64,000 nucleotides of DNA, from assembly GCA_938016265.1 (NCBI GenBank), contig CALLWB010000042.1:1-64000 (forward strand). Direction: 5' to 3'. This document shows positions 1-64,000 of this stretch, one piece after another. The first letter of the stretch is position 1. Every line of letters starts with the position of its first letter. Under the pieces are notes generated by a model. That model saw only the letters and a list, made by a program, of their open reading frames with translations. It had not been told where the DNA came from and searched no databases. The stretch is from an uncultured Saprospiraceae bacterium (GTDB lineage Bacteria > Bacteroidota > Bacteroidia > Chitinophagales > Saprospiraceae). A program made the position numbers and the translations under genes.

Positions 1-3000
1 CATAATTGTAAGGAGGGGTTCCTTCTGTGGCGACTACTGAAGCACTTCCATCATTTCCTCCTGTACAAGAAACATTAATATCTATGGTTAATGTTCCAGC
101 TAATTGGGTGGGTTCGGTTAGTATAATGCTTCCTGTTTCTACACAGCCATTGCTGTCTGTTATGGTATAGCTATTTGAACCAGCTACGAGACCTGTTGCA
201 GTTGCTGTAGCTTCTCCGCTTGTCCAGTCATAGGTGTAGGGTGGCACTCCGCCTGTAATTGTCGCTGTTGCACTTCCATCATTGCCTCCATTACAGCTTA
301 CATTATTTACCAACTGAACCGATGTATTGATCACTGGTTCACCGATTGTGATTCCTGTTGTTGTTGTACAGCCTAGATTGTCTGTTACTGTTACATTGTA
401 TGTTCCAGCTGGGACATTCATTAAAATATCTGTTGTTTGGCTATTACTCCATTGGTAGCTATAGGGTATTGTTCCACCAGTTCCTGTTACTGTGGCTGTT
501 CCGTCTGAATAGCCTGGGCAAGTTGCATCTACAGAGGCAGATATTTGTGCATTTAGTGCTGGCACTTCCGTTACCATGACACTTGTTGTAGCGGTACAAC
601 TTAGTGCATCAACCACTGTAATATCATAGGTTCCAGCGGACAAGCCTGATATAGAATAAGTTCCTGCGTTTGCTTGCGTTGAACTTCCTAAAACAGGGCC
701 TGACCAATTATACGTGTAAGGTGCGGTTCCATCACTGATTATTCCAGTTACTATTCCGTCTGCGCCACCGGCACAAGAGACTAACTGACTATTTGTCGAA
801 TTTATAGTGAGCAACAATGGCTCAGTAATTATTACTGGTAAAAAGCTTCTACACATATTTGCGTCAGTAATAGTTATTACATACGTCCCTTCAGCTAAGC
901 CTGTTGCAGTATCAGTAGTTTCTCCAGTATCCCATACATAATTATAAGGAGCTGTACCACCAGTAGCTGAAACAGTTGCAGAACCATCACTTCCCCCGGT
1001 GCAACTAACATTTGTAGTTGCATTGGTAATTCCGGTCAGAGGATCTGGTTGACCAACCATCACACTACCAGTTTGACTACAATTATTTGCATCAGAAACG
1101 GTAACGATGTATGTACCAGCTGCAAGTGCAAATACCGTTTGATGAGTAGAACCATTACTCCAGAGGAAATCAAAATTTGGGGATCCTCCTTGAACATTTA
1201 CGGAAACAACACCGTCCATTCCACCAGGGCAACTTACATCCTCAACTGGCACGGTACCTATACTTAAAACTACTGGTTCTAAAATAACAACTTCAATACT
1301 CTTATCACACATGTTTGCATCCGTTACGGTAGCGAAATGAGATCCTGGAGATAAATTATTTTCTGTCATTCCAGTATTTCCAGAAGGCCATGAATAAGTA
1401 TAAGGTGGTGTTCCATCTGAAACACTAAGAGTTGCAGAACCGTCATCATCACCAAAGCAAGTGATGTCTGTAGTCGTAGCATTGATTATTATTTCTGTTG
1501 GCTGAGTAAGAGATATCGTGGAGAATGCAACACACCCCTGGTCATCGATTACGGTCACTCCGTAAGTTCCTTGTCCAAGTGAAGTTGCAATTGCATCTGT
1601 TTGTCCGTTTGACCATGCATAGGTATAAGGCATTGTGCCTCCACTTACGCTTACCAATCCTTCCCCATCTATTCCTTGATAACAACTTACCATATTTGTT
1701 ATAGAAGCTGCTGCGATTAATTCATCTGGTTCTGTAATTGTACCAGATTGTACCAATTCACAATTTTGAGCATCTGTCACGGTAACGGATATTGGTCCAG
1801 CTAATAACTGAAGGGCGCTAGTGGTTGTAGAACCATTGCTCCATTGGTAACTGTAAGGAATTGTACCACCAGAGATACTGATGGATGCTTCTCCATCATT
1901 TCCTCCATTACAAGACACATTGGAAACAATTGTAAAATCATCCATTAAAGCAACTGGCTCTGTAATATTTACTAACCCAATTTCTATACAACCATTTGTA
2001 TCTGTTACGGTCACCCCGTTTGAACCAGCAGAAAGATTGTTTGCTAGCGCCAAGGTTTCACCACTTGTCCATATATAAGAGTATGGAGCTTCACCTCCAG
2101 ATATTGTAGCGGTTGCACTTCCATCACTTCCACTATTGCAGCTTACATTGTCAATAACATTTGTGGTAAGCGTTATTGTTGGTTCGGATAACGTGACTGA
2201 ATTTGTAAATGTACAACCACTAGCATCAGTTGTTGTTATTGTATAAGTACCTGCAACCAGGTTAAACACGGAACTTGAGGTCGTTCCTTCGCTCCACAAA
2301 TAAGTATAAGGTGTTGTTCCACCTGTTGCATTTACAATTGCTGCACCATCAGAAGAGCCAGGACAATTTGCATTCCCGAACGTAGGTATTGTTGCCATCA
2401 ATTGTGATGGCTCTAGAACCTCTATTCCGGTAATCAGTTCACAATCATTATCATCGACTATTGTTATTGTATAAAAACCAGCAGCAAGGCCTGTCAAATT
2501 ATATAAACCCGGCGCCGCAAGTGTCCCAGTACCAGAAGATGGTCCAGACCAAGAATAAGAGTATGGCGGTGTTCCATCAGAAATAGTTCCTGCAATCGCT
2601 CCATCACTTTCTCCATTACAAGAAACTAACTTATCATTGAGTAAAGTAGCCAGAATTGGCAATGGTTCGTTAATAGGGATGGTTAAAACTTCTGTACATC
2701 CATTTGCGTCATTTATTGTAACGAAGTATGCTCCTGCGATTAGATTAGTTGCACTATTCGTTGTATTTCCATTATTCCATTGGTAGGTGTATGGCATTGT
2801 TCCTCCTGTAGAGGTAATCATAATAATCCCATCACTACCTTGATTACAAGATACATCTTGTGAATTTGAAATTACGTTTGTAAACAACGGAGGTTCGATA
2901 ATTGTAACACTGGAGGTTACAACACAACCATTATCATCAGTAATCGTTACAATATGAATTCCTCCTGGCAAACTAGTTGCCGTTGAAGATTGTTCTCCAT

Positions 3001-6000
3001 TATCCCATTCGATTTCGTAAGGTGGAGTCCCTCCTGAGGTATTTGTTGTAGCACTACCGTTATTATTCCCATTACAATCAATGTCCGAGTTTACCATTGA
3101 TATTGTAAGCAATTCGGCGGGTTCGACGAACAAAACCACATCTGTTGCGAGACAACCATTGTCATCTGTAACAGAAATGTTATAACTCCCTGCTCCAAGT
3201 CCCGAAATTAAGGTCACCCCAGCATTCGCTTGAGTTCCACTTCCAGAGGTAGGACCAGACCAACTGTATTGATATGGAGTAGCTCCTCCTGTTATTAGAA
3301 TACTGAAGTCTCCATTTAGATTAGCAAAACAATCTATTTCATTTATTATATTCGATGTTAAAGTTAACTGAGTTGGTGCGGCAATATTGACAGACGAAAT
3401 CAATTCACAATTATGATCGTCTACTAAGGTCACAAAGTGATCACCTGCTGACAATCCAGTTGCCGTAGCCGTATTCTCTCCATTGTCCCAAGTATATGTG
3501 TATGGGGTTGTTCCTCCGCTAGCTGAGATCGAAGCGGATCCATCACTTTCTCCCACACAAGATGGAATTTGGATAACAGACATCGTCGAAAGTAAAGGAG
3601 CGGGTTCAGTTAAAACAACTAGTGCAGTTTGTAAACACAATGCTCCACCACCTGAGGATATAGACACAAAGTAGGACCCTGCAGCCAAACCAGTAACTGC
3701 AGCATCGGTATCAGTTATACCACCACTCCAATCAAAGGTATATGGTGGGAATCCTCCCGAAACAAAAACTTCGATTGATCCATCTAAAGATGCATTACAC
3801 ATCGGGTCGCTTGTATCAATATTCACAATCGAAATAGGAGTAATTGCACCAATTGCTACAGCAGTAACATTAATACATCCTTGACTATCTGTAATTGTAA
3901 CTGTATTCGCCCCTTGACAGAGATTGGTTGGGTTGGCTACTGTTGCCCCATTTGACCAAATAAAGCTGTAAGGAGGTGTTCCTCCAGAAACTGATACGGC
4001 AGACGTACCATCACAACCTCCACAAATGGCGGGGGTGTTTAGTGTTTCTGCAGTAATGATTTCAGCGGGTTGGGATATACTTACTTGACTTGTAGCGATG
4101 CAATTATTTGCGTCTGTTACAACGATATTATAAGTTCCTTGAATTAATCCTGTAACTGTTGTTGTTCCTGCCCCTGCAAGAGTGGTACTACCAGAAACTG
4201 GTCCGAGCCAATCTAAAGTATAGCCAACTGTTCCTCCGCCAACTAATACATCGAAAGACCCTGTAGATGCTCCGAAACAGTCTACATCTTGAGTTGTGGT
4301 TACACTAGTGGATAACATAGATGGTTCGCCGATTATTACCGAGGTGGTAGCGACACAACCATTTCTATCGGTTATAGTTAATACATGTGTTCCAGGCGAA
4401 AGTAAATTGGCGTTGGGAGTAAAACTTCCATTATCCCAAAGATAGTCATAAGGCGGTGTTCCACCAGAGGCAGAACCAGAAGCACTACCATTATCATCAC
4501 CAAAACAGGTTATATCTTGCGTTGTTGTTGCACTAGGAATTAAAGGAGGTGTAACGTTAATTATCACCTCATCTGTTTGTACGCATCCATTTGCATCAGT
4601 TACTACGATTATATGAGTACCTATATTAAGGTTCGTAACATTTGCTATTGTTTCTCCATTATCCCAAAGATATTGATAAGGTGGCACCCCTCCGAAAGCG
4701 AAGGTATTTGCTGCACCGTTTACTTCACCAAAACAAGTTGGATTTGATACGTGTAAAGCAAAAACATTTAACGCAGAAGGCTGCGAAATATTTGTACCAG
4801 AAGCAGCTGTGCATCCATTCGAATCAGTTATCGTAACTGTATGGCTTCCTGTGGCTAGACCGATAGCAGTCATGGTTACTTCCCCATTATCCCACATATA
4901 TGAATATGGAGGTGTACCACCAATTGCATTTGCAGTAGCACTTCCATCACTGCCTCCATTACAAGACACATTTTGAAGGATGCTTACTGAAGCAAAAACA
5001 GGAGATCCAGGAGGAATATTGAAAGAGTTTACTGATTCACAGCCATTTCCATCAACTACTGATACAGTGTGTATGCCTGCATCAAGATTGACTGCAGTTG
5101 CATTCGTTTCTCCATTATCCCATTCAAAGGAGTAAGCTGGAGTCCCACCTACTACATTCACTGTAGCCGACCCGTCTGATCCACCTGGACAAGAAACTCC
5201 TTGTAAAAGTTGAGGATTAAGAGCAAGTCCTGGGGGTTGGGTAACTACATTGGTTCCAATTTTAAAACATCCATTATCATCCGTTACTGTAAAACTGTAG
5301 CTTCCAGCAGTTAGGCCTGAAATATCTTGAGTGGTTGCCCCATTGCTCCAAACATAGGAATAAGGTTGAGTTCCTCCTTGCACTGTGGATACAATACTTC
5401 CATTTGCTTCACCAAAACAAACGACGGGGAAACTATTTGAAAGTGGGGTAAGATTTGGTGGTTCTAGAATAAGAAGGAAATTAACGACCTCGCATCCTGA
5501 GTCATCTGTAACCGTTACAAAGTGGGGACCAGAAGGTAAATTTGATGCTATTTGCGTATTTTCTCCATTTGTCCACATGTAGGAATATGGTGTATTTCCT
5601 CCTGTGGCCAGGACAGACGCCATACCATCATTTCCACCAAAACATTGAATATTTTGAATAACCGTTACATTTGCTCCCAATTGAAGAGGATCTACAAGAG
5701 TAAATAGTTCTACTTCTGTACAATTGTTTGCATCAGTAACCGTGACTGAATAGTTTCCAGCTCCGAGGTTATTAATTGTACCACCGCCTCCTCCGATATT
5801 CCAATTATATAGGTAGGGAGGTGTTCCTCCACTAGGTATGACAGTTATAGAACCATCTGCTGCGCCAGTACAAGAAATCAACCCTACAGTTGAGGCGAGC
5901 GACAAATCAGTTGGAGGAGTAATTGTTGTTGTTTCTGTTGCCTCACAGCCGTTTGCATCTTCTATGGTTACGGTGTAGGTTCCTCCTGGAAGGTTAGAGA

Positions 6001-7789
6001 TTGTAGGGCCTGACATTCCATTACTCCATGTAAAAGTATATGGCAAGACTCCTCCGTTTCCTGTTGCGGTAATGCTTCCGTCATTTCCAGTAAGACAAGG
6101 GTCCGATTGATCAGGAGAGATAGTAACGTTGACACTATATACTGGTATGGTAACCGTTCCTACCGTTTGGCATCCAAGATTGTCTGTTGCGGTAATGGAA
6201 TAAGTTGTTGTTTGGTTTATTGTCACAATTGGATTGTAGCAATTTGAGCAGGATAACCCTGTAGCTGGAGACCATATATAAGATAAGGTGTCTGACAATT
6301 CAACTAGTGTTTGCTGTCCGATACAAACACCGGAAACGATTGGATTAAGTACGGGTGGTGGATTTTCCAGAACAGATACGTTTGCTGTATCTATTGAACA
6401 GCCACCTGAGTTTAGGTCTTCAACGACCAATGAATAATTTCCTGCGGCGGGAGGGACGTAGGTATTAGAAATACTAACAAGGGCCCCGGTAGCATTTGCT
6501 CCGGTGTACCATGCATATCCATAAGAACCGACATTGGGTGTTACAGAGGACGTCAAAGTTTCTGTCCCTCCTGGGCATATAGTAATCGGATCAGGTATAA
6601 TATCTACAGTAATTGGATCTGCAAAATCAGATACAATAATAGTATAGGTTTCAGTCGTTATACCTGTCAATGGACAGGCATCATCTTGTTCTGTAACGGT
6701 AAAGAAATGAACTCCAATATCAGTAGGCTGTGGATTCCAGCAAAACGTAGCATTTGGAGTTAAGGTATTATTATTTGTTATGGTGAATGTACCAGATGGG
6801 ATACCATTGTTCCAACTCATGTTTACATTGTTGAAATCAGGGTCATAGCCGTCTATGGAAAGGCAGAAGCTTCCCCCAGCACAAACAAAGTAAGTATAAC
6901 TACCAGTGGAAGTCCCATTTTCTATAAACTCAGTAGCAACTGGCGGAGTATTATTACAATTTAGTACTACGAATTGCATGTCCCGGACTGTTTCTCCGAT
7001 TTTCACCCCATTTCTAAATTCTTCTACAAGCACACATAAAACACCAATTTGAGCGATACTTGGAGTAAATGCGATTGCTCCGGTCAATGTATCAAGTGTG
7101 ACCCCTGTAGTAGTGGTAAGAGGGACCGTGCTACTATATCCCGGGTCGTAGTTTACGGTATTGTTGTCCCCTTCAAAGCAATCTACCAGGCTGAACACCA
7201 GCATATCTCCATCGGCATCTGTTACCCCGTGATTGTAAGCTACGGGCTGACCAACACAAACGTATGGGGTAGGGATATTATTAAAGACGGGTGAATTGTT
7301 GCAGGGCAGTTGTGTATTATCAAGGATTGCTTCTATGTACATTTCCTGGTTTCCGGGATCATCCAGCGTGGTAATCGCATTATTCCTACAACATAAGATC
7401 CAACTTATTTCATAATTATTACATGGATTATTAAGTGTTACTACTTCTTCGTAAATAATTTCCTGAACACCTGGTAGGAATCCACCATTACAAGAACTGT
7501 TTGACAATTGGGAGGGGCAAAGAGGAGACACTTCCGTTGGACCAGTAACTAAATCAAGATCAAGGTTGATCGTTGTACCACATCCAGTGATTTGAACGGG
7601 TTGATCGTTAGCGACGTTAATCCCTGCGCAATCTCTATAAAGTTTTAGACGAATTAGGTATTGATTTCCACCGAGACATTCAAAGGTAATATCCGCTCCC
7701 ATGGCATGAGTTGCCTTAGATTCTTTTATACCTAGTATCGAAACCAATAACACGACAAAAAACAAGATTTTAAGTAATCTGTTTTGCAT
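1..7789 (-). CDS. Giant SprB-repeat surface protein, 5' part (runs off left edge)
   Basis: An uninterrupted minus-strand reading frame of about 2,596 codons starts at the ATG at 7789 and is still open at base 1. It begins with a signal peptide (MQNRLLKILFFVVLLVSILG) and then ATHAMGADITFECLGGNQYL, the usual N-terminus of very large Bacteroidota surface proteins with gliding-motility-type C-termini. After about 500 residues with PKD/Ig-like character come about 27 repeats of roughly 76 residues, each with a core like C-x-GG-x-DGSA, GGTPPYSYxWDNG and a final GxxTVTVTDxNGC. This is the SprB repeat. A few repeats (near 745, 2595, 3310 and 4255) are a longer subtype with an extra Gly/Thr-rich insert. 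The protein is expected to be exported by T9SS and to act as a surface adhesin; the sorting domain would lie beyond the window. Family membership is clear; the adhesive role is inferred. Confidence 0.93.
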   Translation of the reverse strand, partial: MQNRLLKILFFVVLLVSILGIKESKATHAMGADITFECLGGNQYLIRLKLYRDCAGINVANDQPVQITGCGTTINLDLDLVTGPTEVSPLCPSQLSNSSCNGGFLPGVQEIIYEEVVTLNNPCNNYEISWILCCRNNAITTLDDPGNQEMYIEAILDNTQLPCNNSPVFNNIPTPYVCVGQPVAYNHGVTDADGDMLVFSLVDCFEGDNNTVNYDPGYSSTVPLTTTTGVTLDTLTGAIAFTPSIAQIGVLCVLVEEFRNGVKIGETVRDMQFVVLNCNNTPPVATEFIENGTSTGSYTYFVCAGGSFCLSIDGYDPDFNNVNMSWNNGIPSGTFTITNNNTLTPNATFCWNPQPTDIGVHFFTVTEQDDACPLTGITTETYTIIVSDFADPITVDIIPDPITICPGGTETLTSSVTPNVGSYGYAWYTGANATGALVSISNTYVPPAAGNYSLVVEDLNSGGCSIDTANVSVLENPPPVLNPIVSGVCIGQQTLVELSDTLSYIWSPATGLSCSNCYNPIVTINQTTTYSITATDNLGCQTVGTVTIPVYSVNVTISPDQSDPCLTGNDGSITATGNGGVLPYTFTWSNGMSGPTISNLPGGTYTVTIEDANGCEATETTTITPPTDLSLASTVGLISCTGAADGSITVIPSGGTPPYLYNWNIGGGGGTINNLGAGNYSVTVTDANNCTEVELFTLVDPLQLGANVTVIQNIQCFGGNDGMASVLATGGNTPYSYMWTNGENTQIASNLPSGPHFVTVTDDSGCEVVNFLLILEPPNLTPLSNSFPVVCFGEANGSIVSTVQGGTQPYSYVWSNGATTQDISGLTAGSYSFTVTDDNGCFKIGTNVVTQPPGLALNPQLLQGVSCPGGSDGSATVNVVGGTPAYSFEWDNGETNATAVNLDAGIHTVSVVDGNGCESVNSFNIPPGSPVFASVSILQNVSCNGGSDGSATANAIGGTPPYSYMWDNGEVTMTAIGLATGSHTVTITDSNGCTAASGTNISQPSALNVFALHVSNPTCFGEVNGAANTFAFGGVPPYQYLWDNGETIANVTNLNIGTHIIVVTDANGCVQTDEVIINVTPPLIPSATTTQDITCFGDDNGSASGSASGGTPPYDYLWDNGSFTPNANLLSPGTHVLTITDRNGCVATTSVIIGEPSMLSTSVTTTQDVDCFGASTGSFDVLVGGGTVGYTLDWLGPVSGSTTLAGAGTTTVTGLIQGTYNIVVTDANNCIATSQVSISQPAEIITAETLNTPAICGGCDGTSAVSVSGGTPPYSFIWSNGATVANPTNLCQGANTVTITDSQGCINVTAVAIGAITPISIVNIDTSDPMCNASLDGSIEVFVSGGFPPYTFDWSGGITDTDAAVTGLAAGSYFVSISSGGGALCLQTALVVLTEPAPLLSTMSVIQIPSCVGESDGSASISASGGTTPYTYTWDNGENTATATGLSAGDHFVTLVDDHNCELISSVNIAAPTQLTLTSNIINEIDCFANLNGDFSILITGGATPYQYSWSGPTSGSGTQANAGVTLISGLGAGSYNISVTDDNGCLATDVVLFVEPAELLTISMVNSDIDCNGNNNGSATTNTSGGTPPYEIEWDNGEQSSTATSLPGGIHIVTITDDNGCVVTSSVTIIEPPLFTNVISNSQDVSCNQGSDGIIMITSTGGTMPYTYQWNNGNTTNSATNLIAGAYFVTINDANGCTEVLTIPINEPLPILATLLNDKLVSCNGESDGAIAGTISDGTPPYSYSWSGPSSGTGTLAAPGLYNLTGLAAGFYTITIVDDNDCELITGIEVLEPSQLMATIPTFGNANCPGSSDGAAIVNATGGTTPYTYLWSEGTTSSSVFNLVAGTYTITTTDASGCTFTNSVTLSEPTITLTTNVIDNVSCNSGSDGSATATISGGEAPYSYIWTSGETLALANNLSAGSNGVTVTDTNGCIEIGLVNITEPVALMDDFTIVSNVSCNGGNDGEASISISGGTIPYSYQWSNGSTTTSALQLLAGPISVTVTDAQNCELVQSGTITEPDELIAAASITNMVSCYQGIDGEGLVSVSGGTMPYTYAWSNGQTDAIATSLGQGTYGVTVIDDQGCVAFSTISLTQPTEIIINATTTDITCFGDDDGSATLSVSDGTPPYTYSWPSGNTGMTENNLSPGSHFATVTDANMCDKSIEVVILEPVVLSIGTVPVEDVSCPGGMDGVVSVNVQGGSPNFDFLWSNGSTHQTVFALAAGTYIVTVSDANNCSQTGSVMVGQPDPLTGITNATTNVSCTGGSDGSATVSATGGTAPYNYVWDTGETTDTATGLAEGTYVITITDANMCRSFLPVIITEPLLLTINSTNSQLVSCAGGADGIVTGIISDGTAPYTYNWSGPVLGSSTQANAGTYSISGLSAGTYDITVVDALSCTATTSVMVTEVPALNAQISASVDATCPGYSDGTATVTGTGGTIPYSYQWSNSQTTDILMNVPAGTYNVTVTDNLGCTTTTGITIGEPVINTSVQLVNNVSCNGGNDGSATATITGGVPPYTYDWTSGEATATATGLVAGSNSYTITDSNGCVETGSIILTEPTQLAGTLTIDINVSCTGGNDGSASVVATEGTPPYNY

Positions 7790-8171
7790 TACATTTAGTT
7801 TTAGGGTATGTTGAGGTAAGTAGTTAGTCCTCAAACACACCAAAATTTTGCATAAAGTGCTTAAAAAAGATATTAATACTAATTATTACTTGTTATTCAC
7901 TAATATCTTTGGAAATAGCAATTTAAATATTATTTAACGTTTGGTTTGATAATGGAAAAGCAAAAAGTATGCCTAATAAGTTATGTCACAAAATTAATAA
8001 TTTTAGGAAAAAAAGTAAAGTTTCTTAGTTAATTTATTTAAAAAATAACAATTCCTTTTTTATTAGTTCATATGAAATCCATCCATAACATCAGGACACA
8101 AAAATCAGTATATTCCCCTAGCCAAAAAATGAAGTTGAGCAATAGCAAATGTTTCGGCTAACTCAATAAAT
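7790..8171. other. AT-rich intergenic region between divergent genes
   Basis: This 382-bp AT-rich stretch separates the giant minus-strand protein from the divergent DUF2142 gene. It should hold both promoters. I see no convincing ORF, RNA gene or strong hairpin in it and cannot place a promoter with confidence. Confidence 0.5.
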
Positions 8172-9590
8172 ATGAAGTTGTTATATTGCAGTATGAAATA
8201 CATGAATTCTCCTCCTCATTTTTTTTTGATAACCGCCTTATTCTTTGGGATTATCTATGTATTTATTGTTCCTCCATTTCAAGTTCCTGACGAGGCGAGT
8301 CATTTTTTTCGTACCTGTCATATCGCTGAAGGAAATTTAATGGGTACCAAAACAAAAGATAACCGTTTGGGTGGAAATTTAAACGAAAGTTTGCAGATTG
8401 TGCATTTTCCATTCAAAGAACTTCGTCATGATCAAAAAAAACGAATAAAGTTATCTAACATAACAGATTTATTGTCCGTCCATGAAGAAAATCACCCTTC
8501 CCTTTTTGTTGATTTCCCAAATACTTCGTACTACTCGCCAACAGCCTATATACCGCAAGTCTTTACTGCAGTAATTTCAAAATTGTTTGTAAAAAGACCG
8601 ATAATATTATTCTATCTCATCCGGCTTTTTTCTTATTTGTTTTGGGTAGTTTTGATTTATTCAGCGATCAAGGCATTTCCAATTCATCAATGGACAATTA
8701 CCTTTCTGGTATTGTTGCCCTCATCAATTTTCGTACATGCTTCACTTAGTGCCGACATTATTACAGATGCACTTTCTGTCCTATTAGTTGCGCATATATT
8801 AAGATTTATTTTTATTGAAGACGTAATTCCTAGTTTTAAAGGGACTTTGGGCTTATTTTTTATTACCAGTATAATTCTTTTAAACAAAGTTGTTTATTTT
8901 CCACTGATCGGATTGTGCATTCTGATACCTATTTCAAAATTCAAGAATCTAGCTCAAAAAATCGGATGGTTGTCTTTGTTGTTTGTTCCCTGTCTCCTTT
9001 TATTTGTCTTCTGGTATATCCAAACCAAAAGCTATTTTATTTCATACGACGATTATCACCCATTGTTTAGAAAAGGCCTACAAATTAATGAAGGCGTCCA
9101 CCCGTCCAACCAGTTAAGTCATATGATCCAGCAACCAATTCGCTTTTTTCAAACAATGGTTATATCTTTTTGGGAAAGCAAACTAGCCACTATAGCGCAT
9201 TATATTGGCAAATTTGGGTGGGAAAAAAACTATTTGCCCACTCCTCTAATTTTTGGACTTTTACTTTCTGTAGGATCAACGGCGGTTTTTGAAAAAAGTC
9301 CTTATCAATTCTCCTGGTTTCACAGAGTTATTTTTGTTGGAATAGGACTTATTATGATGCTTGGACTTGCGATGGTGATGTACCTGCAATGGTGTCCAGT
9401 AGGAGCTGACCGAATTACAAACCTTTCCGGCAGGTATTTTATTCCGATTTTTCCACTATTCTTCCTTGCTTTGAAGAATGACCGCTTCCATTTTAGGAAA
9501 GCAACATGGATAATTGGAAGTGGTCGCTTGCTGATTGTAGCAGCGCTGAGCTGGTCGATCTACTGTGTACTGATCAGGTATTGGTGGTAG
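8172..9590 (+). CDS. DUF2142-family multi-pass membrane protein
   Basis: The 472-residue protein has about ten to twelve hydrophobic segments. Just after the first one it carries the motif VPPFQVPDEASHFFR, matching the P-x-PDE-x-x-H signature of DUF2142 membrane proteins, which resemble the GT-C glycosyltransferase fold and often occur with polysaccharide or teichoic-acid genes. The acidic PDE motif in the first extracytoplasmic loop would be the catalytic site if it is a GT-C enzyme; that is inference. The listed start gives MKLLYCSMKYMNSPP; ATGs at 8193 and 8202 are also possible because there is no Shine-Dalgarno guide. It ends 6 bp before the convergent hydrolase gene and has no polysaccharide neighbours here, so its substrate is unknown. 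Confidence 0.8.
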   Translation: MKLLYCSMKYMNSPPHFFLITALFFGIIYVFIVPPFQVPDEASHFFRTCHIAEGNLMGTKTKDNRLGGNLNESLQIVHFPFKELRHDQKKRIKLSNITDLLSVHEENHPSLFVDFPNTSYYSPTAYIPQVFTAVISKLFVKRPIILFYLIRLFSYLFWVVLIYSAIKAFPIHQWTITFLVLLPSSIFVHASLSADIITDALSVLLVAHILRFIFIEDVIPSFKGTLGLFFITSIILLNKVVYFPLIGLCILIPISKFKNLAQKIGWLSLLFVPCLLLFVFWYIQTKSYFISYDDYHPLFRKGLQINEGVHPSNQLSHMIQQPIRFFQTMVISFWESKLATIAHYIGKFGWEKNYLPTPLIFGLLLSVGSTAVFEKSPYQFSWFHRVIFVGIGLIMMLGLAMVMYLQWCPVGADRITNLSGRYFIPIFPLFFLALKNDRFHFRKATWIIGSGRLLIVAALSWSIYCVLIRYWW

Positions 9591-9596
9591 AGAAGG

Positions 9597-10682
9597 CTAC
9601 CTCCAGTTTTTGTTGATTGATTGTAAGATCACACTTCCAATGCCGTTGGTCGTCACTTCGCTGTTTGACATAACGACTACCGCGGTGTGATTTTCTTTTA
9701 CAAATCCGATGTATACTCTAAAGCCATCTGTAACGCCACTATGGGCATAAACATTATGGTAATTTTTCCTTGGATTAAAGATGTGCCATCCTCTGGCCAT
9801 TTTCACTCTTGCTATTTTGGTAACTGCCTGTTCTTGCAGGGTCGCTTCCATTATTTTTCCGTAATCCAAATGCGAATCTCCTAAACAAACAGCCAACAGC
9901 TTGAGTAGGTCATTTGCAGTAGATTTATAACCAATAGCACTGCCAAACACTTGAAAATTCCAAGGAGTTATCGGCTTGCCTATCAATGAATATCCCTGCG
10001 CCATTCTTTTTCTATCTTCTTCGGACAATTGAATTTTAGTATCCTTCATGTCTAACGGCGTCAGCAATTTTTCTTGCAGCAGACTGTTGAACGACTGTCC
10101 AGTCGCTTTCTCCATCACTACAGCTAGCAGTGCATAGCCGACGTGTGAATATTGGTATTCCTCCTCTACTAAATTGAAATCAAATTTCTTCAAAAACTCA
10201 AGGAGGTCATTTTCTGTGTAATTGGCGTATGGATCTTTGAAGTCGGATTCTTTCTGGCCAAAATTGTAAGGTAATTTTGGGAGTCCTGCTGTATGAGACA
10301 CCAGATTCTCTAATGTTATTTTTTTCTCGTTTCTTTCCAAGGACATTCCTGGTAGGTACTTGTCTACCGGATCTTCGTAAGACAAAGTGCCATCATTCAC
10401 TAAAATACTAAGTAAAGAAGCTGTCAGTACTTTGGTCACTGAGCCAATTTCCCAAATAGTTTCACCATTCGGTTTCAGTTTATTGCCGGATGCTGTTTCT
10501 TCATAACCAAGAAGATAGGTGGAGTCTTTGTCGATAATTCCCACCAACATCCCTGGCACTTTAGACATATCAACTTCAGAGTAAATCAGTCGCTTCATCA
10601 TCCTTTCCAGCGATTTATTCTGCGCAAGCAGTGTATTCATTGAAAAAATAGTCAAGCTTATTATTCCGATAATTCTAATCAT
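9597..10682 (-). CDS. Secreted serine hydrolase, beta-lactamase/class C fold
   Basis: This is a 361-residue exported protein with a signal peptide ending near LLAQN. The class C beta-lactamase/D-alanyl-D-alanine carboxypeptidase fold shows through S-x-x-K in WEIGSVTKVLTA (nucleophile Ser and Lys, about residue 80), a YSH triad in YQYSHVGYALLAVV where YxN is usual, and HSG in YAHSGVTDGF replacing the KTG box. Such proteins include esterases, peptidases and penicillin-binding-like enzymes, so the substrate cannot be named. Real beta-lactamase activity is less likely than peptidase or esterase activity, because HSG is typical of the wider family. It is transcribed convergently with the DUF2142 gene, and about 118 bp separate it from the hscA-like gene upstream. 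Confidence 0.87.
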   Translation of the reverse strand: MIRIIGIISLTIFSMNTLLAQNKSLERMMKRLIYSEVDMSKVPGMLVGIIDKDSTYLLGYEETASGNKLKPNGETIWEIGSVTKVLTASLLSILVNDGTLSYEDPVDKYLPGMSLERNEKKITLENLVSHTAGLPKLPYNFGQKESDFKDPYANYTENDLLEFLKKFDFNLVEEEYQYSHVGYALLAVVMEKATGQSFNSLLQEKLLTPLDMKDTKIQLSEEDRKRMAQGYSLIGKPITPWNFQVFGSAIGYKSTANDLLKLLAVCLGDSHLDYGKIMEATLQEQAVTKIARVKMARGWHIFNPRKNYHNVYAHSGVTDGFRVYIGFVKENHTAVVVMSNSEVTTNGIGSVILQSINKNWR

Positions 10683-10800
10683 AATTACTGAATGGTTGGA
10701 TGAAGGTCGTTTTATTATAATAGACTATTACAAATTAGATACCAGTTTGTCGGACTGATGTTTCCTCCCTTCAGGATTTGGCAGGTTTCTACTTGAGTTA

Positions 10801-12660
10801 TTAATCGATCTTTTTGCCTTGTAGGGCGGTTTGGATATTTGCATCCATTACTCGGTGTGCTAGCGGATGGGTGTAGGTATTTAACTCATCCATTGCTTTA
10901 TTAATCAGGTCTTTGTCTGTTCCTTTTGCAGATTCTCGTAACGCGTTGGTCAATTCTATTGTTGTTGTCCGTTCTTCTTCAGAGAGAAGGGCTTTGTTTT
11001 GTTCTACAAATTTATCTGAACTAAGGATAATGTTGTTTGCTTCATTTTTTGCTTCCATCAATACGCGCACTGCCATGTCTTCTTCTGCATGTTGAATAGA
11101 CTCTAGGAGCATCTTCCCCATTTCTTCTTCTGATATTCCGTAGGTGGATCTCATTTGGATGGACTGCTCAACGCCAGATCTTAGTTCTTTGGCTTTTACT
11201 TTTAGAATGCCGTCTGCATCCAATATAAACTGTATTTCTATCTTCGGCATTCCTGCAGCCATCGGGGGTATTCCAGCAAGGATAAACTCTCCTAGTTTAC
11301 GGTTGTCTTTCACTAAATCCCGTTCCCCCTGGAAGACGGCTACTTTGAGGTTTTTCTGACCATCAACAGAAGTGGTGTATTGCCTTCCTGCCTTAGAAGG
11401 TACTTTGGAGTTTCTTGGAATTATGACGTCCATCAGTCCGCCCATCGTTTCAATACCAAGTGACAAGGGAGTGATATCGATAAGCAGAATATCTTTATTG
11501 TTTCCAGCAAGAATATCTGCTTGTATGGCGGCTCCAAGTGCGACTACTTCATCAGGATTCAACGAATTGTTTACAGATTTCCCGAAGAAGTCGGATACCA
11601 TTTGTTGCACAAGCGGCACTCTCGTAGATCCGCCTACCATTATTACCTGATCGATTTGAGCGGGTTCTATTTTTGCATCCGTCCTTGCATTTTTGCAGGC
11701 TTTTAGTGTTTTGTCGATTAGTGGGCGTATTAATTGTTCGAAGGTCTCCCTTGTCAATTCGAGGGATAAATCGCCTAATTTACTTTGAAACTTGTCCTTA
11801 GTAGACAATGTTTTCTTTGCCTGTTCTGCCTCTAGGCGAATGGCTTGACTCCTTGATTTGTCCGTTTTGAGCAGGCTTTTGTCCAAACCGTAATGGTCTA
11901 TCCAATAATCTACAATCACCCTGTCAAAGTCATCCCCACCAAGGAACGTATCGCCATTAGTGGCCAACACTTCAAAAATTCCTTGCTGAATTTGGAGGAT
12001 GGAAATATCGAAGGTCCCACCGCCTAAATCATAAACAGCTACAATTTGTGTGTCTTCAGGATCAATGCCGATGCCATAAGCCAGGCTTGCTGCAGTAGGC
12101 TCATTTACGATTCTTAGAACATCCAGGCCTGCTAGTTTTCCAGCGTCTCTAGTGGCTTGCCGCTGGGCGTCATTGAAGTAGGCAGGCACCGTGATGACTG
12201 CCTTTCTAACGGTAGCGCCCAACTCTGCCTCGATTCTTGACTTTAGTTGGCTCAGGATCTTGGCAGAAAGCTCGATTGGGGTATAGAATTTATCGTCTAC
12301 TCTTATTTTTACAAGGCTGTCAGTGTCTTCGTCGATGACTTTGTATCCGAAGTATTGTTCCAGATCAGCGACATCCTTAAACGATTTGCCCATCAGTCGT
12401 TTTATGGAATAGATGGTGTTTTCCGGCTGTTGCACTAGGAATTGTTTTGCTTCATTCCCAACAACGACTTCCTCCTTTTGTCCGAAGTGAATAATTGAAG
12501 CAACGAGGGTATTCTTACCATTTTCATCTTTTACCGCGTGCGGGGTCCCGTCCTTCATATAGGCGACCAGGCTATTGGTGGTGCCGAGATCGATTCCTAC
12601 AATTATGTTGCTGTCTTTTTCAATCGTTCCTTTAGAAAGGTTTATTGCAATTTTTGCCAC
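10801..12660 (-). CDS. hscA: Hsp70-family chaperone, HscA-like
   Basis: This is a 619-residue Hsp70. The ATPase domain has the phosphate-1 motif IVGIDLGTTNSLVA near residue 22, the phosphate-2 motif VYDLGGGTFDISIL near residue 210, and VIMVGGSTRVPLVQ near residue 345. The substrate-binding domain and helical lid fill the rest. The N-terminal extension MAKIAINLSKGTIEKD and the short lid (no long Gly/Met-rich tail) match the second Hsp70 of Bacteroidota, annotated as HscA, rather than DnaK. HscA with HscB helps move iron-sulfur clusters from the IscU scaffold to target proteins. No hscB, iscU or fdx gene is nearby, so the specific assignment rests on sequence alone. A general DnaK-like role remains possible. 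Confidence 0.8.
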   Translation of the reverse strand: MAKIAINLSKGTIEKDSNIIVGIDLGTTNSLVAYMKDGTPHAVKDENGKNTLVASIIHFGQKEEVVVGNEAKQFLVQQPENTIYSIKRLMGKSFKDVADLEQYFGYKVIDEDTDSLVKIRVDDKFYTPIELSAKILSQLKSRIEAELGATVRKAVITVPAYFNDAQRQATRDAGKLAGLDVLRIVNEPTAASLAYGIGIDPEDTQIVAVYDLGGGTFDISILQIQQGIFEVLATNGDTFLGGDDFDRVIVDYWIDHYGLDKSLLKTDKSRSQAIRLEAEQAKKTLSTKDKFQSKLGDLSLELTRETFEQLIRPLIDKTLKACKNARTDAKIEPAQIDQVIMVGGSTRVPLVQQMVSDFFGKSVNNSLNPDEVVALGAAIQADILAGNNKDILLIDITPLSLGIETMGGLMDVIIPRNSKVPSKAGRQYTTSVDGQKNLKVAVFQGERDLVKDNRKLGEFILAGIPPMAAGMPKIEIQFILDADGILKVKAKELRSGVEQSIQMRSTYGISEEEMGKMLLESIQHAEEDMAVRVLMEAKNEANNIILSSDKFVEQNKALLSEEERTTTIELTNALRESAKGTDKDLINKAMDELNTYTHPLAHRVMDANIQTALQGKKID

Positions 12661-12740
12661 TGGTCTATGTTTGATTTATAAGAATGAATGCAAAATTAAC
12701 AATAAGGTTCAAAGTCTGTTTACAAATCCAGTTAAAAACA

Positions 12741-12776
12741 AACTCCTGCCCTCAACAAAAGTTAAGTGCAGGAGTT
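12741..12776 (-). terminator. Rho-independent terminator of the sigma/membrane-protein operon
   Basis: Arms AACTCCTGC (12741-12749) and GCAGGAGTT (12768-12776) form a 9-bp stem. On the minus strand the stem is followed by TGTTTTT. It lies just downstream of the stop of the 565-residue membrane protein and upstream of the hscA-like start, so it should end the sigma-factor operon. Confidence 0.75.
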
Positions 12777-12815
12777 ATTGTTACTATTACGAGTAAAAGG
12801 GTTATTATCTAATTG

Positions 12816-14513
12816 TTAGTTAAATTTTAGAATGCGGCGGATGTCTGCTTCAGATTTGACCACCTGATCCATTGTTTTCATGACGAAGGTGTGTTCTTTT
12901 TTGTCTTCCAGGCCTTTGAATCCTTTGGGATCGAAAACAGCCAGTTTGCCTTCTTTAGTGACTAGCCACAGTAAGTTTTCGGATCGGATATCGTACCATA
13001 ATTTATCCTTACCACTGATGTAAAAAGTCATAATGGTATTGGTATTTTTATCTACATGGAAAACTGCATTTCCTTTATAGGACTGTTGATTTTCGTCTAC
13101 AAAATTGCTGACTAGGATATGTTCGTAGGACGGTAGTGGTATGTCGCAATTCCAGGTACCGAATCGGCTGACTGCAAATTGATTTTTGATGTTTTGTTGC
13201 ATCATGACTTCTACTGCTTCCCGATCATTGCCTTTTGCTTGTAGATCTTTTATTTTTGCTTGTACTTGTTGCTTTTTGGCTTTGAGTTCTTTTTTTCTTT
13301 CTGCGATTGCTCTCGTTCTTTCTTGTTTCTTTTTGGCGATGGCTTGTTGTCTAGCTAAGAATTCTGCTTGATAGACTTTGTCCTTTTCAGCGAATTCTGC
13401 CTGTGCTTTACGGAGATCCTCCCCTTTAAGGACTGGGCTTACGGAAAGCTCTACTACTTCATTTTCAGATAGGAGCGTCATTTGATAATCGAGTTTGGAT
13501 ATTTTTTTCAATTCGACATCGTCCCAATCTACTTTGTACCAGCGTTTTTGGAAGGTCGGGTTGTTTGTTCCTACTTTCCACAATACTTTATCATAGGCGG
13601 CTATTTCAGGGAATTCCGATTTATCAACTTCAAAGTTGAAGATGTAGTCTGATTCTTTTGCTTCTTCTGGTCTTCTGGGCTTGGGTGGTGCAGGGATTTC
13701 TGCTTCCAGTTGGTTTACAATCGCTGTTTCTCTGGCTTCCAGCTTATTGATTGCTATGTTGATTTGTTTGATTTCTGTTTTTGTCTTTTCTAGGGGGCTG
13801 ACGGTTGGTTGTTTCTCGATTTTGTCTTTACAGACGTAGCTCCAGTTTTCCTGTTTTTCGTCAAGAAAATAGATGTTGTAGTCCAACTCTTTGCCTGCGG
13901 CGACATTCGACATCAACTCAATATCGATGGTAGATTGCGGTTTGATGTTTAGCGGTGTGCCATTTTGATTGGCTTGAATTTCCATCATTCCTGAGGACTC
14001 CAGTTGATATCGGGTTCCTGCAGAATCGTAATGCATAGGTATTCCCGAAAGGAAAAAATCCACAAAATCATGAAACTCCCGATAATTCAACTCGACTTCC
14101 CCAGTGATTTCTTTACCGTCTTTATCTACGAATACTGCTGGTGGGACAATGACCTTGGACCCGTTGCCGTATTCGAACGTCCCGCCTTTATTGGCGTCCA
14201 CTTTGAACGAGGCAAATTGCGCTTGGATGTCCTTGATAGGTGGGTTGACATAATTGTGCACCGTCATAGGATCAGCTTGTTGATTTTCTAGCCAATGCGG
14301 GTTGAAGAATAGCAGTGCTACTGCTGCAGCACCTACCAACAAAGCACCGATGCTGTATTGCCAAAAGTTGCCGGAAACTATTTTTCCTGTTGGTGTGGGG
14401 TCAGGGACGGCGCCCATCTTCCCGAGCAGCCCATCAAAATCCATGTGTTTCTGAATATCAGAAGCGGAGGGTTGTGGCTGGTCAATTTTTATATTGTAAT
14501 TTTTCTTTTCCAT
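12816..14513 (-). CDS. Single-pass membrane protein, putative anti-sigma or signalling partner
   Basis: This 565-residue protein has about 50 cytoplasmic residues, one transmembrane helix near residues 52-70 (YSIGALLVGAAAVALLFF) and a large extracytoplasmic part. The section after the helix (VIVPPAVFVDKDGKEITGEV, REFHDFVDFFLSGIPM) resembles a conserved Bacteroidota beta-rich domain of unknown function. Residues about 380-440 form a highly charged Lys/Gln/Ala-rich coiled coil, and a second folded region follows to the end. It starts 38 bp after the ECF sigma-factor stop on the same strand. Bacteroidota sigma genes are usually followed by a membrane anti-sigma factor, so a regulatory role is likely, but no recognised zinc-binding anti-sigma motif (HxxxCxxC) is present. 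Confidence 0.65.
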   Translation of the reverse strand: MEKKNYNIKIDQPQPSASDIQKHMDFDGLLGKMGAVPDPTPTGKIVSGNFWQYSIGALLVGAAAVALLFFNPHWLENQQADPMTVHNYVNPPIKDIQAQFASFKVDANKGGTFEYGNGSKVIVPPAVFVDKDGKEITGEVELNYREFHDFVDFFLSGIPMHYDSAGTRYQLESSGMMEIQANQNGTPLNIKPQSTIDIELMSNVAAGKELDYNIYFLDEKQENWSYVCKDKIEKQPTVSPLEKTKTEIKQINIAINKLEARETAIVNQLEAEIPAPPKPRRPEEAKESDYIFNFEVDKSEFPEIAAYDKVLWKVGTNNPTFQKRWYKVDWDDVELKKISKLDYQMTLLSENEVVELSVSPVLKGEDLRKAQAEFAEKDKVYQAEFLARQQAIAKKKQERTRAIAERKKELKAKKQQVQAKIKDLQAKGNDREAVEVMMQQNIKNQFAVSRFGTWNCDIPLPSYEHILVSNFVDENQQSYKGNAVFHVDKNTNTIMTFYISGKDKLWYDIRSENLLWLVTKEGKLAVFDPKGFKGLEDKKEHTFVMKTMDQVVKSEADIRRILKFN

Positions 14514-14551
14514 ATTGATAAGTAAATAGAGTCGTTAATAATTGGTTTCTG

Positions 14552-15163
14552 CTATCCGGCTTGCTTGATCATGATTTTCCTAAGCTTAGCAAGTGCCCGA
14601 TATGTTTTTACCTTGGCGTTACTTTCTGTCACGCCTGTGATTTCTGCAATTTCTTTGAAAGAGCGGCGTTCAAAAAACCTCAATTCGACTAGTGTCAAAT
14701 CGCTTTCTGAGAGGTATTCAAGCGCTGCAATCATGCTTTCTAGTTGAATGCCCTTTGGCATATCTTCGATCTCCTCCGCCATTTCTCCGACCTGAGTCGT
14801 TTCTAGGCTGATGACTCTTTGTTTTTGGTGGTCTCTGTAGTATTGTGTTACCTCATTGCTGGCAATACGAAAGAGCCAGGAAGAAAACGGAACTCCTTTA
14901 AACTGGTATTTTTCTAGTTTTTGGAGTGCTTTTAAGAATACTTGCGAGGTGATATCAGCGGACAAAAACTCGTCACTGGTCCGACGGAATACAAATCGAA
15001 ATATTTTTTCGTAGTATCGATTGTAGATTGGTCGGAATTTAGCCGGGTTGAGTTTTGCCGCTTGTATCTCTTTCCACTCGGCCTCTATGGCTTCTGAAGA
15101 TATTTTTTTGGATACATTCATTCCAGCGGTTGCTTTGATCGTTGATTGAGAAATGGACAGCAT
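14552..15163 (-). CDS. ECF-type RNA polymerase sigma factor
   Basis: This 203-residue sigma-70 protein has region 2 near residues 40-110 (FRPIYNRYYEKIFRFVFRRT, then DITSQVFLKALQKL and FSSWLFRIASNEVTQYYRDH) and a region 4 helix-turn-helix near 145-200 (LTLVELRFFERRSFKEIAEI, then TESNAKVKTYRALAKLRKIM). Regions 1.1 and 3 are absent, as in extracytoplasmic-function sigma factors. It directs RNA polymerase to a dedicated promoter set, not identifiable here. The listed ATG gives a 14-residue Ser/Thr-rich lead; MNVSKKISSEAIE at 15121 is an equally plausible start. It is the first gene of a two-gene unit with the membrane protein downstream. Confidence 0.92.
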   Translation of the reverse strand: MLSISQSTIKATAGMNVSKKISSEAIEAEWKEIQAAKLNPAKFRPIYNRYYEKIFRFVFRRTSDEFLSADITSQVFLKALQKLEKYQFKGVPFSSWLFRIASNEVTQYYRDHQKQRVISLETTQVGEMAEEIEDMPKGIQLESMIAALEYLSESDLTLVELRFFERRSFKEIAEITGVTESNAKVKTYRALAKLRKIMIKQAG

Positions 15164-15323
15164 TATAGATTTTTTTTGACTTTTTACATAATAAAGGGTG
15201 GTTTGTTAACTTTTATTTATTTTCAATTTTTGAATCTTTCTGCTTGTATAACGGTGGTCAGTTAAAAAGATACAGGTCGAGTGGAAAATATTTTGAATGG
15301 GTGAATGCAAGAATGAGGGTAAA

Positions 15324-15366
15324 TGCGTGGATTTTCTAAATGCAAAGGCGAAGGCGCATTTTTTTT
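15324..15366. repeat. Copy 1 of a dispersed intergenic repeat
   Basis: The segment reads GCGTGGATTTTCTAAATGCA and continues with AAGGCGAAGGCGCATTTTTT. It closely matches 32019-32062 in another intergenic gap, with the same order of blocks (GCGTG, ATTTTTCTAAA, GCAAAG). Similar CGCAAAG-rich elements are scattered in many Bacteroidota genomes. The rest of the 261-bp gap upstream of the sigma gene shows only a short hairpin (ATCACT/AGTGAT). Confidence 0.5.
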
Positions 15367-15424
15367 ATATAGCTCAGGCTGTATCACTGTAGGAGTGATT
15401 TAAAAAGTAGAGTGCAGAGGAAGT

Positions 15425-15889
15425 TTACTTCAGGAAATAAACAGACGCCAGAAATACCAGCCCGCCGAAAAACAGACCGCCGAGGACGTCAGATAGGAAA
15501 TGTTTCTTTAGAAAGATACGGGATAATCCGACAATTGGAATAACCAAGAGGAACAGCACCTTGAAGACGAGCAAATCGGCATGCCAAAATAAGGTGAGGT
15601 ATACTACGGTGATGCGGGAAGAGTGCAAACTGGGAAAACTTCCAGCGTCAATCTTTTCGATAGCATTCGAGTATTCCTGTCCAGTGGGGCGCGGCTTGTG
15701 AAAAAACAGTTTTATCAAGGACCCAACTATCTCATTGATCAGCAACGCCAACAACAAATAATAATACGGTTTTCCAGGACCCAAAAAACAGAACGGAACA
15801 AAAACAAGAATCAGAGGATTGGCCAACGACGTCAAATCGCGCATCCAATCTGCTAGTTTGTACTTCCAAAATGATTCTCCTTTCTTCAT
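15425..15889 (-). CDS. PAP2-superfamily membrane phosphatase
   Basis: This 154-residue integral membrane protein has about five hydrophobic helices. The three PAP2 motifs are visible: KLFFHKPRP (KxxxxxxRP type) near residue 62, PSLHSS (PSGH variant) near 87, and SRIFLKKHFLSDVLGG (SRxxxxxHxxxD) near 123. The active-site histidines and arginines are all present. PAP2 enzymes remove phosphate from lipid phosphates such as phosphatidylglycerol phosphate or undecaprenyl pyrophosphate. The gene starts 4 bp after the pgsA stop, so the two are almost certainly co-transcribed. That makes phosphatidylglycerol phosphate, the PgsA product, an attractive substrate, but undecaprenyl pyrophosphate cannot be excluded. 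Confidence 0.88.
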   Translation of the reverse strand: MKKGESFWKYKLADWMRDLTSLANPLILVFVPFCFLGPGKPYYYLLLALLINEIVGSLIKLFFHKPRPTGQEYSNAIEKIDAGSFPSLHSSRITVVYLTLFWHADLLVFKVLFLLVIPIVGLSRIFLKKHFLSDVLGGLFFGGLVFLASVYFLK

Positions 15890-15893
15890 TTGA

Positions 15894-16466
15894 CTAGCTC
15901 GCTCCGTGAATGTTTTTGATTAGTCTCCAGTTATTTCTGAAAAAGATATACCCAGAAAAGAGGGTGAGTCCCAGGGTTACGATAAGTGCTACATACAAAA
16001 TCCAGGTGAATACCTCCATAAAGTATTGAGGGTAATGACGCTGAAGCATAAATACGATATATGCAAAACCAATGGTCCCCATTTGCATAAAGGTTTTGAT
16101 CTTGCCACTTTGTACCGCTGCGACAACCGTCCCTTTTTCAAGAAAAATAAATCGATAAATGGTAATGACGACCTCACGGATAATAATTGGAACAATCCAC
16201 CAAAATGAAAATAGACCGAGGTAGGCAAAAACGGAAAAGGCGACAATGACATAAGTCTTATCTGCTATAGGATCAAGGATTTTACCGAGTTTGGTCACTA
16301 AATTGTAGCGCCTTGCGTACCAACCATCAAACCAATCGGTAAATACTGCAAAGATACAAACGATCCCCGCAACAACTTGTACCCAAAAACCGCCTGTGAT
16401 CAGAAAAAAAGGCGCAGTTAAAGAAACAATAATCCTTAAGAAGGACAATATGTTAGGTACGTTCAT
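15894..16466 (-). CDS. pgsA: CDP-diacylglycerol-glycerol-3-phosphate 3-phosphatidyltransferase
   Basis: This 190-residue membrane protein contains the complete CDP-alcohol phosphotransferase signature DG(x)2AR(x)8G(x)3D(x)3D, seen as DWFDGWYARRYNLVTKLGKI followed by LDPIADK near residues 43-70. These aspartates bind the metal and the CDP-lipid. Length and the opening MNVPNILSFLRIIVSLTAPF fit PgsA, which joins CDP-diacylglycerol and glycerol-3-phosphate to make phosphatidylglycerol phosphate at the inner membrane. A PAP2 phosphatase gene follows 4 bp downstream. A related CDP-alcohol transferase, such as cardiolipin synthase type, is the main alternative. Confidence 0.88.
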   Translation of the reverse strand: MNVPNILSFLRIIVSLTAPFFLITGGFWVQVVAGIVCIFAVFTDWFDGWYARRYNLVTKLGKILDPIADKTYVIVAFSVFAYLGLFSFWWIVPIIIREVVITIYRFIFLEKGTVVAAVQSGKIKTFMQMGTIGFAYIVFMLQRHYPQYFMEVFTWILYVALIVTLGLTLFSGYIFFRNNWRLIKNIHGAS

Positions 16467-16741
16467 AAGTTCTTATTCAAAAAGGTTAGCCTCTATATTT
16501 TAGACTCTTAACCAAACACAAAGATACATTTTTGTTCTTTGTTTAACTCGCACTAAGCATTAAATCTACGCCATATTTTAAACTTATATAACAATTTATT
16601 GCCGCCTTCGAATAAACTTTGTGCTGAAAGTCTAAACATAATACGTTTATTTAGATAAATTGTTTTATGAATTAATGAGATTAACATCTGAAAATAATGA
16701 TTCTTTTTCTCAGATGAAATATGCTGCGTTGATATGAATTA

Positions 16742-17722
16742 CTAAGAAACTTTGTCCGCGTATCTAATATTTTTGACAATAATGCGGGATCGGGTTTGCA
16801 AGCTAACGAGTTTTTCCTTGATTTCTTCCTGTTTTCCGGGAATATCTTCAGCGAGTTTGCCCAATACATTCATCTCTAATTCTTTGATGACCTCCTTCAG
16901 TTTATTGGTGGTTTGCGGGATCATCACATGAATCGTCTCATGGTTTCTATTGATAAATGGATTTTTGGTAAAGGGCAATTGGCGGAATCTCCAGGTAAAA
17001 ATGCCAAGGATATCGATCGATTCGATTAATGTCTTCAGGTCACGGTTGAGGCGCATGTCGCTTTTATGGACATTGCCCACCAGCTTCAATAATTTGTCTA
17101 CACTCTGCTTGAGTTCAACAAATTGTGCTTCCATTTGCTGGGCCTGACCTTCGTCGATTTTCTTTTCTCCTGCTGTTGCTTCTTTCTTTGAAATTTTTGG
17201 TGGGTCAAACCGCTTAATGCTTTTGATCTTGCCTTCTCCTTTTTTGTAGGCGGCAGGCCGGATAACATCGGAATCTTCATCAGTAGCGACTGGTTTTTCC
17301 TGTGGGAATACTTCCCCTACATCGTACTGTTCTATCTGGTTAGCAATCCCAAGATCACTTTGTATTTCGTTGATCGCATTTAGACTAAATCTGGAATTGG
17401 TATTTACAAAAGGAGATAGCTCGTGGTTTCGTTTGATTTCTCCTAGTATTTCTTTTGGATAAATTTCAGGGTCACTGGTTTCTATATAATGTCGATAACA
17501 TAGAAACATTAGATTTTCTGGCCGGTGGATAATTGTTTCTTCTGCTTCAGGGTCGAAGCGACCGCCCGCAGAGGGATCATCCTCAATCAGCACCAGTTTT
17601 GCAATAAACTGGTTTTTCCGATTAAGAATCGGATGATTACAACCAGGAAATGCGCATTGATTTCCGCAGTTTTCCAGTAATCCTCTTATGGTTTCAATTT
17701 TAGGCCCCTTCCCTGTTAGCAT
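16742..17722 (-). CDS. HNH-like zinc domain fused to a coiled C-terminal domain
   Basis: This 326-residue cytoplasmic protein begins with an HNH-endonuclease-like region: CAFPGC near residues 18-23, RPENLMFLCYRHYIE near 66-80 and the closing EILGEIKRNHE near 91-101. The four zinc-type positions (CxxxxC and LCYRH) are kept. The segment that normally carries the catalytic His (AHI) reads AKLVLIE, so nuclease activity is doubtful. Residues 170-220 are charged and partly coiled (KKEATAGEKKIDEGQAQQME), and the final 110 residues are helical with no family I recognise. Such HNH-like heads fused to variable tails occur in toxins, restriction-type and phage-defence proteins. It stands alone, about 275 bp from pgsA and 220 bp from the metallophosphoesterase gene. 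Function unknown. Confidence 0.7.
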   Translation of the reverse strand: MLTGKGPKIETIRGLLENCGNQCAFPGCNHPILNRKNQFIAKLVLIEDDPSAGGRFDPEAEETIIHRPENLMFLCYRHYIETSDPEIYPKEILGEIKRNHELSPFVNTNSRFSLNAINEIQSDLGIANQIEQYDVGEVFPQEKPVATDEDSDVIRPAAYKKGEGKIKSIKRFDPPKISKKEATAGEKKIDEGQAQQMEAQFVELKQSVDKLLKLVGNVHKSDMRLNRDLKTLIESIDILGIFTWRFRQLPFTKNPFINRNHETIHVMIPQTTNKLKEVIKELEMNVLGKLAEDIPGKQEEIKEKLVSLQTRSRIIVKNIRYADKVS

Positions 17723-17942
17723 ATGCTTAGATTGGAATATATGTGTGTTATCTTCTAATATCGTTATTATTTCTTAGAATTAGAAATAAATGAGGAAGCA
17801 TTGCAAAAATAGGTGTCCAATCTAGTCAAATTACTTAAGGTGGTAGAGCGTAGTTGCTCTTAATCTATCTTCGATAATTTCCTTTTAAAACTGTAGGATA
17901 GAATGGTCTGCGCCATACCATCTACCGGAAGCCGGCCAAGTT

Positions 17943-18578
17943 CTAGCAACTACTTTCTACCTCAATTGTGATTGGAGGATTGGTCATTTTATATTTGTGG
18001 TTGAGGACACTGGCATTTATGAAGGTGGTGTGTTTATTTTTGGTAATGCCGTAGGCTTCGTGGATGTGTCCAAACAGGTGGTAGGTGGGGCGTTTTTCAT
18101 TGATAACTTCTAGTAAATCTTTGCAACCTACTTGTTCTCCGCTGATTATGGTATCACCGTGATGGAGGGGTGGGCCGTGGGTGATGAGGATGTCTGTTTT
18201 ATCTGGTATCTGCTCCCAGTATTGGCGAATTTTGGGCCCTCGGTCTCTGTTGAACGCCCAATCAAAAAAGCGGGGTGAAATTGGGGATCCCCAAAAACGG
18301 ATGCCTTCAATTTCTACTGCGGAATTTTCCAAATAAATAACGTTCTCCGGTATCATCTCCTTCACCAATATTGGGTAGTCTTCAAAGAAAAAATCATGAT
18401 TCCCAGCAATAAAAATCTTGTACTGAAAAGGCTGAACCTCAAACCAAGAAAGAAATTGGCGGACTTCATACTCCGTTCCACGTCTAGAAATATCTCCCGC
18501 ATGAATCAGCATATCGCCCGATGGGAGTTCTAACTGATCATGCAGTCCGTGTGTATCAGATATGCAAACAATATTCAT
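17943..18578 (-). CDS. Calcineurin-like metallophosphoesterase
   Basis: This is a 211-residue protein with the full set of metallophosphoesterase motifs: DTHG (residues 8-11), GDIS, GNHD (in FIAGNHDFFF), THGPP and GHIHEAYG. These bind two metal ions and hydrolyse phosphoester bonds. Its small size and the THGPP and GHIHE sequences resemble the UPF0046/MPPED-like group, some members of which act on cyclic nucleotides; the substrate here is unknown. No signal peptide is present. It lies 35 bp downstream of the rhomboid gene on the same strand and may share its transcript. Confidence 0.87.
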   Translation of the reverse strand: MNIVCISDTHGLHDQLELPSGDMLIHAGDISRRGTEYEVRQFLSWFEVQPFQYKIFIAGNHDFFFEDYPILVKEMIPENVIYLENSAVEIEGIRFWGSPISPRFFDWAFNRDRGPKIRQYWEQIPDKTDILITHGPPLHHGDTIISGEQVGCKDLLEVINEKRPTYHLFGHIHEAYGITKNKHTTFINASVLNHKYKMTNPPITIEVESSC

Positions 18579-18613
18579 TGTTGGTTAATGGTGAGGTATT
18601 GTATTTGGCTGTC

Positions 18614-19204
18614 TTAGTATGAATCCATCACCTCCGAATTACTGCCTCTCTTCTTGAAAATGCCCGTAAATCCAAAGAAACTACCGACGATACCTCCTAG
18701 TATATGGGCAAATTGGGAAACGTGGTCGCTATTCATACTTTGCAATACCTCTTTTCCTACAAACAGACAGGCTACTAGGATAAAAGTTAATGGAATTTGG
18801 CCTTCTTTTACGTTGGTGAAGGAGACGAGCATGATTAACATGAAGACAATACCACTAGCCCCCCACAATCCGGTATTGAACAAAAACATGTTCAGAAAAG
18901 CAGTCACTAGTGCGGTGATAAGGATCATGATGAAGAGATTTCGACTTCCATATTTCTCTTCTATAATTGGGCCCAATAGCAGGATGAAGGTCATGTTTCC
19001 AAGCAAATGATCCAAACTGGAATGCCCTGCGATGTAGGAGAAAATTGTTAAATATTGTAAGGGGTTTTCTGCTTGAAAGGTAGGGCCTAAAGAGACCAAC
19101 GGTGTCAAAGCATCGAGCATAAATGAGTTTGCAAAAAATACCGCCGTACAAATCAACGCGTAAGTAAGTACAATCGGCGAGTTATAACGAATTCCAAATG
19201 CCAT
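18614..19204 (-). CDS. Rhomboid-family intramembrane serine protease
   Basis: This is a 196-residue membrane protein with about six helices. The catalytic motif GASG (in LWGASGIVFMLIM) supplies the serine, and FAHILGG in the last helix supplies the histidine. HSSLDHLLGNM in the second helix carries the His and Asn usual in rhomboids. These enzymes cut transmembrane substrates within the bilayer. Substrates cannot be predicted from the neighbourhood. The catalytic dyad is complete, so activity is expected. Confidence 0.9.
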   Translation of the reverse strand: MAFGIRYNSPIVLTYALICTAVFFANSFMLDALTPLVSLGPTFQAENPLQYLTIFSYIAGHSSLDHLLGNMTFILLLGPIIEEKYGSRNLFIMILITALVTAFLNMFLFNTGLWGASGIVFMLIMLVSFTNVKEGQIPLTFILVACLFVGKEVLQSMNSDHVSQFAHILGGIVGSFFGFTGIFKKRGSNSEVMDSY

Positions 19205-19380
19205 AATTGAATAGTTTTCTTCTTTAAATGAATCTTACTTCTGCAAAGTAATTGGTTTTCTATTAAAACGCACATTTTTTAGAGGAACTAACATAATTTT
19301 ATGATAATTAACCTAACTCGACCCTCTAATACATAAATTTCTAATCCATACTTTTGCAATTAATCATCAATCCATTCATT

Positions 19381-20781
19381 ATGAAATTATTTTTAACTAC
19401 CCTATCCCTCCTCCTACTGTTTTTCCATTCCTCAAACGGTCAGAATCTAATTAACTTGACGCCAATTGCCACTGGATTCGACCGTCCGGTAGATATCTCC
19501 AATGCAGGAGATGACCGATTGTTTATCACCGAGCAAGATGGAGTGATTAAAATTATCAATGCATCAGGTACTGTTAATCAAACCCCCTTTCTTGATATTG
19601 ATGCTCAGGTAAACTCAGGAGGCAATGAACGTGGGTTACTAGGACTGACCTTTCATCCAGACTACGCCAACAACGGTTATTTTTATGTCAACTATATTGA
19701 TTTGGGTGGAGATACGAAGGTGTCCAGATTCTCTGTGAGCACGACCGATCCAGACATTGCTGATCCCAATAGTGAGTTAAACCTGCTTGCAATCAACCAG
19801 CCCTTTTCTAATCATAATGCTGGTGACTTGGAATTTGGGCCAGATGGTTATTTGTACATCGGTAGTGGGGATGGTGGTTCAGGCGGTGATCCGGGCAATC
19901 GCTCGCAAAATCGCCAAACTTTACTAGGAAAAATGCTTCGAATTGATGTGGACAATGGCTCTCCGTACTCCATTCCGTTAGACAATCCATTTGTTGGTGA
20001 TGCCACTACCCTTGATGAAATTTGGGCAATAGGATTGAGAAATCCATGGCGATTTAGTTTTGATGGGGCCACAGGAGATTTATACATTGCAGATGTGGGG
20101 CAAGACGATTGGGAAGAAATCGATTTTCAAGCTGCGAATAGCACTGGTGGTGAAAATTACGGCTGGCGCTGCTACGAAGGTAACGCAACGTTTAATACCT
20201 CCAACTGCCCACCCGCTTCTGAAATGACTTTTCCAATTCATGAGTATGTCAATAGTTTTTCATCGGGTTGCTCAATCACAGGAGGCTATGTTTATCGGGG
20301 GACTGACTATCCAGGATTGCAAGGCAAGTATATCTATGCGGACTTCTGTACTGGGAATTTCTGGTGGTTGGAGAATGCAGGTGGCGCATGGACAAACACC
20401 CCAATTGGCACTTTTACCAGTATGAACTTTGCTACTTTCGGGGAGGATATTGATGGGGAATTGTATGTTGCTGGCTTAAGCGATGGAATGGTTTATCGGA
20501 TTAGCGATCTGCTCTCTGATATTGAGGAAACTGCTTGGCTCCATCATTTTGAAGTCTCTCCTAATCCATTTACCAATCAATTGCAGTTGGATTGGTCCTT
20601 GAAGGGGGCCTCTTTGTTGCATTTTCAGCTGGTTGATGTTGCAGGACGAACGGTTTGGGAATCTATTGATTTTAAAGGGTCTTCCTTAGGGATTGATGTC
20701 TCCGATTTAGGTAGCGGGATTTATTTTTTGCATGCTTCTGGTGCCGAAGGAACATTGATTCGGAAGGTGATAAAAGAATAA
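19381..20781 (+). CDS. Secreted PQQ-type sugar dehydrogenase-like protein with T9SS sorting domain
   Basis: The protein has about 466 residues from the ATG at 19381. That start is preferred because it opens directly into a signal peptide (MKLFLTTLSLLLLFFHSSNG); the in-frame start at 19354 adds nine awkward residues. Residues about 25-380 form a glucose/sorbosone dehydrogenase six-bladed propeller: GFDRPVDI, ERGLLGLTFHPDYANNGYFY, NHNAGDLEFGPDGYLYIGSG, GLRNPWRFSFD, IADVGQDDWEEI. These are typical of soluble PQQ-dependent aldose dehydrogenases. The last 75 residues are a T9SS type A sorting domain (SPNPFTNQLQLDW to GIYFLHASGAEG). The protein should be exported and anchored or released. The cofactor requirement is inferred from the family. 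Confidence 0.9.
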   Translation: MKLFLTTLSLLLLFFHSSNGQNLINLTPIATGFDRPVDISNAGDDRLFITEQDGVIKIINASGTVNQTPFLDIDAQVNSGGNERGLLGLTFHPDYANNGYFYVNYIDLGGDTKVSRFSVSTTDPDIADPNSELNLLAINQPFSNHNAGDLEFGPDGYLYIGSGDGGSGGDPGNRSQNRQTLLGKMLRIDVDNGSPYSIPLDNPFVGDATTLDEIWAIGLRNPWRFSFDGATGDLYIADVGQDDWEEIDFQAANSTGGENYGWRCYEGNATFNTSNCPPASEMTFPIHEYVNSFSSGCSITGGYVYRGTDYPGLQGKYIYADFCTGNFWWLENAGGAWTNTPIGTFTSMNFATFGEDIDGELYVAGLSDGMVYRISDLLSDIEETAWLHHFEVSPNPFTNQLQLDWSLKGASLLHFQLVDVAGRTVWESIDFKGSSLGIDVSDLGSGIYFLHASGAEGTLIRKVIKE

Positions 20782-20803
20782 TTAGCACTTGGATCTGTTG
20801 CAT

Positions 20804-20842
20804 AAAAAAACCTGAAGTAGATCGACAAATCCACTTCAGGTT
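20804..20842 (-). terminator. Intrinsic terminator of tRNA-like pair 1
   Basis: Arms AACCTGAAGT (20809-20818) and ACTTCAGGTT (20833-20842) pair over 10 bp, and the minus-strand transcript then runs into about seven U residues (20804-20810). It lies about 17 bp past the 3' end of the last tRNA-like gene of the pair. Its stem sequence is nearly the same as that of the terminator at 21511-21550. Confidence 0.85.
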
Positions 20843-20859
20843 AGATTAATTGTAATTGC

Positions 20860-20999
20860 TGTAAGGGAAGGATTCGAACCTTCAAGGGGCAGTTAGCTAA
20901 CGTTGTTTGAATATTTGAAATATTCAAACGACACCGTTTATTCCAGTATTCCCCACCCTCGAGACAAGAGGGCATGTCTGCCAGTTTCATCACCTTACA
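20860..20999 (-). tRNA. tRNA-like gene 1, class II body, anticodon GUC, giant variable arm
   Basis: Read on the minus strand, the 140-nt RNA folds as a tRNA. Acceptor stem TGTAAGG/CCTTACA; D-stem ATG/CAT with a Leu/Ser-like D-loop (AAACTGGCAGA); anticodon stem CCCTC/GAGGG with the seven-base loop TTGTCTC; T-stem GAAGG/CCTTC with loop TTCGAAT. The anticodon GUC (20963-20965) would read Asp codons, but the body is class II and base 37 is U rather than a purine. The variable region is 72 nt, far beyond the 10-20 nt normal for class II. It has a GGGG/CCCC base, a conserved GGAATAAA and a 25-nt perfect palindrome (20905-20929). The base after the acceptor is G; CCA is not encoded. Confidence 0.8.
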
Positions 21000-21037
21000 T
21001 TGTTTAATCCAATTCATTAATTGGATATACCGTTCGC

Positions 21038-21177
21038 TGTTAGGGAAGGATTCGAACCTCCAAGGGGTAGTTAGCTAACGTTGTTTGAATATTTCAAATA
21101 TTCAAACGACACAGTTTATTCCGATACTCCCCACCCTCGAGACAAGAGGGCGTGTCTGCCAATTTCACCACCTAACA
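21038..21177 (-). tRNA. tRNA-like gene 2, class II body, anticodon GUC, giant variable arm
   Basis: This 140-nt minus-strand copy has acceptor stem TGTTAGG/CCTAACA, D-stem GTG/CAC with D-loop AAATTGGCAGA, the same anticodon arm (anticodon at 21141-21143) and T-stem GGAGG/CCTTC with loop TTCGAAT. Compared with gene 1, acceptor pair 4 changes from A-T to T-A and D-stem pair 10-25 from A-T to G-C. Both partners change, which argues for a selected RNA rather than decay. The 72-nt variable region starts GGGGAGT and ends ACTACCCC, with GGAATAAA and a 25-nt palindrome at 21083-21107. It is transcribed before gene 1, with 38 bp between them containing a short hairpin (ATCCAATT/AATTGGAT). Confidence 0.8.
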
Positions 21178-21192
21178 TTATTTTTCAATTGT

Positions 21193-21240
21193 TATTGAAG
21201 TCACTTCCTTTTTAGCGACATGTCAAATTTACAACAAAAT
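21193..21240 (-). promoter_or_regulatory. Conserved upstream block of tRNA-like pair 1
   Basis: These 48 bp are identical at 46 positions to 21967-22014, the region upstream of the other pair, while the flanks are less alike. On the minus strand it contains TTGACA (21221-21226), followed after 17 bp by TGACTT, a possible but weak -10. GTCGCT and AGTGAC form an imperfect inverted repeat around that spacer. A promoter or operator driving the pair is the simplest reading. Confidence 0.6.
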
Positions 21241-21423
21241 GCTTCGTAAATGCAAATTTATTAATGAATTAAATAAATTATTACGAAATCGTTAATTAAT
21301 CTAGCTTATTTGTAAAATATGTCAAAATCTGGCTACTTGGCTGCGCGTAGTTTATGAAATCAGAAATTGGGATAATTAATAATTGTGTTTTTTATGAGGA
21401 TCGCTTGGAAAAATTTGGCGAAA

Positions 21424-21452
21424 GCCTGCCCTCCGAAGCACAGCAGGCAGGC
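21424..21452. repeat. GC-rich hairpin between the two tRNA-like cassettes
   Basis: GCCTGCC (21424-21430) and GGCAGGC (21446-21452) can pair around a 15-nt loop in otherwise AT-rich DNA. It may be a dispersed REP-like element. No function can be assigned. The remainder of 21241-21510 shows nothing else. Confidence 0.5.
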
Positions 21453-21510
21453 CAACTTGGTAACAACACATTTATGAATGCGCTAAAACAATTTCCGCCG
21501 TTACGGTTCC

Positions 21511-21550
21511 AAAAAAAAACCTGAAGTAGATCCTCTATCTACTTCAGGTT
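21511..21550 (-). terminator. Intrinsic terminator of tRNA-like pair 2
   Basis: A perfect 14-bp stem (21518-21531 with 21537-21550, arm AACCTGAAGTAGAT) and a 5-nt loop are followed on the minus strand by nine U residues. It sits 18 bp past the 3' end of tRNA-like gene 3. Confidence 0.9.
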
Positions 21551-21568
21551 AAACAATTTAACTTATGC

Positions 21569-21713
21569 TGTAAGGGAAGGATTCGAACCTTCAAAAGGCG
21601 GTTAGTTATAGTACAGGTGTGCACGCGGTGGTCAACCCCTATTATACTACATTTATTCCGTGATCCCTACCCCCGAGACAAGAGGGCATGTCTGCCAGTT
21701 TCATCACCTTACA
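21569..21713 (-). tRNA. tRNA-like gene 3, class II body, GUC anticodon, divergent variable arm
   Basis: This 145-nt copy has the same acceptor, D-arm and T-arm as gene 1 (TGTAAGG/CCTTACA, ATG/CAT, GAAGG/CCTTC). The anticodon stem is CCCTC/GGGGG with a tolerated T-G pair; the loop is again TTGTCTC with GUC at 21677-21679. The variable region is about 77 nt. It keeps the GGAATAAA box but carries a different, more GC-rich hairpin (around TAGTA and TACTA) instead of the GTTTGAATATTT palindrome of the other copies. So tRNA body and box are constant while the hairpin sequence is free to change. Confidence 0.78.
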
Positions 21714-21806
21714 ATGTGCGCCTTGCGGCTGAGCCAATGCGTTTATTGGCTTTACTTATCTTTGTAGTTATACAGGTTTACAATTCGTGAATTGTATCTA
21801 CCTTGC

Positions 21807-21946
21807 TGTTAGGGAAGGAATCGAACCTCCAAAGGGCAGTTAGCTAACGTTGTTTGAATATTTGAAATATTCAAACGACACAGTTTATTCCGGTACTCCC
21901 TACCCTCGAGACAAGAGGGCGTGTCTGCCAATTTCACCACCTAACA
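21807..21946 (-). tRNA. tRNA-like gene 4, class II body, anticodon GUC, giant variable arm
   Basis: This 140-nt copy matches gene 2 in acceptor (TGTTAGG/CCTAACA) and D-arm (GTG/CAC). The T-loop is TTCGATT and the anticodon GUC is at 21910-21912. The base of the variable arm is TAGGG with CCCTTT, where gene 2 has TGGGG with CCCCTT: a G-C to A-T double change that supports the variable-arm stem. The 25-nt palindrome lies at 21852-21876. It is the promoter-proximal gene of the second pair; 93 bp with two small hairpins separate it from gene 3. Confidence 0.8.
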
Positions 21947-21966
21947 GTATTGTTCAATAATTATTA

Positions 21967-22014
21967 TATTGAAGTCACTTTCTTTATAGCGACATGTCAA
22001 ATTTACAACAAAAT
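21967..22014 (-). promoter_or_regulatory. Conserved upstream block of tRNA-like pair 2
   Basis: This is the second copy of the 48-bp block described at 21193-21240, with two differences. TTGACA lies at 21995-22000 on the minus strand, about 48 nt before the 5' end of the first tRNA-like gene of this pair, a similar distance to that in the other cassette. Confidence 0.6.
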
Positions 22015-22186
22015 CTTTCTAAATTGCAAATTTAGCAATGAATAAAATAAAATTTTACAAAAATGATAATTATATCAGCAAAAATCAATGATTATTAAAA
22101 TCTAAGGGTCAATTTACCTTGATAATTGCGAATAAACCAATTGTCATTTTTATAATGTAGAATGATTCAACTTACTTTTAGAAATA

Positions 22187-22897
22187 ATGCCAGCACCTTC
22201 CAACATTTTGAACAGTTTACGGACTTTTGGAGAACAAAGTTTCCCTATTCTCAATAAAAACATTCCATCCTATCAACTCCCCCGACTTGACTTGAGTATT
22301 CACAACGACGATCTGAATAAAGTTCTTGATAGGGAATATGACAATTTATTATCCTATAGCCTAGCACTAGAACAGTATATTGATTTGAGTATTTCTGCTA
22401 GGAAAGTCCCTGGCATTGGAGGCTATCTAGAACATAGACATCTTTATCAGAAAAGCCCCCACTTTCTGCCTGGTCAATTGGATGAGCGGACCATACATTT
22501 AGGTATCGACATATGGGATAGTGAGAATACGCCTATCTATTCAGTATTAGAAGGCACCATTCATAGTATAAACTACAACAATAAGGTATTGGATTATGGG
22601 GGCACTATCATTACTAGACATCAATCAGAAGACAACATCTTTCATTGCCTATATGGTCATTTGAGTAAGTCGTCTTTGAAAAACAAGGAGAAAGGTCAAT
22701 TGATCGACCAAGGAGCACAGCTAGGGACATTAGGAAACCGAAAAGAAAACGGGGGCTGGCCCTCACATCTCCATTTTCAAATCATTCTGGATATGGAGGG
22801 CTGGGAAGGAGATTATCCAGGGGTTGCTGCTTTTTCGAATATCCACCATTATCAAAAAAACTGTCCCGACCCTACTGTTTTATTAAAATCGGTATAA
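22187..22897 (+). CDS. M23-family metallopeptidase domain protein
   Basis: This is a 236-residue protein whose C-terminal half is an M23 (LytM/lysostaphin-type) domain. The zinc ligands are visible in HLGIDIW (H-x-x-x-D) near residue 99 and HLHFQ (H-x-H) near 203; GHL near 160 is the usual third element. Such enzymes cut peptide cross-links in peptidoglycan. No signal peptide is evident at the listed ATG, so either export uses another route or the enzyme acts on an intracellular substrate. The N-terminal 90 residues are unfamiliar. The GH113-like gene starts 10 bp downstream, so the two probably share a transcript. Confidence 0.85.
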   Translation: MPAPSNILNSLRTFGEQSFPILNKNIPSYQLPRLDLSIHNDDLNKVLDREYDNLLSYSLALEQYIDLSISARKVPGIGGYLEHRHLYQKSPHFLPGQLDERTIHLGIDIWDSENTPIYSVLEGTIHSINYNNKVLDYGGTIITRHQSEDNIFHCLYGHLSKSSLKNKEKGQLIDQGAQLGTLGNRKENGGWPSHLHFQIILDMEGWEGDYPGVAAFSNIHHYQKNCPDPTVLLKSV

Positions 22898-22907
22898 TTC
22901 AATTATT

Positions 22908-23957
22908 ATGAGAATACTTTTCCTTCTTTTTTTTGCTAGTTTTCTGACACCCAGAAACTGCTCGATGCCTGCCTCAGATAGCAATTGCGAAGTGGCGCAG
23001 GAAAAGAGAATTTCCGGGCTAAACTTTACGGCCCCTTCCAATCCTTTCCCCAAGGATCCAATGCCTGCAGTACAAGAGATCAATGCAGAATGGATTGCTG
23101 TAATACCATACGGATATTCCAAAAAGGGAGAAAGCAACGTCTCTTTCAATACCGGTTGGCAATGGTGGGGAGAAAAGGTAGTGGGGATCAAAGAAACGAT
23201 CCGGCTCGCAAAAGCATCAAATATAAAGGTCATGGTAAAACCGCAGGTATATATACCCGGAGGCTGGGTGGGCCAAATGGACTTTAGTAATGAAGAAGAC
23301 TGGTTGCAATGGGAAAAAACCTACTCCGACTTCATCTTGACTTTTGCTAAGGTTGCTGCCGAACAGAACGCAGAATTATTTTGTGTGGGGACTGAGTATG
23401 AAATTGCTGCTCAAAAACGAGCTCCTTTCTGGCGTGCCCTTATCAAAGAAGTGAGAAAACTATACCCAGGAAAACTAGTGTACGCTGCCAATTGGGATGG
23501 TTTTGAGAAGGTGCCTTTTTGGAAGGACCTGGATTATGTAGGTATCGACGCCTATTTTCCATTGAGCAAGGAAAAAACACCGACGATCAAAACGCTGAAA
23601 GAAGCATGGAAAGGCCCAGTTGAAAAAATTGAAAAATTTTACTGCACGATTGAAAAACCGATTCTATTTACGGAGTTTGGCTATTTGAGTGTGGATGGTT
23701 GTGCTTTTAATACATGGGAATTGGAGAAGGGAATTCGGAGTCACCCGATCAATGAGCAGGCCCAGGCGAATGCGCTGGAAGCGTTGTTTCAGGTGTTTGA
23801 TGATCAAGCCTGGTGGGGTGGCGGTTTTTTATGGAAATGGTTTCCTAATCACGACGGTCATGAGGGGTATCCGACAAGAGACTATACGCCTCAGGGGAAG
23901 CTGGCGGCTAAGACAGTAAAATCTTGGTATGGGAAGTTTAATGCGGGTATCAAGTAG
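22908..23957 (+). CDS. GH113-like glycoside hydrolase
   Basis: This 349-residue protein with a hydrophobic N-terminus is predicted to form a TIM barrel. GLNFTAP at the first strand, WQWWGEK, VMVKPQVYIPGGW, LFCVGTEYE (putative acid/base Glu near residue 164), YAANWDGF, YVGIDAYFPLS and ILFTEFGY (putative nucleophile Glu near 249) match GH113-type proteins, whose characterised members are beta-mannanases. Specificity here is not certain, because many bacterial relatives are uncharacterised. The protein is probably exported. It follows the M23 peptidase gene by 10 bp, which could hint at cell-wall-related rather than dietary substrates. Confidence 0.8.
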   Translation: MRILFLLFFASFLTPRNCSMPASDSNCEVAQEKRISGLNFTAPSNPFPKDPMPAVQEINAEWIAVIPYGYSKKGESNVSFNTGWQWWGEKVVGIKETIRLAKASNIKVMVKPQVYIPGGWVGQMDFSNEEDWLQWEKTYSDFILTFAKVAAEQNAELFCVGTEYEIAAQKRAPFWRALIKEVRKLYPGKLVYAANWDGFEKVPFWKDLDYVGIDAYFPLSKEKTPTIKTLKEAWKGPVEKIEKFYCTIEKPILFTEFGYLSVDGCAFNTWELEKGIRSHPINEQAQANALEALFQVFDDQAWWGGGFLWKWFPNHDGHEGYPTRDYTPQGKLAAKTVKSWYGKFNAGIK

Positions 23958-24191
23958 TGAATAGAAAGAAGCAAGCAGAAAGACTCGTCAATGCTTCGCC
24001 ATAACTATGGGTACCAAATGAGACATAGGGTTTTGCCTAGACACAACCAAGTGCAGACTTAAAAAAACAAGCGTTTCCATCTAAAAATCAATAATTTATA
24101 TTTAAACATTGTCAATTATTAATGGTATTCTTTTGAAAAGTAAAATTATGCACTTAGTTTTGCGCATTGTTTACCTATAAAACTAAGAAAT

Positions 24192-24539
24192 ATGAACACG
24201 TTAAAAACCATAGCATTACTTTTTACATTGTTGTGCTTTGTAGCTGCTTGCAAGAAAGCAGGTCCTTCTGCTGCAGATGAGGCAAAAAAATTCTGCGATT
24301 GCTCTAGCTCCGCAGTAGAAATGGTAAAAAAGATGGATGGCGCTTCTCCAGATGAAAAAGAAAAAATGATCAAAGAAGCACAAGCTGCTACCAGCGAAGC
24401 GCTAAAATGCCTGACTTCTCAAGCGTCTGTAAAACGAACCCTTACTGCTGATAAATTAGCCGCTTGGGAAACTAGCTACAAAGCAGCTGTCAAGTCTACT
24501 TGCCCTGAAGCTGTAAAAGCGTTGAAACTGAATTACTAG
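24192..24539 (+). CDS. Small Cys-containing lipoprotein
   Basis: This 115-residue protein has a lipoprotein signal (LLCFVAAC, Cys20). The mature part is helical with KKFCDCSSSAVEMV, a middle Cys (LKCLTS) and a final STCPEAVKAL. The pattern of CxC, Cys, and a C-terminal CP motif recurs in the next gene, so the two look like distant paralogues. I recognise no functional family. A strong terminator follows at 24602-24640, making it a single-gene unit. Confidence 0.75.
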   Translation: MNTLKTIALLFTLLCFVAACKKAGPSAADEAKKFCDCSSSAVEMVKKMDGASPDEKEKMIKEAQAATSEALKCLTSQASVKRTLTADKLAAWETSYKAAVKSTCPEAVKALKLNY

Positions 24540-24601
24540 AAATAGGAAAATAAGGTATTAGACTTTAGTTAGTGAACTAAGCCTACTTCTTAAAAATTAT
24601 T

Positions 24602-24640
24602 AAAAATCCCCGTTGGAATTTCCATACGGGGATTTTTTTG
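24602..24640 (+). terminator. Rho-independent terminator after the small lipoprotein gene
   Basis: ATCCCCGT (24606-24613) pairs with ACGGGGAT (24626-24633) and is followed by TTTTTTG. Flanking A and T runs extend the stem. It lies about 65 bp after the stop codon. Confidence 0.9.
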
Positions 24641-24766
24641 TCTGCTGAATCTGCATTGAATCTCTTGCTTCTTGTATTCATTTTTTGTGTCGTCTTTTTT
24701 TAATTGGCAATCTTTCGCAACAATGTGCAAATCCTACCGTATCCAACCAAAAGAAAAAGATACCCC

Positions 24767-25180
24767 ATGAAAAAAATGCTACTCGTAAGCGTACCGATTA
24801 TTGTAGTTGCTATCCTGACACTTGGCTTTATCCCTCATCAGACAACAGAAGATATTTCTTATTCAGCAGAAGACTTTTTAGCGATCAAGGTTCAAAAATA
24901 TTGCGAATGTGTAGGCAATATGCAATACTTACATGCCAAGCTAAAAGATGCGCAAAACAACAATAAAATTGCCACCTCGCAAGATTTAAAGCACGAACTG
25001 CTGGCAAATGCGCAAAACATGGGTAATTGTCGAAAAAGCGCTAAGGAAGAAACCAGAGCATACAGAAAATTCATCAACAATCTCTCTGAAGAAGCCTATA
25101 TTGCATTTGACGAGGAATATTCTGAACGAATAATGCAAAGTTGTCCAGCCACAGCAATGGAAATGGGGTTTAAATTCTAG
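24767..25180 (+). CDS. Small exported Cys-containing protein, distant paralogue of the preceding lipoprotein
   Basis: The protein has about 137 residues from the ATG at 24767, chosen because it opens straight into a signal or anchor sequence (MKKMLLVSVPIIVVAILTLG); the open frame starts earlier at 24704. There is no lipobox. The mature part has KYCECVGNM, NCRKSAKEE and MQSCPATAMEMGFKF, the same order of CxC, Cys and CP as in the preceding gene, along with a similar L-x-x-E helix before the final CP. Function unknown. Conserved cysteines suggest disulfides in the periplasm or metal binding. Confidence 0.68.
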   Translation: MKKMLLVSVPIIVVAILTLGFIPHQTTEDISYSAEDFLAIKVQKYCECVGNMQYLHAKLKDAQNNNKIATSQDLKHELLANAQNMGNCRKSAKEETRAYRKFINNLSEEAYIAFDEEYSERIMQSCPATAMEMGFKF

Positions 25181-25250
25181 AGTTCAAGAAATTGGTTGTT
25201 AAGATAATGGTTTATAGGTCGTTCAAAACCCTGCGGGATCGTGGAGGAAC

Positions 25251-26540
25251 CTAGGTTTTAAACGGATGGCGCGGGGTCCACTCTTCTTCGTTGTTGAGGT
25301 AGTCGAATACGTTTTTCACAAACTTATTATGGATCGAACTTTTGTGCTTTAGATAGCAGTACATCTCCTTTGCTTCTGCTCCTACCGAACTCTTTATTTC
25401 AAGAGCGGTTCTTGCGAAAACTACTTTCTTGTACTGTTTTTCAATCCCATATCTAATGATTTCGAATAGAATGTTGTGATAAATTTTGTGCGACCGATTT
25501 AGTAGTGGATCGAACCCTAAAAAATGGGCTTCTATCTCCGCTCCATCATCGATAGTGGTGTGAAAAGCAACCAGTTTTTCTTCCAAAAAATGACCATACA
25601 ACCGATAGTTGTCTCCTAGATTTTCTTTCAATCCAGTGAAGTAGGATTCATGTAAGGTAACGGCATTAAACCCTGAGTTTTTGGCAATATTTGTATAGAG
25701 GTCGTAAATTTCTTTTTCGTAAGCCTTGATTTCTTCCAGAGAAAATTCTCTTTGCACAATAGACTTTGCTTTTTTGATGACGCTTTTTGCTTTCACTCTA
25801 TATTTAGAGCTCATGTCTGCCAGATAATCGGCAAACGTCCCCCACCCTTCTCTGACATCCAGTACCATATTAGGTTGAACGGTAAATTGGTTAAAGCCAT
25901 TGCTGTTTAATATGGGAGCGATCTCTTCTTTAGTAGAATCGTAAAAATCTTTGTAGAAGGTAAACGAAATATTTTCTCCATTTTTGGACAATTGATTCCT
26001 TGCTACCTCAATACCTTCCAGCAATATTTTCATGGCGGAGGATGAATTGGCGATAGCTGGATCAAAATAAAATCCGTGTTCTCCAGTCAGCAACACATTA
26101 CCACAAAGTAGGACTGTAAAGTCAACCCGTTTTGCAAAGGATTTTTTTAAGGAACGCCCGATGGCTTTAAAAACGCATCTAGGATCGACCACTTCCTCAC
26201 TAAGATTGTTAATGCTGCTATTTGCATTGAAATGGAGAATCTGACAAACGGCAACGCCTATAAGTTGTTCATTTAAAGAAAACCCTAAATAGCAAAAACG
26301 CATTCCTTTTGGTGGATTTTGCTCTAGCGAACGGAGAAATGGAGTTCTTAGAAACCGATTACCCTCAGGTACTAATTCATCCCAGTCGTCGGCTACTTGA
26401 CGAATAGAATCATACAATTTAAAATTAAGCAGTTCTGGACTTTGTTTATTGTCCGTTGCTCTTTTCCCATTGACCCCATTTGCCGTCAGCAATTGAATGG
26501 ATTTGGAAACGTCAGTTAATGTAAAATTGTAAATCATCAA
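25251..26540 (-). CDS. FemAB/GNAT-fold acyltransferase-like protein
   Basis: This is a 429-residue cytoplasmic protein. Two halves resemble GNAT folds, as in FemAB-like and Acetyltransf_6 families: residues about 60-130 (LRTPFLRSLEQNPP, LIGVAVCQIL) and about 230-400 (DMSSKYRVKAKSVIKKAKSI, NYRLYGHFLEEKLVAFHTTI, IEAHFLGFDPLLNRSHKIYH, ILFEIIRYGIEKQYKKVVFA). The SSKYRxKxK and HF-G-D pieces are typical of the second domain. Relatives transfer aminoacyl groups from tRNA or acyl groups from CoA. The substrate here cannot be deduced. It is a single gene with about 240 bp of AT-rich DNA upstream and no partner. Confidence 0.75.
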   Translation of the reverse strand: MMIYNFTLTDVSKSIQLLTANGVNGKRATDNKQSPELLNFKLYDSIRQVADDWDELVPEGNRFLRTPFLRSLEQNPPKGMRFCYLGFSLNEQLIGVAVCQILHFNANSSINNLSEEVVDPRCVFKAIGRSLKKSFAKRVDFTVLLCGNVLLTGEHGFYFDPAIANSSSAMKILLEGIEVARNQLSKNGENISFTFYKDFYDSTKEEIAPILNSNGFNQFTVQPNMVLDVREGWGTFADYLADMSSKYRVKAKSVIKKAKSIVQREFSLEEIKAYEKEIYDLYTNIAKNSGFNAVTLHESYFTGLKENLGDNYRLYGHFLEEKLVAFHTTIDDGAEIEAHFLGFDPLLNRSHKIYHNILFEIIRYGIEKQYKKVVFARTALEIKSSVGAEAKEMYCYLKHKSSIHNKFVKNVFDYLNNEEEWTPRHPFKT

Positions 26541-26777
26541 TTCTATACGCCGTTTTTATTTGGTAGTAGTTGCACGTTTTAAAACGTGTTTTTTTTAATA
26601 TTGTTCTATTACCAGTATTAATATCATCAAATTTAAACTAAATACGCCTTTCAAAACGAGTCTTGAAGACTATTTAACAATTCTTTATCATAATTACAAT
26701 TACCTCAAAAATAGAACATTTCTTCGTTCCATGCTGCCCAAACGATCAAGTTTTTAAAATAAGATCATTTTTTTCAG

Positions 26778-27413
26778 TTAATTGTCAGAGGACTGACTCG
26801 TTTTCTTTTGGTTGACTAACCATCTGTTGATTTCTCTATATGCAGATCGCTTGTCTTGCCAGTGAATTCTTCCTGCCACTTCTTCTCCTTTGTAGGAGGT
26901 CAACCAGTATTCAATGATGAGTTTTGCTTTAACAAACTCCTTGCTAAAGGTGGCAAAGTCATGTACTTTGAAGGTTTGCAACGCTGGATCTTTAGGAATG
27001 GCAATTACTTTCGCATCCAATTCTCCGGTGTCTTCCATACGAAACAGAGCAATTGGCAGCACCTCCATTACAGTGCCCTGTGGTTGGCTTTCTGACAATA
27101 CCAGAACGTCAAGTGCATCTCCATCTCCCCCCAAAGCAGGATCCATATAGGTAGAAGGAATAAAACCATAATTGCCAGGATATGGGAGAAAATTGACAAT
27201 ACCCTCCTTTCCCCCTTTTTGGTCGAGCAAAAATTCCCCTGTTCCCTTATCATATTTATACTGATGACTCGTTCCGGCGGGGATCTCAATAACTGCTCGA
27301 ATTGCCGTTGTATCTGAATAAGTAGAAAGCTCCATTAATGTTGCCTCACTCGATTGTTTGCAACCTTGCAGAAGACTAAAAACAATAAGGGCAACCATCC
27401 ATTTTTTGTACAT
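26778..27413 (-). CDS. ppa: Lipoprotein inorganic pyrophosphatase (family I)
   Basis: This 211-residue protein has the soluble family I pyrophosphatase core: VIEIPAGTSHQYKYDKGTGEF near residue 41, NYGFIPSTY near 80 and the metal-binding GGDGDALDVLVL (DxDxxD) near 94. It differs from the usual cytoplasmic enzyme in having a lipoprotein signal (ALIVFSLLQGCKQSS, Cys18), so it should sit outside the cytoplasm. Similar lipoprotein versions are known in Bacteroidota annotations, but their role is unclear. It starts 11 bp after the TIR-like/TPR/SDR gene and is probably co-transcribed with it. Confidence 0.9.
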   Translation of the reverse strand: MYKKWMVALIVFSLLQGCKQSSEATLMELSTYSDTTAIRAVIEIPAGTSHQYKYDKGTGEFLLDQKGGKEGIVNFLPYPGNYGFIPSTYMDPALGGDGDALDVLVLSESQPQGTVMEVLPIALFRMEDTGELDAKVIAIPKDPALQTFKVHDFATFSKEFVKAKLIIEYWLTSYKGEEVAGRIHWQDKRSAYREINRWLVNQKKTSQSSDN

Positions 27414-27424
27414 AGCTCTAGGTC

Positions 27425-30349
27425 TTATTTCTTCTTCTTTTTTTCCTTTCTATCAATAAACACTGCAGATGCTTGTTGATTACTAAACATCAATACATCC
27501 TGAATATTCACATTTGGCGAACGAGAAGCAACAAAATAAACAGTCTCTGCTACTTCATCAGGCGTCAGTGGAATAAATCCTTGATATTGATCGTTTGCTT
27601 TTTTTGAATCCCCGTCAAATTTGACTAGAGAAAACTCAGAACCCACATGGCCTGGAGAGACAGAACTCACTTTAATATTGTACTGCATTAAATCCATTCG
27701 AATTGCTTTGGTCAATGCTTCCACTGCATGTTTTGTAGCACAATAGACAGCGCTTTTCGGGTAAACTTCTTTTCCGGCTACTGATCCAATATTGATGATG
27801 TGACCTGAGCCTCGTGCCACCATTTGGGGAGCGATCGTCCGTGTCATATATAGCAGTCCTTTTATATTGGTATCAATCATTGTTTCCCAATGGTCAACGG
27901 ACGCCTCATGGAAAGAATCCAGCCCTTTTGCAAGGCCGGCATTATTGATCAGGATGTCTATTCGGTTAGGTTTGCGCTCCAGTTTGGACATGAACTTAAT
28001 AACGGCTGTTATGTCCTGTACATCAAAAGCAAGCGTCATCACCTTGACCTTATATTTTGCCTCTAGTTTCTTTTCAATTTCTTTAAGGCGTTTTTTTCTT
28101 CTACCAGTTAGTATCAAATTATAGCCTTCTTTAGCAAAGCGCTGTGCAATAGCCAATCCGATGCCTGCTGTTGCTCCAGTGATTAGCACATGCATATCTT
28201 TAGGCTTCCTATTTTTTTTCATTTTCCGAACCGCATGTTTCAACTTTTTAGATTTACCAGATGAAGATTTGGAGCCTTTTCTCTGATTATCTGCAACAGG
28301 AGTTCCTTTCCTTTGCTTTTTGTTATCGGGTTTGGAAACTTTTTCTTTTGCTTCTTTCTGTTTTTTTGATTCCGCGGACTTTTTGGGAGGAGCAAACAAA
28401 TCATCATTTTGCTTTGTCTTTAGTATCGGATTTGCGATACAAGCAGATTCATAAGCCTTAGAAGCAGCCTTCTGTTTTCCTAGTGTATAGTAGATTTTTG
28501 CTAGTTCGAAGCAGGCATATTGGTGAATTTTATCCACCTTTTTCACTTTTTTAAATTTCTTGATTGCTTCCTTTTCATCTCCAAGCTCCATGAGTAATTG
28601 ACCATATTGGTAAAATACTTCAGGATTTTTATCATCGATCACTTGCGCTTTTTCAAAGTGTGTGATTGCGTGTGGCAATTGTTTTTTGAAATGCCTGGTG
28701 ATCAAAATACCAAGTCGTAGATGCGGTTCTCCTTTTCTAGGATTGATTTCTAATGCTTTTTCATAAAAATTCCTGGACAATTGATAGTCGCCGGTCTCGT
28801 AGTAAAGTGCACCCAATTTCAAAAACGGGTCATCATCCTTAGGGTCAAGCGTAGCGATTTTCTCTAAATAAGGCACCGCTGCCATCGGATCGTTGAAAGT
28901 AGATCTAAGAAGAGAAGCCATTTCTCGATTTGCTGCCAGGTGATCAGGATTTTCTCTGAGTAGCAGCTCCAACTCATTTTTAGCTCGTTCTGGCTCTGCA
29001 TTATTGGCAGCATTCACAGCAGAAATAAATAGTTGATCCAATTCGCGGGGGAGGGCTTCTTCTACTGATTCTTCCTCTACCTGCGCCTCATCTATAGTTG
29101 GTTCGATATCGGCAGCAAGTTCTTCTTCAGGCGGTGGTTCGGGCGCTAAAGCTGGTTCTTCCGGAGCAACTGCTTCTAATTCTTCCGTTTTTTCTGTCAA
29201 TTCTTCGGCAGACAACTCAGGAAGCAATTCGACGACTATATCTTCTGTATTTTTTAATTCTTCGGGGATATCCAATTCCGCATTTTCTTCGACAATATCA
29301 AGCGCTGGTTCTTCAACAATTGGTTCCTCCTCTAGGTTTTCTATTTGTAGATCGGACTCTTCGTATTCAATAATGGGACTTTCTTCTATTGTTGACTCTG
29401 CTTCTTCTATTGTAAGTTCTTCCGTATTTGTTTCTGGACTTTCTGTTGGAGTTATCTCGGTGAGTGAGTCGGATAATTCATTAACCTCTTCTGTTAGTGT
29501 TTCGATGGGGGTATCACCGACAAGATTTAAAGAAGTATCGAGTGTTTCCTCTACAAAAACTTCCTCCAAAATTTCTTTTGGGGTTTCAGGCACCTGGTCC
29601 TCGTCCTCGGAGGAAAAAATGTTTTCTAGTACATCACTTATCTTATCTACTATTTTTCCGCCAATTGGTGGCACAGGCCCGGAGATAAAAGAAACACCTT
29701 CCATCCCAATTGGTTCCGCATCTGGATCTACTACCACTTCAGGGATATCTATTGCAGGAGGCACTTCAGGAATATCGGTATCTACAGCACTTTCCCCTTC
29801 ATTTGCAGCACTACCAATTGTAGGAGGTTCAATACCGTGAATACGGAAAAAGTTGCTGTAATTATTAGCTGTAAATTCCTCTAAAGTGGATAAGTTTAAA
29901 GTACGCAGATGGTTTAAAAATGGGGCAATGATGTTAGAAACTCTTCTAATAACGAAGACTCTCCAATTGTAGGTTTCTAATTCTAATGGTGAAATATTGT
30001 CCTTTCTTGCTCTCAAAGAGGCATATTCTTCTTCCCAAAATTTGATATACTCCTCGTCTTCCTTTAATGTCCCCATCATAATGGGTTTGATACATGGAGC
30101 GATGTCCGGATCCTGGATAAACTCTAAGGCCTTGTTCATACTTTCGCTGGAAGAAAGAAACTCATTGCTAATAAACAATAAAATAGGATCTTTCTGAGCG
30201 CGCATCAGCCGCTTTGTTTTTTCCTGGTCACCGTCCTTCCTAAGATCGTGGGTAAAAGTCGCTCCATATGGACTCAAGTCCTCAACGATTTTGTCAATAT
30301 CTTTTTTGTTATAGGCGCAATACGTTAAGAACGTGTTTTCTTTACTCAT
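27425..30349 (-). CDS. TIR-like / TPR / short-chain dehydrogenase fusion protein
   Basis: This single 974-residue frame has five parts. Residues 1-175 are TIR-like (TFLTYCAYNKKDIDKIVEDL, DPILLFISNEFLSSSESMNKALEF). Residues about 183-436 are very acidic and Glu/Pro/Thr-rich. Residues about 436-640 hold four or five TPRs (PFLKLGALYYETGDYQLSRN, then FYEKALEINP). Residues 640-720 are a Lys-rich linker. Residues 720-974 are a complete YdfG-like NADP-dependent SDR: TGATAGIG, NNAG, GSVAG (Ser) and YCATK (Tyr/Lys near 868). In the TIR part, the SEWCxxE motif of NADase TIRs aligns with SESMNKAL, so the catalytic Glu seems to be Ala. An internal ATG (MHVLITGATAG) might also start a separate SDR. It is upstream of the pyrophosphatase gene by 11 bp. 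Confidence 0.82.
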   Translation of the reverse strand: MSKENTFLTYCAYNKKDIDKIVEDLSPYGATFTHDLRKDGDQEKTKRLMRAQKDPILLFISNEFLSSSESMNKALEFIQDPDIAPCIKPIMMGTLKEDEEYIKFWEEEYASLRARKDNISPLELETYNWRVFVIRRVSNIIAPFLNHLRTLNLSTLEEFTANNYSNFFRIHGIEPPTIGSAANEGESAVDTDIPEVPPAIDIPEVVVDPDAEPIGMEGVSFISGPVPPIGGKIVDKISDVLENIFSSEDEDQVPETPKEILEEVFVEETLDTSLNLVGDTPIETLTEEVNELSDSLTEITPTESPETNTEELTIEEAESTIEESPIIEYEESDLQIENLEEEPIVEEPALDIVEENAELDIPEELKNTEDIVVELLPELSAEELTEKTEELEAVAPEEPALAPEPPPEEELAADIEPTIDEAQVEEESVEEALPRELDQLFISAVNAANNAEPERAKNELELLLRENPDHLAANREMASLLRSTFNDPMAAVPYLEKIATLDPKDDDPFLKLGALYYETGDYQLSRNFYEKALEINPRKGEPHLRLGILITRHFKKQLPHAITHFEKAQVIDDKNPEVFYQYGQLLMELGDEKEAIKKFKKVKKVDKIHQYACFELAKIYYTLGKQKAASKAYESACIANPILKTKQNDDLFAPPKKSAESKKQKEAKEKVSKPDNKKQRKGTPVADNQRKGSKSSSGKSKKLKHAVRKMKKNRKPKDMHVLITGATAGIGLAIAQRFAKEGYNLILTGRRKKRLKEIEKKLEAKYKVKVMTLAFDVQDITAVIKFMSKLERKPNRIDILINNAGLAKGLDSFHEASVDHWETMIDTNIKGLLYMTRTIAPQMVARGSGHIINIGSVAGKEVYPKSAVYCATKHAVEALTKAIRMDLMQYNIKVSSVSPGHVGSEFSLVKFDGDSKKANDQYQGFIPLTPDEVAETVYFVASRSPNVNIQDVLMFSNQQASAVFIDRKEKKKKK

Positions 30350-30423
30350 TATAATATCAGATTATCGTGATCGTGACTGGGGTAGTTTGCCAAAAAGCAA
30401 AAATAAGGAATCTAATTGATTAA

Positions 30424-30596
30424 TTGTTACTAAGTTATTTGGTTATTGAGTTTTTAAGTATACTTATTTATTCCGTGCACTCCCTTATTTGGTGATTGAA
30501 TATATTGAGTACTTGGTTGTTATGTGAACTCGCTAGCCAATCAGAAACCTAAATCCAATACAAGGTAAACTCAATTACTCAATTACTAAGTAACAA
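30424..30596. repeat. Intergenic inverted repeat built of degenerate octamers (copy A)
   Basis: Arms 30424-30453 and 30567-30596 pair at 25 of 30 positions. Each arm reads as eight-base units (TTGTTACT, AAGTTATT, TGGTTATT, GAGTTT on the left). The interior continues with similar units (TGGTGATT, GAGTACTT). It fills almost the entire gap between two minus-strand genes. Related sequence occurs at 34105-34276 and 34855-34890. Confidence 0.55.
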
Positions 30597-30600
30597 AATT

Positions 30601-31923
30601 TTACTCACTAATGAGTTGGTCTACAAATGCTTTAAAACTTTTCTTATAATTGGCGTACTGACTGGTTGCCGGGCCAGAAAATCCGGTGTGAATTTTTCTT
30701 ACTTTCCCTTTTTTATCTATAAAAATCAGTGTAGGATAGGAGATAATTTTATTCAACATTGGTAATAGATCACTTGCCTCTTTTTTGCTAGAAGAACCAT
30801 TCGCTAGCAACACTTCATAATTAACATTAAACTTAGATTTAAATCGCTCAATTGCTTGAAATGACTTGTCTTTATCCCTATGTTTTTCAAAAGCCAAACC
30901 AATCACTTCGAGCGATTCTTTGGAGGAAGCATTATAATACTCCGATAGAAAAGCAGTCTCATCTGCGCAATTTGGACACCAGGTGCCTAAGATTTGGACA
31001 AGGCGCACTTTGCCTTTATACTGATCATCTTCCAGAGAAATAGACTCCCCTTTTGCGTTTGGAAATTTGAAAGACACTTTGTCATATCCGGGTTTCAGAT
31101 AAGTCAGGCTATCCGCATTGGTTAGTTGGAAATTAGGATTGCGTTTGGCCGTCCAGGTAGTTTTATAATGACTACCAGACCAGAAGGCACCGATCATTGT
31201 ATCATCGTCTAGCACTTTGGCCTCATATAGAAACGCGTGCGACCCGTCAAAACAAGACAGATAGACCTTATTCGCCTGCATCGTTCCTTCCAGAAATCTA
31301 AAATCACCAGTCTCCGTTTGAAAAGTCCCTGTCAGATGATTCCCTTCCAATTTAAACTCTCCAATTGCCGGATATTCATCTTCTGTATCCGGGCTGAAAT
31401 GTACTTCCCATTTGCCAGAAAGATCGATTTTGGGTTGTTTGCGAAGCGTAGAAAAACGGTAATCGCGACCGTGAAAAGCGACAAACGGAATTTTGTAGTT
31501 TTCTTTGGTCTCTACAATCCATTTTCCTTCCATTACATTTTCCTCGTAGATGGCTTCTATTCTGGACTCGTAGTGTGGGAAAGCGATGGTCAGGGTATCT
31601 GTTCCTGTTCGTCTGTTTCTACCTATGGTGATATCATCGACCTTTATCCGCTCCTCTCCATTGATAATTTCCAAATAGACCTCATTTCCATTTTCATACT
31701 TCACCTCAAAATTGAAGGGCAATTCGCCACCTGTTATTTCGTCCTTCAGCTGTTCTGATCGGTCTTTGGCTTTAAATTTCTTATCAAAGCCTTTCCCTTC
31801 CAATTTCAGAGTAGCCCGCCAAATTCCAGGAGCAATGGAGTCGTGTGGATTTTTCATTACACAGTTTTCAAAAGTTAAAAGAGTCATACACACTCCCACA
31901 ATCACCAAAATAAAATGTTTCAT
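30601..31923 (-). CDS. TlpA/thioredoxin-like lipoprotein with N-terminal beta-rich domains
   Basis: This is a 440-residue protein with a hydrophobic signal and a Cys at LLTFENC that could be lipidated, although the lipobox is weak. Residues about 30-280 are beta-rich (WRATLKLEGK, ATWTAKRNPNFQL-like segments) with no sure family. Residues about 290-440 are a TlpA/AhpC-type thioredoxin fold with the redox motif GTWCPNCADE near residue 325, then PTLIFIDKKGKVRKIHTGF. In Bacteroidota such proteins act in periplasmic disulfide reduction, for example in cytochrome or stress pathways. The CPNC active site differs from the common CGPC or CPPC. It is a single gene. Confidence 0.82.
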   Translation of the reverse strand: MKHFILVIVGVCMTLLTFENCVMKNPHDSIAPGIWRATLKLEGKGFDKKFKAKDRSEQLKDEITGGELPFNFEVKYENGNEVYLEIINGEERIKVDDITIGRNRRTGTDTLTIAFPHYESRIEAIYEENVMEGKWIVETKENYKIPFVAFHGRDYRFSTLRKQPKIDLSGKWEVHFSPDTEDEYPAIGEFKLEGNHLTGTFQTETGDFRFLEGTMQANKVYLSCFDGSHAFLYEAKVLDDDTMIGAFWSGSHYKTTWTAKRNPNFQLTNADSLTYLKPGYDKVSFKFPNAKGESISLEDDQYKGKVRLVQILGTWCPNCADETAFLSEYYNASSKESLEVIGLAFEKHRDKDKSFQAIERFKSKFNVNYEVLLANGSSSKKEASDLLPMLNKIISYPTLIFIDKKGKVRKIHTGFSGPATSQYANYKKSFKAFVDQLISE

Positions 31924-32018
31924 AATATAATTTGAAAGGTAAAATTACAAATCATAAATAGTTTTCTTGTTGAATTGTTTATATTTTTGAGGAAGAAGCG
32001 AGAAGTGGGAGGCAAGAT

Positions 32019-32062
32019 GCGTGATTTTTCTAAACGCAAAGACACAAAAGCGCAAAGATTTT
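32019..32062. repeat. Copy 2 of a dispersed intergenic repeat
   Basis: It reads GCGTGATTTTTCTAAACGCA followed by AAGACACAAAAGCGCAAAG. It aligns with 15324-15366 through GCGTG, ATTTTTCTAAA and GCAAAG. It lies between the TlpA-like lipoprotein gene and the membrane protein gene; nothing else is obvious in that gap. Confidence 0.5.
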
Positions 32063-32166
32063 TATCGTACAGGAGTCTCGCAACTACCACTGGGAGCGGC
32101 TTCACAGCCGAGCGGTCTCTCTTCTCCTAGCCCACAGGCGGTCTTCTTTTGAATAAAAAAATAAAC

Positions 32167-32811
32167 ATGGGTTCATTTAAAACTATGATGATTATTTCGA
32201 TAGTGGCTAGTGTGCTGGCTTCTATCGCAGATGTGATGATCTTATATTCTCCGAATGGTGGATATCATACCATGGACTATCTATTTCTTCGGGATGTGCC
32301 TTATCAGCGACTGGTGATTGGTCATTTTCTGGGGATATTGACAATTCCAGCTTATCTGCTTGGTTTTTGGTGGGTTTCCAGGGCATTGGCCCCGCTAGGA
32401 AAACACATACCGGGTCGAGCATTTGGGGTCGCCATTTTCATTCTGATATTAGGAGTCACCTATCATGCAAGTGTTGGAATGATCTGGTTGTTGGCAAATG
32501 ATCTGGAACATTCTACAGAGCTATTGGCTAAAGGCCGGATTTTTTTTGAGCCGATTTCCAATATCCTGATTGTACTAGTTATGATCTTTAGTACCTGGTT
32601 GGGGGCTTGGATTTATCAACAAAAAACGATGTTTCCCAGATGGATGGTTTGGTTTCTACCTGTTTTCCCGTTTCTGTTGTTTGTTGCTTGTTATTTGATT
32701 ATTCCTGTTATTGGGAATGTCCTGATTCCTGCTGGCTTCAATATCACAATTGGGATATTTCTTCTGGCATCTTTTTTGGCATTAAAAGATCAAGACTTAA
32801 TCGGCAATTAA
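32167..32811 (+). CDS. Six-helix integral membrane protein of unknown function
   Basis: The protein has about 214 residues from the ATG at 32167. A TTG at 32149 would add MNKKIN but seems less likely. There are about six hydrophobic helices (MMIISIVASVLASIADVMIL, FGVAIFILILGVTYHASVGM and others) with little soluble sequence. YHAS and the GGYHTMDYL loop between helices may be functional. I do not recognise the family with confidence; it resembles small Bacteroidota membrane proteins annotated only as DUFs. Confidence 0.7.
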   Translation: MGSFKTMMIISIVASVLASIADVMILYSPNGGYHTMDYLFLRDVPYQRLVIGHFLGILTIPAYLLGFWWVSRALAPLGKHIPGRAFGVAIFILILGVTYHASVGMIWLLANDLEHSTELLAKGRIFFEPISNILIVLVMIFSTWLGAWIYQQKTMFPRWMVWFLPVFPFLLFVACYLIIPVIGNVLIPAGFNITIGIFLLASFLALKDQDLIGN

Positions 32812-32956
32812 TAGCACACTGCTAACCAGTCAGTTGAGGCGAATTAAAGCATTAAAAAAATATAATAATAATTTCCTTTCGGAGAATTTATTACTACCTT
32901 AAACCAATTACCTCTCCCAATTAAGCTATAATCAATCATCTTTAACTAGGTCAAAA

Positions 32957-34102
32957 ATGAATTATTCAAAAATAATTTTAGTGCTTCTTCTTGGATTTTT
33001 TGCCTTGTCTGGCTGTACATCCGACAAAAAAAATCCAGTAGTTGTCAAGAAGGATGGAACAGTTGTCCAGGAAAAAAAGACAAAAAAAGCTCCTAAATCA
33101 GAATCTACTTCAAAAGAGGTACAAAAAAAGGTACTCCCGCCTAGCAAGAAAGAGTCAACAACACAAAAACAAGCCCCAAAACAAACCACCACCAGAGTTG
33201 AAATGGACAAACCTGACCCTGCGCCAAAAAGCACTAGCGCATCCCGCGGATCCGCGTCCGCCATCACTAATGCTGTGAATAAAGTCAGAACCAAAGGATG
33301 CCAGTGCGGCGGAAAACGATACTCACCCGCTCCCCCACTCTCCTGGAATGCCCAACTGGCAAACGCCGCCACCAATCACTCCAAATCAATGGCAAGAAGC
33401 AAAAAACTAAGCCACGGAGATATCGGTCGCAGCCTAAAAAATGCAGGGTACAGCTTTGCAGATGCCGCCCAAAGTATTGCTAAACAAGGAAACTCCTACG
33501 ATCAGGTATTAGCATTCTGGCTAAAAAGCGAAAGAAATTGCGCCGATATTATGAAACCGGGACTCCGCGAAATTGGGATTGGTTTTGACAATGGCTACTG
33601 GACACAACTTCTAGGAAAACGGCTGTCTGGTGCACCTGCTTCGAGTAGTACTGCTTCTAGTTCTGGCAGTTCCTCATCAAGTGGAAACTCCTACACCGCT
33701 GCCATCCCCAATCTAAAAAGTGAAATGCTGGCAGCCGTCAACCATCTTCGTAAAAATGGGTGTATGTGCGGTAGCAAACGTTTTAATCCTGTGCCCCCAC
33801 TCCGCTGGAATTCAAAATTGGAATCTTCTGCTCGCAAACATGCACAGGATATGGCCAGGCGCAATCAGCTATCACACACTGGAGGCGACGGTTCTAAAGT
33901 TGCCACCCGCGCCAAACGGGAAGGATACAACTATCGCTCTTTAGGAGAAAATGTCTCCAAATCCAAGCCTTCCGTTCAAGCGGCGGTCAATAGTTGGAAG
34001 AGCAGTCCACCACATTGTGAGAATATGATGAAAGCGGATTTTAAGGAATTTGGTGCTGCGAAGGTGGGTGCTTATTGGGCGCAGAATTTTGGCTCCCAGT
34101 AA
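32957..34102 (+). CDS. Lipoprotein with two tandem CAP/SCP domains
   Basis: This 381-residue lipoprotein (LLGFFALSGC, Cys20) has a Lys/Thr/Pro-rich spacer to about residue 95, then two CAP (SCP/PR-1) domains at about 97-220 and 250-381, joined by a Ser-rich linker. Each starts with a similar CxC motif (KGCQCGGKRY and NGCMCGSKRF) and PPLxWN. Domain 2 has the full CAP set: LSHTGG, SLGENVS and YWAQNFG. Domain 1 has LSHGD, but the GEN position reads AAQSIAK, so the conserved Glu is Gln and its site is probably inactive. Bacterial CAP proteins are exported and mostly uncharacterised. Confidence 0.9.
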   Translation: MNYSKIILVLLLGFFALSGCTSDKKNPVVVKKDGTVVQEKKTKKAPKSESTSKEVQKKVLPPSKKESTTQKQAPKQTTTRVEMDKPDPAPKSTSASRGSASAITNAVNKVRTKGCQCGGKRYSPAPPLSWNAQLANAATNHSKSMARSKKLSHGDIGRSLKNAGYSFADAAQSIAKQGNSYDQVLAFWLKSERNCADIMKPGLREIGIGFDNGYWTQLLGKRLSGAPASSSTASSSGSSSSSGNSYTAAIPNLKSEMLAAVNHLRKNGCMCGSKRFNPVPPLRWNSKLESSARKHAQDMARRNQLSHTGGDGSKVATRAKREGYNYRSLGENVSKSKPSVQAAVNSWKSSPPHCENMMKADFKEFGAAKVGAYWAQNFGSQ

Positions 34103-34114
34103 ATTGGTTATTGA

Positions 34115-34251
34115 GTGTATTAAGTTATTCAGCTGCAGATGATTAAACGTTGAACTCAAACAATGGACAAATAATAGAATTATTTTAAGCAACGCGTAGC
34201 TTTGCGAGGCAAAACAGCATGTTAATAACCATCCCTAATAACTTAATACAC
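34115..34251. repeat. Intergenic inverted repeat built of degenerate octamers (copy B)
   Basis: GTGTATTAAGTTATT (34115-34129) and AATAACTTAATACAC (34237-34251) are a perfect 15-bp inverted repeat. Flanking units (TGGTTATT on the left; CTAATACCTAGTAACTCAA on the right) extend the octamer-like pattern of copy A. It lies at the end of the CAP-domain gene and next to the convergent gene, so one role could be bidirectional termination. The interior includes GCAACGCGTAGC. Confidence 0.55.
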
Positions 34252-34270
34252 CTAATACCTAGTAACTCAA

Positions 34271-34807
34271 CTATCGGGAAGATTCTCCCTTGAAGTGATT
34301 GTTCTTCAACTTAAACAACACATTAAACGTGGTCAGTGATCCGTAAATTCGGGTGATGTATTGTTGCAGGTTGATCTTTTCTTCATCGCTAAGATTTTTG
34401 CTGCTGTTGATGCGTTGTTCCATTACCCGAATTCTATCGCGGACCATTACGATCTTATGGAAAAAGGATTCGATTGGAATTTCTTTTGATTTGAGGTCTG
34501 GATCGTTGGGTTTGAGGACTAAGGTTCCTCCTTTCCAATTGTCTCCGAGGGGGACTAACTCAGTGATATCTGACCATTTTTTGAGGATAGTGATCAGGGA
34601 TTTTTCTGCATCAGAAAAGGTGATGCTTTCCTTTGCCTCCAATTTTTCTACTATTTCAAATTGATCGTACTCTTTGCCAACATCTTTCAGACCATAGAGC
34701 ATAAAACAAATTTCGTAGGAGTTGTAATTAAGTTTCATGACTACGCCATCTCCAAATGCAGGGTGTTTCACTCGGGAACCAACACCTAGTAGTTCGCTAT
34801 TATCCAT
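34271..34807 (-). CDS. Conserved hypothetical protein with UvrD-C-like Tudor motif
   Basis: The protein has about 178 residues from the ATG at 34807; an in-frame TTG at 34816 is less likely. The opening GVGSRVKHPAFGDGVVMKL resembles the small Tudor-like motif at the C-terminus of UvrD/PcrA and in several CarD/DUF3553-like proteins that touch RNA polymerase or DNA. The rest is helical (FFHKIVMVRDRIRVMEQRIN, NLSDEEKINLQQYITRIYGS), without a recognised family. A nucleic-acid-related role is possible but only inferred. Confidence 0.65.
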   Translation of the reverse strand: MDNSELLGVGSRVKHPAFGDGVVMKLNYNSYEICFMLYGLKDVGKEYDQFEIVEKLEAKESITFSDAEKSLITILKKWSDITELVPLGDNWKGGTLVLKPNDPDLKSKEIPIESFFHKIVMVRDRIRVMEQRINSSKNLSDEEKINLQQYITRIYGSLTTFNVLFKLKNNHFKGESSR

Positions 34808-34854
34808 ACGTTGCAATTTATTATTTTAGTTTTTGCAATATAAGGAATATTTAG

Positions 34855-34890
34855 AAATTGGTAGTTGGATATTGGGATATTGAGTGGAAC
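34855..34890. repeat. Short octamer-periodic repeat (copy C)
   Basis: The sequence has units TTGGTAGT, TGGATATT, GGGATATT, GAGTGG, in the same style as the repeats at 30424-30596 and 34115-34251. It lies upstream of the Tudor-like gene, with no second arm visible. Confidence 0.4.
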
Positions 34891-35002
34891 AAGTCTTGAT
34901 TTTCAACAATAACATTCTCGTCTCCTATTTGAAGGGTTTTGAATAGACTTTGTTTTGAATATTTTATACCTTGAAAAACTGTTTAACTAAACATTAAAAA
35001 AA

Positions 35003-35935
35003 ATGAAACCATTTAACTCTCTAATTATAGTTTTTCTATGTATATCCTCTATGCTGCTAAGTAGTGTAATCCTTCAAGGACAATGTACAATAGTTTCTGC
35101 GACTACCAATCTATCAATGGTAACAAGCAGTTATAATACGTCCATCCCTGCCACAAATGGCCCTAGTGGTTGTGGCGATTATTGTGGCTTACTTTGTACG
35201 AATACTTTTCTAATTGCGTATGGTAATTTAGACGGTGCAGTTACAATAACTACTGGGACTAATTATGACCAAATTATTGTAGATTTTGGAGCATTATCTA
35301 ATGTATCTGGCAATACGGAGTATTTAGAGATATTGATTGATGGGCAGTTTTATGATTTAACTCAAGGTTCAAGTTCCTATGTGAACACCTGTGGTACAGC
35401 GTTTGTAACAACTCCAGGCAATACTTCTTATACAGGTAAAGTTGGAGTTATCGCTGCCTCTTCGGCAGCTGGAGGCGGAAAAATAACCATAAATTTAGAT
35501 TGTACCGTTAATGCCGCCTCAAGTATAACAGCACAAGTAATTAATGTTGGTGGCTCTGCGGAAGGTATTTTAGCCCAGTTTCAGTTTTGCGATACAGGTA
35601 TTAGCTTGCCTACCTGCAATTGTGACCTCACCGATGTTACCTTGGATTGTGATGGGGATGGTGTGGACAACGGCACAGAAATGACCAACAATACGAATCC
35701 AGAGGACCCGTGTGTGCCTAATCCAAATCCAAATGTTACTGGTACAAGCGACTTATGCGCCGCATTAATCGCTTACCCTGCTTTAGGACCATGTGACTGG
35801 GATGATGATGGAGATGACAATACAACGGAATGTGCCAACAATACTGATCCATATTGCGATCAAAGTAATGCAGCCAATCCTACGGGGACTTGCTGTGCTG
35901 CGGGAACTGCTGCTCCAATATTTGGTGGAAATTAA
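35003..35935 (+). CDS. Secreted Ser/Thr/Asn-rich protein with Ca-binding type repeats
   Basis: This is a 310-residue protein with a signal peptide (LIIVFLCISSMLLSSVILQG). Residues about 35-200 are a beta-rich domain with spaced cysteines. Residues about 210-290 carry Asp-rich, thrombospondin type 3-like segments (DCDGDGVDNGTEMTNNTNPE and DWDDDGDDNTTECANNTDPY), which normally bind calcium. The end (TCCAAGTAAPIFGGN) is not a T9SS sorting domain, so the protein may be truncated or secreted another way. Function unknown; a surface or secreted role is likely. Confidence 0.75.
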   Translation: MKPFNSLIIVFLCISSMLLSSVILQGQCTIVSATTNLSMVTSSYNTSIPATNGPSGCGDYCGLLCTNTFLIAYGNLDGAVTITTGTNYDQIIVDFGALSNVSGNTEYLEILIDGQFYDLTQGSSSYVNTCGTAFVTTPGNTSYTGKVGVIAASSAAGGGKITINLDCTVNAASSITAQVINVGGSAEGILAQFQFCDTGISLPTCNCDLTDVTLDCDGDGVDNGTEMTNNTNPEDPCVPNPNPNVTGTSDLCAALIAYPALGPCDWDDDGDDNTTECANNTDPYCDQSNAANPTGTCCAAGTAAPIFGGN

Positions 35936-36121
35936 TTCTCCTTTTCGAAATAACTATGGGTGGGTGATTAGTGTAGTATTCAATCGACTGTGTTTTGGTA
36001 ATTCTATTATCTGGTTCTATATAACAAATTGTTATTAGTAAACCACCAAGTTAATCAGGGATAAAAAATCTACAATCCTTAGCAGACATTGCCATTAGAC
36101 TATTAACAATTACGCCAATAA

Positions 36122-37447
36122 CTAGCCGCCAACTTGCTCCAAATGGTCGTCCCAATTTTTCACCTTAGGGTCCCCTAATTTACCTACAGATTTACCGACC
36201 AACATAGCGACAGTAGCGTCCCCCGTCACATTAATGACCGTACGACACATATCCAGTGGTCGATCTACCGCAAAAATCAACGCCAAACCAATAGCCAATT
36301 TCTCCGCTGGAAATCCAATAGACTCCAATACAACCACCAGCATCACCATCCCTGCTCCCGGCACGGCAGCAGAACCAATAGAGGCCAAGGTAGCAGTAAG
36401 CACAATTGTCAGCATATCGCCAATAGACAGATCAAATTGCAGCGCTTGTGCGATGAAGACCGCCGCAACTGCTTGATAGAGACTTGTTCCATCCATATTG
36501 ACGGTGGCGCCTACTGGACAGACAAAGCTGGCAACTTCTTTTTCTACGCCTAGGTGTTCTTCCACGCACTCCATCGTTACTGGAAGCGTCGCAGCACTGG
36601 AACTTGTGGAAAACGCAACAAGTTGAGCAGGACTTATTCCCTTGAGGAAAGACAATGGGTTTCTGCCAGTCAATAGCTTTACCGCCATCAAATAAACAGC
36701 CACCATCAGCAATAATCCCAGCAAAACAGAAAAGGCATACCACGCCAACATCGCGATAACGCCTGTACCAATTTTTACAATCACATTGGCAAGCAGTGCA
36801 AATACGGCTACAGGAGCAATAAGCATGATAAGATCTACCATTTTTAGAACAATGTCATTGAGACCATCAAAAAACGACTTCACCCCAATAACTTTCTCAT
36901 TGGGTACCAGCAGCATGCTAATACCAAAAAAGATCGCAAAGAAAATAACCTCTAGCATTCTACCGTTACTTGCACCAGCACTAATAAAGTTGTCAGGAAC
37001 CATTTTAACGAAAAAATCAAGTGGACCTGCCTCTTTTTGAGCTTGGGCTGTATTCAATTTGGTGACAACACTAGGGTCGTCGGCGTAGTCTTTTTCCAAT
37101 TGCTCTATGGCGGTTTGAGACATGCCTTTTCCTGGCTGAATAATGTTTACAATACCCAGTCCAATGGTAACTGCAATCACCGTGGTCATCAAATAAATAC
37201 CAATCGTCCGGCCACCAATCTTTGAGAATTTAGAAATATCATTGAGATCAGAAATCCCCTTGATCAAGGAAGCCAAAATCAACGGAATCGCAATCAACTT
37301 CAATAATTTTACGAATATAATTCCGAAAGGATAAATCCAGTCTTTAACAAACGCTGCACCATTGGGCACACTTTTCATCAGGATGCCAAAGATGACCCCT
37401 GCAATCATTCCAATCATTATCTGCCAGTGAAGCGCCAATTTTTTCAT
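36122..37447 (-). CDS. Dicarboxylate/amino acid:cation symporter (DAACS family)
   Basis: This 441-residue membrane transporter has the DAACS hallmarks: a Ser-rich re-entrant loop (AFSTSSSAATLPVTMECVEE near residue 280), NMDGTSLYQAVAAVFIAQ near 320, and GIPMVMLVVVL-like and FAVDRPLDMCRTVINVTGDA near 390-410. These bind acidic amino acids or C4-dicarboxylates with cotransported sodium or protons. It is the same strand as the glycan locus but 168 bp downstream of the GH3 stop, so a separate role is more likely. Confidence 0.92.
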   Translation of the reverse strand: MKKLALHWQIMIGMIAGVIFGILMKSVPNGAAFVKDWIYPFGIIFVKLLKLIAIPLILASLIKGISDLNDISKFSKIGGRTIGIYLMTTVIAVTIGLGIVNIIQPGKGMSQTAIEQLEKDYADDPSVVTKLNTAQAQKEAGPLDFFVKMVPDNFISAGASNGRMLEVIFFAIFFGISMLLVPNEKVIGVKSFFDGLNDIVLKMVDLIMLIAPVAVFALLANVIVKIGTGVIAMLAWYAFSVLLGLLLMVAVYLMAVKLLTGRNPLSFLKGISPAQLVAFSTSSSAATLPVTMECVEEHLGVEKEVASFVCPVGATVNMDGTSLYQAVAAVFIAQALQFDLSIGDMLTIVLTATLASIGSAAVPGAGMVMLVVVLESIGFPAEKLAIGLALIFAVDRPLDMCRTVINVTGDATVAMLVGKSVGKLGDPKVKNWDDHLEQVGG

Positions 37448-37615
37448 AGTCGTGTTATTTTATTGCATGTAGAGACAAATTACCATCCTCCTCAATACGG
37501 GTAGATAGCAATTCGCTTACCGCTAAAATAGATTTTTTTTTAATAACCTATACTATGAATGCAGATAGATGATTTATCTAGGCAGCCAATCCAATGTTTT
37601 TATGTTCTTATCGTG

Positions 37616-39931
37616 TTATTTTGAAGAGCTTGGAGAAGCACCTGATTGATAGATAAACGAATCTTTTAACTCACCTATCAGCACTTCAAACTCTCCATCC
37701 TCTGTTATCCATTGATTGTTTGGATTGACAAAGGCAAGATCTTCGGGCTTAACTTGAAAGCTAACCACTTGCGAAGCACCAGGCGCCAATTCTATTTTTT
37801 GAAATCCGCGTAATCGTTTTACTGAAGGCGTGGTGGTAGCGACTTTGTCTGTGATATAGAGTTGGACGACCTCCTTGCCAGCGATCGATCCAGTATTGGT
37901 TACTTTCGTAGAAATGGTCATTGACTGACCGGCTTGTAGTTCTTTTGTATTCAGTGCTAAGTCTTCATATTCAAAGCTAGTATAGCTTAAACCAAATCCA
38001 AACTCCCACTGCGGGTCGAAGGCATTCATACTAAAATCACGGTGCAATAAGTCCGTACCTTTATGATCATAAGTCAACAATGAATTTGCAAACTTTGGAT
38101 ACGTATAGGGCAGTTTCCCGCTAGGATTTACTTCACCAGAAAGAACGTTTGCGATAGCCATTGCCCCTTCATTCCCCGGAAGGTATCCAAGTACAACAGC
38201 CGCTGCATTTTCTTCCGCTTGACGGACAATCCGAGGACGCCCTTCCAACAATACTAACACCACAGGCGTACCAGTAGCAGCTATCGAGTTGACCAATTCA
38301 TACTGAGCAGCTGGCAGGTTCATATCATCCAAATCGCCTGGTTTTTCTGTGTACGTCATTTCTCCTAGACAAACAACCGCTATTTCTACTGATTTTGCAG
38401 CAGATACTGCTAGATCTAAGCTGGTATTCTTATCAAATTCGGCACCATCCACGAAAGTAATATTCTCCTTCCCTAGCCTTCTGGTCAGGGCTTGTACAAC
38501 CGTCATTTTATTTTTGGTGTTGTGTTTTTCATCCGCTCCTTGCCAAGTGTTTGTCCAACCACCGTTTAGACAGTTTAAAGAATTGGCAGTAGGTCCGGTC
38601 ACTAGTATTCTTTGGCCACTTTTTAGGGGTAATATTCCGTTGGTATTTTTTAGTAAAGTAATTGACTCTTCTGCGGCTTCCTGGGCGGCTTTTGCATGTT
38701 TAGCGGATGCAAAATCGGGGTAACGTTCTTTTCCATAAATTGGATTTTCAAACAAATCCAGTTCGTGTTTGACCCTCAAAATTCTAGCTACGGATTCATC
38801 AAGGCGCTTTTCGCTAATTTTTCCTTCGTCTACTAATTCCTTTAATAACACAGGGAAGTCGAGGTCTGTTGGCACCATTGACATATCGATACCTGCATCG
38901 ATAGCCATCTTGATCGCTTCCTTGTAATCATGGGCGACCCGATGTCTAGTGTATAGATATTTGATGTCTTCCCAGTCGGTAACGGCAATCCCTTCAAATC
39001 CTAGCTCCCCTCGCAATACATCCGTCAAAAGCCAGCGACTTATATGCACAGGAATACCGTTTACTTCTCCAGAATTTATCATGATTGTCTTCGCTCCAGC
39101 ATCAATCGCCGCTTTGAAAGTCGGTAGATAATACTCGCGAAGTTGTGCTTCGGGAATCCATGCCTGTGTTCTGTCCTTACCTGTGATTGGTGTACTGTAT
39201 CCAACAAAATGCTTCATGCACGCTGCTACTTTTTCGGGGTGCGCATTGTTATCTCCTTGGTATCCTTGCACCATTGCCGTGCCCATTTCGGAGGCCAGCA
39301 ACACATCTTCTCCAAAAGTTTCCCAGATTCTTGGCCATCTTTGATCTCTGCCGATATCTAGGACTGGAGAGAAATTCCAGGGGATTCCAGAAGCTCGTGT
39401 TTCGTAGGCGGTAATCACTCCGGTCGTTTTTGCCAGTGCGGTGTTCCAGGTAGCTGCAAGACCGATTTGTTGTGGGAATAAGGTTGCGTCTTTTGTATAA
39501 TTTGTCCCATGGATCGCATCAATACCGTACAAAACGGGGATGCCTGTTTTCTTTTCTTTCATGGCCATTTCCTGGATGTCTCCAATGATTTCGTGCCAAT
39601 GGTCTTGAGAATAAGAATGCCCACCAGCATTCAGGATAGAGCCTACTCTCAGATCTACCAATGCTTTTTTCATCTTAGCTTTATCCAGCTGATGGGGTTC
39701 TTTTAAGTTATACACCTCGCCGACAGAGAGCATGTCTATCGTCAGCTGTGTCATTTCTCCTATCTTGTCTTTAACGGTCATTTTTGCAAGCAGGGATTTT
39801 ACCTTACGGTTAATTTTCGCCTTACTTTTATTGTCAGATATATCTGTATCATCTGCGAGTTGACTCCCCATAAGCAGGAAACCTAATCCAACAAAACAAC
39901 AAATTACCATACCTACGATAATCGATCTCAT
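37616..39931 (-). CDS. GH3 beta-glucosidase
   Basis: This is a 771-residue exported enzyme with signal-type hydrophobic N-terminus. The GH3 N-domain holds the nucleophile in GIAVTDWEDIKYL (Asp near residue 318), preceded by KHFVGYS and GSGYGAN-like motifs such as MINSGEVNGIPVH. The C-domain starts near 420 (ESITLLKNTNGILPL, LVTGPTANS) and a fibronectin III-like domain ends the protein (QWEFGFGLSYTSFEYEDLAL, PSVKRLRGFQKIEL). Length and order match BglX-type beta-glucosidases, which release glucose from beta-linked oligosaccharides. It is the last gene of the glycan locus, 65 bp after the symporter, and would finish the oligosaccharides made by the GH16 enzyme. Confidence 0.93.
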   Translation of the reverse strand: MRSIIVGMVICCFVGLGFLLMGSQLADDTDISDNKSKAKINRKVKSLLAKMTVKDKIGEMTQLTIDMLSVGEVYNLKEPHQLDKAKMKKALVDLRVGSILNAGGHSYSQDHWHEIIGDIQEMAMKEKKTGIPVLYGIDAIHGTNYTKDATLFPQQIGLAATWNTALAKTTGVITAYETRASGIPWNFSPVLDIGRDQRWPRIWETFGEDVLLASEMGTAMVQGYQGDNNAHPEKVAACMKHFVGYSTPITGKDRTQAWIPEAQLREYYLPTFKAAIDAGAKTIMINSGEVNGIPVHISRWLLTDVLRGELGFEGIAVTDWEDIKYLYTRHRVAHDYKEAIKMAIDAGIDMSMVPTDLDFPVLLKELVDEGKISEKRLDESVARILRVKHELDLFENPIYGKERYPDFASAKHAKAAQEAAEESITLLKNTNGILPLKSGQRILVTGPTANSLNCLNGGWTNTWQGADEKHNTKNKMTVVQALTRRLGKENITFVDGAEFDKNTSLDLAVSAAKSVEIAVVCLGEMTYTEKPGDLDDMNLPAAQYELVNSIAATGTPVVLVLLEGRPRIVRQAEENAAAVVLGYLPGNEGAMAIANVLSGEVNPSGKLPYTYPKFANSLLTYDHKGTDLLHRDFSMNAFDPQWEFGFGLSYTSFEYEDLALNTKELQAGQSMTISTKVTNTGSIAGKEVVQLYITDKVATTTPSVKRLRGFQKIELAPGASQVVSFQVKPEDLAFVNPNNQWITEDGEFEVLIGELKDSFIYQSGASPSSSK

Positions 39932-39996
39932 ATCTATAATTTAATAATCTACTAATGAATAGTTAATCGCCATCCACAAAACCTGTTGCAAGCTTA

Positions 39997-41691
39997 CTAG
40001 CCAGCCATTCCCCATGGGCTAAACCAAATCCATAAACCGATCACCAGTCCAATCAGGATAAGGGTTAGAATAAAATCTTTGTTTTGTAATAAATTGTCTA
40101 CGGCAGCAACTCCTTTCGAATAGGTCACATCCTTCAATTTCTCATCAGAATGTTGTGGAGCGGTAAGACTAACCAGAATGAGCACAGCAGAACAAATCAG
40201 GAACAAAATAACTGCAAAATGCAGGAAGTTGATGCTCACCAACTGGTTGATAAAGGAACCCTCTGCTACCACCATTGTTTTTGAACCAACCAGGTACTCA
40301 AAAACCAGTCGCCCCCCTCCTAGTACAAACCCTGTCCAAAGCGAAGCCATCGCCCCTCTTGCATTCAATCGTTTGATAAATAATCCAAGAAGAAACACTG
40401 AAGCAATTGGTGGTGAAATGTACGCCTGAATACTTTGTAAGTATTTGAAAATCCCTTCGCCTTCTGTCATCGTTTTCATCAAAGGAATCCAAAGAAGTCC
40501 CGTCGCAACAAGGAAAACCGTTGCAATCTGACCAACTCTTACTAGCTGTTTTTCCGGTGTATTTGGATAATATTTTTTGTAAAAATCTATAGTAAATAAG
40601 GTCGAGCAGGAATTAAAAACAGAAGACAGCGAGCTCATCAAAGCCGCCAGTAGTCCAGCTGTCACCAATCCTTTAAACCCGACTGGCAGATAGTTCATAA
40701 CCAACGCAGGCAATGCCGCATCGTATTCTGTTTCTCCAGCGGCATTTTTCAATAAATCCGCATTTTCCAAAGACAAAGAGTAGGCAATTATCCCTGGTAT
40801 CACAAACAAAAACAGCGGCAATAACTTTAAAAAACCAGCAAATATAGTTCCTTTTCTAGCCTGGCTTAGATCTTTTGCAGAAAGTACCCGTTGAACGATA
40901 AACTGGTCTGTACACCAATACCAAACGCCTAGTATCGGAGCGCCAAAAACAATTCCTGTCCAAGGATAAGAAGTATCACTTCCTGGTCTCCAAAGGTTGA
41001 AAAACTTAGACCCCTCTCCTTCTGGAACTGAAGCATAAACACTACTGACTACTTCCCCCCAGCCACCAGCCGCTTGCAATCCGAAGTAAGTGACGGCTAA
41101 CGAGCCTCCGATCAGAACAAACATTTGCATCATATCTGTATAGATTACAGCACGTAATCCACCAAATACAGTATATACTCCTGTTGCTACAACAACCAAC
41201 ACGGCGCCCAACCAGAAATCTACTCCTAGCATTACCTCAAAGACAAGAGCGCCTGCAAAAATCGTTACAGATATCTTGGTTAAAACATAGGCAAAAATCG
41301 AAATTAGAGACAAATAAGTTCGTGCTCCTGCAGAGTATCGACGCTCCAAAAATTCAGGCATCGTGAATACACCAGACTTCAAATAAAAAGGTACAAATAT
41401 CCATCCTAGTACAATCAAAATCAAGGTCGCGAGGATCTCAAAGTTTGCTGTTGGCATGTCTCCACGCGCTCCTGCTCCTGCAAGCCCAACAAGGTGCTCC
41501 GAGCCAATATTAGAAGCAAACAAAGAAGCTCCAATAACAAACCATCCAGCATTTTTACCTGCTAGGAAATAGTCGACAGAATTTTTCTCTCCCGCATCTT
41601 TTCGATTTGCCCAAAAGGCAATGAAAAAGACAAGTCCAAAGTAAAAACAAATGACTAACCAGTCGAATGTTTGAATGTTAGCAAGTATCAT
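39997..41691 (-). CDS. Sodium/sugar symporter (SSS family)
   Basis: This is a 564-residue transporter with about 14 transmembrane helices. The SSS signature is clear: SVDYFLAGKNAGWFVIGASL (N-terminal), GLAGAGARGDMPTANFE, YTVFGGLRAVIYTDMMQMFV near residue 180, and GLLAALMSSLSSVFNSCSTL near 350. The family couples sodium to sugar, or sometimes other solutes. Its place between the GH16 and GH3 genes, with gaps of 9 and 65 bp, points to glucose or a glucan oligosaccharide as substrate. Confidence 0.92.
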   Translation of the reverse strand: MILANIQTFDWLVICFYFGLVFFIAFWANRKDAGEKNSVDYFLAGKNAGWFVIGASLFASNIGSEHLVGLAGAGARGDMPTANFEILATLILIVLGWIFVPFYLKSGVFTMPEFLERRYSAGARTYLSLISIFAYVLTKISVTIFAGALVFEVMLGVDFWLGAVLVVVATGVYTVFGGLRAVIYTDMMQMFVLIGGSLAVTYFGLQAAGGWGEVVSSVYASVPEGEGSKFFNLWRPGSDTSYPWTGIVFGAPILGVWYWCTDQFIVQRVLSAKDLSQARKGTIFAGFLKLLPLFLFVIPGIIAYSLSLENADLLKNAAGETEYDAALPALVMNYLPVGFKGLVTAGLLAALMSSLSSVFNSCSTLFTIDFYKKYYPNTPEKQLVRVGQIATVFLVATGLLWIPLMKTMTEGEGIFKYLQSIQAYISPPIASVFLLGLFIKRLNARGAMASLWTGFVLGGGRLVFEYLVGSKTMVVAEGSFINQLVSINFLHFAVILFLICSAVLILVSLTAPQHSDEKLKDVTYSKGVAAVDNLLQNKDFILTLILIGLVIGLWIWFSPWGMAG

Positions 41692-41700
41692 AGTGTGGTG

Positions 41701-42903
41701 TTATTGCGTTTGGAATACCCGGATATAATCAACAATCATTCGTTGTGGAAAATTAGTAGAGCTGTCAGGACTCCCTGGCCAGTTACCACCTACTGCTACA
41801 TTAAACAAAAAGTAAAAATTTTCATTGAAGGGATAGATATTTGATCCGACTACTGCTGGAGTAAACTCATGGAAAAAGACATCATCTATGTACCATTGTA
41901 TCTTATCTTCTACCCAGACAATAGAGAATACATGAAACTCATCAATGTACTTTTGCCCTCCTTGAAGCATCAAACTATTACCACTGGTGATACTTCCTCC
42001 GCCTGCTGGTCCATAGTGGCAGGTACCATGCACGGTGCTTGGTGAGTGGCCTACTAACTCCATAATATCGATTTCGCCACTTGTTGGCCAACCGCCATGC
42101 ACCCATTCGTTGGGCAACATCCATAAGGCTGGCCAAACACCTCGGCCTTCTGGCAACTTAGCGCGGATATCAACTCTTCCAAATTTGAAAAATTTCTTTC
42201 CTTCTGTTTTAATTCTTGAAGAAGTGTAAGATTTGCCTCCTGCATTTTCTTTTTTGGCCTCCAACACGAGATACCCTTCCTGAAAATAACAATTGCTTGA
42301 GCTATTTGTATAATATTGCTCTTCGTTGTTGCCCCATCCACAAAGGCTAGGACAACCATCTCCCAGCTCAAACGTCCAATCGTCTAGATTGAGGCTGGTC
42401 CCATTAAATTCGTCTTGCCAGATCAGATCATATCCAGTATAATTTGTGGGAGTCGAATATCCGGTATCATCGATGACCAATTGTGTATCGTCGTTGCGAA
42501 TAGTTCCAGTTCCTTTATTGTCAGCAAGTACTGCATTTACAGGATCAAATATTTCTACTTCGAAAATCTCATCGCCTTCACTCAATTCGTCGGTAAGGAC
42601 ACTGATGAGGATATTCCCGGAAGTCTGTCCGGGAGGAATTACCAAGTTGCCATTAGATACTGGAAGAAAATCTTCTCCAGCAACTGCAGTGCCAGCTTCT
42701 GTTTTGTAACTCACTGAGACTTGATCGGCAGAGACAGCATTAATAGTCACTTTAAACTCAAAACTTGTGGTAGTCGTATTTCCTTCAAGGAAGGTAAAAT
42801 CGCCCACGGACAATTGAGGAAGGACTTTTGGTGGCTCTTCTTTTTTGCAGGAAGCAGCCAAACCAAGGACTAACACTCCTATTAATAATAAAAATTTGTT
42901 CAT
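41701..42903 (-). CDS. GH16 endo-beta-glucanase lipoprotein with Calx-beta domain
   Basis: This is a 400-residue lipoprotein (LGLAASC, Cys19). Residues about 30-140 are a Calx-beta domain (VSVSYKTEAGTAVAGEDFLP, then ELSEGDEIFEVEI). Residues about 155-400 are a GH16 domain with the catalytic EIDIME motif near residue 276 (nucleophile Glu, Asp, acid/base Glu) and TSSRIKTEGKKFFKFGRVDI upstream. The EIDIMEL form is typical of laminarinases and other beta-1,3(4)-glucanases, less so of agarases or carrageenases. It starts 4 bp after the PKD lipoprotein and sits in the operon between it and the symporter. Confidence 0.93.
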   Translation of the reverse strand: MNKFLLLIGVLVLGLAASCKKEEPPKVLPQLSVGDFTFLEGNTTTTSFEFKVTINAVSADQVSVSYKTEAGTAVAGEDFLPVSNGNLVIPPGQTSGNILISVLTDELSEGDEIFEVEIFDPVNAVLADNKGTGTIRNDDTQLVIDDTGYSTPTNYTGYDLIWQDEFNGTSLNLDDWTFELGDGCPSLCGWGNNEEQYYTNSSSNCYFQEGYLVLEAKKENAGGKSYTSSRIKTEGKKFFKFGRVDIRAKLPEGRGVWPALWMLPNEWVHGGWPTSGEIDIMELVGHSPSTVHGTCHYGPAGGGSITSGNSLMLQGGQKYIDEFHVFSIVWVEDKIQWYIDDVFFHEFTPAVVGSNIYPFNENFYFLFNVAVGGNWPGSPDSSTNFPQRMIVDYIRVFQTQ

Positions 42904-42907
42904 CTTG

Positions 42908-43750
42908 TTATTCTACTTTTGATAAAATAAATCTGAAATAACCTGAACCTCCAAGTAATTCTGACTGTAGAAGCATATCTTCTTCTGAAATCGATAAAAT
43001 ATCATAAATCGGCCCGGAATCTTTGGTTCCTATAAATGATCCTTCCGGTAAGATAAGTTGCGTAGATCCACTCCAACCCGTACCAGGACTTAATGACCAG
43101 ATAGCGTTTGGATCTGCGGTAAAAGGTTTTGGTATGTACCCACATTCTGGGAAAATCGTCATCCCGTTATTCAAATAATTGTATTTGTTGTCGGTGTAGA
43201 CGAAGTGATAAACATCGTCTTTTTGATCGTCTACCAAACCATCCTCAGGTGAGGAGTACCATTCATCAGATCCAGGTGATGGGCCAACGATTACTGCACC
43301 TGCAACCGTAGACAAATTCCATTTTTTGCCATCTGCATCACCGCAGCCTCCAGTTAACCAAATCAAGTAGTCATCGTTGCAAAGACTTCCATCTGATTGT
43401 GCGATATTGACGGTCTGTGTTGCTGATCCAGTGCCACCTCGCCCTGCAACAGTCAAGGTAACATCGTAATCACCTTGGACAGGGAAATAAGCCGTGTCTA
43501 TCAATATGGAAGAAGTATTACCATTTCCAAAATCCCACAAATGTAGAAAGCCTGGTTCTCCAGTACTTTTAAAAACAACCCGGTTTGGTTCGTTTGTTAC
43601 ATACTCATAAGTGAATCCAGCAATTGGTGCTGCCGGCAACTCAATATCCTCTGCCTCATAAGGTTCACAACCAGAAAATCCAAGTAAGGATACTAGAAAG
43701 AGGAAGAGTCCGAAAAAATTTATATAGCTATTCATAAGAATAATTTTCAT
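42908..43750 (-). CDS. PKD-domain surface lipoprotein of the glycan locus
   Basis: This is a 280-residue lipoprotein (SLLGFSGC, Cys28 from the listed start; an ATG five codons later is also possible). Residues about 40-115 are a PKD domain (HLWDFGNGNTSSILIDTAYF, DYDVTLTVAGRGG). The C-terminal 150 residues (LIWLTGGCGDADGKKWNLST, WSLSPGTGWSGSTQLILPEG) resemble the glycan-binding halves of SusE/SusF-position proteins. It lies 6 bp after susD and 4 bp before the GH16 gene. A role in holding glucan at the cell surface is inferred from position. Confidence 0.82.
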   Translation of the reverse strand: MKIILMNSYINFFGLFLFLVSLLGFSGCEPYEAEDIELPAAPIAGFTYEYVTNEPNRVVFKSTGEPGFLHLWDFGNGNTSSILIDTAYFPVQGDYDVTLTVAGRGGTGSATQTVNIAQSDGSLCNDDYLIWLTGGCGDADGKKWNLSTVAGAVIVGPSPGSDEWYSSPEDGLVDDQKDDVYHFVYTDNKYNYLNNGMTIFPECGYIPKPFTADPNAIWSLSPGTGWSGSTQLILPEGSFIGTKDSGPIYDILSISEEDMLLQSELLGGSGYFRFILSKVE

Positions 43751-43756
43751 TTAATA

Positions 43757-45262
43757 TTAATAACCAAAATTTTGAATAATTGCTCCATTAGAAGCCTGTA
43801 TTTCAGTAAGTGGAATTGGGAATAGTTCGTGGACGTCATCAACAAAATTGAGGCCGTGTGCTCGCATTACTTCACCAGCGCGTCCTTGTCTGACTAAATC
43901 AAAAAATCGGTGTCCTTCTAGCGCTAATTCCAATCGTCTTTCTTTATAGATGGCTTGCAGCAGATCTGGTCCGCTGACACTGATTGGCGGTACTACAAAT
44001 GGTGGATTGTTTCCTCGTGCTCTTTCGCGAACCAAGTTTACAGAATTTCTGGCTGCTCCTTCTGCACCATTATGGTACGCGGCCTCCGCATGCATCAACA
44101 ATACATCAGCATATCGAATAACCCGATCATTGGAGGGTCCGTTGACATTTGGGTCTCCAGTTGGCGCTTCTTCTGACGAGTTGATGAAGTATTTTTTAGC
44201 ATAATAATCATGGAGTTGTCCTGTAGCTGCTTTGGTAAAAACACCACGGTCTCCCATTTGGTCGCCTTCTTGAAAAATGGTGGCAGCCAATCTTGGGTCT
44301 CCAGTTGAAAACTCACTCACTAAATCTTGTGTAGGGATGTTAAATCCATATCCTCCGAACTGGCCTCTTGCCCGTTGGAAAACGTTGGTCAGTGTACCCT
44401 CTGCAAATCGCCCCCAATCACCATTAGAAGCATTCATATATTGAATTTCAAATATCGACCCAGGGCCATTTTCTCCTTGTTGTGTAAAAATGTTTGCAAA
44501 ATCTGGATCCAGAGAATACTCATTGCTGTTGACAATTGCTTCTGCCAGGGGTTGAGCATCTGCAAATTTAGATTGAAACATATAGGCTTTCAACAACATA
44601 GCCTGTGCAGTACCCTGGGTTATTCTTCCTAGTTCGGTCAATGGCATTTGACTCCTTCTTGGTAAATCAGGGATTGCTTCTGTCAGGTCTTTCTCTATTT
44701 GTGCCCAGACTTCAGCTTTTGGCGTTCGCGCCTGGTCAGACTCACTTGGAGAAAGTGTTTTCAAAAGAAGCGGAACATCACCAAAAATAGTTACCAAATT
44801 GTAGTAAAAATAGGCTCTGATAAACTTTACTTCTGCCAACAATCTCACTTGAAGATTGATATCCATTTCAATATCAGGAACTCTTTCCAAGACGATGTTT
44901 GACCGTGCAATACCTTTGTAGGAAGCTAGCCACTCTGATTGTACCAGCTCATTGGTTGCTTGGCCTTCGAAGCGCTCCAGGCGGCCTAAACTAGCGGCAT
45001 CATTGTCTCCTGAGCCACCTTTGATCGCATCATCGGACACGACATCTCCAAAGAACCATCGAAAATGACCGCTGGGAGTCAATTCATATTGTAGCACATC
45101 ATACGCTGCAATAACGGCGCTAACTGCATCCTCCTCTGTCTGATAAAAATTAGCTTCGTCCGTTCCCACAGGATTGTTTCGATCTAGGAAATCCTTTTCA
45201 CAACCTACGGTAAAGAAAAGAATGGAAAGGACGAAAAATGATTGTTTAAGATATATTTTCAT
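43757..45262 (-). CDS. susD: SusD/RagB outer-membrane glycan-binding lipoprotein
   Basis: This is a 501-residue lipoprotein (LFFTVGC, Cys21, then EKDFLDRNNPVG). It has the standard SusD layout: N-terminal TPR-like helices (AVIAAYDVLQYEL, LLAEVKFIRAYFYYNLVTIF, GDVPLLLKT) and the closing RYADVLLMHAEAAYHNG, YKERRLELALEGHRFFDLVR and ELFPIPLTEIQASNG. It acts as the lid and glycan-binding partner of SusC at the outer surface. It follows susC by 13 bp. Confidence 0.96.
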   Translation of the reverse strand: MKIYLKQSFFVLSILFFTVGCEKDFLDRNNPVGTDEANFYQTEEDAVSAVIAAYDVLQYELTPSGHFRWFFGDVVSDDAIKGGSGDNDAASLGRLERFEGQATNELVQSEWLASYKGIARSNIVLERVPDIEMDINLQVRLLAEVKFIRAYFYYNLVTIFGDVPLLLKTLSPSESDQARTPKAEVWAQIEKDLTEAIPDLPRRSQMPLTELGRITQGTAQAMLLKAYMFQSKFADAQPLAEAIVNSNEYSLDPDFANIFTQQGENGPGSIFEIQYMNASNGDWGRFAEGTLTNVFQRARGQFGGYGFNIPTQDLVSEFSTGDPRLAATIFQEGDQMGDRGVFTKAATGQLHDYYAKKYFINSSEEAPTGDPNVNGPSNDRVIRYADVLLMHAEAAYHNGAEGAARNSVNLVRERARGNNPPFVVPPISVSGPDLLQAIYKERRLELALEGHRFFDLVRQGRAGEVMRAHGLNFVDDVHELFPIPLTEIQASNGAIIQNFGY

Positions 45263-45275
45263 GAATACAATGTTT

Positions 45276-48200
45276 TTAAAATTGAATACTTAAACCTCCA
45301 AGATAAGTTCTTGATTGCTGATAAAATCCACGATCTATTCCACCACCAATCTCTGGGTCAAGCCCGGAGTATTTGGTAAAGGTAAATAGGTTTTGCGCCG
45401 AGATATAAACTCTAAACTCTTTAGTTTTCATGCGTTTCAACCATTCTTTAGGCAGGTTATATCCTAGCTGCAAATTCTTAAGTCTAAGAAATGAACCATC
45501 CTCTACAAATCGATCAGAGATTCTTGCATTTTGATTAGGGTCAGATAACGTAGTTCTTGGTACGGTTGTGCTCGTTCCTTCGCCTGTCCATCTTTCTAGT
45601 TCAGATACAGGTCTGTTGACATAAGTAAAGTCATATCGAACAGTGCCATTGTAAATATCATTGCCAGAAACTCCTAGCAAAAAGAAGCTAAGATCAACTC
45701 CCTTAAACTCCAATTTCCCATTAAATCCATAGGTAAATTTAGGAAAAGGATTCCCTATGAATGTTTGATCATCTTGATTAATAACCCCATCATTATTGAG
45801 GTCTTTGAATCGGATGTCTCCTGGCTGTGCGCCTGATTGTTCAGCATGTTGCTCTAATTCTGCTTGATTTTGGAACAATCCGTCGGTCTCATACCCGTAG
45901 AACATAAACATGGGAAAACCAACTTCCGAACGTGTAATATTTCCACTTGCAGATTGTAGAAAATTTGCGCTAATCGGGTCTCCACCTTCTCCTAGACTGG
46001 TGATCTCATTTTTTACAAAGGTAATATTCCCACCAAGCGCATATTTAAATGGACGATCGCGATTTTGATATTCTACCGCCAATTCCCATCCTTTATTTAG
46101 GCCATTCCCCACATTTCTTGTCGTTGCATCGAGGCCTATGAAGCCAGCTATTGGAGCTGGAGCTAACATATCTGTTGTGTTTTTAATAAAATAATCCGTT
46201 GCTAAATTGAACTTTCCGTCGAGCAACTCCAGGTCAATACCGATATTGGATTGAATACTGGTTTCCCACCTCAAATCTGGATTACTTACTTTTATTGGTC
46301 CACTTCCGTTGGTAATGACTTCATCCGTTCCAAAAGTATAGTTCTGCCCTGCAAAGACAGGAGCAGCAAATTCATAGTTACCAATTTCTCTATTGCCATT
46401 TGTCCCCCAACTAGCTCTTAATTTTAAGAAACTAATGAGGTCAATATTTTGCATAAATCTTTCTTGCGAAATCACCCACCCAGCAGAGAAAGAAGGAAAA
46501 AAACCAAACTTATTGTTATCACCAAATCGGGAAGAACCATCATATCGTCCGACTACAGAAAACAAATATTTATTATTGAATTCATAATTAAGCCTTCCAA
46601 AATAGGAGATTTCAGCAAAATCGCTTTTCCCTCCCCATGAAATGGCAGATTCTGCGTCCTGACCATTATCAATAACTGCCAATTCAGGATCATTCGTTCG
46701 AAGATCGGATTTTGTACCGCCATGGTAAACATGCTGCCATTCTTTGATCGAAAATCCTGCAAGTGCTGTAAAATCGTGCTTATCTCTGAAGGTCTTTTTA
46801 TAGGTCAATGTATTTTCTGATAACCACTGGAAGTATTTATTGTCTTCCTGTAACACATTATTAATTAATCTTTTTTCGCCTGCTGGTGCATCGCTCAGGA
46901 CAGGATCATCACTCAAATCAAAAGAAGGATTGAATACATCCCTGGTACCTAAGGAAACGTCTAGGTTAAAAGTAGGTCTGAACTTAAGTCCTTTGATAAT
47001 TTCCAACTCGCCGTATATCGTACCAACGAGTCGATTGGTTGTCCAAAGGTCATTGGTTAATTCAAGCGCGTTGACCGGGTTGGTAATATCAGTATCAGAG
47101 TATTGTGAATAGGCAAAGGTTCCGTCTGGTTTTCGGATCGGAGTGACCGGATCCATATTTAGCGCTCTAATTATTGGTGAATTGAACTCATTGTTTTCGG
47201 AGAGCCCATTTCGCTTAATATGTGTGTAGGAAAGAATGTTGCCTATTTTAAGTTTATCAAATATTTGATGGGAATTATTTACCCGAAAGGTAGATCGCTT
47301 GAAGCGCGATTTTTCACCTCCAACAATACCATCTTGTGAGAAATGACTGCCGTTAACTGCATAGGTTGACAATTTTGAACCTCCGACGATGGAAATTTGA
47401 TGATTTTGAATAGGAGCAGTTTCGTAGATCGCGTCCTGCCAGTCTGTACCTTCTCCAAGGGATGCCGGATCACTGAATTCTGGTAATGGTGTACGTCCAT
47501 CGGCAAGGTGAGCCTCATTGGACAAAATAGCGTATTGTTCTGCACTAAGCAGATTTTGTTTTTTCCATGGTTTTTGTACGCCATAATACATGTTGTATGT
47601 AATCGTTGGAGTTTGTTCAATTCGGCCTTGTTTGGTAGTAATCAAAACCACTCCATTTGCTGCACCTGCTCCATAAATTGCTGCAGAAGCCGCATCCTTC
47701 AGTACATTGATGGACTCAATGTCTCCTGGATTTAAATAATCAATTCCACCTACAATAAAACCATCTACCACGTAGAGCGGATCACTGTTATTGATCGTTC
47801 CGATACCTCTAATTCGAACCTGAAGTGTACTACCCGGTGATCCAGAATTTTGGATTACATTGACGCCAGGCGTACGTCCTTGCAGCGTTTGCTCTACACG
47901 AGTAATGGAAGTTGACTTAATCTGTTCCTCCGAAACCGAAGAAACAGCGCCAGATATCTTACTTCGTGTTTGCGTTCCGTACCCCATCACAACGATCTCA
48001 TCGAGGGTACTATAATTTTCACTTAGAGATATTGTGAACTGTGTTCTTCCGTCCAGTGGAATTTCTTCTGTTTTCATTCCAATAAAAGAAACTTCCAGGA
48101 TGGCATCTTTACTCTCTACTTCAAGCAAAAACTTGCCATCAATATCTGTTTGGGTACCATTAGTTGTTCCTTTTTCAACTACAGTGGCCCCAATAAGCGG

Positions 48201-48308
48201 GAAGTTATCTTCTTCCAGAGAAACTACCCCAGAAACTGCAATTGACTGCGCGTAGGCTCCAATGGAGAAACAAAGGACAATCAGCGAAATTAAAATAAGC
48301 TTATTCAT
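45276..48308 (-). CDS. susC: SusC/RagA TonB-dependent glycan transporter
   Basis: This 1,010-residue outer-membrane receptor has a signal peptide (LILISLIVLCFSIGAYAQS), a carboxypeptidase-regulatory-like domain (residues about 22-100, PLIGATVVEKGTTNGTQTDI), the SusC linker DEIVVMGYGTQTRSKISGAV, the plug (SPGSTLQVRIRGIGTINNSD, DPLYVVDGFI) and a 22-strand type barrel ending in YLGGLSIQF. Together with SusD it imports oligosaccharides using TonB energy. It starts 99 bp after the four-domain T9SS protein; a strong hairpin lies in that gap. Confidence 0.97.
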   Translation of the reverse strand: MNKLILISLIVLCFSIGAYAQSIAVSGVVSLEEDNFPLIGATVVEKGTTNGTQTDIDGKFLLEVESKDAILEVSFIGMKTEEIPLDGRTQFTISLSENYSTLDEIVVMGYGTQTRSKISGAVSSVSEEQIKSTSITRVEQTLQGRTPGVNVIQNSGSPGSTLQVRIRGIGTINNSDPLYVVDGFIVGGIDYLNPGDIESINVLKDAASAAIYGAGAANGVVLITTKQGRIEQTPTITYNMYYGVQKPWKKQNLLSAEQYAILSNEAHLADGRTPLPEFSDPASLGEGTDWQDAIYETAPIQNHQISIVGGSKLSTYAVNGSHFSQDGIVGGEKSRFKRSTFRVNNSHQIFDKLKIGNILSYTHIKRNGLSENNEFNSPIIRALNMDPVTPIRKPDGTFAYSQYSDTDITNPVNALELTNDLWTTNRLVGTIYGELEIIKGLKFRPTFNLDVSLGTRDVFNPSFDLSDDPVLSDAPAGEKRLINNVLQEDNKYFQWLSENTLTYKKTFRDKHDFTALAGFSIKEWQHVYHGGTKSDLRTNDPELAVIDNGQDAESAISWGGKSDFAEISYFGRLNYEFNNKYLFSVVGRYDGSSRFGDNNKFGFFPSFSAGWVISQERFMQNIDLISFLKLRASWGTNGNREIGNYEFAAPVFAGQNYTFGTDEVITNGSGPIKVSNPDLRWETSIQSNIGIDLELLDGKFNLATDYFIKNTTDMLAPAPIAGFIGLDATTRNVGNGLNKGWELAVEYQNRDRPFKYALGGNITFVKNEITSLGEGGDPISANFLQSASGNITRSEVGFPMFMFYGYETDGLFQNQAELEQHAEQSGAQPGDIRFKDLNNDGVINQDDQTFIGNPFPKFTYGFNGKLEFKGVDLSFFLLGVSGNDIYNGTVRYDFTYVNRPVSELERWTGEGTSTTVPRTTLSDPNQNARISDRFVEDGSFLRLKNLQLGYNLPKEWLKRMKTKEFRVYISAQNLFTFTKYSGLDPEIGGGIDRGFYQQSRTYLGGLSIQF

Positions 48309-48329
48309 TCAAATTGAATTTTTAAAAAG

Positions 48330-48394
48330 TGGCCTGGAAGACTTTCTACCCAAACACGAGATTTTTTATATCGATCCCAAAGTCAACCAGGCCA
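48330..48394 (-). promoter_or_regulatory. Stem-loop between the T9SS binding protein and susC
   Basis: TGGCCTGG (48330-48337) pairs with CCAGGCCA (48387-48394), and GACTTT (48340-48345) with AAAGTC (48379-48384), leaving an AA/AA internal loop, so 14 bp in all. The 11-mer CTACCCAAACA occurs at 48346-48356 and again at 48396-48406. No long U run follows on the minus strand, so it looks more like an mRNA stabiliser or attenuator than a simple terminator. It would let the upstream gene be expressed at a different level from susC. Confidence 0.65.
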
Positions 48395-48407
48395 TCTACC
48401 CAAACAA

Positions 48408-50102
48408 TTATTTTATCAAAATCTTTTGTGTTGCCATCTCGGTATCACTTAAGATGGTCATCAGATACATTCCTGCAGGAAGATCGTTGACATCTATGGA
48501 AACATTGTTGTCCGTATTTAGTTGTATTTCTTTTACTGTTTGCCCTGCTACATTATATAAAGACAGCATTCCATTATGGAATTCATCCCCATTAAAAAGA
48601 ACAGAAACATAGTCATCTGAAGGAACAGGGAATACGGTAAATCGATCTTCAGGATTATCAATGGTTACAAGATTAGACATGACACATTCGTCGCAAGATT
48701 CGAAACAGAAAGCTGGTAATGTGGTGTCTGTCATTCCAATTGTTACAATTCTATTTGTAAAGCTACCTGTTGTTAAGGTACATAAGGAATCTATAGAAGG
48801 GTCAAGCATTTCTTCTGCGGTCCCGCCATTATTAAATTTAAACTCATACGTGCCAGGCACTAAAGCTACCGTATCTGTATACACCATATCTCCGTCAGGA
48901 TCTGTCATGAGAAGACAGCTACCACACCAATTGTCTAGTGCTCCACCAGTTACATAAACCGTATCATTATTTGATGTTTGAGACATATCCACTTGAAAAA
49001 CAACATTGACTGGCATTGCTGGTGGAGTACAGGATAAGTCCTCCGTACATTGAGCAAAACAATGTTGTAGAGTTGTATCTGCTGCAACAGGCATTAAAAA
49101 CCGATCGTTAAAATTTGCTGGATCACCACAAGAAAGACCTACCAGACTTTCTTTGCAAGAATAGTTAGGGCAGGCGCCATTTGTAATGGTATAAAAGCTA
49201 GAAAAACCTTCAGGTCTTCTAACGGTAAGTTCGTAAATCCCTCCTCCAATATCTGTCATTGGGTAATCTCCTGGGTTTCCAAAATTTCCACCTCCCGCGA
49301 TGAAGACTCCTGCTGGATCAACCGTTTCAAGAGACATGTTGACTTTAAATGTAATATTGACTGAATCTACCACAACGCCGCATGGATCGCAGCTATTGAA
49401 ACAGGTTACGGCATAACTATCATTTCCATTTACAAACAAATCTCTGTTTGAATATCCGCCAATAGTGACGACACATGCTTCAGCTCCGGTAAATGTTTCT
49501 TGTGCTGCCCAATCGTCCATGGTAAATTTAAATTGGTGTGCTCCTGCTGGAATCGCTGCAACTGTTCCTTCCCACAAGCCATTCCCCATATCAGTAAGCG
49601 GATTGCTTGTTCCACTCCATCCATTTATGGTACCACTCACATAGACGGTACCGAATGTCAAAGCATATTCAGACATATCTACGGAGAAGGTAACGTCTCC
49701 GGCTGCTGGTCCTCCTCCGCAAGCGTAGCAGGCATCCCAACAATTTACTGGCAACACTAAAGGTGCACCTGCAACAGTTATTTGACGATTGGTATATCCG
49801 CCAATAGTCGCTGTACATGGATCTCCGACAGTCAAAGCCTCTTGGCCTGTCCAGTTATCATGCGTAAATTTAAATTCATAAGTTCCATCAACAATAGGTA
49901 AGGTGGTTGCCCAAATTCCATTTCCCATATCGGTAAGTGGATTTCCATCTCCACTCCAAGAATTAAATGTACCACTTACATAAACAGTAGTAAATGATGT
50001 CGTATAATCGGTCATATCTACCTGAAAGGTAACATCACTCTGCCCATAGCTAAATGAAGCGATACAAGAAAGTAGTAGAAAGATCAAGTAATTTTTTTTC
50101 AT
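48408..50102 (-). CDS. T9SS-exported protein with four carbohydrate-binding-like repeats
   Basis: This is a 564-residue protein with a signal peptide (YLIFLLLSCIASFSYG). Four repeats of about 110 residues follow, each starting VTFQVDMS or similar, then VYVSGTFNSWSG, NPLTDMGNGIW, TYEFKFTHDNW, a Cys-containing GGYTNR strand and FxxCxxC. The fold resembles the starch-binding/isoamylase N-domain (CBM48/CBM20-like). The third repeat is the most divergent. The final 80 residues are a T9SS type A sorting domain (FPVPSDDYVSVLF, LYNVAGQTVKEI, AGMYLMTI). It is the first gene of the utilisation locus and is likely to bind glucan at the cell surface. Binding specificity is unknown. Confidence 0.85.
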   Translation of the reverse strand: MKKNYLIFLLLSCIASFSYGQSDVTFQVDMTDYTTSFTTVYVSGTFNSWSGDGNPLTDMGNGIWATTLPIVDGTYEFKFTHDNWTGQEALTVGDPCTATIGGYTNRQITVAGAPLVLPVNCWDACYACGGGPAAGDVTFSVDMSEYALTFGTVYVSGTINGWSGTSNPLTDMGNGLWEGTVAAIPAGAHQFKFTMDDWAAQETFTGAEACVVTIGGYSNRDLFVNGNDSYAVTCFNSCDPCGVVVDSVNITFKVNMSLETVDPAGVFIAGGGNFGNPGDYPMTDIGGGIYELTVRRPEGFSSFYTITNGACPNYSCKESLVGLSCGDPANFNDRFLMPVAADTTLQHCFAQCTEDLSCTPPAMPVNVVFQVDMSQTSNNDTVYVTGGALDNWCGSCLLMTDPDGDMVYTDTVALVPGTYEFKFNNGGTAEEMLDPSIDSLCTLTTGSFTNRIVTIGMTDTTLPAFCFESCDECVMSNLVTIDNPEDRFTVFPVPSDDYVSVLFNGDEFHNGMLSLYNVAGQTVKEIQLNTDNNVSIDVNDLPAGMYLMTILSDTEMATQKILIK

Positions 50103-50484
50103 GGTAATTTAATTTTAGGAAAAATGTAGTCTCTTTTAACAAAGACGTAATAACAGTTTAGTTAGTTAAGTAACTGAGTGGTAAATTAATGACAAACGAA
50201 GATTTTGATATTAAGTTTCAGTGTATTACGTTAAATTCAAAATTTTAATTCGCCACTACCCTTCAATTCCAAACAAATATAGGAATCCACGAAGGCAAAA
50301 TCCTATTTATTCACTTCATCTCAACTACATCACATAAAAAAAAAGCTACATCACCACTACATCATTTTTAAATCTACACGTTCTTCATAAAACAACAATT
50401 TTGATTAAAAAGCCTTATATTGCAAAGCTTACAAGAAAAAAACTCTAAATTAAACCATGATTTTAAATTACATCTAGGACTAGA
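50103..50484. promoter_or_regulatory. Divergent intergenic control region of the glycan locus
   Basis: The 382-bp AT-rich region lies between the divergent regulator and the first locus gene and should contain both promoters. A run near 50320-50360 has two copies of the ACTACATCA block (CAACTACATCACAT and CACTACATCATTT), with a CTACATCACCA block between them, which could be regulator sites. I cannot assign promoter boxes with confidence. Confidence 0.4.
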
Positions 50485-53385
50485 ATGCGAATAACTAGTA
50501 CATTATTAAAATTGTTCTATGTAGCTGTCCTACTGTTTGCGACAAAAACGGTATTGTGCAAACACAACCTTGGTACTCCGTTTATTTCAAACTATGAAAA
50601 GGAGCACTATCAAGCAGGCACACAAACGTGGGATATAAAACAGAATAAGCTTGGTGTTTTATATTTTGCAAATAATGCAGGATTGCTGGAGTTTGATGGT
50701 ACAAATTGGCGTACCTATCCACTTGCGAATAGGACGGTAGCCCGATCATTAGCAATTGACAAGGGAGGTAGGATATACATAGGCGCACAGGGCGAATTCG
50801 GCTATTTTGAGGGCAATTCTATTGGTGTTTTAACCTACTACTCGCTGCTTGAATTGATACCTAAAGAACTACGGGACTTTGATGATGTATGGGATACAGA
50901 GATTTTTGAAGAGGTAATTTTCTTTAGAAGTGCTGGTAAAATTTATTCAATAAAAGATCAAAAATTTAAACTGCATGAGCTTGGAGAAGAAGTGGATATC
51001 CTTAGTCAAAGTAACGGAAGACTCTTTGCCGTAAGCAAAAAGGATGGCTTATATGAATATAAAAACGGCCAATTTCAATTAATAGCCAAAATGTCCACTC
51101 TAGAGAACATGCAAGTCACCTCTATTTTGAATATAGACGAGTCGACCATACTCCTAACTACCTTAAAAAATGGTGTTTTCCAATATACCGACAACCGACT
51201 ATCCCCTTGGCGGACTTCAGCAAATCAGTTTTTAAAAGACAATAGAATTTATTCAGGTGTAGTCCTTCCTGGAAAAGAAATAGCACTCGGAACCTCTTTA
51301 AATGGGCTATTAATTCTTAATCAAAATGGACTGCCGACTTATCATTTTTCGAAGAAAAACGGGCTGCAAAACAACAACATTCTGACCTTGCAATCCGATC
51401 ATGCGGGCAATATCTGGGCAGGATTAAATAATGGCATTGACTATCTGGAAATCAGTACTCCTTACTCCAACATCTACCCGGATGGGGATTTAGAAGGCAC
51501 CACTTATGCATCCATTATTTTCGATGATAAAATCTATCTCGGTACTTCTAGTGGTTTGTATGTAGCAGACTGGACCTCTTACTATGATCCTTTTTCTACT
51601 AAACGGTTTAAGTTGGTAGAAGGTACCGATGGGCAAGTGTGGGGCCTGACTACATTTGAAGGGGAACTAATAGCCGGCCACCATGAAGGCACATTTGTCA
51701 TCCAAAATGACCAGAGTACAAGGATCTCTGATATAAATGGCGCCTGGACTTTTGTGCCATTGGAAAATCATCCGGGGTATTTGGTCGGAGGCACTTATTC
51801 CGGCTTAGTCTTGTATCAAAAAACCAGCACAGGACTCGAGTTTGTCAGGAAATTGCCTGGTTTCACTGAATCCAGCAGGATCATGGCAGTTGAAAAAGAC
51901 GGCAGTCTATGGATTACCCATCCTTACCGTGGTGCCTACAAACTGAAATTGTCTTCCGATCTAAAGGGCATTGAACAAGTCAAATTTTACAATTCAGATC
52001 ATGGCTTCCCTTCCAATCTATATATTCATGTTTTTAATGTTGGAGACGAATTGTTCTTTACTGCAGAGAAAAACGTTTATCGGTTTCTCAATAAGGAAGA
52101 TCGGTTTGAAAAAGTGTCTAGCTATAGTGCTCTTTTTGGAGAAGAAGTGATGGTAAAACGGCTGATCCCTGACGATCTTGGCAATATATGGTATGTTGTA
52201 GACGAAAAGGTTGGCCTTTTAACCATCAAGGCAAAAGGCCTTGAATTTGAAATAACGAACCGTCAATTTCCGAAACTGTTTAATCAGTTAGTTGGGGGCT
52301 TTGAGTACATTTATCCTTATGGGAAAGAGGACGTATTCTTTGGTACAGAAAAGGGATTCATTTTTTACAATAAAGAAAAAGTAGTAAGTACCGCTCCTCC
52401 AACCGTGCTGATACGGAATGTTCAACTAATAGCCCCGGTAGATTCTATTTTACTAGGAGGACAAGTTAATGGAGAGCCAAGTAAGAATAAGCTGCATCAT
52501 AGCTTAAATGCAGTACAATTTTCGTTTTCAGCGCCTGATTTTTCCAACGTTATTGAATATAGTTACCGACTACAAGGGTTGGATGACAACTGGTCTTCTT
52601 GGAGTACAAAAACGGAAAAAGAATACACCAACTTAAGCCCCGGAGATTATCAATTTTCAATCCGGGCGCGCCACCCCTATCAAACACCAGGCGAAGAAGC
52701 ATCCTACCAATTTTCGATCAATTCTCCCTGGTATCGAACGTGGATCGCTTATTTGTTCTACTTTCTGATTGCTGGATATCTAGGCTATCGGTGGATTCGA
52801 AAAACCCAAGAAAATTTCGAGCAAGAGAAAGAACTTATTCTATCTACTCAAGAGGAAATTCTGGAAGAAAAAGAACGTACCTACCGCCAAGCAGTCGAAC
52901 GTTCAGAAAAGGAAATCATCAAGCTTAAAAACGAGAAACTCGAAACAGAAATCAATCATCAAAATGAAGAATTGGCCGCCCTCACCATGCATTTTGTCCA
53001 GAAGAATGAAATATTAGGCAAACTAAAAGAAGAACTTGTTTCCTTAACTGGCAAATCGTCAGAACCAGGTACTCGTAAAGATATCAAACGACTAATCCGT
53101 CTACTAGACACGGATGCTCGGATGGATGAAGACTGGCCACGATTTACCTATTATTTCGATCGGGTGCACAGTGATTTCACAAAAAAATTGTGGGCGATTC
53201 ATCCCAACCTGACGCAAAAAGACATTAAACTCTGTGTTTTTCTTAGGATGAATCTTTCTACTAAAGAAATTGCACCTTTACTGAACATCTCCATTCGCGG
53301 GGTAGAAATCAGTCGGTATCGCTTGCGGAAAAAGCTGGGGCTGGATAGCAAAGTCCGGCTAGGAGATTACCTTTTAGAAATTTAG
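50485..53385 (+). CDS. Membrane sensor-regulator: propeller, Y_Y_Y domain, coiled coil, LuxR-type HTH
   Basis: This is a 966-residue protein with signal peptide (TLLKLFYVAVLLFATKTVLC). Residues about 30-640 form propeller repeats of the two-component-regulator type (GVLYFANNAGLLEFDGTNWR, GNIWAGLNNGIDYLEI). Residues about 670-745 are the Y_Y_Y domain (FSAPDFSNVIEYSYRLQGLD, DYQFSIRARH). One transmembrane helix lies near 755-772. A long coiled coil (QEKELILSTQEEILEEKERT) leads to a C-terminal HTH (LTQKDIKLCVFLRMNLSTKE, NISIRGVEISRYRLRKKLGL). There is no histidine kinase domain, so signal and DNA binding are in one protein. It is divergent from the glycan locus and probably senses glucan pieces in the periplasm and activates it. 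Confidence 0.9.
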   Translation: MRITSTLLKLFYVAVLLFATKTVLCKHNLGTPFISNYEKEHYQAGTQTWDIKQNKLGVLYFANNAGLLEFDGTNWRTYPLANRTVARSLAIDKGGRIYIGAQGEFGYFEGNSIGVLTYYSLLELIPKELRDFDDVWDTEIFEEVIFFRSAGKIYSIKDQKFKLHELGEEVDILSQSNGRLFAVSKKDGLYEYKNGQFQLIAKMSTLENMQVTSILNIDESTILLTTLKNGVFQYTDNRLSPWRTSANQFLKDNRIYSGVVLPGKEIALGTSLNGLLILNQNGLPTYHFSKKNGLQNNNILTLQSDHAGNIWAGLNNGIDYLEISTPYSNIYPDGDLEGTTYASIIFDDKIYLGTSSGLYVADWTSYYDPFSTKRFKLVEGTDGQVWGLTTFEGELIAGHHEGTFVIQNDQSTRISDINGAWTFVPLENHPGYLVGGTYSGLVLYQKTSTGLEFVRKLPGFTESSRIMAVEKDGSLWITHPYRGAYKLKLSSDLKGIEQVKFYNSDHGFPSNLYIHVFNVGDELFFTAEKNVYRFLNKEDRFEKVSSYSALFGEEVMVKRLIPDDLGNIWYVVDEKVGLLTIKAKGLEFEITNRQFPKLFNQLVGGFEYIYPYGKEDVFFGTEKGFIFYNKEKVVSTAPPTVLIRNVQLIAPVDSILLGGQVNGEPSKNKLHHSLNAVQFSFSAPDFSNVIEYSYRLQGLDDNWSSWSTKTEKEYTNLSPGDYQFSIRARHPYQTPGEEASYQFSINSPWYRTWIAYLFYFLIAGYLGYRWIRKTQENFEQEKELILSTQEEILEEKERTYRQAVERSEKEIIKLKNEKLETEINHQNEELAALTMHFVQKNEILGKLKEELVSLTGKSSEPGTRKDIKRLIRLLDTDARMDEDWPRFTYYFDRVHSDFTKKLWAIHPNLTQKDIKLCVFLRMNLSTKEIAPLLNISIRGVEISRYRLRKKLGLDSKVRLGDYLLEI

Positions 53386-53399
53386 ATTAAAATAAAACC

Positions 53400-54461
53400 A
53401 TGAACCTACTTGAAGGAATAACCATCATTGATTTCACTCGTTTGCTCCCTGGGCCGATTGCTACACATCTCCTAGCACAAATGGGCGCAAGGGTCATCAA
53501 AATTGAGAGCCCAAAACGAATCGACTATGCTCGAAAAGGAATCACTGAAGTAGACGGAGCCAGCGTGTTATTTCATCAACTAAATCATAATAAAGAACTC
53601 AAACTTGTTGACTATAATTCTCCTGAAGGAAAAGCAGAAGTGCTGGAGCTTATCCAATCGGCAGATATCTTGATTGAACAGTTTCGCCCGGGGGCGATGG
53701 ATGCATGGGGGTTGGGTTACCATGAAATCAAGAAAATACATCCCGGCCTAGTTTATGTTTCTTTGACTGGCTACGGGCAGACTGGAGCGTTTGCCAAGGA
53801 AGCTGGCCATGATATCAATTATATGGCTTACAGTGGGCTGCTGAGTATGATGAAAGATGAGCAGGGCAAACCTGTCGTTCCAGGGGCTCAGTTTGCAGAT
53901 ATTAGCGGCGCATATATGGCAGTGATTGCCCTCCAAGCTGCTTTGCTTCAAAAAAACAGCACTGGGGTCGGTAGTTTTGTAGATGTATCTCTTTGTGGGG
54001 CGTTGATGCCTTTTTTATCGATTCCCTACAGTTTGTACGGCAGCGGCTTAGACCATCGCCAATACAACATTATCAATGGGAAAACAACGGTCAATTACAC
54101 CAACTATCAATGCGCGGACGGCAAGTGGCTATCCCTCGGTGCACTGGAAATCAAATTTTGGAATACCTTCTGCGAGTTGATCAACAAACCCGACTGGAAA
54201 AAGAGCAATCAGTTGGAGTTAATGAATTTTGCTTTTCCTAAAATGGAATTGGACGCCTTCTTCCAGACAAAAACCAGAGACGAGTGGACTGCATTTTTCA
54301 AAGGCAAAGAAGTCTGCATTGCTCCTATTTTGGAGATGGAGGAGTTGGAAGGGCATGAGATCCACAAATCACAGGCTACTTTCGAAGAGTTTAAGACGGC
54401 TGATGGTAGCAAATTGAAGACGGTTGGGCTCCCGTTTAAGGTGATCAAGGATAATTCGTAA
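53400..54461 (+). CDS. CoA-transferase family III protein (CaiB/BaiF)
   Basis: This is a 353-residue cytoplasmic protein of the CaiB/BaiF family: ITIIDFTRLLPGPIATHLLA, GARVIKIESP, ADILIEQFRPGAMDAWGLGY, VYVSLTGYGQTGAFAKEAGH and the catalytic Asp in GHDINYMAYSG near residue 140. The form LSLGALEIKFWNTFCELI resembles alpha-methylacyl-CoA racemase and related enzymes, so the reaction may be racemisation or CoA transfer. It begins 14 bp after the regulator but has no clear link to glucan use. The next gene starts 14 bp downstream. Confidence 0.9.
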   Translation: MNLLEGITIIDFTRLLPGPIATHLLAQMGARVIKIESPKRIDYARKGITEVDGASVLFHQLNHNKELKLVDYNSPEGKAEVLELIQSADILIEQFRPGAMDAWGLGYHEIKKIHPGLVYVSLTGYGQTGAFAKEAGHDINYMAYSGLLSMMKDEQGKPVVPGAQFADISGAYMAVIALQAALLQKNSTGVGSFVDVSLCGALMPFLSIPYSLYGSGLDHRQYNIINGKTTVNYTNYQCADGKWLSLGALEIKFWNTFCELINKPDWKKSNQLELMNFAFPKMELDAFFQTKTRDEWTAFFKGKEVCIAPILEMEELEGHEIHKSQATFEEFKTADGSKLKTVGLPFKVIKDNS

Positions 54462-54475
54462 ATTAGAGTCGAAAA

Positions 54476-54940
54476 ATGAAACGAGTACTACCAATCCTAC
54501 TTCTCCTATTCCTCCTCCTACAAGGATGTCAACAAAAAATAAGTTGCCCTCCCATAAAGCCATTTCACTCAGAAGACTTCATAACAGTGAACCGATCATT
54601 CGGCATTAAAAGATCCCCCATTTTCTGTGGTAGAAAATTCAACAATGGAATAATCTATGAAATAGAAAAAAATGCTCCAGCAATAGCAATACAATATGGA
54701 AAAGTAATCGAGCTAGGCCACAGAAAATCCGGTACTGGCAACTTCCTAATTATAGATCACAGAAACCAGCGGCTCGCAAAATACTATCATCTTGGAAAAA
54801 TACTTGTAGAAGTAGAGCAATTAGTTCAACAAGGCGACATCATTGCCGTATCTGGCAATACAGGTCTAACTACCGTCAACTCTATAGGGTTAAGCATTCT
54901 TGACAATCAAACCTTGGTTAATCCTGTCTCTATTTTCTAA
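54476..54940 (+). CDS. Lipoprotein with a degenerate M23-like domain
   Basis: This 154-residue lipoprotein (LLLFLLLQGC, Cys18) resembles the M23/LytM fold: RSFGIKRSPIF, AIAIQYGKVIELGHRKSGTG, FLIIDHRNQRLAKYYHLGKI, QLVQQGDIIAVSGNTGLTT. The zinc-binding HxxxD position reads CGRKFNNG and the final HxH position reads IGLSIL, so the metal site is lost. It should not be an active peptidase; binding peptidoglycan or regulating another enzyme is possible. It follows the CoA-transferase by 14 bp. Confidence 0.72.
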   Translation: MKRVLPILLLLFLLLQGCQQKISCPPIKPFHSEDFITVNRSFGIKRSPIFCGRKFNNGIIYEIEKNAPAIAIQYGKVIELGHRKSGTGNFLIIDHRNQRLAKYYHLGKILVEVEQLVQQGDIIAVSGNTGLTTVNSIGLSILDNQTLVNPVSIF

Positions 54941-55109
54941 AAAATCATCCTCGAAATAAAAGCTCAGTTTCCTGACAGGGCGTTTAGACAAATTGTAATT
55001 CAACGCTACAACACACATAAAATAGAAAACTTAATCAAAAACAATATGTTTCCAATTAGTAGTATTTGAAACAAATAGTTTCTATCTTGGTTTCTTCTAA
55101 GAAGAAGTA

Positions 55110-55137
55110 CTACTTGATGTACATGAACAACAAGTAG
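55110..55137. promoter_or_regulatory. Inverted repeat upstream of the dinB-dnaE operon
   Basis: CTACTTG (55110-55116) and CAAGTAG (55131-55137) face each other across 14 bp containing GATGTACATGAAC. It lies about 167 bp before the dinB start in a 363-bp gap with no gene. It might be an SOS/LexA-type operator, but it is not a known Bacteroidota box. The rest of the gap shows nothing else. Confidence 0.4.
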
Positions 55138-55303
55138 AAATAACACTCCGCACCAAAACATCAACAGCAAATCCGCTGTTACGCGCATCGACTAAATGAA
55201 ACAGTCTTCTGCCTACCCTACTCCGTAGATAGAAGACAAACAGAACAGCAAAACAACTGCCCAAAAGCAGCTGCACCTTGCTACCTAAAAGGCTAATGAA
55301 ATC

Positions 55304-56497
55304 ATGGAAAATCAATTTAACCGAGCCATCGTACATATGGATCTTGACACTTTTTTTGTGTCTGTCGAACGGCTCAAAGACAGTTCCCTCAATAACAAAC
55401 CGATTCTTATTGGGGGGAAAAGTGATCGGGGGGTAGTTGCTTCCTGTAGCTACGAAGCACGTAAATTTGGAGTGCATTCAGCAATGCCTATGCGTACCGC
55501 CAGGCAACTTTGCCCGGAGGCTATTATTGTAAGGGGAGACTCTGACTCCTATACCCGATATTCTAATCTGGTGACAGATGTGATCAAAGAACAAGCGCCT
55601 GCTTATGAGAAATCATCGATCGATGAATTTTATCTTGACCTCTCCGGAATGGACAAACTATTTGGCTGTTACAAATGGTCGAAAGAACTTCGACATACCA
55701 TCCGCAGAGAAACAGGCCTGCCCATTTCTTTTGGTTTATCAACCAACAAAACGGTCTCTAAAGTCGCAACAGGCGAAGCTAAACCAGATGGCCAGCGGCA
55801 AGTACTCACCGGCTATGAAAAACGTTTTTTGGCGCCGCTCTCTATCAAAAAAATACCAATGGTCGGCCCAAAAACGTATCACCTCCTTCGAAGCATGGGC
55901 GTGGAGCGGGTGGCGACCTTGCAGGAAATGCCGCTCGAATTGCTACAGAATGTACTTGGCAAACACGGTATTTCTATCTGGAAAAAAGCACAAGGAGTAG
56001 ACAACAGTCCGATCATCCCCTACTCCGAGAAAAAATCAATCTCCTTGGAGCGGACAATGGATAAGGATTCGATTGATGTCAACTTTCTGCAGGCATTGAT
56101 CATTTCGATGACGGAAAAACTGGCATTCAAACTTCGGGACTCACAGAAGCTGACGGCTTGTGTTACAGTAAAAATACGCTATTCCGATTTTGATACGCAT
56201 ACCTTGCAACGGCGAATTAGCTATACGTCCAGCGATCATGTTCTGATCAATCTGGTCAAAGAGCTTTTTAAGAAAGCTTATGGGCGTAGGATGCGTGTTC
56301 GATTGGTTGGTGTCAAATTTTCACATTTGGTACATGGTGCTTACCAGATTGATTTGTTTGACGATACGGAAAAACAGATTCACTTGTATCAGGCAATGGA
56401 CAAGATCAACCATCGATATGGTGCGCAAAAAGTCAGACGTGCAGTAGGCATGGGCATCACCCATAGAAATTTCAACCCTTTCAACGGAATTAGCTAA
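55304..56497 (+). CDS. dinB: Y-family DNA polymerase IV
   Basis: This is a 397-residue Y-family polymerase. Catalytic residues are present: HMDLDTFFVSVE (Asp near residue 11) and SSIDEFYLDLSG (Asp-Glu near 105). The palm, fingers, thumb (KIPMVGPKTYHLLRSMGVER) and little-finger domains are complete. The C-terminal region has QIDLF in YQIDLFDD, a clamp-binding motif (QxxLF). It is more DinB-like than ImuB-like since its active site is intact. Its stop overlaps the start of the dnaE gene (TAATG), so the two are translationally coupled. An error-prone lesion-bypass role is inferred from the pairing. Confidence 0.93.
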   Translation: MENQFNRAIVHMDLDTFFVSVERLKDSSLNNKPILIGGKSDRGVVASCSYEARKFGVHSAMPMRTARQLCPEAIIVRGDSDSYTRYSNLVTDVIKEQAPAYEKSSIDEFYLDLSGMDKLFGCYKWSKELRHTIRRETGLPISFGLSTNKTVSKVATGEAKPDGQRQVLTGYEKRFLAPLSIKKIPMVGPKTYHLLRSMGVERVATLQEMPLELLQNVLGKHGISIWKKAQGVDNSPIIPYSEKKSISLERTMDKDSIDVNFLQALIISMTEKLAFKLRDSQKLTACVTVKIRYSDFDTHTLQRRISYTSSDHVLINLVKELFKKAYGRRMRVRLVGVKFSHLVHGAYQIDLFDDTEKQIHLYQAMDKINHRYGAQKVRRAVGMGITHRNFNPFNGIS

Positions 56498-59400
56498 TGT
56501 ATTTGAACTGTCATAGCGTTTTTAGTCTTCGGTACGGTACCATTCCTATCAAGGAGTTGCTGGAATTGGCACAGCGGCACCAGGTGTCTCCTGTGCTCAC
56601 CGATATTAATAATACCTCTGCTTGCTTAGAATATATTCGCTTAGCACCTACCTATAATGTTGTCCCCAAAGTGGGTATTGATTTTCGAAATGATGCGGAG
56701 CAGTTGTTTGTTGGCCTGGCTCGGAATAATGATGGATTTTATGAACTAAACACTTACCTCAGTAAATACTTACACGACAAGGAAGACATTCCTGTTAAAG
56801 CGCCGCATTTTCCGAATGCGATTGTCATTTATCCATTTGCAAAGTATCCTAATTTTTTTGAATTGGCCACCAATGAGTATCTCGGTATCCGGCCAGAGCA
56901 CCTCAATCATTTGGCGCTTTCTCCCTGGAAAAACTACCAGAACAAAATGGTGATTATGCAGTCTGTTTCTTTTCGGGACAAGCCAGATTTCAACACTCAT
57001 CGCCTGCTACGTGCTATTGCCAACAATACACTACTTAGCAAATTGGCCCCAACAGATCAGGCGTCTGAAAAGGATGTTTTGATACCTCCTAAAGAGCTGG
57101 AAGAATTATTCAAATTATATCCAAAAATCATTACCACGACCAAACGAGTAGCGGATGCCTGCTCTATCGAGTTTGATTTTAATACTGCTAAAAATAAAAA
57201 GTACTACACCAGCGATGTTGATGCAGACCGAAAACTCATGCAACATCTCAGTCAAGAAGGACTGAGGTACCGCTATGGAGAGACACCAAGTGAGGAGATT
57301 TTTATCCGATTGGAGAAAGAACTTACTCTTATTAATAAAATGGGGTTTAATGCTTATTTTTTAATCAATTGGGACATTTTAAAGTATGCGCGGAAGCAAG
57401 GATATTTTTATGTTGGACGTGGTAGCGGAGCGAATAGTATTGTTGCTTACTGCCTTCGAATCACCGATGTCGACCCGATAGAACTCGATTTATATTTTGA
57501 ACGATTCATTAATCAATACCGAAAAAATCCTCCAGACTTTGATATTGATTTTTCGTGGAAAGACCGGGAAGACATTACCACTTATATTTTCAAAAAACAC
57601 GGTTGGCAATACACCGCTTTACTGGCAACGTACAATACTTTTCAACGACGAGCAGTGATCCGTGAACTAGGGAAGGTACTAGGATTGCCGAAGTCAGAAA
57701 TAGATCGCCTTTCCGATAAAGACGCCCCACCTCAGGACTCCATGGGGAAGCTGGTCATGCGTTATAGCAAACGGATTCATGGAATGCCAAACTATCTGAG
57801 TGTGCATGCAGGGGGAATTATTATTTCAGAAAAGCCCATTCACTGCTATACCGCGACCAGTTTGCCGCCGAAAGGGTATCCGCTCACTCATTTTAGTATG
57901 TTGGAGTCGGAAGATATTGGTCTGAATAAGTATGATATTCTTAGTCAACGCGGATTAGGACATATCAAGGATGCCGTACATTTTGTGGAGCAGAATAATG
58001 AAGTCAAGCTAGACATTCACAACATTCAACAATTCAAAAAAGATAAAAAGATACATGAGTTGCTGAAAAATGGACGAACGATGGGTTGTTTTTATGTGGA
58101 GTCGCCTGCGATGCGCATGTTATTAAAAAAACTGAAGGCTTATGAGTACAAACACCTTGTTGCGGCCAGTTCTATCATCCGGCCAGGAGTAGCAAAATCT
58201 GGGATGATGCGCGAATACATCCTACGTTTCCACGACAGAAAACGGATGTACGCTACTCCAAAACAAATGCTAGAATTATTGAAGGAGACGTTCGGCGTAA
58301 TGGTTTACCAGGAAGATGTGATCAAAGTTGCCCACTATTTTGCTGGATTGACACTAGGGGAATCTGATGTTTTACGTCGGGGAATGTCCGGCAAATTTAG
58401 ATCAAGAGAAGAATTCCAAAAGGTAAAAGATAAGTTTTTCGAAAACTGCACAGAGATTGGTCACCAGCCAGCAGTCGTCAAGGAAATCTGGAGACAGATC
58501 GAGAGTTTTGCCGGATACTCCTTTTCTAAAGGTCATTCGGCGTCTTATGCGGTGGAAAGCTATCAGAGTTTGTACCTGAAAGCCCATTATCCACTAGAGT
58601 TTATGGTTGGTGTGATTAATAATTTTGGAGGGTTTTATCGTACAGAAATCTATGTAAATGAAGCAAAAAAAGACGGGGCACATATCGAAGCGCAGTGTGT
58701 CAATACCAGTGAATATTTCACCTCTATACGGGGCAAGACGGTCCATCTTGGGTTTGTGCACCTGAAGAGTTTTGAGCGCAATTCTGCCGAGTTGATTTTG
58801 AATGCCCGTGTACATGGGAAGTTTGATAGTCTGTCTGTCTTTATGAAGCGAGTGCCGTTGGCCATTGAGCAATTGCGGATTCTTATCCGTATTGGTGCCT
58901 TTCGATTTACCAGAAAAACAAAGAAAGAATTACTTTGGGAAATGCATTGGTTGTATGAAGGCAAAGATCGATTTCGTAAGAACCTTCAGTTGTTTGATGC
59001 GCCTAAGCAAGGCTATGATCTTCCTGCGTTGGACTATCTGACGTATGAAGATGCTTATGATGAGATGGAGCTACTTGGTTTTCCGCTGTCTTCTCCATTT
59101 TTATTGATCAAAGATATGCCGAAGCAGTCTACCGTCCGCGCACGTCAACTGCCTTCAATGATTGGCAAAACCATCCACATCCTAGGCTATCTGGTCGCGA
59201 CCAAACGGGTACATACCAGTAATAAGAAGATGATGTACTTTGGTAATTTCCTTGATGAGGAGGATAATTTTGTGGATACGACCCATTTCCCACCTGTTGC
59301 CGAGCGGTTTCCATTTAGAGGTAAGGGTTGTTATTTGCTGACTGGAAAAGTGGTGTCTGAGTTTGGACATGTGAGTCTCGAGATTGTACGGATGGAGTTT

Positions 59401-59517
59401 CTTACGTTGAAGACGCTGGATAATGCTGATCCGAAAGATTTGATTCGAAAAGCTGGCAAACCGAGGATATTGTCTATTGGAGAGGAAGGGAGCCAGGGAT
59501 GGGAAAAGATAGGGTAA
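56497..59517 (+). CDS. dnaE2: Second DNA polymerase III alpha subunit (error-prone type)
   Basis: This 1,006-residue C-family polymerase is shorter than the replicative DnaE. The polymerase core is intact: GRGSGANSIVAYCLRITDVD, PDFDIDFSWKDRE (two catalytic Asp), GIIISEKP, VYQEDVIKVAHYFAGLTLGE and FSKGHSASYAVESYQSLYLK. The PHP domain at the start has LNCHSVFSLRYG where HxH is expected (Asn for the first His) and LTDINN instead of TDH, so PHP metal binding is probably lost. The OB-fold region near residue 880 (IGKTIHILGYLVATKRVHTS) remains. Coupling to dinB and its length point to a mutasome-like, damage-response polymerase. The dnaE2 name is by analogy with the imuB-dnaE2 cassette. Confidence 0.9.
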   Translation: MYLNCHSVFSLRYGTIPIKELLELAQRHQVSPVLTDINNTSACLEYIRLAPTYNVVPKVGIDFRNDAEQLFVGLARNNDGFYELNTYLSKYLHDKEDIPVKAPHFPNAIVIYPFAKYPNFFELATNEYLGIRPEHLNHLALSPWKNYQNKMVIMQSVSFRDKPDFNTHRLLRAIANNTLLSKLAPTDQASEKDVLIPPKELEELFKLYPKIITTTKRVADACSIEFDFNTAKNKKYYTSDVDADRKLMQHLSQEGLRYRYGETPSEEIFIRLEKELTLINKMGFNAYFLINWDILKYARKQGYFYVGRGSGANSIVAYCLRITDVDPIELDLYFERFINQYRKNPPDFDIDFSWKDREDITTYIFKKHGWQYTALLATYNTFQRRAVIRELGKVLGLPKSEIDRLSDKDAPPQDSMGKLVMRYSKRIHGMPNYLSVHAGGIIISEKPIHCYTATSLPPKGYPLTHFSMLESEDIGLNKYDILSQRGLGHIKDAVHFVEQNNEVKLDIHNIQQFKKDKKIHELLKNGRTMGCFYVESPAMRMLLKKLKAYEYKHLVAASSIIRPGVAKSGMMREYILRFHDRKRMYATPKQMLELLKETFGVMVYQEDVIKVAHYFAGLTLGESDVLRRGMSGKFRSREEFQKVKDKFFENCTEIGHQPAVVKEIWRQIESFAGYSFSKGHSASYAVESYQSLYLKAHYPLEFMVGVINNFGGFYRTEIYVNEAKKDGAHIEAQCVNTSEYFTSIRGKTVHLGFVHLKSFERNSAELILNARVHGKFDSLSVFMKRVPLAIEQLRILIRIGAFRFTRKTKKELLWEMHWLYEGKDRFRKNLQLFDAPKQGYDLPALDYLTYEDAYDEMELLGFPLSSPFLLIKDMPKQSTVRARQLPSMIGKTIHILGYLVATKRVHTSNKKMMYFGNFLDEEDNFVDTTHFPPVAERFPFRGKGCYLLTGKVVSEFGHVSLEIVRMEFLTLKTLDNADPKDLIRKAGKPRILSIGEEGSQGWEKIG

Positions 59518-59821
59518 AGTGGTTTCTGGTGCTTTTCTATAAAAGCAATACTGAATCCTGCGAGACAAACGTATTGCTAATTCTAAAAGGTTGATCTAAA
59601 TCAATGTTTTTTGTTGGAAGTATTGGATAGTGCAGCTGGAATTGCTAGTTACGCCCTCTTTATTTGAAAATAATATATTTATTTTGATTATTATGAAATC
59701 TTGAAGGACTTCTTTATCTAAATTTTAGAAATAATCGTAATTTTAATCTTTTAATGGAAGTTGATTTAAGAATGAATTATCAGGGGCAATAAACTTCTCT
59801 ATTCTAGGAAAAGTAATAAAA
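59518..59821. other. Intergenic region before the FG-GAP gene
   Basis: These 304 bp are AT-rich. The only structure is a short hairpin (GCTTTT/AAAAGC near 59532). I see no gene. The promoter for the FG-GAP protein must lie here. Confidence 0.4.
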
Positions 59822-62251
59822 ATGAAACGAACGCTATTGACGATTATCTTTGTGGTGAGTGTTGTACTCCTTCAGGCGCAACCTTTCTATGACTTCCACG
59901 AAATAACACAATCTAATGCTTCTGCATCTGATGTCCATACTGAAGACTTGGATGGAGATGGAGATATGGATATACTTTCGGCTTCCAGGCATGATGATAA
60001 AATTGCTTGGTACGAAAATTTAGGTAATGGCAATTTTTCGGATCAAAAAATAATTACGCTTGATGCCGATGGAGCTAACTCTGTGTATACAGGGGACATG
60101 GACGGGGATGGGGACGCGGATATTCTTTCGGCCTCCAGAGAAGACAATAAAATCTCCTGGTACGAAAATTTAGGCGGTGGAAAATTTTCTAATGGAAAGT
60201 TCGTAAGTCTCAATGCGCAAGGAGCTACTGGCGTGCATGCTGCAGATATGGATGGGGATGGAGACCTCGATATTCTTTCTTCTTCTTTTAGTGATGATAA
60301 AATTGCCTGGTATGAAAATTTAGGTACATTTTTCTCTATTGAAAAAATTATTACGCTGGACGCAGATTATGCACTTTCTGTATATTCAAGTGATTTGGAT
60401 GGGGACGGAGACCAGGATGTACTTTCCGCTTCTTGGTATGACAACAAGATTGCCTGGTATGAAAATTTAGGCAATGGCACCTTTTCTATTCAGAAAATAA
60501 TCTCTACAAGTGCATCCGCAGCGACATCAGTGTATACCGCTGATTTGGATGGCGATGGAGATATGGATGTCCTTTCTTCTTCTTGGAATGATAGTAAAAT
60601 TGCCTGGTACGAAAATTTAGGTGGCGGTAGTTTCTCCAGTCAAAATGTCATTACCACCAATGCCCAAATTGCAACATCGGTGTATACTGCTGATTTGGAT
60701 GAAGACGGCGACATGGATGTTCTTTCATCTTCTTCTGGTGACAATAAGATTGCCTGGTATGAAAACTTAGGGGGTGGCAGTTTCTCCACTCAAAATATCA
60801 TCACCACCAATGCCATTGGAGCATGGTCAGTTCATGCAAATGACATAGATGGAGACGGAATCAACGATATAGTTACCGCTTCCAGAACAGATGATAAAAT
60901 TGCCTGGCATGCCAATCTGGGTACTGGCAATTTTTCTTCACAAAAGGTGATCACCGTAAGTACTAATGGAGCAAAATCTGTACATACTGGAGATTTGGAC
61001 GGGGATGGAGATGCAGATGTTATTTCTGCTTCGCAATTTGACAATAAAATTGCCTGGTATGAGAATTTGGGAAGTGGAGACTTCTCCGATCAGCGGATAA
61101 TTAGTTTAGCAGCAATGGGTGCTTCTGATGTTTTTGCAATTGACTTGGACTTGGATGGTGATATTGATCTGATTTCTGCTTCTGCAGGAGATAATAAAAT
61201 TGCTTGGTACGAAAACTACGGTAGTCAAATTTTTTCTACTGAACAGATTATAACGACTAGTGTTGCCGGTGCATCTTCCGTTTTTGCTATTGATATAGAT
61301 GGCGATGGAGATATTGATATCCTCTCTGCTTCAGCAGGAGATGATAAGGTAGCATGGTTTGAGAATCTGGGGAATAGCCTTTTTTCAACACAAAAGGTGA
61401 TTACTGGCAATGCGAATGGAGCATCTTCTGTTTTCGCTTGTGATCTGGATGGCGATGGGGACATTGATGTTCTTTCTGCATCTCCAGCAGATGATAAGAT
61501 CGCCTGGTATCAAAACCTTGGCAATGGCATCATCGCCGGACAACAAGTCATAAGTACAGACGCTGATGCAGCAAATTCAGTCTATGCAAGTGACCTGGAT
61601 GGGGACGGCGATCTCGATGTACTTTCTTCCTCCAACATTGATAATAAAATTGCCTGGTATGAAAATCTAGGCAATGGTAGTTTTGCAGCGCAACAAATAA
61701 TCGCCGATGACGCAGATATCGCAAGATTTGTAATTGCGACTGATTTGGATGGCGATAATGATCCTGATATTCTCGCCGGACTAGACCGTGGCATCACCTG
61801 GTACGAAAACCTTGGCAGTGGCAGTTTTTCTTCGGAAAACATAATAACGAACTCCAGTATAGAGGGTACTCAAGCGCTTTTCGCAGACGATTTGGACAAT
61901 GATGGCGATATTGATGTATTGTCCGCATCGAGCTACGATAATAAAATTGCCTGGTACGAAAATTTAAGATTAAGTGTCAATATCAATCCGCTTAACTCAC
62001 AGATGACGGTTGAACTGTTTCCCAATCCAGTAAGTACTACGCTTACGGTAGTTGAAGATTTTGACCAGAAAATTCTGCTTGAAATTTATGATGCAAATGG
62101 TCAAAAAGTCTATAGCAAACCACATAGTGCGGCTTCTACGCAACTGATCATTGATGTTTCTGGTTTTGGTGCCGGAGTGTATTTTCTCAGCGGGTATGCT
62201 CAAAACGGGGAACGGCTTGGAACCAGGCGTTTTGTGGTAATGGGAAGGTAG
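59822..62251 (+). CDS. T9SS-exported FG-GAP/VCBS repeat protein, 14 repeats
   Basis: This is a 809-residue protein with a signal peptide (LLTIIFVVSVVLLQAQ). Residues about 35-715 are 14 nearly identical repeats of about 50 residues, each with DLDGDGDMDILSAS (a Ca-binding Asp loop) and KIAWYENLGNGSFS. Repeats 6, 7, 9, 13 and 14 deviate in the Asp loop. The last 80 residues are a T9SS type A sorting domain (LFPNPVSTTLTVVE, LEIYDANGQKVYS, GAGVYFLSGYAQ). FG-GAP/VCBS units form beta-propeller blades, and 14 would make two seven-bladed propellers. Such proteins are surface-exposed; ligand unknown. Confidence 0.92.
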   Translation: MKRTLLTIIFVVSVVLLQAQPFYDFHEITQSNASASDVHTEDLDGDGDMDILSASRHDDKIAWYENLGNGNFSDQKIITLDADGANSVYTGDMDGDGDADILSASREDNKISWYENLGGGKFSNGKFVSLNAQGATGVHAADMDGDGDLDILSSSFSDDKIAWYENLGTFFSIEKIITLDADYALSVYSSDLDGDGDQDVLSASWYDNKIAWYENLGNGTFSIQKIISTSASAATSVYTADLDGDGDMDVLSSSWNDSKIAWYENLGGGSFSSQNVITTNAQIATSVYTADLDEDGDMDVLSSSSGDNKIAWYENLGGGSFSTQNIITTNAIGAWSVHANDIDGDGINDIVTASRTDDKIAWHANLGTGNFSSQKVITVSTNGAKSVHTGDLDGDGDADVISASQFDNKIAWYENLGSGDFSDQRIISLAAMGASDVFAIDLDLDGDIDLISASAGDNKIAWYENYGSQIFSTEQIITTSVAGASSVFAIDIDGDGDIDILSASAGDDKVAWFENLGNSLFSTQKVITGNANGASSVFACDLDGDGDIDVLSASPADDKIAWYQNLGNGIIAGQQVISTDADAANSVYASDLDGDGDLDVLSSSNIDNKIAWYENLGNGSFAAQQIIADDADIARFVIATDLDGDNDPDILAGLDRGITWYENLGSGSFSSENIITNSSIEGTQALFADDLDNDGDIDVLSASSYDNKIAWYENLRLSVNINPLNSQMTVELFPNPVSTTLTVVEDFDQKILLEIYDANGQKVYSKPHSAASTQLIIDVSGFGAGVYFLSGYAQNGERLGTRRFVVMGR

Positions 62252-62297
62252 ACGACATCATGTATCGATGGCGCTCCAATCCGCACGCTCCTACTAT

Positions 62298-62834
62298 TTA
62301 CTGAATACGAAAATCCCCATAACCTTCGAAGAAATTTGTGTTGCCTTCAGCAGAAATCTGGTAATAGACTCTATAGTAGGATCCTGCAGAATATCTTGAA
62401 TCTGGCAAGTTGATCTGCCACGGAATTTGGGCCACTCTTGACAATGCAATTTCATCAATAACATTTTCGTTGCTATCGATAATTGTCATTTTCACCTTGA
62501 CGGATTTATTGGTGTCGGTGGTCACCATTGTAAAATTGAGGGTTTGATTGATAGAGGCAGGAATTGGATATGCTTGTACCGAGGTAATATCCATTGTTTG
62601 AGTGCCTGTCAGACTAACATTGTCTTGAAAATCGAAGTAGCCCTCTTCTTTAGTGGACAATGCAATAAACCCCCAATCCATATCATTAGTGCAATCACCT
62701 TCCGAACCAATAGCCAGGCCATTCACATCGAAATATTTAACGCATTCAGAAATTGGGTCTGCTTTCTTGCAGCTAGTGAGAAATAATACACTACAGGTAA
62801 GTAATGTCGCTACAGCAAATGATATTTTTTTCAT
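62298..62834 (-). CDS. Small lipoprotein of unknown function
   Basis: This is a 178-residue lipoprotein (LLTCSVLFLTSC, Cys21, then KKADPISECVKYFDVNGLAI). The rest is beta-rich, with YPIPASINQTLNFTMVTTDT and a KVKMTIIDSNENVIDEIAL segment that resembles an Ig-like fold. No family recognised. It is convergent with the FG-GAP gene, with 46 bp between the stops. Confidence 0.75.
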   Translation of the reverse strand: MKKISFAVATLLTCSVLFLTSCKKADPISECVKYFDVNGLAIGSEGDCTNDMDWGFIALSTKEEGYFDFQDNVSLTGTQTMDITSVQAYPIPASINQTLNFTMVTTDTNKSVKVKMTIIDSNENVIDEIALSRVAQIPWQINLPDSRYSAGSYYRVYYQISAEGNTNFFEGYGDFRIQ

Positions 62835-63463
62835 AGAAACCAGCTTTTAGTGTGTTTAGGTAAAACTCAAATTTATTACTTTATGATTGGTATAACGGAT
62901 TTAGGCGAGAGAAATTGTCTTGCGATGATGGTCAAATTTTCAAGGATTATCCTTTTATCTTTTAGCCAGTCTATACATAAAGTATCCTAAAGGATATTTC
63001 CTACTCAACATTTGTATTTTAAGCTCTAGAGATTTTCAAATAAAATGCTTAAAAACAATTTCAAGCAAATTTTACCCTTTCTTTTTTACTTTAAAGTTGG
63101 CAACTTTCTGCTCCATCTTACGTTTAAAAACATATTTTTTGCTATATTAAATTTTAATTTTAAATCTTGTTTTTCTAAAAATAAATCAAAAAAACAAGCA
63201 ATAACACTATAACAAAAGCAATTTGACAGATTTACAAATTTATTTATTTGAATTTAAACCAATTGAAATCATTACTAAATCCTATAGAAAACACACCATT
63301 TATAATGGAAATTAATTGAATTATTATTACTCTTATGATTGGAAACAAATCTGTTATACATATCATATAGATACAAATAACACATGATCTTTATAAGGTC
63401 AAGAATTTTGAAGCTACCAAAAACGAATACCAGTCTTCAAAACAGCAGGAAAACCAAATTGTT
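62835..63463. other. AT-rich intergenic region
   Basis: The stretch is about 630 bp and very AT-rich, between divergent genes. I looked for short ORFs, tRNAs and hairpins and see nothing supportable beyond the expected promoters. Confidence 0.5.
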
Positions 63464-64000
63464 ATGATGAAATCGACCTCATATGTTTTTGATCTGATCA
63501 AAATCATGTCGAAAGGAGAAAAGCGTTATTTCAGGCTTCAAAACTCTAAGTATAGTTTTAAGGAGAAACCTAACTTCATTAAATTGTTCGAATACCTCGA
63601 CTCCCAAAAGTCATTTGATGAAGCGAATCTCAAAAATAACTTTTCTAATCAAAGTTGGATCAAAAACCTTGCTTTCGAGAAATATCGACTGTACCACCTA
63701 TTGCTTAGTTCGCTTGTCATGTATGAAGACAACAATACACCAGAAGCAACTACAGAAAACCTGTTGGTCAGAAAGGTAGAAATATTGTTTAACAAAAAAC
63801 TGTTCGAGCAATGCAGCAAATTGTTAAAAAAAACGAAAGCTATCGCAATAGAAAAAGAGTACTTCCTCTCTAGTTTACGCCTTTCTGAAGTAGAGGCTAA
63901 ACTAGCAAAACATGTTTTTTCTACAGAAACCATCTTCGTACAACTCCCTCAAATACTGGAGGAAAGACAGTCCATTATTGAAAAATACTTAACACTCAAT
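63464..64000 (+). CDS. Conserved Bacteroidota protein, N-terminal part (runs off right edge)
   Basis: The frame opens at ATG 63464 (or 63467) and is uninterrupted to base 64000, giving about 179 residues. It starts MMKSTSYVFDLIKIMSKGEK and continues RYFRLQNSKYSFKEKPNFIK, LFEYLDSQKSFDEANLKNNF. A beginning of the form LIKxxSKxEKRYF is shared by a family of large, helical Bacteroidota proteins of unknown function. The visible part is helical and rich in Lys, Leu and Glu. No signal peptide. Confidence 0.72.
   Translation, partial: MMKSTSYVFDLIKIMSKGEKRYFRLQNSKYSFKEKPNFIKLFEYLDSQKSFDEANLKNNFSNQSWIKNLAFEKYRLYHLLLSSLVMYEDNNTPEATTENLLVRKVEILFNKKLFEQCSKLLKKTKAIAIEKEYFLSSLRLSEVEAKLAKHVFSTETIFVQLPQILEERQSIIEKYLTLN

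Follow-up and report, generated by a model that had tools for sequence, protein, structure and literature searches.

Long-armed tRNA-like RNAs with an aspartate anticodon in Bacteroidota: candidate carriers for asparagine synthesis

Four tRNA-like RNAs encoded in the window, the whole 64,000-nucleotide stretch of Saprospiraceae DNA analysed here, are real members of an RNA family that recurs, beyond chance, in Bacteroidota genomes and viral contigs. The family is conserved, combines a U1-A72 first pair with Asp-type elements, is linked to a gene for an AsnC-like regulator and co-occurs with GatB. The reading that we favour, with moderate confidence, is that the RNA is a non-decoding tRNA that serves to make asparagine: AspRS would load it with aspartate, GatCAB would amidate that aspartate, and an AsnC-type regulator would control the process. 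Whether it represents a new functional class of RNA, a tRNA outside the genetic code that acts as a regulated metabolic carrier on which AspRS and GatCAB make free asparagine in place of asparagine synthetase and, in phages of Bacteroidota, as an auxiliary metabolic RNA, is in our judgement evenly balanced.

The window RNAs (Table 1) share a class II cloverleaf: a 7-bp acceptor stem (UGU.../...ACA), a 3-bp Leu-like D stem, a 5-bp anticodon stem with the loop UUGUCUC, which keeps U33 and reads as anticodon GUC followed by U37 and C38, a 5-bp T stem and a G73-C74 3' end. Between the anticodon stem and the T stem lie 72-77 nt, in place of the short variable region of class I. The arm of copy 1 measures 72 nt and has an AU-rich hairpin inside, and copy 3 carries the hairpin motif GGGGTTGACCAC, which is common to many host and viral relatives. 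Sequence and covariance model together thus confirm the original prediction of four class II RNAs with GUC, a 72-77 nt arm, U37 and G73; its two cassettes, each with a promoter-like block and a terminator, were recovered as pattern matches and as hairpins followed by T-runs. Class I tRNA-Asp(GTC) genes are present in the genome as well, so the long arm is not a spliced insert in a sole tRNA-Asp, and the separate ordinary tRNA-Asp that the prediction had looked for exists. ARAGORN reported 0 tRNAs in the window and Rfam 0 matches at gathering level. Single-strand folding z scores of the window copies were -2.8, -2.1, +0.3 and -2.5; with scores so mixed, folding energy on its own is insufficient to prove the RNAs.

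Table 1. Positions of the RNAs and of putative transcription signals in the window
Feature	Position	Strand	Evidence
RNA copy 1, second RNA of cassette A	20858..20999	-	covariance model, 129.8 bits
RNA copy 2, first RNA of cassette A	21036..21177	-	covariance model, 124.7 bits
RNA copy 3, second RNA of cassette B	21567..21713	-	covariance model, 140.3 bits
RNA copy 4, first RNA of cassette B	21805..21946	-	covariance model, 122.9 bits
Cassette A promoter-like element, TTG-N-TAAATTTG	21224..21255	-	pattern match, putative
Cassette B promoter-like element, TTG-N-TAAATTTG	21998..22029	-	pattern match, putative
Third match to the Bacteroidota-type promoter pattern	22027-22060	-	pattern match, putative
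Intrinsic terminator-like hairpin after cassette A	20804..20840	-	hairpin, then T-run
Intrinsic terminator-like hairpin after cassette B	21511..21549	-	hairpin, then T-run

That the four RNAs are more than a chance occurrence follows from their relatives and from covariation. Covariance-model searches, the check for homologues proposed at the outset, found relatives in 69 of 149 order-sample genomes and in 40 of the 395 that make up the phylum sample; the match tallies also counted 83-87-nt hits, and the 19 of these that were checked are tRNA-Leu. In an alignment of 43 sequences, 15 of 31 base pairs vary at both partners, and in the family alignment the 7-bp acceptor is paired in 99.7% of cells and the 5-bp T stem in 100%. 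The RNAs are mostly 110 to 210 bases long, with a variable arm of 40-133 nt across 132 pattern copies; the D loop of some copies has inserted hairpins, and several lineages lack the arm hairpin (110-130 nt forms). Long-armed host members score at least 88 bits with the model, and a genome was scored RNA-negative when it had no match of at least 80 bits among the matches listed, a level below which armless relatives fall. One such relative, in genome G215, is 77 nt long, scores 66.6 bits and has the anticodon AUC, also Asp; it keeps U1-A72, G73-C74, U35, C36 and C38, which indicates that the long arm can be lost and that these elements are what is retained. Twenty weaker matches to model R1 (50-67 bits) were checked; one was this short relative and 19 were ordinary tRNA-Leu, which suggests that the family may have originated from tRNA-Leu.

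Family RNAs are carried by 97 viral contigs, in differing gene contexts. Named phages gave no blastn match with two viral copies as queries. A literature search, with subscription journals and preprints mostly outside its coverage, found no description of such an RNA. Two known classes were considered for it and rejected: tRNA-Sec or allo-tRNA, given that tRNA-Sec, at E 0.3, was the best tRNA-like one among the weak Rfam matches below gathering level in the window and that the acceptor branch is 7/5, and a tmRNA substitute, given that the window has no RF00023 match at gathering level and that tmRNA is found separately, over cut-off, in 129 of the 149 order genomes, G000 among them.

The anticodon loop retains aspartate identity in a form ill suited to decoding. 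Bacterial AspRS recognizes G73, G10, G34, U35, C36 and C38 (PMC9976931, cited here from excerpts). Among 95 model-found host copies in fetched loci, G34 occurs in 92, U35 and C36 in all 95 and C38 in 94, so that with G73 the main determinants are present; base 10 departs from the bacterial tRNA(Asp) pattern, a point against the favoured reading: of 96 host rows counted, 66 have A there and 17 have G. GUC was also read in 30/30 viral copies first found by a pattern that left the whole loop free. Three long-armed host copies have another anticodon, CUC (two) or UUC (one), both for Glu, the second amino acid that GatCAB handles. Of the 95 host copies, 80 keep U33 and 15 have another base in its place, and base 37 is T in 78, C in 10, G in 7 and never A. 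A pyrimidine thus stands in 88/95, and only seven copies have the purine 37 that, along with U33, decoding calls for, consistent with the role outside decoding proposed originally. The accompanying suggestion, that SerRS or LeuRS would charge the RNA and cause misreading of Asp codons, is not supported: bacterial Leu identity requires A73 and Ser identity C72 and C11-G24 (PMC9976931), and the family has G73, A72 and U11-A24, with the Asp determinants kept. Codon-anticodon pairing of the GUC loop with the GAC in the arm hairpin was considered and set aside, because forms lacking the hairpin still have GUC.

At the acceptor end the RNA resembles a GatCAB substrate. In the excerpts available, U1-A72 is the pair recognized by GatCAB and G1-C72 an antideterminant (PMC4206432, PMC9976931), and U20a is the antideterminant named for the D loop (PMC9976931). 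U1-A72 is found, with G73-C74, in 99/99 host copies, among them those of the window, and in 93 of the 95 viral copies that are whole, A1-U72 standing in the remaining two; the G1-C72 of tRNA(Asp) type is thus absent. The D loop of the window RNAs has no U at the 20a place, and Leu-like extra bases, which may disturb GatCAB, follow G19. The two distinct tRNA(Asn) and three distinct tRNA(Asp) found in the window's genome all have G1-C72, as does the tRNA(Asn) seen in genome G140.

The neighbourhood of the RNA points to asparagine. A gene for an AsnC-like regulator lies divergently upstream of the RNA in 106 of 119 pattern loci (of the remainder, seven lie within 600 nt of an edge and six are without such a gene) and in 22 of 32 diverse loci. 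The nearest NCBIfam model is AsnC (E 1e-49), the nearest solved structure is E. coli AsnC, 2cg4 (1e-32; next 6e-19), and two regulator proteins scanned have PF13404 and PF01037 over cut-off, that is, an AsnC-type helix-turn-helix and ligand domain. They scored 168 and 157 bits, below the 227-bit cut-off of the NCBIfam AsnC equivalog; judged by these comparisons the gene is AsnC-like, and not a certified AsnC orthologue. No AsnC gene stands beside the window copies, the nearest relative being at G000:C71 (62% identity), and none of AsnC-like type was found within about 5 kb of the short G215 relative. Of the 119 pattern loci, 42 have a gene downstream of the RNA that was taken by eye for TrmB. 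A partner transferase adjoining the RNA was sought and rejected, as what the neighbour clusters listed yielded was the AsnC-like gene, in lineage after lineage, plus the TrmB-like gene; a FemAB-like gene at 25251-26540 of the window was below Pfam cut-offs and absent among the recurrent clusters listed. Neighbours of gatB were an AlaS-looking gene and others, and the RNA fell inside the gatB stretch in G148 alone, about 4.5 kb off.

The RNA also tracks GatCAB, whose presence was scored by GatB. GatB was found in 66 of 69 RNA-positive genomes; no usable GatB was found in G092, G112 and G115, two of which are less than 90% complete, and its absence from G115 is probably a search miss since the GlnRS of that genome is also below cut-off. 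Among 68 GlnRS-positive genomes at least 90% complete, GatB occurs in 46/46 with the RNA versus 4/22 without it (Fisher p 6e-13, a value that ignores relatedness), and within family f1 the figures are 14/14 and 0/5. The four RNA-negative genomes of this set that keep GatB are G011, G076, G094 and G140, the last with no RNA in the 203 kb examined, and in family f12 all seven GlnRS-positive RNA-negative genomes have GatB; these exceptions count against the favoured reading. GatB, GlnRS and AsnRS are all present in the genome of the window, where there is no AsnA match and no AsnB above cut-off, and by cut-off both synthetases are absent from 13 further RNA-positive genomes. A prediction that RNA-positive genomes would lack AsnA and AsnB failed as stated, which also counts against that reading; absence does not track the RNA, with TIGR01536 over cut-off in 55/69 RNA-positive versus 68/80 RNA-negative genomes (p 0.52) and AsnA in four and six, respectively. 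Twenty TIGR01536 proteins examined share, in their best stretch, 24-32% identity with a 434-aa piece of the AsnB of E. coli, so that these AsnB-like proteins may or may not make asparagine.

The steps that we infer start from a dedicated tRNA paralogue outside decoding. AspRS would load aspartate on it through the Asp anticodon loop and G73, and GatCAB would amidate the bound aspartate to asparagine; GatCAB is proposed because of U1-A72, which is lacking in tRNA(Asp) and in the tRNA(Asn) found in the window's genome. The asparagine would then become available to AsnRS, either set free as an amino acid or handed on. By loading, amidation and release, the RNA, AspRS and GatCAB would thus jointly stand in for an asparagine synthetase. 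Pyrimidine 37, the often-lost U33 and the very long arm would keep asparagine off Asp codons. In most lineages transcription of the RNA would be set by the adjacent AsnC-type regulator; in E. coli, asnA is regulated by AsnC. Phages probably carry copies to sustain the asparagine-making step in infection.

It is also possible, if unlikely, that the RNA is charged with aspartate, perhaps amidated, and that a transferase passes the aminoacyl group to a non-ribosomal acceptor such as a lipid, a peptide, the cell wall or a protein end. The same identity and non-decoding features would fit, and tRNA paralogues are used in this way in other bacteria, as is the cell-wall tRNA-Gly of Staphylococcus. 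Among the neighbour clusters listed, however, the one that crosses lineages is the AsnC-like gene and no transferase; GatB co-occurrence and AsnC linkage indicate asparagine metabolism, and a role in the host wall does not predict carriage by viruses of differing gene context. Slightly less probable again is a regulatory mimic that binds AspRS or GatCAB and so monitors or adjusts the supply of asparagine; charging would be incidental, and the arm with its GGGUNGACCAC hairpin would be the effector. This hairpin is strongly conserved in many host and viral copies, the neighbour is AsnC-like, and yeast AspRS binds an anticodon mimic in mRNA (PMC9976931); the lineages without the hairpin and the armless G215 relative nevertheless keep the U35-C36-C38 loop, U1-A72 and G73-C74, and a pure mimic would have no need of a chargeable 3' end.

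We regard as improbable that GatCAB of genomes with GlnRS and AsnRS serves the classical route, in which a non-discriminating AspRS acts on tRNA(Asn), and that the RNA is unrelated. That route has been proposed for bacteria that combine GatCAB with both AsnRS and GlnRS, which include some Bacteroidetes, and in the excerpted survey the tRNA(Asn) all had U1-A72 (PMC4206432). The G1-C72 of both distinct tRNA(Asn) in the window's genome, and of the one in G140, argues against it, and it leaves the tracking of the RNA by GatB unexplained. Very little weight attaches to an elongator tRNA that would insert Asp, Asn, Ser or Leu at Asp codons. Its full cloverleaf with GUC and the frequent U33 are as expected of such a tRNA, but the prevailing pyrimidine 37, the replaced U33, the D-loop hairpins of some copies and the length of the arm are not, and the host, like 10 of the 97 viral stretches, has an ordinary tRNA-Asp.

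If the asparagine-carrier reading is correct, the family would provide a tRNA whose task is amino acid production and no decoding, and possibly a metabolic RNA in phages. It would account for the retention of GatCAB in many Bacteroidota that have AsnRS and GlnRS, which PMC4206432 raised as a question, and would offer an asparagine route to genomes such as the window's, with no AsnA or AsnB detected. It adds, in any case, a widespread RNA family, whose window copies went unreported by Rfam and ARAGORN.

The closest known system is tRNA-dependent asparagine synthesis by non-discriminating AspRS, GatCAB and tRNA(Asn), described for Deinococcus, Thermus, Bdellovibrio and Staphylococcus; it occurs in cells with AsnRS, some of them without AsnA or AsnB (excerpts of PMC4206432). 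There, as in our proposal, aspartate is placed on a U1-A72 RNA and amidated on it by GatCAB, a step that for the present family is inferred. The proposed carrier differs in being a separate non-decoding RNA with an Asp anticodon, a long arm and, usually, an AsnC-type neighbour; given the Asp anticodon, a discriminating AspRS would suffice. Unusual, long variable arms are shared with allo-tRNA, tRNA-Sec and selC* tRNAs (excerpt of PMC7609411), whose acceptor/T branches are lengthened (8/5, 8/4 or 9/3), in contrast to the 7/5 of the family, and whose arms are several times shorter and lack its Asp-type loop. Family RNAs resemble tRNA(Asp) in GUC, C38, G73-C74 and the GG and TTCGA loops, and differ from it in the class II body, long arm, U1-A72, pyrimidine 37, some non-U33 bases and 3-bp D stem; D arm and class II body are like those of tRNA(Leu), whereas G73 replaces A73 and there are differences in the anticodon arm, in the length of the variable arm and at the start of the acceptor. 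Non-decoding or tRNA-like RNAs are also known in tmRNA and in the stable RNAs C and D of T4, where they belong to phage tRNA clusters; the host has its tmRNA separately, and the T4 RNAs are likened by description. In the asnC-asnA pair of E. coli, an AsnC-type regulator gene is divergent from an asparagine-making gene, and in the arrangement found here an RNA gene stands in place of the enzyme gene.

The four long-armed RNAs in the window were re-examined, and the structural description in the original prediction proved correct: the cloverleaf parts, the long arm and the two cassettes of two RNAs were all re-found. All four have a 7-bp acceptor stem, a 3-bp D stem, a 5-bp anticodon stem with the loop UUGUCUC, a 5-bp T stem and G73-C74, with 72 to 77 bases between the anticodon and T stems, and each cassette contains a promoter-like element and a terminator-like hairpin. 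ARAGORN and Rfam searches of the window did not report the RNAs, Rfam giving only weak matches below threshold. In the source genome (G000), covariance model R1 found four copies at or above 80 bits, every one inside the window. Most of the ordinary tRNA genes listed for this genome encode N73-C74 without the next C-A, while CCA is encoded in a few; the 3' end GC of the window RNAs is therefore a normal tRNA end here, which suggests normal CCA completion. Elsewhere on the window's own contig (G000:C42:116812-118768, L156), ARAGORN detected ten tRNA genes clustered in about 2 kb; their sequences differ from those of the genome's other tRNAs, and the cluster resembles a phage tRNA array.

Long-armed tRNA-like RNAs in the window
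RNA	Position	Strand	Structure
Copy 1	20858-20999	minus	cloverleaf, class II-like long arm
Copy 2	21036-21177	minus	cloverleaf, class II-like long arm
Copy 3	21567-21713	minus	cloverleaf, class II-like long arm
Copy 4	21805-21946	minus	cloverleaf, class II-like long arm

The RNA belongs to a conserved family. An exact 23-mer spanning the D and anticodon arms matched at least 119 genome-contig stretches; among the 80 titled matches listed, most were from Chitinophagaceae and other Chitinophagales, Saprospiraceae and Lewinellaceae, and a few carried other labels. An alignment of 43 sequences, four from the window, had 96.3% of cells paired and 15 of 31 pairs varying on both sides; in control analyses of this alignment, none of 500 shuffles equalled the observed covariation and slid structures fell to 50-64% paired. 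Taking an R1 match of at least 80 bits as presence, 69 of the 149 order-sample genomes and 40 of the 395 phylum-sample genomes have the RNA (raw tallies of 117 and 324, respectively, include shorter, weaker matches). Nineteen of 20 weaker matches examined were ordinary tRNA-Leu. The other was a 77-nt relative in genome G215 with no long arm (L588:101-177, minus strand, corresponding to G215:C23:55337-55413), which keeps the acceptor start UGU, the Leu-like D arm, U1-A72 and G73-C74, has the loop CUAUCUC with anticodon AUC, and is labelled tRNA-Asp by ARAGORN; no AsnC-like gene was found in about 5 kb around it. Because this relative scores low, the 80-bit limit misses armless forms, and such members may be common.

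Pattern searches gave 137 matches, of which 133 could be parsed and 128 had all seven acceptor pairs. The variable arm spanned 40 to 133 bases (median 98, 132 parsed copies) and can include a second helix as well as a hairpin containing GGGUNGACCAC. A hairpin-like insert adjoins the GG pair of the D loop at L014, L021, L116 and L117, and at viral loci such as L318, L346 and L351. Of 108 non-redundant host loci, 48 had a TAnnTTTG box in the 70 bases upstream, against a mean of 6.2 and a maximum of 14 after shuffling; a T-run followed within 60 bases in 106 of 132 copies.

Amino-acid identity was assessed from 95 host copies found by R1 outside the window (63 other loci, one spurious row dropped). 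G34 was present in 92, U35 and C36 in all 95, C38 in 94 and U33 in only 80, while base 37 was U in 78, C in 10 and G in 7. Since R1 was trained on TTGTCTC sequences, these host counts lean that way, but the viral loci whose discovery pattern left the whole loop free do not share this bias (GUC in 30 of 30, among 80 of 111 stretches listed). PMC9976931 gives G73, G10, G34, U35, C36 and C38 as bacterial Asp identity elements; the elements that it names are A73 in the case of Leu, and C72 together with C11-G24 in that of Ser. With the main Asp determinants (G34, U35, C36, C38 and G73) kept and those for Leu and Ser mismatched, AspRS is the likely charging enzyme, and charging by SerRS or LeuRS, raised in the original prediction, is unlikely. 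Three long-armed copies had Glu anticodons instead, CUC in two (L225, L235) and UUC in one (L226), and the two of these three genomes that were examined for it also have the AsnC-like neighbour described below (L267, L282). The Glu-anticodon members may feed glutamine rather than asparagine synthesis.

All 99 host copies have U1-A72 as the first acceptor pair, as do 93 of the 95 whole viral copies; the remaining two have A1-U72. According to PMC4206432 and PMC9976931, bacterial GatCAB recognizes U1-A72, and G1-C72 is an antideterminant. Among source-genome tRNAs (54 Rfam matches from the best 150 of 431 first candidates scored), G1-C72 was present in both distinct tRNA-Asn and all three distinct tRNA-Asp found, the latter being the separate ordinary genes whose presence had been proposed as a check.

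A prior hypothesis made two predictions, that genomes with the RNA lack AsnA and AsnB and that the RNA is accompanied by GatCAB. Across the 149 order-sample genomes, the first was not borne out as stated. AsnA was above cut-off in 10 genomes (four with the RNA, six without), and TIGR01536 in 55 of 69 genomes with the RNA and 68 of 80 without. Twenty TIGR01536 proteins from both groups showed 24-32% identity to a segment of E. coli AsnB, and so many may be something other than AsnB. Neither enzyme was above cut-off in 26 genomes, 14 of them, including the source genome, with the RNA. Two genomes at least 90% complete (G034, G050) had no RNA at or above 80 bits and no GatB, AsnA or AsnB above cut-off; these are possible asparagine auxotrophs.

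The GatCAB prediction held, in that GatB co-occurs with the RNA. The 149 genomes were also screened for GatB, GlnRS and AsnRS (AsnRS above cut-off in 139). GatB was scored as present in 111 genomes above cut-off and three with sizeable pieces (all without the RNA), tiny pieces in G106 and G112 being scored as absent, and GlnRS in 85 above cut-off and G128, which has part. GatB was found in 66 of 69 genomes with the RNA versus 48 of 80 without, in 49 of 51 versus 10 of 35 when GlnRS was present, and in 46 of 46 versus 4 of 22 when these were also at least 90% complete (P = 6e-13, kinship ignored). Cells without GlnRS need GatCAB to make Gln-tRNA, and in genomes without GlnRS there was no association (17 of 18 versus 38 of 45). 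Losses of the RNA and GatB coincide in family f1 (GatB in 14 of 14 with the RNA versus 0 of 5 without) and largely in f20 (14 of 14 versus 1 of 3). Family f12 is an exception that does not fit, with GatB in 7 of 8 genomes with the RNA versus 7 of 7 GlnRS-containing genomes without. In G140, which has GatB and no RNA match, inspection of 203 kb did not reveal the RNA.

A regulator gene of 154-170 codons stands divergently upstream at 22 of 32 diverse loci and 106 of 119 pattern loci; seven more pattern loci lie less than 600 bases from an edge and six have no regulator, the four of these with known titles being Saprospiraceae or Lewinellaceae. Two of the proteins were scanned, and their nearest match was AsnC, below the AsnC equivalog cut-off. 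No such gene lies in the window; the source genome has a regulator-like protein, 62% identical, on another contig (G000:C71).

Family members were also collected from 97 IMG/VR contigs (95 whole copies). At least one ordinary tRNA was present in 57 of these stretches, at least five tRNA species in 25 and tRNA-Asp(GTC) in 10. A downstream gene recurs in 36 viral loci, and the one example scanned matched the large subunit of terminase (E = 3.5e-6). A phage origin is supported by matches to portal and PhoH proteins; blastn with two viral copies gave no match to named phages. In a second kind of viral RNA, ends resembling tRNA-Leu (acceptor AGTCAGG, D arm, T arm) stay constant and enclose inserts of 50-80 bases that are unrelated to one another and show no evident anticodon arm (L300:6142-6262 and 6477-6616, minus; L344:5064-5185, minus; L454-L533). 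Its ends occur in at least 120 IMG/VR stretches; 84 exact-end copies in the collected loci held 66 distinct inserts, a looser pattern gave up to four copies per locus (L496), and some gave weak tRNA matches in Rfam. This kind resembles a tRNA scaffold that carries variable cargo. A tmRNA gene lies near one such RNA on a viral contig (L518:1051-1405).

The sequences show the RNA family itself, its conservation, its linkage to the AsnC-like gene and its co-occurrence with GatB. Judged from these features, the RNA is probably a carrier tRNA that does not decode and serves GatCAB-dependent asparagine synthesis. AspRS would charge it with Asp, GatCAB would amidate this to Asn, and Asn would be released; we infer that the RNA would itself be regulated. 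Less likely alternatives are that the aminoacyl group ends on an acceptor other than the free Asn pool, or that the RNA is purely regulatory. A literature search, with subscription journals and preprints mostly outside it, found no description of such an RNA. GatCAB amidates Asp and Glu, the same two amino acids that the anticodons of the family imply. In E. coli, asnC stands divergent to its neighbour, asnA.
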